Origin: a bacterium
GTDB lineage: Bacteria; SZUA-79; Acidulodesulfobacterales; Acidulodesulfobacteraceae
Reading direction: 5' to 3'
Length of the DNA stretch: 11,966 nucleotides
Assembly (NCBI GenBank): GCA_021794255.1
Contig: JAJYRF010000004.1
Coordinates: 1 to 11,966 of the forward strand
Shown in pieces: positions 1 through 11,966 of this stretch. Position 1 is the first letter of the stretch, and each line of letters opens with the position of its first letter. Position numbers and translations under genes: made by a program. The notes under the pieces were generated by a model. The model did no database searches and was not told where the DNA came from. It saw only the letters and a list, made by a program, of their open reading frames with translations.

Positions 1-1
1 A

Positions 2-76
2 AAAAATTACGGCAATAATTCAGAAAAATTATCAGATAAATTAAATACAGAAATAAAATTTAATATAGATAATTAA
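2..76 (+). CDS. possible C-terminal end of an upstream gene (partial)
   Basis: An open frame runs in from the left edge for 24 codons to a TAA at 74-76 and reads KNYGNNSEKLSDKLNTEIKF followed by NIDN. The other two plus-strand frames stop at 16-18 and 42-44, so this is the longest plus-strand frame there. Its Lys/Asn/Glu-rich composition resembles the coding style of larC. It is too short to assign a family, and AT-rich non-coding DNA could give the same picture. If real, it ends just before the repeat patch and would be a plus-strand neighbour of larC. Confidence 0.3.
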   Translation, partial: KNYGNNSEKLSDKLNTEIKFNIDN

Positions 77-108
77 ACAAATAATTAATCAAAAAAAAAG
101 AAAAAAAA

Positions 109-293
109 GGGGTCAAGAAAAAAAAGGGAAAAAAAAGGGGTCAGATTTATTTATGTAAGAAAAGAAAAAAAAGAGAAAAAAAAAGGGGGTCAGATTTATT
201 TTATGAAAAAAAAGGGGTCAGATTTATTTTCCGTAGGAGAACAATAATTACCTGATATTAAGCTGCTGAAAATAAATCTGACCCCTTTTTTTT
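109..293. repeat. GGGGTCAGATTTATTTT repeat patch
   Basis: The 17-base word GGGGTCAGATTTATTTT occurs on the plus strand at 186-202 and 214-230. A one-base variant ending TTTAT lies at 137-154, and a truncated GGGGTCA at 109-115. The reverse complement lies at 269-285. Start spacings are 28, 49 and 28 bases, so the left part looks like decayed tandem units of about 28 bases, each preceded by a poly-A run. The left side is purine-rich and the right side (282-341) is pyrimidine-rich, as expected for a large palindromic array. From memory, closely related words (AAATAAATCTG[AT]CCCC) flank REP-associated tyrosine transposase (RAYT) genes in other bacteria; no transposase is in this window. Confidence 0.7.
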
Positions 294-294
294 C
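205..294. repeat. 27-bp perfect inverted repeat (hairpin)
   Basis: Bases 205-231 are exactly complementary to 268-294 (27 of 27 pairs), with a 36-base loop at 232-267. The arms contain the GGGGTCAGATTTATTTT word and its reverse complement, plus an 8-base A run pairing with an 8-base T run. The right arm runs into a T-rich tract, so transcripts from the left could terminate here. Pairing fails immediately outside (204/295) and inside (232/267), so this is a discrete element and not a chance AT palindrome. A GTAG tetranucleotide, a feature of REP elements, lies at 233-236 inside the loop, but that may be chance. Confidence 0.75.
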
Positions 295-367
295 TCCTTT
301 TTTTTCCTCTTTTTTTTCTTTTTCCTTTTTTTTATTACTTTTTCATTATTTATTACATATAATAAAT

Positions 368-396
368 AATATGTTCTTTAAAATGTACAACATATT
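368..396. promoter_or_regulatory. dyad upstream of larC, possible operator
   Basis: AATATGTT at 368-375 is the exact reverse complement of AACATATT at 389-396, with 13 bases between them. The half-site centres are 21 bp apart, two helical turns, which suits a dimeric regulator. The site ends 31 bases before the larC ATG. TATAAT boxes occur at 358-363 and 415-420, neither with a convincing -35 box. The motif does not match the NikR consensus I know. In DNA this AT-rich an 8-bp dyad can arise by chance. Confidence 0.3.
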
Positions 397-427
397 TTAA
401 ATTTTTTTATTTTTTATAATTTTTTTT

Positions 428-1876
428 ATGAATCAGAATATTATTTATATCGATTGTTTCAGCGGCATATCGGGAGATAAATTTTTAAGCGCTTTATATA
501 ATTTAGATTTAATTAAAGAAAACCAATTTTACAATGCAGTAAATAATTTAAATATAAAAGATTTTTCTTCAAAAGATATTTCTTTTGAAGAAACGCAAAA
601 AAAAGGTTTTAAAGGATTGTCGCTTAAAATAAATCCCGACAAAACATCGGTAAAATTTAAAACAATCCATGAAGTAAATAAACAAATTGATTTAATTAAT
701 TTTAAAAATGATATTAAAAACGACATCCGTCTCGTTTATAATATTTTATTTGAAGCAGAAAGCTGCATCCACGGAAAATCTTTAAAAGATTTGCATCTAC
801 ATGAAGTTGCAAGTATAGATACTCTCTTAGATATATCATTATCCGCTTTTATTATTAGCGAACTTAAGCTTAAAAACAAATATCAAAATAATAATAGTGA
901 TAATAATTTACATGATACAAACACATATAAATTTTACGATAATAACTGCATTAATGTTAATAAATCTCAAGAATACAAGAAAAGTGCCGATTACATAAAT
1001 AATGAGAATAATCTCTGCGATAATAATAATGAAACCTGCAATAATAAAACTGATAACAATAAAAATACCTACAATTTTGCTTACGGAAATTATAATATAA
1101 TATGTTCAAAAATTAACTTAGGTTCAGGTATAATTGATATTGCTCACGGTGCTCTATCAGTACCTCCTCCCGCTGTTTCCTACATATTAAAAGAAATACC
1201 AGTTTATGGTTTTGGCGATGACACGGAATTAACCACACCCACCGGAGCCGCTTTAATTAAATATTATGCAAGCGGATACAGCGAAAAAATACCTTCAATG
1301 GAAATAATCTCCGAAGGTTACGGGTGCGGTTCAAAAGACTTAGACAGATTAGTAAACATTTTGAGAATTTTTTACGGAAAATTAAATAAAAACTCTTATA
1401 ATTATCATTATAACAATGAAGATTTGCAAAATTCATATATAAATTATGGCGAAATTGCTGAAATACAGTGTAATATTGATGATATGAACCCTGAAATATA
1501 TGATTTTGTAATTGAAAAATTATTTAAAAATGGAGCATTAGACGTTTTTCTAACCTCTGTAATGATGAAGAAAAACAGACCTGGTATTGTTTTGAACGTT
1601 TTATGCGAGTTTCCGTCAATAAAAAAATTATCTGAGGTAATAATGGAAGAAACTACTTCTATAGGACTCAGAATAGCAAGAAAAGACAAAATTTATATAG
1701 ACAGATTTATAGAAGAAATAGAAACCCCGTTCGGAACAATCAAAGTTAAAGTATCAAAAACCGGAAATAAAATTTTAAATAAAAAACCCGAATATGAAAG
1801 CTTAAAGAAAATAGCGTTAAATAATAATATTTCTTTAAAAGAAGTTTACAATATAGTCAGTAAAATAATTAAATAA
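428..1876 (+). CDS. larC: LarC, nickel-pincer cofactor nickel insertase
   Basis: LarC inserts nickel into pyridinium-3,5-bisthiocarboxylic acid mononucleotide, the last step of the nickel-pincer cofactor used by LarA-type racemases; LarB and LarE act before it. Family signatures are clear. The N-terminus has DCFSGISGDKFL (residues 9-20). LHLHEVASIDTLLDI lies at 122-136, LGSGIIDIAHGALSVPPPA at 231-249 and ELTTPTGAAL at 267-276. The C-terminal domain holds CNIDDMNPE (348-356) and MMKKNRPG (379-386). Residues about 150-222 are an Asn-rich insertion, and the His-rich stretch common in the family is missing. The gene is one uninterrupted frame, unlike Lactiplantibacillus plantarum, where larC is read by frameshifting. 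No Shine-Dalgarno precedes the ATG. larA, larB and larE are not in the window. Family confidence is high. Confidence 0.93.
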   Translation: MNQNIIYIDCFSGISGDKFLSALYNLDLIKENQFYNAVNNLNIKDFSSKDISFEETQKKGFKGLSLKINPDKTSVKFKTIHEVNKQIDLINFKNDIKNDIRLVYNILFEAESCIHGKSLKDLHLHEVASIDTLLDISLSAFIISELKLKNKYQNNNSDNNLHDTNTYKFYDNNCINVNKSQEYKKSADYINNENNLCDNNNETCNNKTDNNKNTYNFAYGNYNIICSKINLGSGIIDIAHGALSVPPPAVSYILKEIPVYGFGDDTELTTPTGAALIKYYASGYSEKIPSMEIISEGYGCGSKDLDRLVNILRIFYGKLNKNSYNYHYNNEDLQNSYINYGEIAEIQCNIDDMNPEIYDFVIEKLFKNGALDVFLTSVMMKKNRPGIVLNVLCEFPSIKKLSEVIMEETTSIGLRIARKDKIYIDRFIEEIETPFGTIKVKVSKTGNKILNKKPEYESLKKIALNNNISLKEVYNIVSKIIK

Positions 1877-1922
1877 TTTTAAAACAGAATATTATTTTAG
1901 AAAAAATTATAGTTTATAAGCT

Positions 1923-2010
1923 TGAAATAGAAATAGATATCCGATAAATTTCTAATAATGATTAAGGTATTATTATTATCTTGCAGAAAATAAATCAGAT
2001 ACCTATTTCA
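1923..2010. repeat. degenerate inverted repeat between converging genes
   Basis: AAAATAAATCAGATACC at 1987-2003 matches the 17-base word AAAATAAATCTGACCCC of the patch at 109-293 at 14 of 17 positions. The arm 1988-2010 pairs imperfectly with 1923-1951: TGAAATAG with CTATTTCA, and TATCCGATAAATTT with AAATAAATCAGATA (11 of 14). The left arm carries a 7-base insertion. It may be an eroded copy of the same element, or a bidirectional terminator for larC and the opposing fusion gene. The evidence is weak because the region is AT-rich. Confidence 0.3.
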
Positions 2011-2072
2011 TTCATCTTATTTATATTCCTTTTATATTATATCCTATTTTATATCCTATGTTTATTGTCTAT

Positions 2073-3506
2073 CTATCCTACGTCATTATACTTACGGAAT
2101 TTAAATTTTACTCCTTTTTCTTCCGCGATTTTTTTAACTTTTTCTGTATCTAAATCTTTTAATCCTACTGCGGAAACAATTACTTCTTTTATATATTTTT
2201 TTGATTCGCCTATAAATTCTAAAATTGATTTAAAAGGCTCTATGGTTAAACCTTTATCTTTTTTTATCTGGGGTCTGCAAACTGCGTTATAATAACCGCT
2301 ATCAGCCGCATTAAGACTTATGCTTATACTGTCTATATATTCGCCAAGTTCTTTTGCTATATTGCGTCCGTAAACAGCGCTGGCAAGCCCGTCCGTATCA
2401 AGTCTTACATACACTCCTTTGTTTTTGAGATGCCGCGCAGCTTTTTTAAGGACGTCAAGACGCAGAGTCGGCTCTCCTAATCCGCAAAATACAACTTCTT
2501 TAAAGTTGTAATAATGAAAAATAGATGATAAAATTTCAGTTTCCGAAGGTTCTTTTTTAAGCTCCAGATTATATCCCTTTACATTAAAATTAACTGCGCC
2601 GTGTTGATATTTAGGACAAAAAATACACTGATTTGTACATTTATTGGTAAGATTTACATAAACAGAATCTCTGATTTTGTAGGCAACGGCAGGATAAAAA
2701 CCTTCAACTCCGTTTAATAAAAAAAGATTTACGGTATTTTGCACTGTTAATTTTTTAAATTTTTCTATGTCTATATTTTTTTCGTTTGCGATTGTTTCGG
2801 CTATAAATCTTATATAAGACGGTTCATTCCTTTTTCCGCGGTATTTTTGAGGAGAAAGAAACGGACTGTCTGTCTCTATTAATAATTTTTCATCGGGAAC
2901 GTCTTTGATAATATCCCTTAAATGCTGATTCTTTCTATATGTTATTTTTCCTGCTATTGAAATAAAATATCCAAGATTTAAAAATTTATTTGCATCTTCC
3001 GTATTTTCACCTGAAAAACAATGAATAACTCCGCCGTAAAATAAATAATTAGAATTATTATAGCTTTTTAAAATTTCGTACGCTTCGTCGTAAGCATCCC
3101 TTATGTGAACGGCAATAGGAAGTTTATTAGCCAATGCGAGTTCTATTTGAAATCTAAATAATTCTTCCTGTTTTTTTTTATCTATTATTTTTTCGCCGTC
3201 TTCATAATAGTCAAGTCCTATTTCTCCTATCGCCGCAACTTTTTCTTTCAAATTTGAAAAATTTATTTCAAATAAATTTTTTATATCGCTAAGACTTCTA
3301 TAATTGCTTTTAGGATGAACTCCGAGAGTAGTGAATATGTTATTATATTTATTGGCAATCTGAATTGTTTTTTCTAATCTTTCATTTTCGGCTAAAGAAC
3401 CGATAGATATGGCATGAGTAATGCCGAATTCTTTCATTCTTTCAAATACCGATGGACGGTCCGCATCAAAATCTTTCATTTCTAAATGGCAATGGGAATC
3501 TATCAT
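2073..3506 (-). CDS. TatD-family metal-dependent hydrolase fused to a radical SAM domain
   Basis: This is a 477-residue two-domain protein. Residues 1 to about 268 form a TatD-type TIM-barrel hydrolase with the expected metal ligands: H5 and H7 in DSHCH, E95 in GEIGLDY, H134 in VHIRD, H162 in VIHCFSG, and D213 in ETDSPFLSP. Residues about 280-477 form a radical SAM domain with a CX3CX2C cluster motif (C290, C294, C297 in NKCTNQCIFC) and a glycine-rich GLGEPTLR (342-349). TatD proteins are usually 3'-5' exonucleases or deoxyribonucleases. A TatD-associated radical SAM family is known as a neighbour or fusion partner, but its reaction is unknown to me. The gene follows metG after 136 bases and is probably last in the tmk cluster. 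No Shine-Dalgarno is visible before the ATG. Domain calls are secure; the joint function is not. Confidence 0.92.
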   Translation of the reverse strand: MIDSHCHLEMKDFDADRPSVFERMKEFGITHAISIGSLAENERLEKTIQIANKYNNIFTTLGVHPKSNYRSLSDIKNLFEINFSNLKEKVAAIGEIGLDYYEDGEKIIDKKKQEELFRFQIELALANKLPIAVHIRDAYDEAYEILKSYNNSNYLFYGGVIHCFSGENTEDANKFLNLGYFISIAGKITYRKNQHLRDIIKDVPDEKLLIETDSPFLSPQKYRGKRNEPSYIRFIAETIANEKNIDIEKFKKLTVQNTVNLFLLNGVEGFYPAVAYKIRDSVYVNLTNKCTNQCIFCPKYQHGAVNFNVKGYNLELKKEPSETEILSSIFHYYNFKEVVFCGLGEPTLRLDVLKKAARHLKNKGVYVRLDTDGLASAVYGRNIAKELGEYIDSISISLNAADSGYYNAVCRPQIKKDKGLTIEPFKSILEFIGESKKYIKEVIVSAVGLKDLDTEKVKKIAEEKGVKFKFRKYNDVG

Positions 3507-3561
3507 AATAATTTATTATAATACCTTAAATCATCGTTAGAAATTTATTTTTTAAGATAAT

Positions 3562-3585
3562 ATTTAATATTTTAAAATATTAAAT
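3562..3585. repeat. 24-bp perfect AT palindrome
   Basis: Bases 3562-3585 are a perfect 24-bp palindrome of only A and T, centred on TTTTAAAA, in the 136-base gap between metG and the TatD/radical-SAM gene. It has no loop, so it is better viewed as a symmetric duplex site or cruciform than a terminator. It could be a regulator site for the downstream gene or just AT-rich chance. Nothing else recognisable lies in the gap. Confidence 0.4.
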
Positions 3586-3642
3586 TAATTTTAGCGCCCG
3601 TTTCAGTTTATTGCATTAATCTAATCTAATTTTTTTCATCCG

Positions 3643-5307
3643 TTAAATTTTATCCGTTAATCTTGGAAAAAGCATAATATTTTCGTCCGATATTTTAAAA
3701 TATTCCTTAAATATATCTTCTACCGCAACAAATTCGTTGCATAGCGAAAAAGATTTAATATTCAGCAGAGCATTTATTTTATCCGATGTTTTAGGCATAA
3801 ATGGATAAATAAAATAAGAAATATAATATACGGAAACAATAGAACTCCTCAATATAAAATCTAAAAGTCTGTTTCCTTCTTCATTATTAATATCAATTTT
3901 CCATGGTGCGCAGTCATTTATATATTTGTTGACTTTATTCATAAATAAAAATATATCTTCTAAAATTTTAGAAAATTCAAAATTTTCATATCTTTCATTT
4001 AGCGAGCTCTTTAAATATTCGGCATAATTAACTAACTCCATATTTATTTCTGAAGAAAAAGGCACAATGCCGTTCCTATATTTTTTAATCATTGCCTCAA
4101 GCCTTGAAATTAAATTGCCTAAATCATTGGCAAGTTCTGAATTGTACCTTGTTATAAAATTTTTAACCGCAAAATCTCCATCTAATCCGAAAGTAACTTC
4201 TCTCATTAAATAATAACGAAGAGGGTCTTCTCCGTATTTATTAATTACTTCAATAGGATTTACGACATTGCCGAGCGATTTGGACATTTTTTTGCCGTCC
4301 ATAAGCCACCATCCGTGGGCAAAAATAGTTTTAGGCAGCGGAATATCTAAAGCCAAAAGCATAATAGGCCAGTATACCGCATGAAATTTGAGTATATCTT
4401 TTCCGACAATATGATGAACATTGCTAAAATAATTGATAAAATTATTTTCATTTTCATCATTATTGTTATTACTATTAACGTATTCATCGGCATCGCTGCA
4501 AGTGCAGGGCGTATTTACACCGGCATCAGCCCTGTCATATTTTTTATTATATTTACTGTCCTTGCCGTCTGTTTTATCCGCTAAATTTAAATAACCCGCT
4601 CCCGTCAAATAATTAATTAAAGCGTCAAACCACACATAGATAATATGGTCAGGGTTTTCGCGCACGGGAATTCCCCATTTAAATGATGTTCTTGACACGC
4701 TTAAATCATTTAATCCTTCTTTAATAAAACTTATTACCTCGTTTTTTCTAAAAGAAGGTTTAATAAAATCAGGATTATTCTCAATATGATTTAATAATCT
4801 GTCCTGATATTTTTTTAATTTTAAAAAATAACTTTTTTCTTTTATTTTTTCGACCAGTCTTCCGCATTCCGAACAATTTCCGTTAACAAGAGATTTTTCG
4901 GTTAAAAAAGTTTCACAAGGCGTACAGTACCAGCCTTCATAATCAGAAAGATATATATCTCCTCTATCTAAAAGTTCAGAGAAAACTTCCTGCACTGTTT
5001 TAATATGGTCGTCATCGGTAGTTCTGATAAATCTGTCATAAGAAATATCTAAAGAGTTAAAAAGTTCTTTAAATTTTGTGTGAACATTGTCTGCAAGCTC
5101 TTTAGGGGTTATACCTCTTGATAAGGCTTCTTTCTCTATTTTTAACCCATGCTCGTCCGTACCCGTTAAAAATAAGACACTGTACCCCGAAAGTCTTTTA
5201 AATCTTGCAAGTATATCGGCAGATACCGTAGAATAAGCATGCCCTATATGAGGTATATCATTCACATAATAAATAGGGGTCGTTACATAAAAAAACTTTT
5301 TATTCAT
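3643..5307 (-). CDS. metG: methionyl-tRNA synthetase
   Basis: This cytoplasmic class I synthetase charges tRNA-Met. The ATP-binding HIGH motif is exact (H20-I-G-H23), GTDEHG lies at 49-54, and KMSKS is at 340-344. A single zinc knuckle is formed by C128/C131 (CTPC) and C145/C148 (CSEC). WFDAL (226-230) and VGKDILKFHAVYWP (301-314) are family signatures, and an anticodon-binding helical domain follows (INDCAPWK, 463-470). The protein ends at residue 554 without the C-terminal EMAP-II-like tRNA-binding domain, so it is the short form. Residues about 244-290 are a Lys/Asp/Asn-rich insertion between the end of one catalytic-domain strand and the YFSNVHHIVGKD block; it explains why the protein is longer than other short forms. 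It lies 67 bases after the PSP1 gene on the same strand. No Shine-Dalgarno is seen. Confidence 0.97.
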   Translation of the reverse strand: MNKKFFYVTTPIYYVNDIPHIGHAYSTVSADILARFKRLSGYSVLFLTGTDEHGLKIEKEALSRGITPKELADNVHTKFKELFNSLDISYDRFIRTTDDDHIKTVQEVFSELLDRGDIYLSDYEGWYCTPCETFLTEKSLVNGNCSECGRLVEKIKEKSYFLKLKKYQDRLLNHIENNPDFIKPSFRKNEVISFIKEGLNDLSVSRTSFKWGIPVRENPDHIIYVWFDALINYLTGAGYLNLADKTDGKDSKYNKKYDRADAGVNTPCTCSDADEYVNSNNNNDENENNFINYFSNVHHIVGKDILKFHAVYWPIMLLALDIPLPKTIFAHGWWLMDGKKMSKSLGNVVNPIEVINKYGEDPLRYYLMREVTFGLDGDFAVKNFITRYNSELANDLGNLISRLEAMIKKYRNGIVPFSSEINMELVNYAEYLKSSLNERYENFEFSKILEDIFLFMNKVNKYINDCAPWKIDINNEEGNRLLDFILRSSIVSVYYISYFIYPFMPKTSDKINALLNIKSFSLCNEFVAVEDIFKEYFKISDENIMLFPRLTDKI

Positions 5308-5374
5308 TTCTATTTTTTCTATTTTTTAATTATAAAATTATTCCTTATTTATATTATATTTAATATTTGCTATA

Positions 5375-6070
5375 TTACTCAAAAGTTTCTTCTTTAAGCT
5401 CTTGACTGCCGCATCCGCAGCTGTCATCATCTGAAGAACAGAACATACAACAGCATAAAAGCCTGCCGCATGATCCTATCATTCTTCCTGAATTCTGTTT
5501 TTGAAATTTAGCGCTTGCAGCTTTCAGAGTAATAGGCGCAAGTTCTTTTATAACAGAATTGCAACAATACATTCTGCCGCATAAACCTATTCCTCCAAGC
5601 AGTTTACATTCATCGCGTATATTAATTTGGCGCATTTCTATTCTTAAATGAAATTTTGCCGCCAGTACCTTAACCAGTTCTCTAAAATCAACTCTTATTT
5701 CAGCACTATAATAAAAAATCATCTTATTTTCCGAAGAAAGATATTTAACTTTAAGAAGCTTCATTGTCAAACCTAATTCCTTAACTTTTTGATTGCAAAA
5801 AATAACTCCTTCATCTTCTTTAGGATGATATTGAAACTGGCTTACATCTTCAGTATTATTTACTTTTCTTAACACTAAAGGCATTTGAGCTGCAACACTT
5901 GACAGTTCCTGTATAATATTTTTAATTTTAGGCATTTCAGACGCAACGCCAAGAAAAATTTTACCGTCTTTTTTAACTAAAACTTTATCGTTAATTGCAA
6001 TATTTAAAGCACAGGCATTAAATTCTTCGGATTCAGCGCTTTCGTATAGTTTTATTTTTACTGTTCTCAT
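5375..6070 (-). CDS. ricT: PSP1-domain iron-sulfur protein (RicT/YaaT-like)
   Basis: This 231-residue protein has the PSP1 core and its conserved cysteine-rich C-terminal half: GGIGLCGRMYCC (159-170) and IGSCGRLLCCCMFC (198-211), with further cysteines at 155, 218 and 220. In Bacillus subtilis RicT (YaaT) works with RicA and RicF in a complex binding two [4Fe-4S] clusters, linked to RNase Y-dependent mRNA maturation and sporulation. Proteobacterial homologues are poorly characterised, so the role here is open. The family is recurrently found beside holB and tmk, as here. The extra CSSDDDSCGCGS tail (211-222) adds three cysteines, which could be metal ligands; that is inference. It starts 176 bases after the holB stop. 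There is no recognisable Shine-Dalgarno before the ATG. Confidence 0.92.
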   Translation of the reverse strand: MRTVKIKLYESAESEEFNACALNIAINDKVLVKKDGKIFLGVASEMPKIKNIIQELSSVAAQMPLVLRKVNNTEDVSQFQYHPKEDEGVIFCNQKVKELGLTMKLLKVKYLSSENKMIFYYSAEIRVDFRELVKVLAAKFHLRIEMRQINIRDECKLLGGIGLCGRMYCCNSVIKELAPITLKAASAKFQKQNSGRMIGSCGRLLCCCMFCSSDDDSCGCGSQELKEETFE

Positions 6071-6138
6071 ATTTTTTATATTTTGTTTTCATTTTATTAT
6101 TGTTTAATTTTAAGTTAATTTAAAGTAAATTAATTTTA

Positions 6139-6186
6139 TATTCTTATTCTTATTCTTATTCTTATTTTTATTCTTATTTTTGTTCT
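6139..6186. repeat. degenerate TATTCT hexamer array
   Basis: Eight tandem hexamers read TATTCT four times (6139-6162), then TATTTT, TATTCT, TATTTT and TGTTCT. They lie in the 176-base gap between holB and the PSP1 gene, in the leader of the latter. The unit size matches the coding TTTATC array in holB, but the unit differs and it has mutated, so it is an older or less active slippage tract. Confidence 0.75.
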
Positions 6187-6246
6187 GAACTTATATTGTT
6201 ATTAAAATAATTTTAAAATTGCTTACTAAAACAATTATTTTGATTG

Positions 6247-7686
6247 TTATATTTCTGAAAAATATCTGTCTAAAGAAATATGCTTATTTAGATTATAATT
6301 AAGGTTATTGATATGGTTTAAGGTAATTTCAACCATTTCGGATAATTTTTTTTTGTCTAAATTATCAAGCAGAGATATTCTTCTTATTTCTTCATAAATA
6401 TCTATATTATATATTAATTTTATATTTTTTGTAACTAAATAAACTAAAATATCTCTCAATATAAGAAGCATAATTTCAAAAATATAGCCCTCATCTATTA
6501 TTATATTTATATTTATATTATTATCCGAATATATATCGTTATTAATATTAATATTCAAAGGATTATTTTTAATAAAAGTTTCGGAGGAATCTGATTGGAT
6601 TATATTTTTCTTTTTGCTTTTACTGTTCATTTTATTATCAATTTTATTATTTTTTAAAATATTATTAAATTTGTCGGACATATTATAATTATAAAAAGAT
6701 AATTTTTTATTATTATTAAACAAGTCGCTAATAAAAATATCAAAAATATCATTGCGAAGTTTTATATAATTGCCTGAAATAAGATTTGCCAAATTTGACA
6801 TACTGCCTCTTGCAAGTCTTACATAAGCCCGCAATATATCATTATTATATCCGCTATTTTCATTGAGACAGTTTCTGGCATATTCAAACAATATTTCTTC
6901 CTGAATCGGCTTAAAATTAACAACCATACATCTTGATATTATAGTAGGCAAAATATTATTTATACTTGCGGCTATTAAAATAAACACTGTTTTTTCAGGA
7001 GGTTCTTCTAAAATTTTTAAAATTGAGTTCATTGCGCCGACATTCATTCTGGTAATATCGTCTACAATAACAAATCTATGCATATTGTTCGGAGGCAAAA
7101 GAGAAAGAGATTTAGTTAAACTATTAATTTTTTCTATATTAATAAGCCCTTTTTCGTGTTCTATATAAATTATATTAGAATTTGTTTTATTAAGTATTCC
7201 AACACACGAAGGGCATTCTCCGCAAGGATAGGATAATAAATTGCAATAAGCTGAATCGTCAGAATTATTTATATTTAAACAGTCTTTATCTTTATCTTTA
7301 TCTTTATCTTTATCTTTATCTTTATCTTTATCTTTATCTTTATCTTTATCTTTATCTTTATCTTTATCTTTATCTTTAATTAATAAATTGTTTAAATTAT
7401 TTTCATAGTCTTCATTTTTGATTGATAAGTTATTGAAATTATTTGCACAATCTTCATCTTTAAGTAATAAATTATTTAATTTATTACTTAATATATTACT
7501 ATTATTAAAATCTAAACATAGTACCAAGGATGCAAACGAAAAAGCCGTAAATTTTTTTCCTATTGATTCCTGCCCGTAAAATATAAGACCTGACGGAATT
7601 CTATCTTTTGAAATTAAATTGTTTAAAAAAGTTAATTCGCTTTTATGTCCTGATACCTTTGAAAATCCGTAAGGATAATTGTTCAT
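6247..7686 (-). CDS. holB: DNA polymerase III delta-prime subunit (clamp loader)
   Basis: Delta-prime is a clamp-loader AAA+ subunit. The P-loop position reads GQESIGKK (38-45), then come the sensor-1 region FVIVDDITRMN (205-215), NSILKILEEPPEKTVFIL (220-237) and the SRC motif (251-253). The zinc module is C57, C155, C158 and C161 (PCGECPSC). A 97-residue spacer separates the first two ligands, where the family normally has roughly ten. The spacer holds three 14-residue repeats starting at 70, 84 and 98, and a Lys-Asp tract at 104-135 encoded by the TTTATC array. A second Asn/Lys-rich stretch spans about 322-397. At 479 residues it is well above the usual ~330. The ATG overlaps the tmk stop by four bases (ATGA), so the two are translationally coupled. 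DnaX is the main alternative; position after tmk and lack of a DnaX tail favour holB. Confidence 0.88.
   Translation of the reverse strand: MNNYPYGFSKVSGHKSELTFLNNLISKDRIPSGLIFYGQESIGKKFTAFSFASLVLCLDFNNSNILSNKLNNLLLKDEDCANNFNNLSIKNEDYENNLNNLLIKDKDKDKDKDKDKDKDKDKDKDKDKDKDKDKDCLNINNSDDSAYCNLLSYPCGECPSCVGILNKTNSNIIYIEHEKGLINIEKINSLTKSLSLLPPNNMHRFVIVDDITRMNVGAMNSILKILEEPPEKTVFILIAASINNILPTIISRCMVVNFKPIQEEILFEYARNCLNENSGYNNDILRAYVRLARGSMSNLANLISGNYIKLRNDIFDIFISDLFNNNKKLSFYNYNMSDKFNNILKNNKIDNKMNSKSKKKNIIQSDSSETFIKNNPLNININNDIYSDNNININIIIDEGYIFEIMLLILRDILVYLVTKNIKLIYNIDIYEEIRRISLLDNLDKKKLSEMVEITLNHINNLNYNLNKHISLDRYFSEI
7285..7374. repeat. (TTTATC)15 perfect hexamer array inside holB
   Basis: Fifteen identical copies of TTTATC (GATAAA on the coding strand) lie in frame and encode Asp-Lys. 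One degenerate unit (TTTAAT, 7375-7380) follows on the right. There is no synonymous change in 90 bases, which points to recent replication slippage and not to selection on the protein alone. Because the unit is six bases, gain or loss of copies keeps the holB frame. Confidence 0.97.
7354..7479 (-). repeat. three imperfect 42-bp tandem repeats in holB
   Basis: Residues 70-83 (LNNLLLKDEDCANN), 84-97 (FNNLSIKNEDYENN) and the start of the third unit at 98 (LNNLLIKDKDKDKD) align as a 14-residue, 42-base repeat. The hexamer array begins in the KDED position of the third unit, so it appears to have grown inside an older repeat. Confidence 0.75.
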
Positions 7687-8369
7687 AATAAAGAAGATAT
7701 ATCGGATAAAATTTCAAGTACTATCTCGTCGGAAGTCTGGGAAGCATTTATTAATTTTATTCTATTTTGATACTTTTTGTAAAGTACTTTATAATTATCT
7801 CTGACTTTAGAAAAAAAATCAATTGATTTAACATCAAACAAACTCTTTTCATTTTTTTTTGATATTCTTTTGCTTGCTACTTCGGGGTCTAAATCAAGTA
7901 AGTAGGTTCTATCTATTTTTATATCATTTATTTCAAGAATGAAATCATTTATTTTTATGATAAATTCTTTTGCTTTTTTAATTTTAGATTTATCCGCTGT
8001 TTTTTCAAAACTTTGATATGCAAATGTAGAATCTATAAATCTGTCGCATATAACAATATCATAATTTTTGATTTTATGTTTAATGCTGCTCAAATGAGCC
8101 GTCCTATCCGATGAAAATAAGAATAGGCAAATTAATTTATAGGATATTTCATCTAAATTACTAATATATTCATACAATAGATTATTTTTTTCACAGCTAT
8201 TTTTTAAAATATAGTCTTTAATAAAAACACCTAATGGTTCATCGGTAGGCTCCATAGTATAAAAAACTTTCAGGCCTTTCGCCTGAAGTCTATTTTTTAT
8301 TTCATATCCAGCCGTAGTTTTTCCGCTTCCGTCAATTCCTTCAAGAGTGATAAATAAATTATTGCGCAT
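7683..8369 (-). CDS. tmk: thymidylate kinase
   Basis: This enzyme phosphorylates dTMP to dTDP in the cytoplasm. The P-loop is GIDGSGKTT (11-19), and the DR motif sits in CDRFIDSTFAYQS (108-120), typical of the family. EPTDEPLG (40-47) replaces the commoner REPGG-type segment, and FSSDRTAHL (85-93) matches the FAADRAQH block. The LID region is diverged: residues 169-190 hold several lysines and one arginine but no RGxxDRIE-like motif. Length (228) is normal. It is the first gene of the minus-strand cluster, and its stop overlaps the holB start by four bases. A TATAAT box on the coding strand lies at 8426-8431, about 57 bases upstream, without a recognisable -35. No Shine-Dalgarno is seen. Confidence 0.95.
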   Translation of the reverse strand: MRNNLFITLEGIDGSGKTTAGYEIKNRLQAKGLKVFYTMEPTDEPLGVFIKDYILKNSCEKNNLLYEYISNLDEISYKLICLFLFSSDRTAHLSSIKHKIKNYDIVICDRFIDSTFAYQSFEKTADKSKIKKAKEFIIKINDFILEINDIKIDRTYLLDLDPEVASKRISKKNEKSLFDVKSIDFFSKVRDNYKVLYKKYQNRIKLINASQTSDEIVLEILSDISSLL

Positions 8370-8492
8370 TATTTATTTTATATTTTTTTTATTTAGTTAA
8401 GAGTTATCTTTATCTTGCATTTAAAATTATAAAACTTATAAAGCCGCTATTTTTATATTATATATTTTATATTATATATTTTTTTGCAGAAA

Positions 8493-8524
8493 TAAAAAAC
8501 CCCGAAGCGGTTAGCTTCGGGGTT
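8493..8524 (-). terminator. intrinsic terminator of the porin gene
   Basis: An 11-bp perfect stem (8498-8508 with 8514-8524, AACCCCGAAGC/GCTTCGGGGTT) closes a 5-base loop. Read on the minus strand it is followed by a T run (TTTTTTATTT). It begins 37 bases after the porin stop codon and isolates the porin transcript from the downstream tmk cluster. Confidence 0.93.
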
Positions 8525-8561
8525 AAGTTATGTCTCCCAACTAAGTTGGACTGATACAGAT

Positions 8562-10226
8562 TTAGAAATTCCAGATAACGGCAGAACCTAATGCCAAAAT
8601 ATCCTTATGTGCAGCTGAGGAAGGGACGCCATTACCAGCACCTGGATTGTCAAAACTATCTACACCGCTTCCAGTCCATACATAAGCTCCCCATGCCTGA
8701 AATGCTAATGTCTTCGTAAAGTGATGGGTATAGTTTAAATCAAATTCTGTTCCGATATCGTGACCGCCGAACATTGGGGTAGAACCGGTTGTTCCTGGAA
8801 CAGTAAGACTTGTTTTTATCCACTGGGCATAAATTAAAGATTCTTGTAAAGCGTTCATTCCTGGCAAATGTTCTGTCGCATCTACCATGGCAGCCCATTT
8901 ATTGGAAAGATTGCTACCTAATGCCCATGGTGTTCCGCCATAAATATAGCCGACACCCGGAGAATTCATTATAATTGTCTGCCAGTTTGAACCAATAACA
9001 TCTCCGAATAATGTTCTTGTATTTTGAATTTGTGAATAGTATGTGAAATTGTAATGCCCCGCAGAAATAGGAGCGCCGATTCCGAACTTTGCGCCAACGC
9101 TTACAGGAATTGAGGTATGAAGCAGCGTCGAACCAGTTAAATATAGGTCGTAAGAATCAACGGCATCATACTGGTTATTTGATGGAACAGGTAATCCGGC
9201 CTCACTTGGGCTTGCAGTACACGCTCCTGCAGAAATTGCCGCATTAGAACAAATTATTCTGCCTCTAAAGAAATCAAACTCGCCGGCTAAATTAGTCCCT
9301 GCATTCGAATACTTTGCCGAAAGACCTCCAAAAGTAATATTGGCAGTAGGATAATATATAGATTCATCAGCACTCACATTGTAAGTAGCTGTAACCGGGT
9401 TATAATAAGGACCGGGTAGAGCAGAAAACTGATTTAAATGTGCCTCGGTCAGCCATAAGCTATAAGTTGTATTATAAATCGGCTTTAATGTCATAAGTTC
9501 TAAAGTCGGTATTGTACCCATCTGTATGTGGGTATAGTATGGGCTTGCAGCAGGATATACCGCAGCAGGAAACTGAGCACCGCTTGGAGAAGAATACTGC
9601 GAATATGCAGTAGTTTCATTTCCAAATAATACTCCAAGAAATACGCCAAGGTCAGCTTGCTGCAAAGGCAAAAAATCGCCTAAGCCGTCTGCATTTGTAT
9701 TTACAGCAATGCCAAGTCCAAACTTAACCGGCATACGTCCGAACATCCACATACCGACAGGCGTTACTAACTTTAAATATACCTGTCTTAAACCGAAAGT
9801 GGCATAATCATGATTAAATCCTGTTGGCGCAGCGGTATAGCCCAAAGTCTGCCAGCCGTTTGTCCCATAACCATTAGGAGCTAAACCTGTAGGATTATAA
9901 TCGTTAGTCATATCAAACTGCATCGGAACGCTTACAAGAGGCATACCTCCGCCTGCATTCCCGTAGCTTGCTAATGCGTTCAGTCTTAACCGTTGCGTAA
10001 AACTCTGAAAGGTGTTTCTTGTAGGATAACCTATTCCGTTAATGAAATACTCGTCCTGGTTCTGCGTCCAGAACGCTCTGCCGATAAACTGACCGCTTAA
10101 AGAAAAGCTAACGCCATTTGTAGTCGCCTGTGAAGCGGCAAAAGACGGCGATGAAACCATTGTTAATGCTAAAAAGCTGGCTATTGCAACTGTAAGCACT
10201 GCCAGCAGTGAAAATTTTTTCTTCAT
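8562..10226 (-). CDS. outer-membrane beta-barrel porin
   Basis: The protein is 554 residues from the chosen start. A Sec signal peptide covers about residues 1-30: MKKK, a hydrophobic core, then SSPSFA before ASQA. The mature part has many alternating-residue, Tyr/Gly/Ser/Thr-rich segments typical of beta strands (for example FSLSGQFIGRAFWTQ near the N-terminus). It ends in LGSAVIWNF, and the terminal Phe suits BAM-complex recognition. Loops are rich in Ala, Pro, Tyr and Gly and poor in charge. No named porin family is recognised, and the substrate is unknown. An in-frame ATG at 10236-10238 is rejected as start because GGAGGT (10231-10236) lies inside that extension and is correctly spaced for the ATG at 10224-10226. 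Base composition is clearly less AT-rich than its neighbours, and the gene has its own strong RBS and terminator, so high expression is likely. Confidence 0.88.
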   Translation of the reverse strand: MKKKFSLLAVLTVAIASFLALTMVSSPSFAASQATTNGVSFSLSGQFIGRAFWTQNQDEYFINGIGYPTRNTFQSFTQRLRLNALASYGNAGGGMPLVSVPMQFDMTNDYNPTGLAPNGYGTNGWQTLGYTAAPTGFNHDYATFGLRQVYLKLVTPVGMWMFGRMPVKFGLGIAVNTNADGLGDFLPLQQADLGVFLGVLFGNETTAYSQYSSPSGAQFPAAVYPAASPYYTHIQMGTIPTLELMTLKPIYNTTYSLWLTEAHLNQFSALPGPYYNPVTATYNVSADESIYYPTANITFGGLSAKYSNAGTNLAGEFDFFRGRIICSNAAISAGACTASPSEAGLPVPSNNQYDAVDSYDLYLTGSTLLHTSIPVSVGAKFGIGAPISAGHYNFTYYSQIQNTRTLFGDVIGSNWQTIIMNSPGVGYIYGGTPWALGSNLSNKWAAMVDATEHLPGMNALQESLIYAQWIKTSLTVPGTTGSTPMFGGHDIGTEFDLNYTHHFTKTLAFQAWGAYVWTGSGVDSFDNPGAGNGVPSSAAHKDILALGSAVIWNF

Positions 10227-10230
10227 CTTT

Positions 10231-10236
10231 ACCTCC
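10231..10236 (-). promoter_or_regulatory. Shine-Dalgarno site that sets the porin start
   Basis: GGAGGT on the minus strand lies four bases (AAAG) before the ATG at 10226. It decides between two in-frame ATGs. It is the only canonical Shine-Dalgarno I find before any gene in the window. Confidence 0.9.
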
Positions 10237-10305
10237 ATTAATAAAAAATTTAAATTTTAAAAAGTTAAAAACTTTAAAACACACCCCTATATGTATTATA
10301 AATTT

Positions 10306-10333
10306 TTTATCATATATCCCTCAACATTGTCAA
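10306..10333 (-). promoter_or_regulatory. candidate sigma-70-type promoter of the porin gene
   Basis: On the minus strand a perfect TTGACA (10333-10328) is followed after 16 bases by GATAAA (10311-10306). This predicts a leader of about 70-75 bases. A perfect TATAAT also occurs at 10300-10295, but it is 27 bases from the -35 and would need another partner. The exact -10 is therefore uncertain. Confidence 0.45.
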
Positions 10334-10930
10334 GAAAAATAATTATTTTTTTTAAACTACTATCTTATTGTAAAACATTCATTTATTACAATATACGAAT
10401 ATTCTTATATAACTCTTCAACCGATTATTTGCTCAAATTTGACAGCCTCTGCATTTTGAACATTTTCAAATCATAATATTCCAACCTTACGATATCCCTT
10501 TTGATTTTTTATATTTATAATCATATTATATTATATATAAAATAAAAATTATTGTTTATTACATATATAATAGAATTATACATTATTGTAAAATACAAAT
10601 TGTAGATTAAATTTTAGCCTATAATCTATAATTAAGTTCTATAGTCCATAATTAAGTAATGATGCAAAGAATATGCCATTGTAATTAATAAACATATTTA
10701 TAAATAAAAAATAATAAAATTAGGAAGTTATATAGTTATATAATAGTTGTAAACGAGGTCTATCTCTGCATATTGTATAAATTATTGCATAAATTATGAA
10801 TTTTTATTCGCATGTCATTATGGATAGTGAACTAAAATTCACATAATATAAAAAAAAATTTTGAGCTTTTAACTATACATAATAATACATAATATAATAA
10901 ATTAGGATACAACAAGCTTATTTATCAAAA
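10334..10930. other. long AT-rich gap with no supported gene
   Basis: Both strands are AT-rich with many stops, and I find no RBS-backed gene. The only structure seen is an imperfect 20-base direct repeat around 10619-10658, in which TCTATAATTAAGT (10625-10637) is followed by TCCATAATTAAGT (10645-10657). The gap separates the porin promoter from the IS-type hairpin and the tRNA region. Confidence 0.5.
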
Positions 10931-10938
10931 CAACTTCT

Positions 10939-11010
10939 GCTGCCCCTATGGCAGCCCCCTAATCATAGCAGGCTTTTATAAGCCCCGGCTTTAGCCGTGG
11001 AGTTTATGAC
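10939..11010. mobile_element. orphan IS200/IS605-like end hairpins
   Basis: Two GC-rich hairpins stand out in the AT-rich gap. The first is GCTGCC-CCTAT-GGCAGC (10939-10955, 6 bp perfect). The second is CCCCGGCT-TT-AGCCGTGG (10983-11000, 7 of 8 pairs), followed by AGTTTATGAC. From memory, GGCTTTAGCC-centred hairpins with a GTGG/AGT border are characteristic of subterminal ends of IS200/IS605 elements and of the 3' part of TnpB guide RNAs. No tnpA or tnpB lies in the window, so this would be a remnant or a non-autonomous end. A rho-independent terminator is less likely because neither strand has a T run after either hairpin. Confidence 0.4.
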
Positions 11011-11073
11011 GTCTGATATTTAAAGTATGGAGAAAAATTTAAGCATGAGATATGACTATAAAAAGGTTTTAAC

Positions 11074-11150
11074 TGGCGGGGCCGACGGGGATCGAACCCG
11101 CGACCTCCGGCGTGACAGGCCGGCGTTCTAACCGTCTGAACTACAGCCCC
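11074..11150 (-). tRNA. tRNA-Asp (anticodon GTC)
   Basis: The 77-base cloverleaf includes an encoded CCA. The acceptor GGGGCTG pairs with CGGCCCC (one G-T wobble). The D stem is GTTC/GAAC. The anticodon stem CCGGC/GCCGG closes loop CTGTCAC with anticodon GTC (plus-strand bases 11114-11116). The T stem GCGGG/CCCGT closes TTCGATC. The discriminator base is G, as expected for tRNA-Asp. It lies downstream of the broken gene and tRNA-Val on the same strand and may share their transcript. Confidence 0.97.
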
Positions 11151-11186
11151 GTAAAGATATGAATAAAACCACGAGTGTTAAATATA

Positions 11187-11488
11187 TTAATGTATTAGCT
11201 TAAGAATAGCAATAACAATGCCGACCGTTACGCCGACCTGAATTATAAACAGCCCTGCAAACCACTTTATAAGCCTGATTTCCAAATTATTCATCTTAAT
11301 ATCTATTCTTGCTTCAAGCTCTTTCAAACCGTTAGCCAAATCCGTCTTAGTAACAATATTGGATAAAACCACGGACGAAAGTACCTCTCTATCTGTGCCT
11401 CGGCAAAAGCCTTTGCCTGCTTCTCAGGCATACCCGCGTTTATTAATTTTTCCGCATAAGCCAGCGTATCAAAAATAATAGCTTCCAT
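11187..11488 (-). pseudogene. frameshifted small coiled-coil protein with C-terminal membrane helix (DUF1640-like)
   Basis: Two minus-strand frames together spell one small protein of about 100 residues. The first starts at an ATG (11486-11488) and reads MEAIIFDTLAYAEKLINAGM then PEKQAKAFAEAQ. It continues as IERYFRPW and stops at a TGA (11324-11326) after 54 residues. The second frame, one base back, takes over near 11388-11395 with REVLSSVVLSNIVTKTDL, then NGLKELEARIDIKMNNLEIR and a membrane helix, ending at 11187. A 61-residue product from a GTG (11370-11372) is all that frame can encode alone. The joined architecture (FDTL, EKQAxAxAEAQ, VTKTDL, KELEARID, RLIKW plus one TM helix) matches small bacterial coiled-coil proteins I associate with DUF1640; their role is unknown. 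A one-base loss or an assembly error explains it. No obvious slippery heptamer is present. It sits between two tRNA genes. Confidence 0.65.
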
Positions 11489-11560
11489 AATACCGATATG
11501 ATAATTGATTTATAAAGAAAAGTCAAGGAATTAATACTGTGTTCCGGTATTCCATTGATA

Positions 11561-11637
11561 TGGTAGGCGGAACAGGGTTCGAACCTGTGACCCCCGGCTT
11601 GTAAAGCCGATGCTCTAACCTGCTGAGCTATCCGCCC
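11561..11637 (-). tRNA. tRNA-Val (anticodon TAC)
   Basis: The 77-base cloverleaf includes an encoded CCA. The acceptor GGGCGGA pairs with TCCGCCT, giving a slightly unusual G1-U72 wobble at the terminal pair. The D stem is GCTC/GAGC. The anticodon stem TCGGC/GCCGG closes loop TTTACAA with anticodon TAC (plus-strand bases 11601-11603). The T stem ACAGG/CCTGT closes TTCGAAC. The discriminator is A. It is the most upstream member of the minus-strand tRNA - small gene - tRNA group. Confidence 0.97.
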
Positions 11638-11671
11638 GTTAAGGAATATACATAAATTTTTTAGCTTAATT

Positions 11672-11700
11672 AGTTTAACATTTTATTTAATTTATTGCAA
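11672..11700 (-). promoter_or_regulatory. weak candidate promoter for tRNA-Val
   Basis: On the minus strand TTGCAA (11700-11695) and TAAACT (11677-11672) are separated by 17 bases, and the implied start is about 28 bases before the tRNA. Both boxes match the consensus at only four or five positions, and the surroundings are AT-rich. Confidence 0.3.
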
Positions 11701-11753
11701 TATAAAATGAAATCTGAAACTTGCCGATTGAAAATTTTATTACAGTAAAAACA

Positions 11754-11801
11754 AACCCCCGTTCTTTTTGAAAAAACCTTTTAAAAAAGAATTAGGGGGT
11801 T
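11754..11801 (-). terminator. long hairpin, probable terminator upstream of tRNA-Val
   Basis: AACCCCC (11754-11760) pairs with GGGGGTT (11795-11801). Inside it TTCTTTTT (11762-11769) pairs with AAAAAGAA (11784-11791), with a 1/3-base internal bulge and a 14-base loop. Read on the minus strand it is followed by TTTGTTTTT, which fits a terminator for a gene beyond the right edge. The plus-strand side has no T run. Confidence 0.6.
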
Positions 11802-11837
11802 AAATATAACTCATTAATAATCATAAATCTAAACTAT

Positions 11838-11966
11838 TAAAGTAAAGAACTAAAGTAAAGAACTAAAGTAAAGAACTAAAGTAAAGAACTAAAGTAAAGA
11901 ACTAAAGTAAAGAACTAAAGTAAAGAACTAAAGTAAAGAACTAAAGTAAAGAACTAAAGTAAAGAA
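11838..11966. repeat. 13-bp tandem array (TAAAGTAAAGAAC), reaches window edge
   Basis: Nine complete identical copies of TAAAGTAAAGAAC plus 12 bases of a tenth run off the right edge, so the full length is unknown. Because 13 is not a multiple of three, every frame meets a stop within 39 bases on both strands, so the array cannot be coding. The lack of divergence between copies suggests recent expansion. There are no unique spacers, so it is not CRISPR. Confidence 0.97.

Follow-up and report, generated by a model that had tools for sequence, protein, structure and literature searches.

The analysed window is the first 11,966 nucleotides of contig JAJYRF010000004.1 (assembly GCA_021794255.1), from a member of the Acidulodesulfobacteraceae related to bacteria of acid mines. 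Its GC content of 29.7% is near the 29.88% given for AP1 in the accessible part of PMC6776010. A gene of 479 codons at 6247..7686 on the minus strand encodes HolB, the delta-prime subunit of DNA polymerase III. The predicted protein matches PF13177 with 135.2 bits, above the cut-off of 27. Its best NCBIfam match, TIGR00678, falls in two stretches (E-value 2.6e-39) and at 134.8 bits lies under the curated cut-off of 180.6. The AlphaFold2 model has the delta-prime fold of a clamp-loader subunit. The closest protein is P0001 of Ca. Acididesulfobacter diazotrophicus (79% identity), and in a HolB tree built without the spacer described below the neighbour is AP1 (G002; 91% identity over 348 columns), in a tree with good support on only 7 of its 24 inner branches. 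Comparison with the nearest relative gave a dN/dS of 0.13 for the core (spacer and residues 326-395 excluded), and holB is, by this measure, under purifying selection. The excluded residues form a second variable stretch (6502..6711, minus strand; pLDDT below 50 at residues 360-389), which together with the score under the NCBIfam holB cut-off distinguishes this protein from a typical delta-prime. A search of plasmids returned a single match, a Mesomycoplasma AAA-ATPase covering 8% of the query.

HolB has cysteines at positions 57, 80, 136, 148, 155, 158, 161, 253 and 273. The presumed first zinc ligand is C57 (codon 7516..7518, minus strand), and the CxxCxxC motif C155-C161 (7204..7224, minus strand) presumably supplies ligands 2-4. 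In E. coli delta-prime, zinc is bound by C50, C59, C62 and C65. A phmmer alignment pairs query residues 154-311 with 58-213 of 1a5t, the E. coli protein, so that C155 falls at 1a5t position 59. The distance from the first to the second ligand (C1-C2) is about 9 in E. coli (1A5T; 1JR3 chain E) and 98 in the window, leaving a spacer of 97 residues (58-154; 7225..7515, minus strand). The gap itself, with three 14-residue repeats and a 16-fold Lys-Asp run, had been described in an initial annotation of this DNA and is borne out. The interval given there, 7251-7518, begins at the C57 codon on the coding strand and ends short of the C155-C161 codons.

Much of the spacer is repetitive. Residues 71-112 (7351..7476, minus strand) consist of three degenerate units of 14 residues, or 42 bp (71-84, 85-98 and 99-112), and the third merges into an uninterrupted (Lys-Asp)16 run at residues 104-135 (7282..7377, minus strand). 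In the DNA this run is a 100% perfect (TCTTTA)16 array at 7283-7378, and a 42-bp period extends over 7366-7485 (2.9 copies, 76% match). The part of the spacer preceding the Lys-Asp run matches itself at 0.61 when shifted by 42 nt, and the best lag equalled this in only 4 of 5000 codon shuffles; the 42-nt periodicity thus exceeds chance. All 16 lysines of the run are encoded by AAA and 15 of the 16 aspartates by GAT, the final one being GAC. At the codon usage that the window's genes show elsewhere than in the spacer, a run of 16 AAA and 16 GAT would occur with a probability of about 3e-4 (slightly higher with the one GAC present), and because its codons are nearly uniform the run looks freshly expanded. 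AlphaFold2 retains the delta-prime fold around the spacer, in line with the initial expectation. The model makes the first part of the spacer helical as far as residue 75, and residues 83-142 are mostly modelled at low confidence (pLDDT below 50 at 83-92 and 94-142).

Short spacing is the rule elsewhere, as had been stated initially. A broader set of 110 homologs (P0011-P0120) mixes delta-prime with DnaX; 103 of them carry the four-cysteine motif, and in 96 of these the C1-C2 spacing is 7-12. The largest values are 19 and 29, the latter in P0077, where an unusual Walker offset makes C1 doubtful. On this evidence, with 98 in the window, short spacing is not a necessary feature of HolB. It is very improbable that the zinc site has instead been rewired, with C148 (codon 7243..7245, minus strand, seven residues ahead of C155) or C136 replacing C57 as the first ligand and the loop lying outside the module. 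C148-X6-C155 does resemble the usual spacing, and G016 too has a cysteine six residues before its C2. However, G016 and the window are among 35 of 35 HolB proteins that keep the upstream cysteine. This residue, 13 positions past the Walker lysine, is a cysteine in every member of two sets of HolB proteins (27/27 and 35/35), and seven rows of the 35 other than the window's have an additional cysteine in the spacer while C1 is kept in all. C57, C155, C158 and C161 are invariant in the 16 rows of alignment A1, which were picked by rank and not by motif and all carry the motif. In the larger alignment A3 the columns of the three spacer cysteines, C80, C136 and C148, each hold a cysteine in 1 of 71 rows, although by eye G002 and G007 have the DCLNIN stretch of the window, which means that C136 is shared with them. 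A3 was hand-picked, excluding DnaX-like rows, some delta-prime-like rows and seven proteins lacking the motif (P0016, P0054, P0097, P0098, P0099, P0115 and P0120), so that its 71/71 rows with the zinc cysteines are partly a matter of choice. By alignment C57 is the presumed first ligand; C148 was rejected as a substitute, and the shift of ligand 1 towards C155 that would have undone the initial reading did not appear.

The loop is not confined to this genome. All 26 HolB proteins examined from the group, the window included, have a C1-C2 spacing of 17-98, and the outgroup G035 has 9; the 26 loci (L019-L044) were picked by rank and not by motif, all carry the motif, and group membership was inferred from HolB similarity. 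The values are 98 for the window, 62 for G007, 59 for G002, 38-42 for G001, G003, G004 and G006, and 17-58 for nineteen additional relatives; in proteins P0002 and P0003 it is 58 and 69. HolB of G005 ends at a contig start, G021, G022, G025 and G030 have no full HolB, and a second match in G017 was left out. DnaX, which has the same zinc module, shows a spacing of 9 in all 11 proteins examined from these genomes, so delta-prime is the subunit that took the insertion. Since every group member examined has a spacing of at least 17, the ancestral spacing was probably already longer than 9 residues. As far as the alignments show, the insertion probably entered delta-prime before the group diversified, and its length kept changing afterwards. 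Spacer length and local GC content were not significantly correlated (rho -0.29, p 0.14, n 26), and GC alone was rejected as the cause of loop length.

The insertion recurs at a single position throughout the group members examined, and none of the DnaX proteins examined has it, which leaves room for function. The charged loop could be a selected element, a delta-prime tether of selected length, which either tunes loading or makes contact with a partner such as DNA, SSB or the clamp. We regard this as unlikely. The same position in 26/26 group members and the lack of an insert in 11/11 DnaX zinc modules speak for it, as does the dN/dS of the aligned spacer, which is 0.27 against G002 and 0.22 against G007; being below 1, these values imply some constraint on the aligned part. 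For G006, dN is 0.62 and dS is saturated, hence there is no ratio. However, neither the sequence of the spacer nor its length (17-98 residues) is conserved: one set of relatives has a short DY...LNF type and the genus an N/D/K-rich one, and unrelated enzymes bear similar inserts. Quite unlikely, too, is the version in which the group-wide loop is a dedicated, selected appendage, a length-tunable charged tether on one unique clamp-loader subunit, with the Lys-Asp expansion as the extreme of a functional length series. With shorter loops in related species, the spacer looks like a tolerated, fast-changing insert and not a new kind of machine. The tolerance of a long loop between zinc ligands, proposed in the initial annotation, is supported in part, by purifying selection on the core, low predicted order and a spacing that differs among close relatives at the species level (98, 69, 62, 59, 58, 42 in several, 38).

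Among relatives the copy number of the 14-residue unit differs and the Lys-Asp run of the window occupies the place of KDED-type units (both by eye in the alignment). The locus of the perfect HolB array varies in length among relatives, as in a slippage-grown microsatellite. Seven relatives together have 11 AAAGAT arrays of at least three copies, nine inside long ORFs and two outside. All nine genic arrays read Lys-Asp, though five of the six array frames are open; Lys-Asp-prone seeds pre-existing in K/D-rich linkers may also explain this bias. The ORFs concerned, named by eye, are NadB-like, a P-type ATPase, GltX-like, DnaX, a histidine kinase, HdrA-like, lipoate-ligase-like, Kdo-transferase-like and one unnamed. 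The DnaX is that of G007 (L123, 1501-1518), where the ATPase domains are followed by KDKDKD and by an extended N-rich stretch and the zinc-module spacing is usual. The HdrA-like protein of G005 (L051, L102) has a long repetitive Asn/Ser-rich C-terminal part besides its KD run.

Among perfect arrays of at least 18 bp in the sampled DNA, the period is a multiple of three in all 33 coding cases versus 15 of 77 non-coding ones (genes in the array, ortholog and low-complexity counts are mechanical ORFs of at least 100 aa). G002 and G006 have 29 such coding arrays in 0.887 Mb, whereas G010, G013 and G019 have 4 in 0.873 Mb, a density about 7 times lower. When the threshold was relaxed to 12 bp and 3 copies, 7/18 coding arrays in G002, 4/24 in G006 and 0/3 in G010 had a period other than a multiple of three. 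These counts fit slippage everywhere together with a frame filter on long genic arrays. They also make it hardly credible that holB is a contingency locus whose short tandem repeats switch the gene on and off by phase variation: changes by whole hexamers preserve the frame, as would those of the relatives' coding arrays with their 33/33 periods divisible by three. The phase-variable class was rejected, as its units shift the frame and the unit here is 6.

Short reads have difficulty with perfect low-complexity arrays, and the window itself ends within another one. This array, at 11838-11966, has 9.9 perfect copies of a 13-bp unit (TAAAGTAAAGAAC) and is cut by the window end; two copies of the unit were not found in 10 relatives, allowing up to 2 mismatches. 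It lies in about 1.7 kb (10239-11966) without an ORF of at least 80 aa, where more repeats occur at 10505-10657. An imperfect TATTCT array (eight copies, 88% matches) is found at 6139-6186, after holB ends and before ricT starts. It is nevertheless very unlikely that the length of the HolB array is an artefact of a collapsed or mis-resolved repeat. Even with the Lys-Asp run removed the spacer would be 65 residues long, long spacers are also present in relatives that come from other assemblies, and KD arrays occur elsewhere in relatives, so that only the exact copy number is doubtful.

HolB is not the only gene of the window with such an insert. By profile match and alignment, LarC (428..1876, plus strand) contains, relative to G001, a variable insert rich in N at about residues 151-218, and MetG (3643..5307, minus strand), again relative to G001, a variable one rich in N and D at about residues 258-286; both are shorter or missing in relatives. 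Tmk has inserts in G001, G003, G004 and G006 and none in the window or G002, and RicT differs among relatives only near its tail. The gene at 2073-3506 encodes a fusion of a TatD nuclease with a radical SAM domain (TIGR04038), in which no inserts were seen in the relatives compared, the L082 copy being only partly aligned. Internal indels of at least 10 aa were present in 12 of 61 ortholog pairs between G002 and G006 versus 12 of 119 between G010 and G019, a difference that is not significant (Fisher p 0.10), and a higher frequency of indel-bearing genes in the genus was not upheld on this count. Two further control comparisons, without a statistical test, gave 7/76 (G010/G013) and 2/48 (G013/G019). 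Pairs below 60% identity had been dropped, which kept 61/73 pairs for G002/G006, 76/81 for G010/G013, 119/130 for G010/G019 and 48/60 for G013/G019. Asn, Asp and Lys make up 48% of the indel residues in the genus (core 22%), 23% in G010/G019 (core 20%), 20% in G010/G013 (core 21%) and 36% in G013/G019 (core 21%), the last from only 25 residues. The genus is set apart more clearly by the size and composition of its indels than by the frequency of indel-bearing genes. Internal low-complexity stretches occur in 15 of 120 proteins of G002, 23 of 134 of G006 and 5 of 157 of G010. The HolB insertion is one case of a more general tendency towards in-frame low-complexity inserts, which the initial annotation missed, as it did the sharing of the loop within the group.

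The spacer is thus likely a lineage-specific loop, grown by repeats and tolerated, that lies between the first two zinc ligands and is probably disordered over most of its length. In this account the ancestor of the group would already have had a C1-C2 spacing above the usual 9 residues, and in Ca. Acididesulfobacter tandem duplication of a 42-bp unit would have lengthened the delta-prime loop. In this genome a K-D-rich AAAGAT stretch in the third unit may then have grown to (KD)16 by replication slippage. The zinc site would presumably still be closed by C57 and C155-C161, the loop being out in solvent and nearly neutral, while selection would keep the frame, the polarity and the cysteine core of HolB. 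The length could change without breaking frame or core because the units are a multiple of three and their product is polar and charge-balanced.

The low-complexity tracts of Plasmodium and fungi sit in loops of conserved proteins. Low-complexity or homopeptide tracts that arose from coding repeats are the subject of PMC2705789 and PMC8113271. The inserts here are likewise rich in Asn, Lys and Asp, grown from coding repeats and placed within conserved enzymes. The HolB tract differs in being bacterial, in lying between ligands of one metal site and in its dipeptide (hexamer) array. For bacteria, the accessible part of a survey (PMC12699852) reports no average enrichment of short tandem repeats and describes such repeats as indel hotspots. 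The HolB tandem array resembles these in its expected length change, and the roughly sevenfold density of coding arrays in G002 and G006 relative to three other group genomes stands against that average. Among the matches listed from the open-licence literature no title concerned a delta-prime spacer insertion. The accessible passages of PMC5872134, PMC3290774, PMC3331839, PMC11044049 and PMC12871192 that mention zinc (12 of 19 in PMC5872134) contain none on the delta-prime zinc module, and those of PMC6776010, on the order, do not mention low complexity, tandem arrays, repeats, asparagine or HolB.

These HolB proteins illustrate the extent to which a core replication protein appears to put up with insertions in its zinc module, and their natural range of loop lengths, from 9 to 98 residues, could serve to probe the role of that module in delta-prime. 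In this uncultivated bacterial genus in-frame repeats reshape conserved enzymes, a pattern better known in AT-rich eukaryotes.
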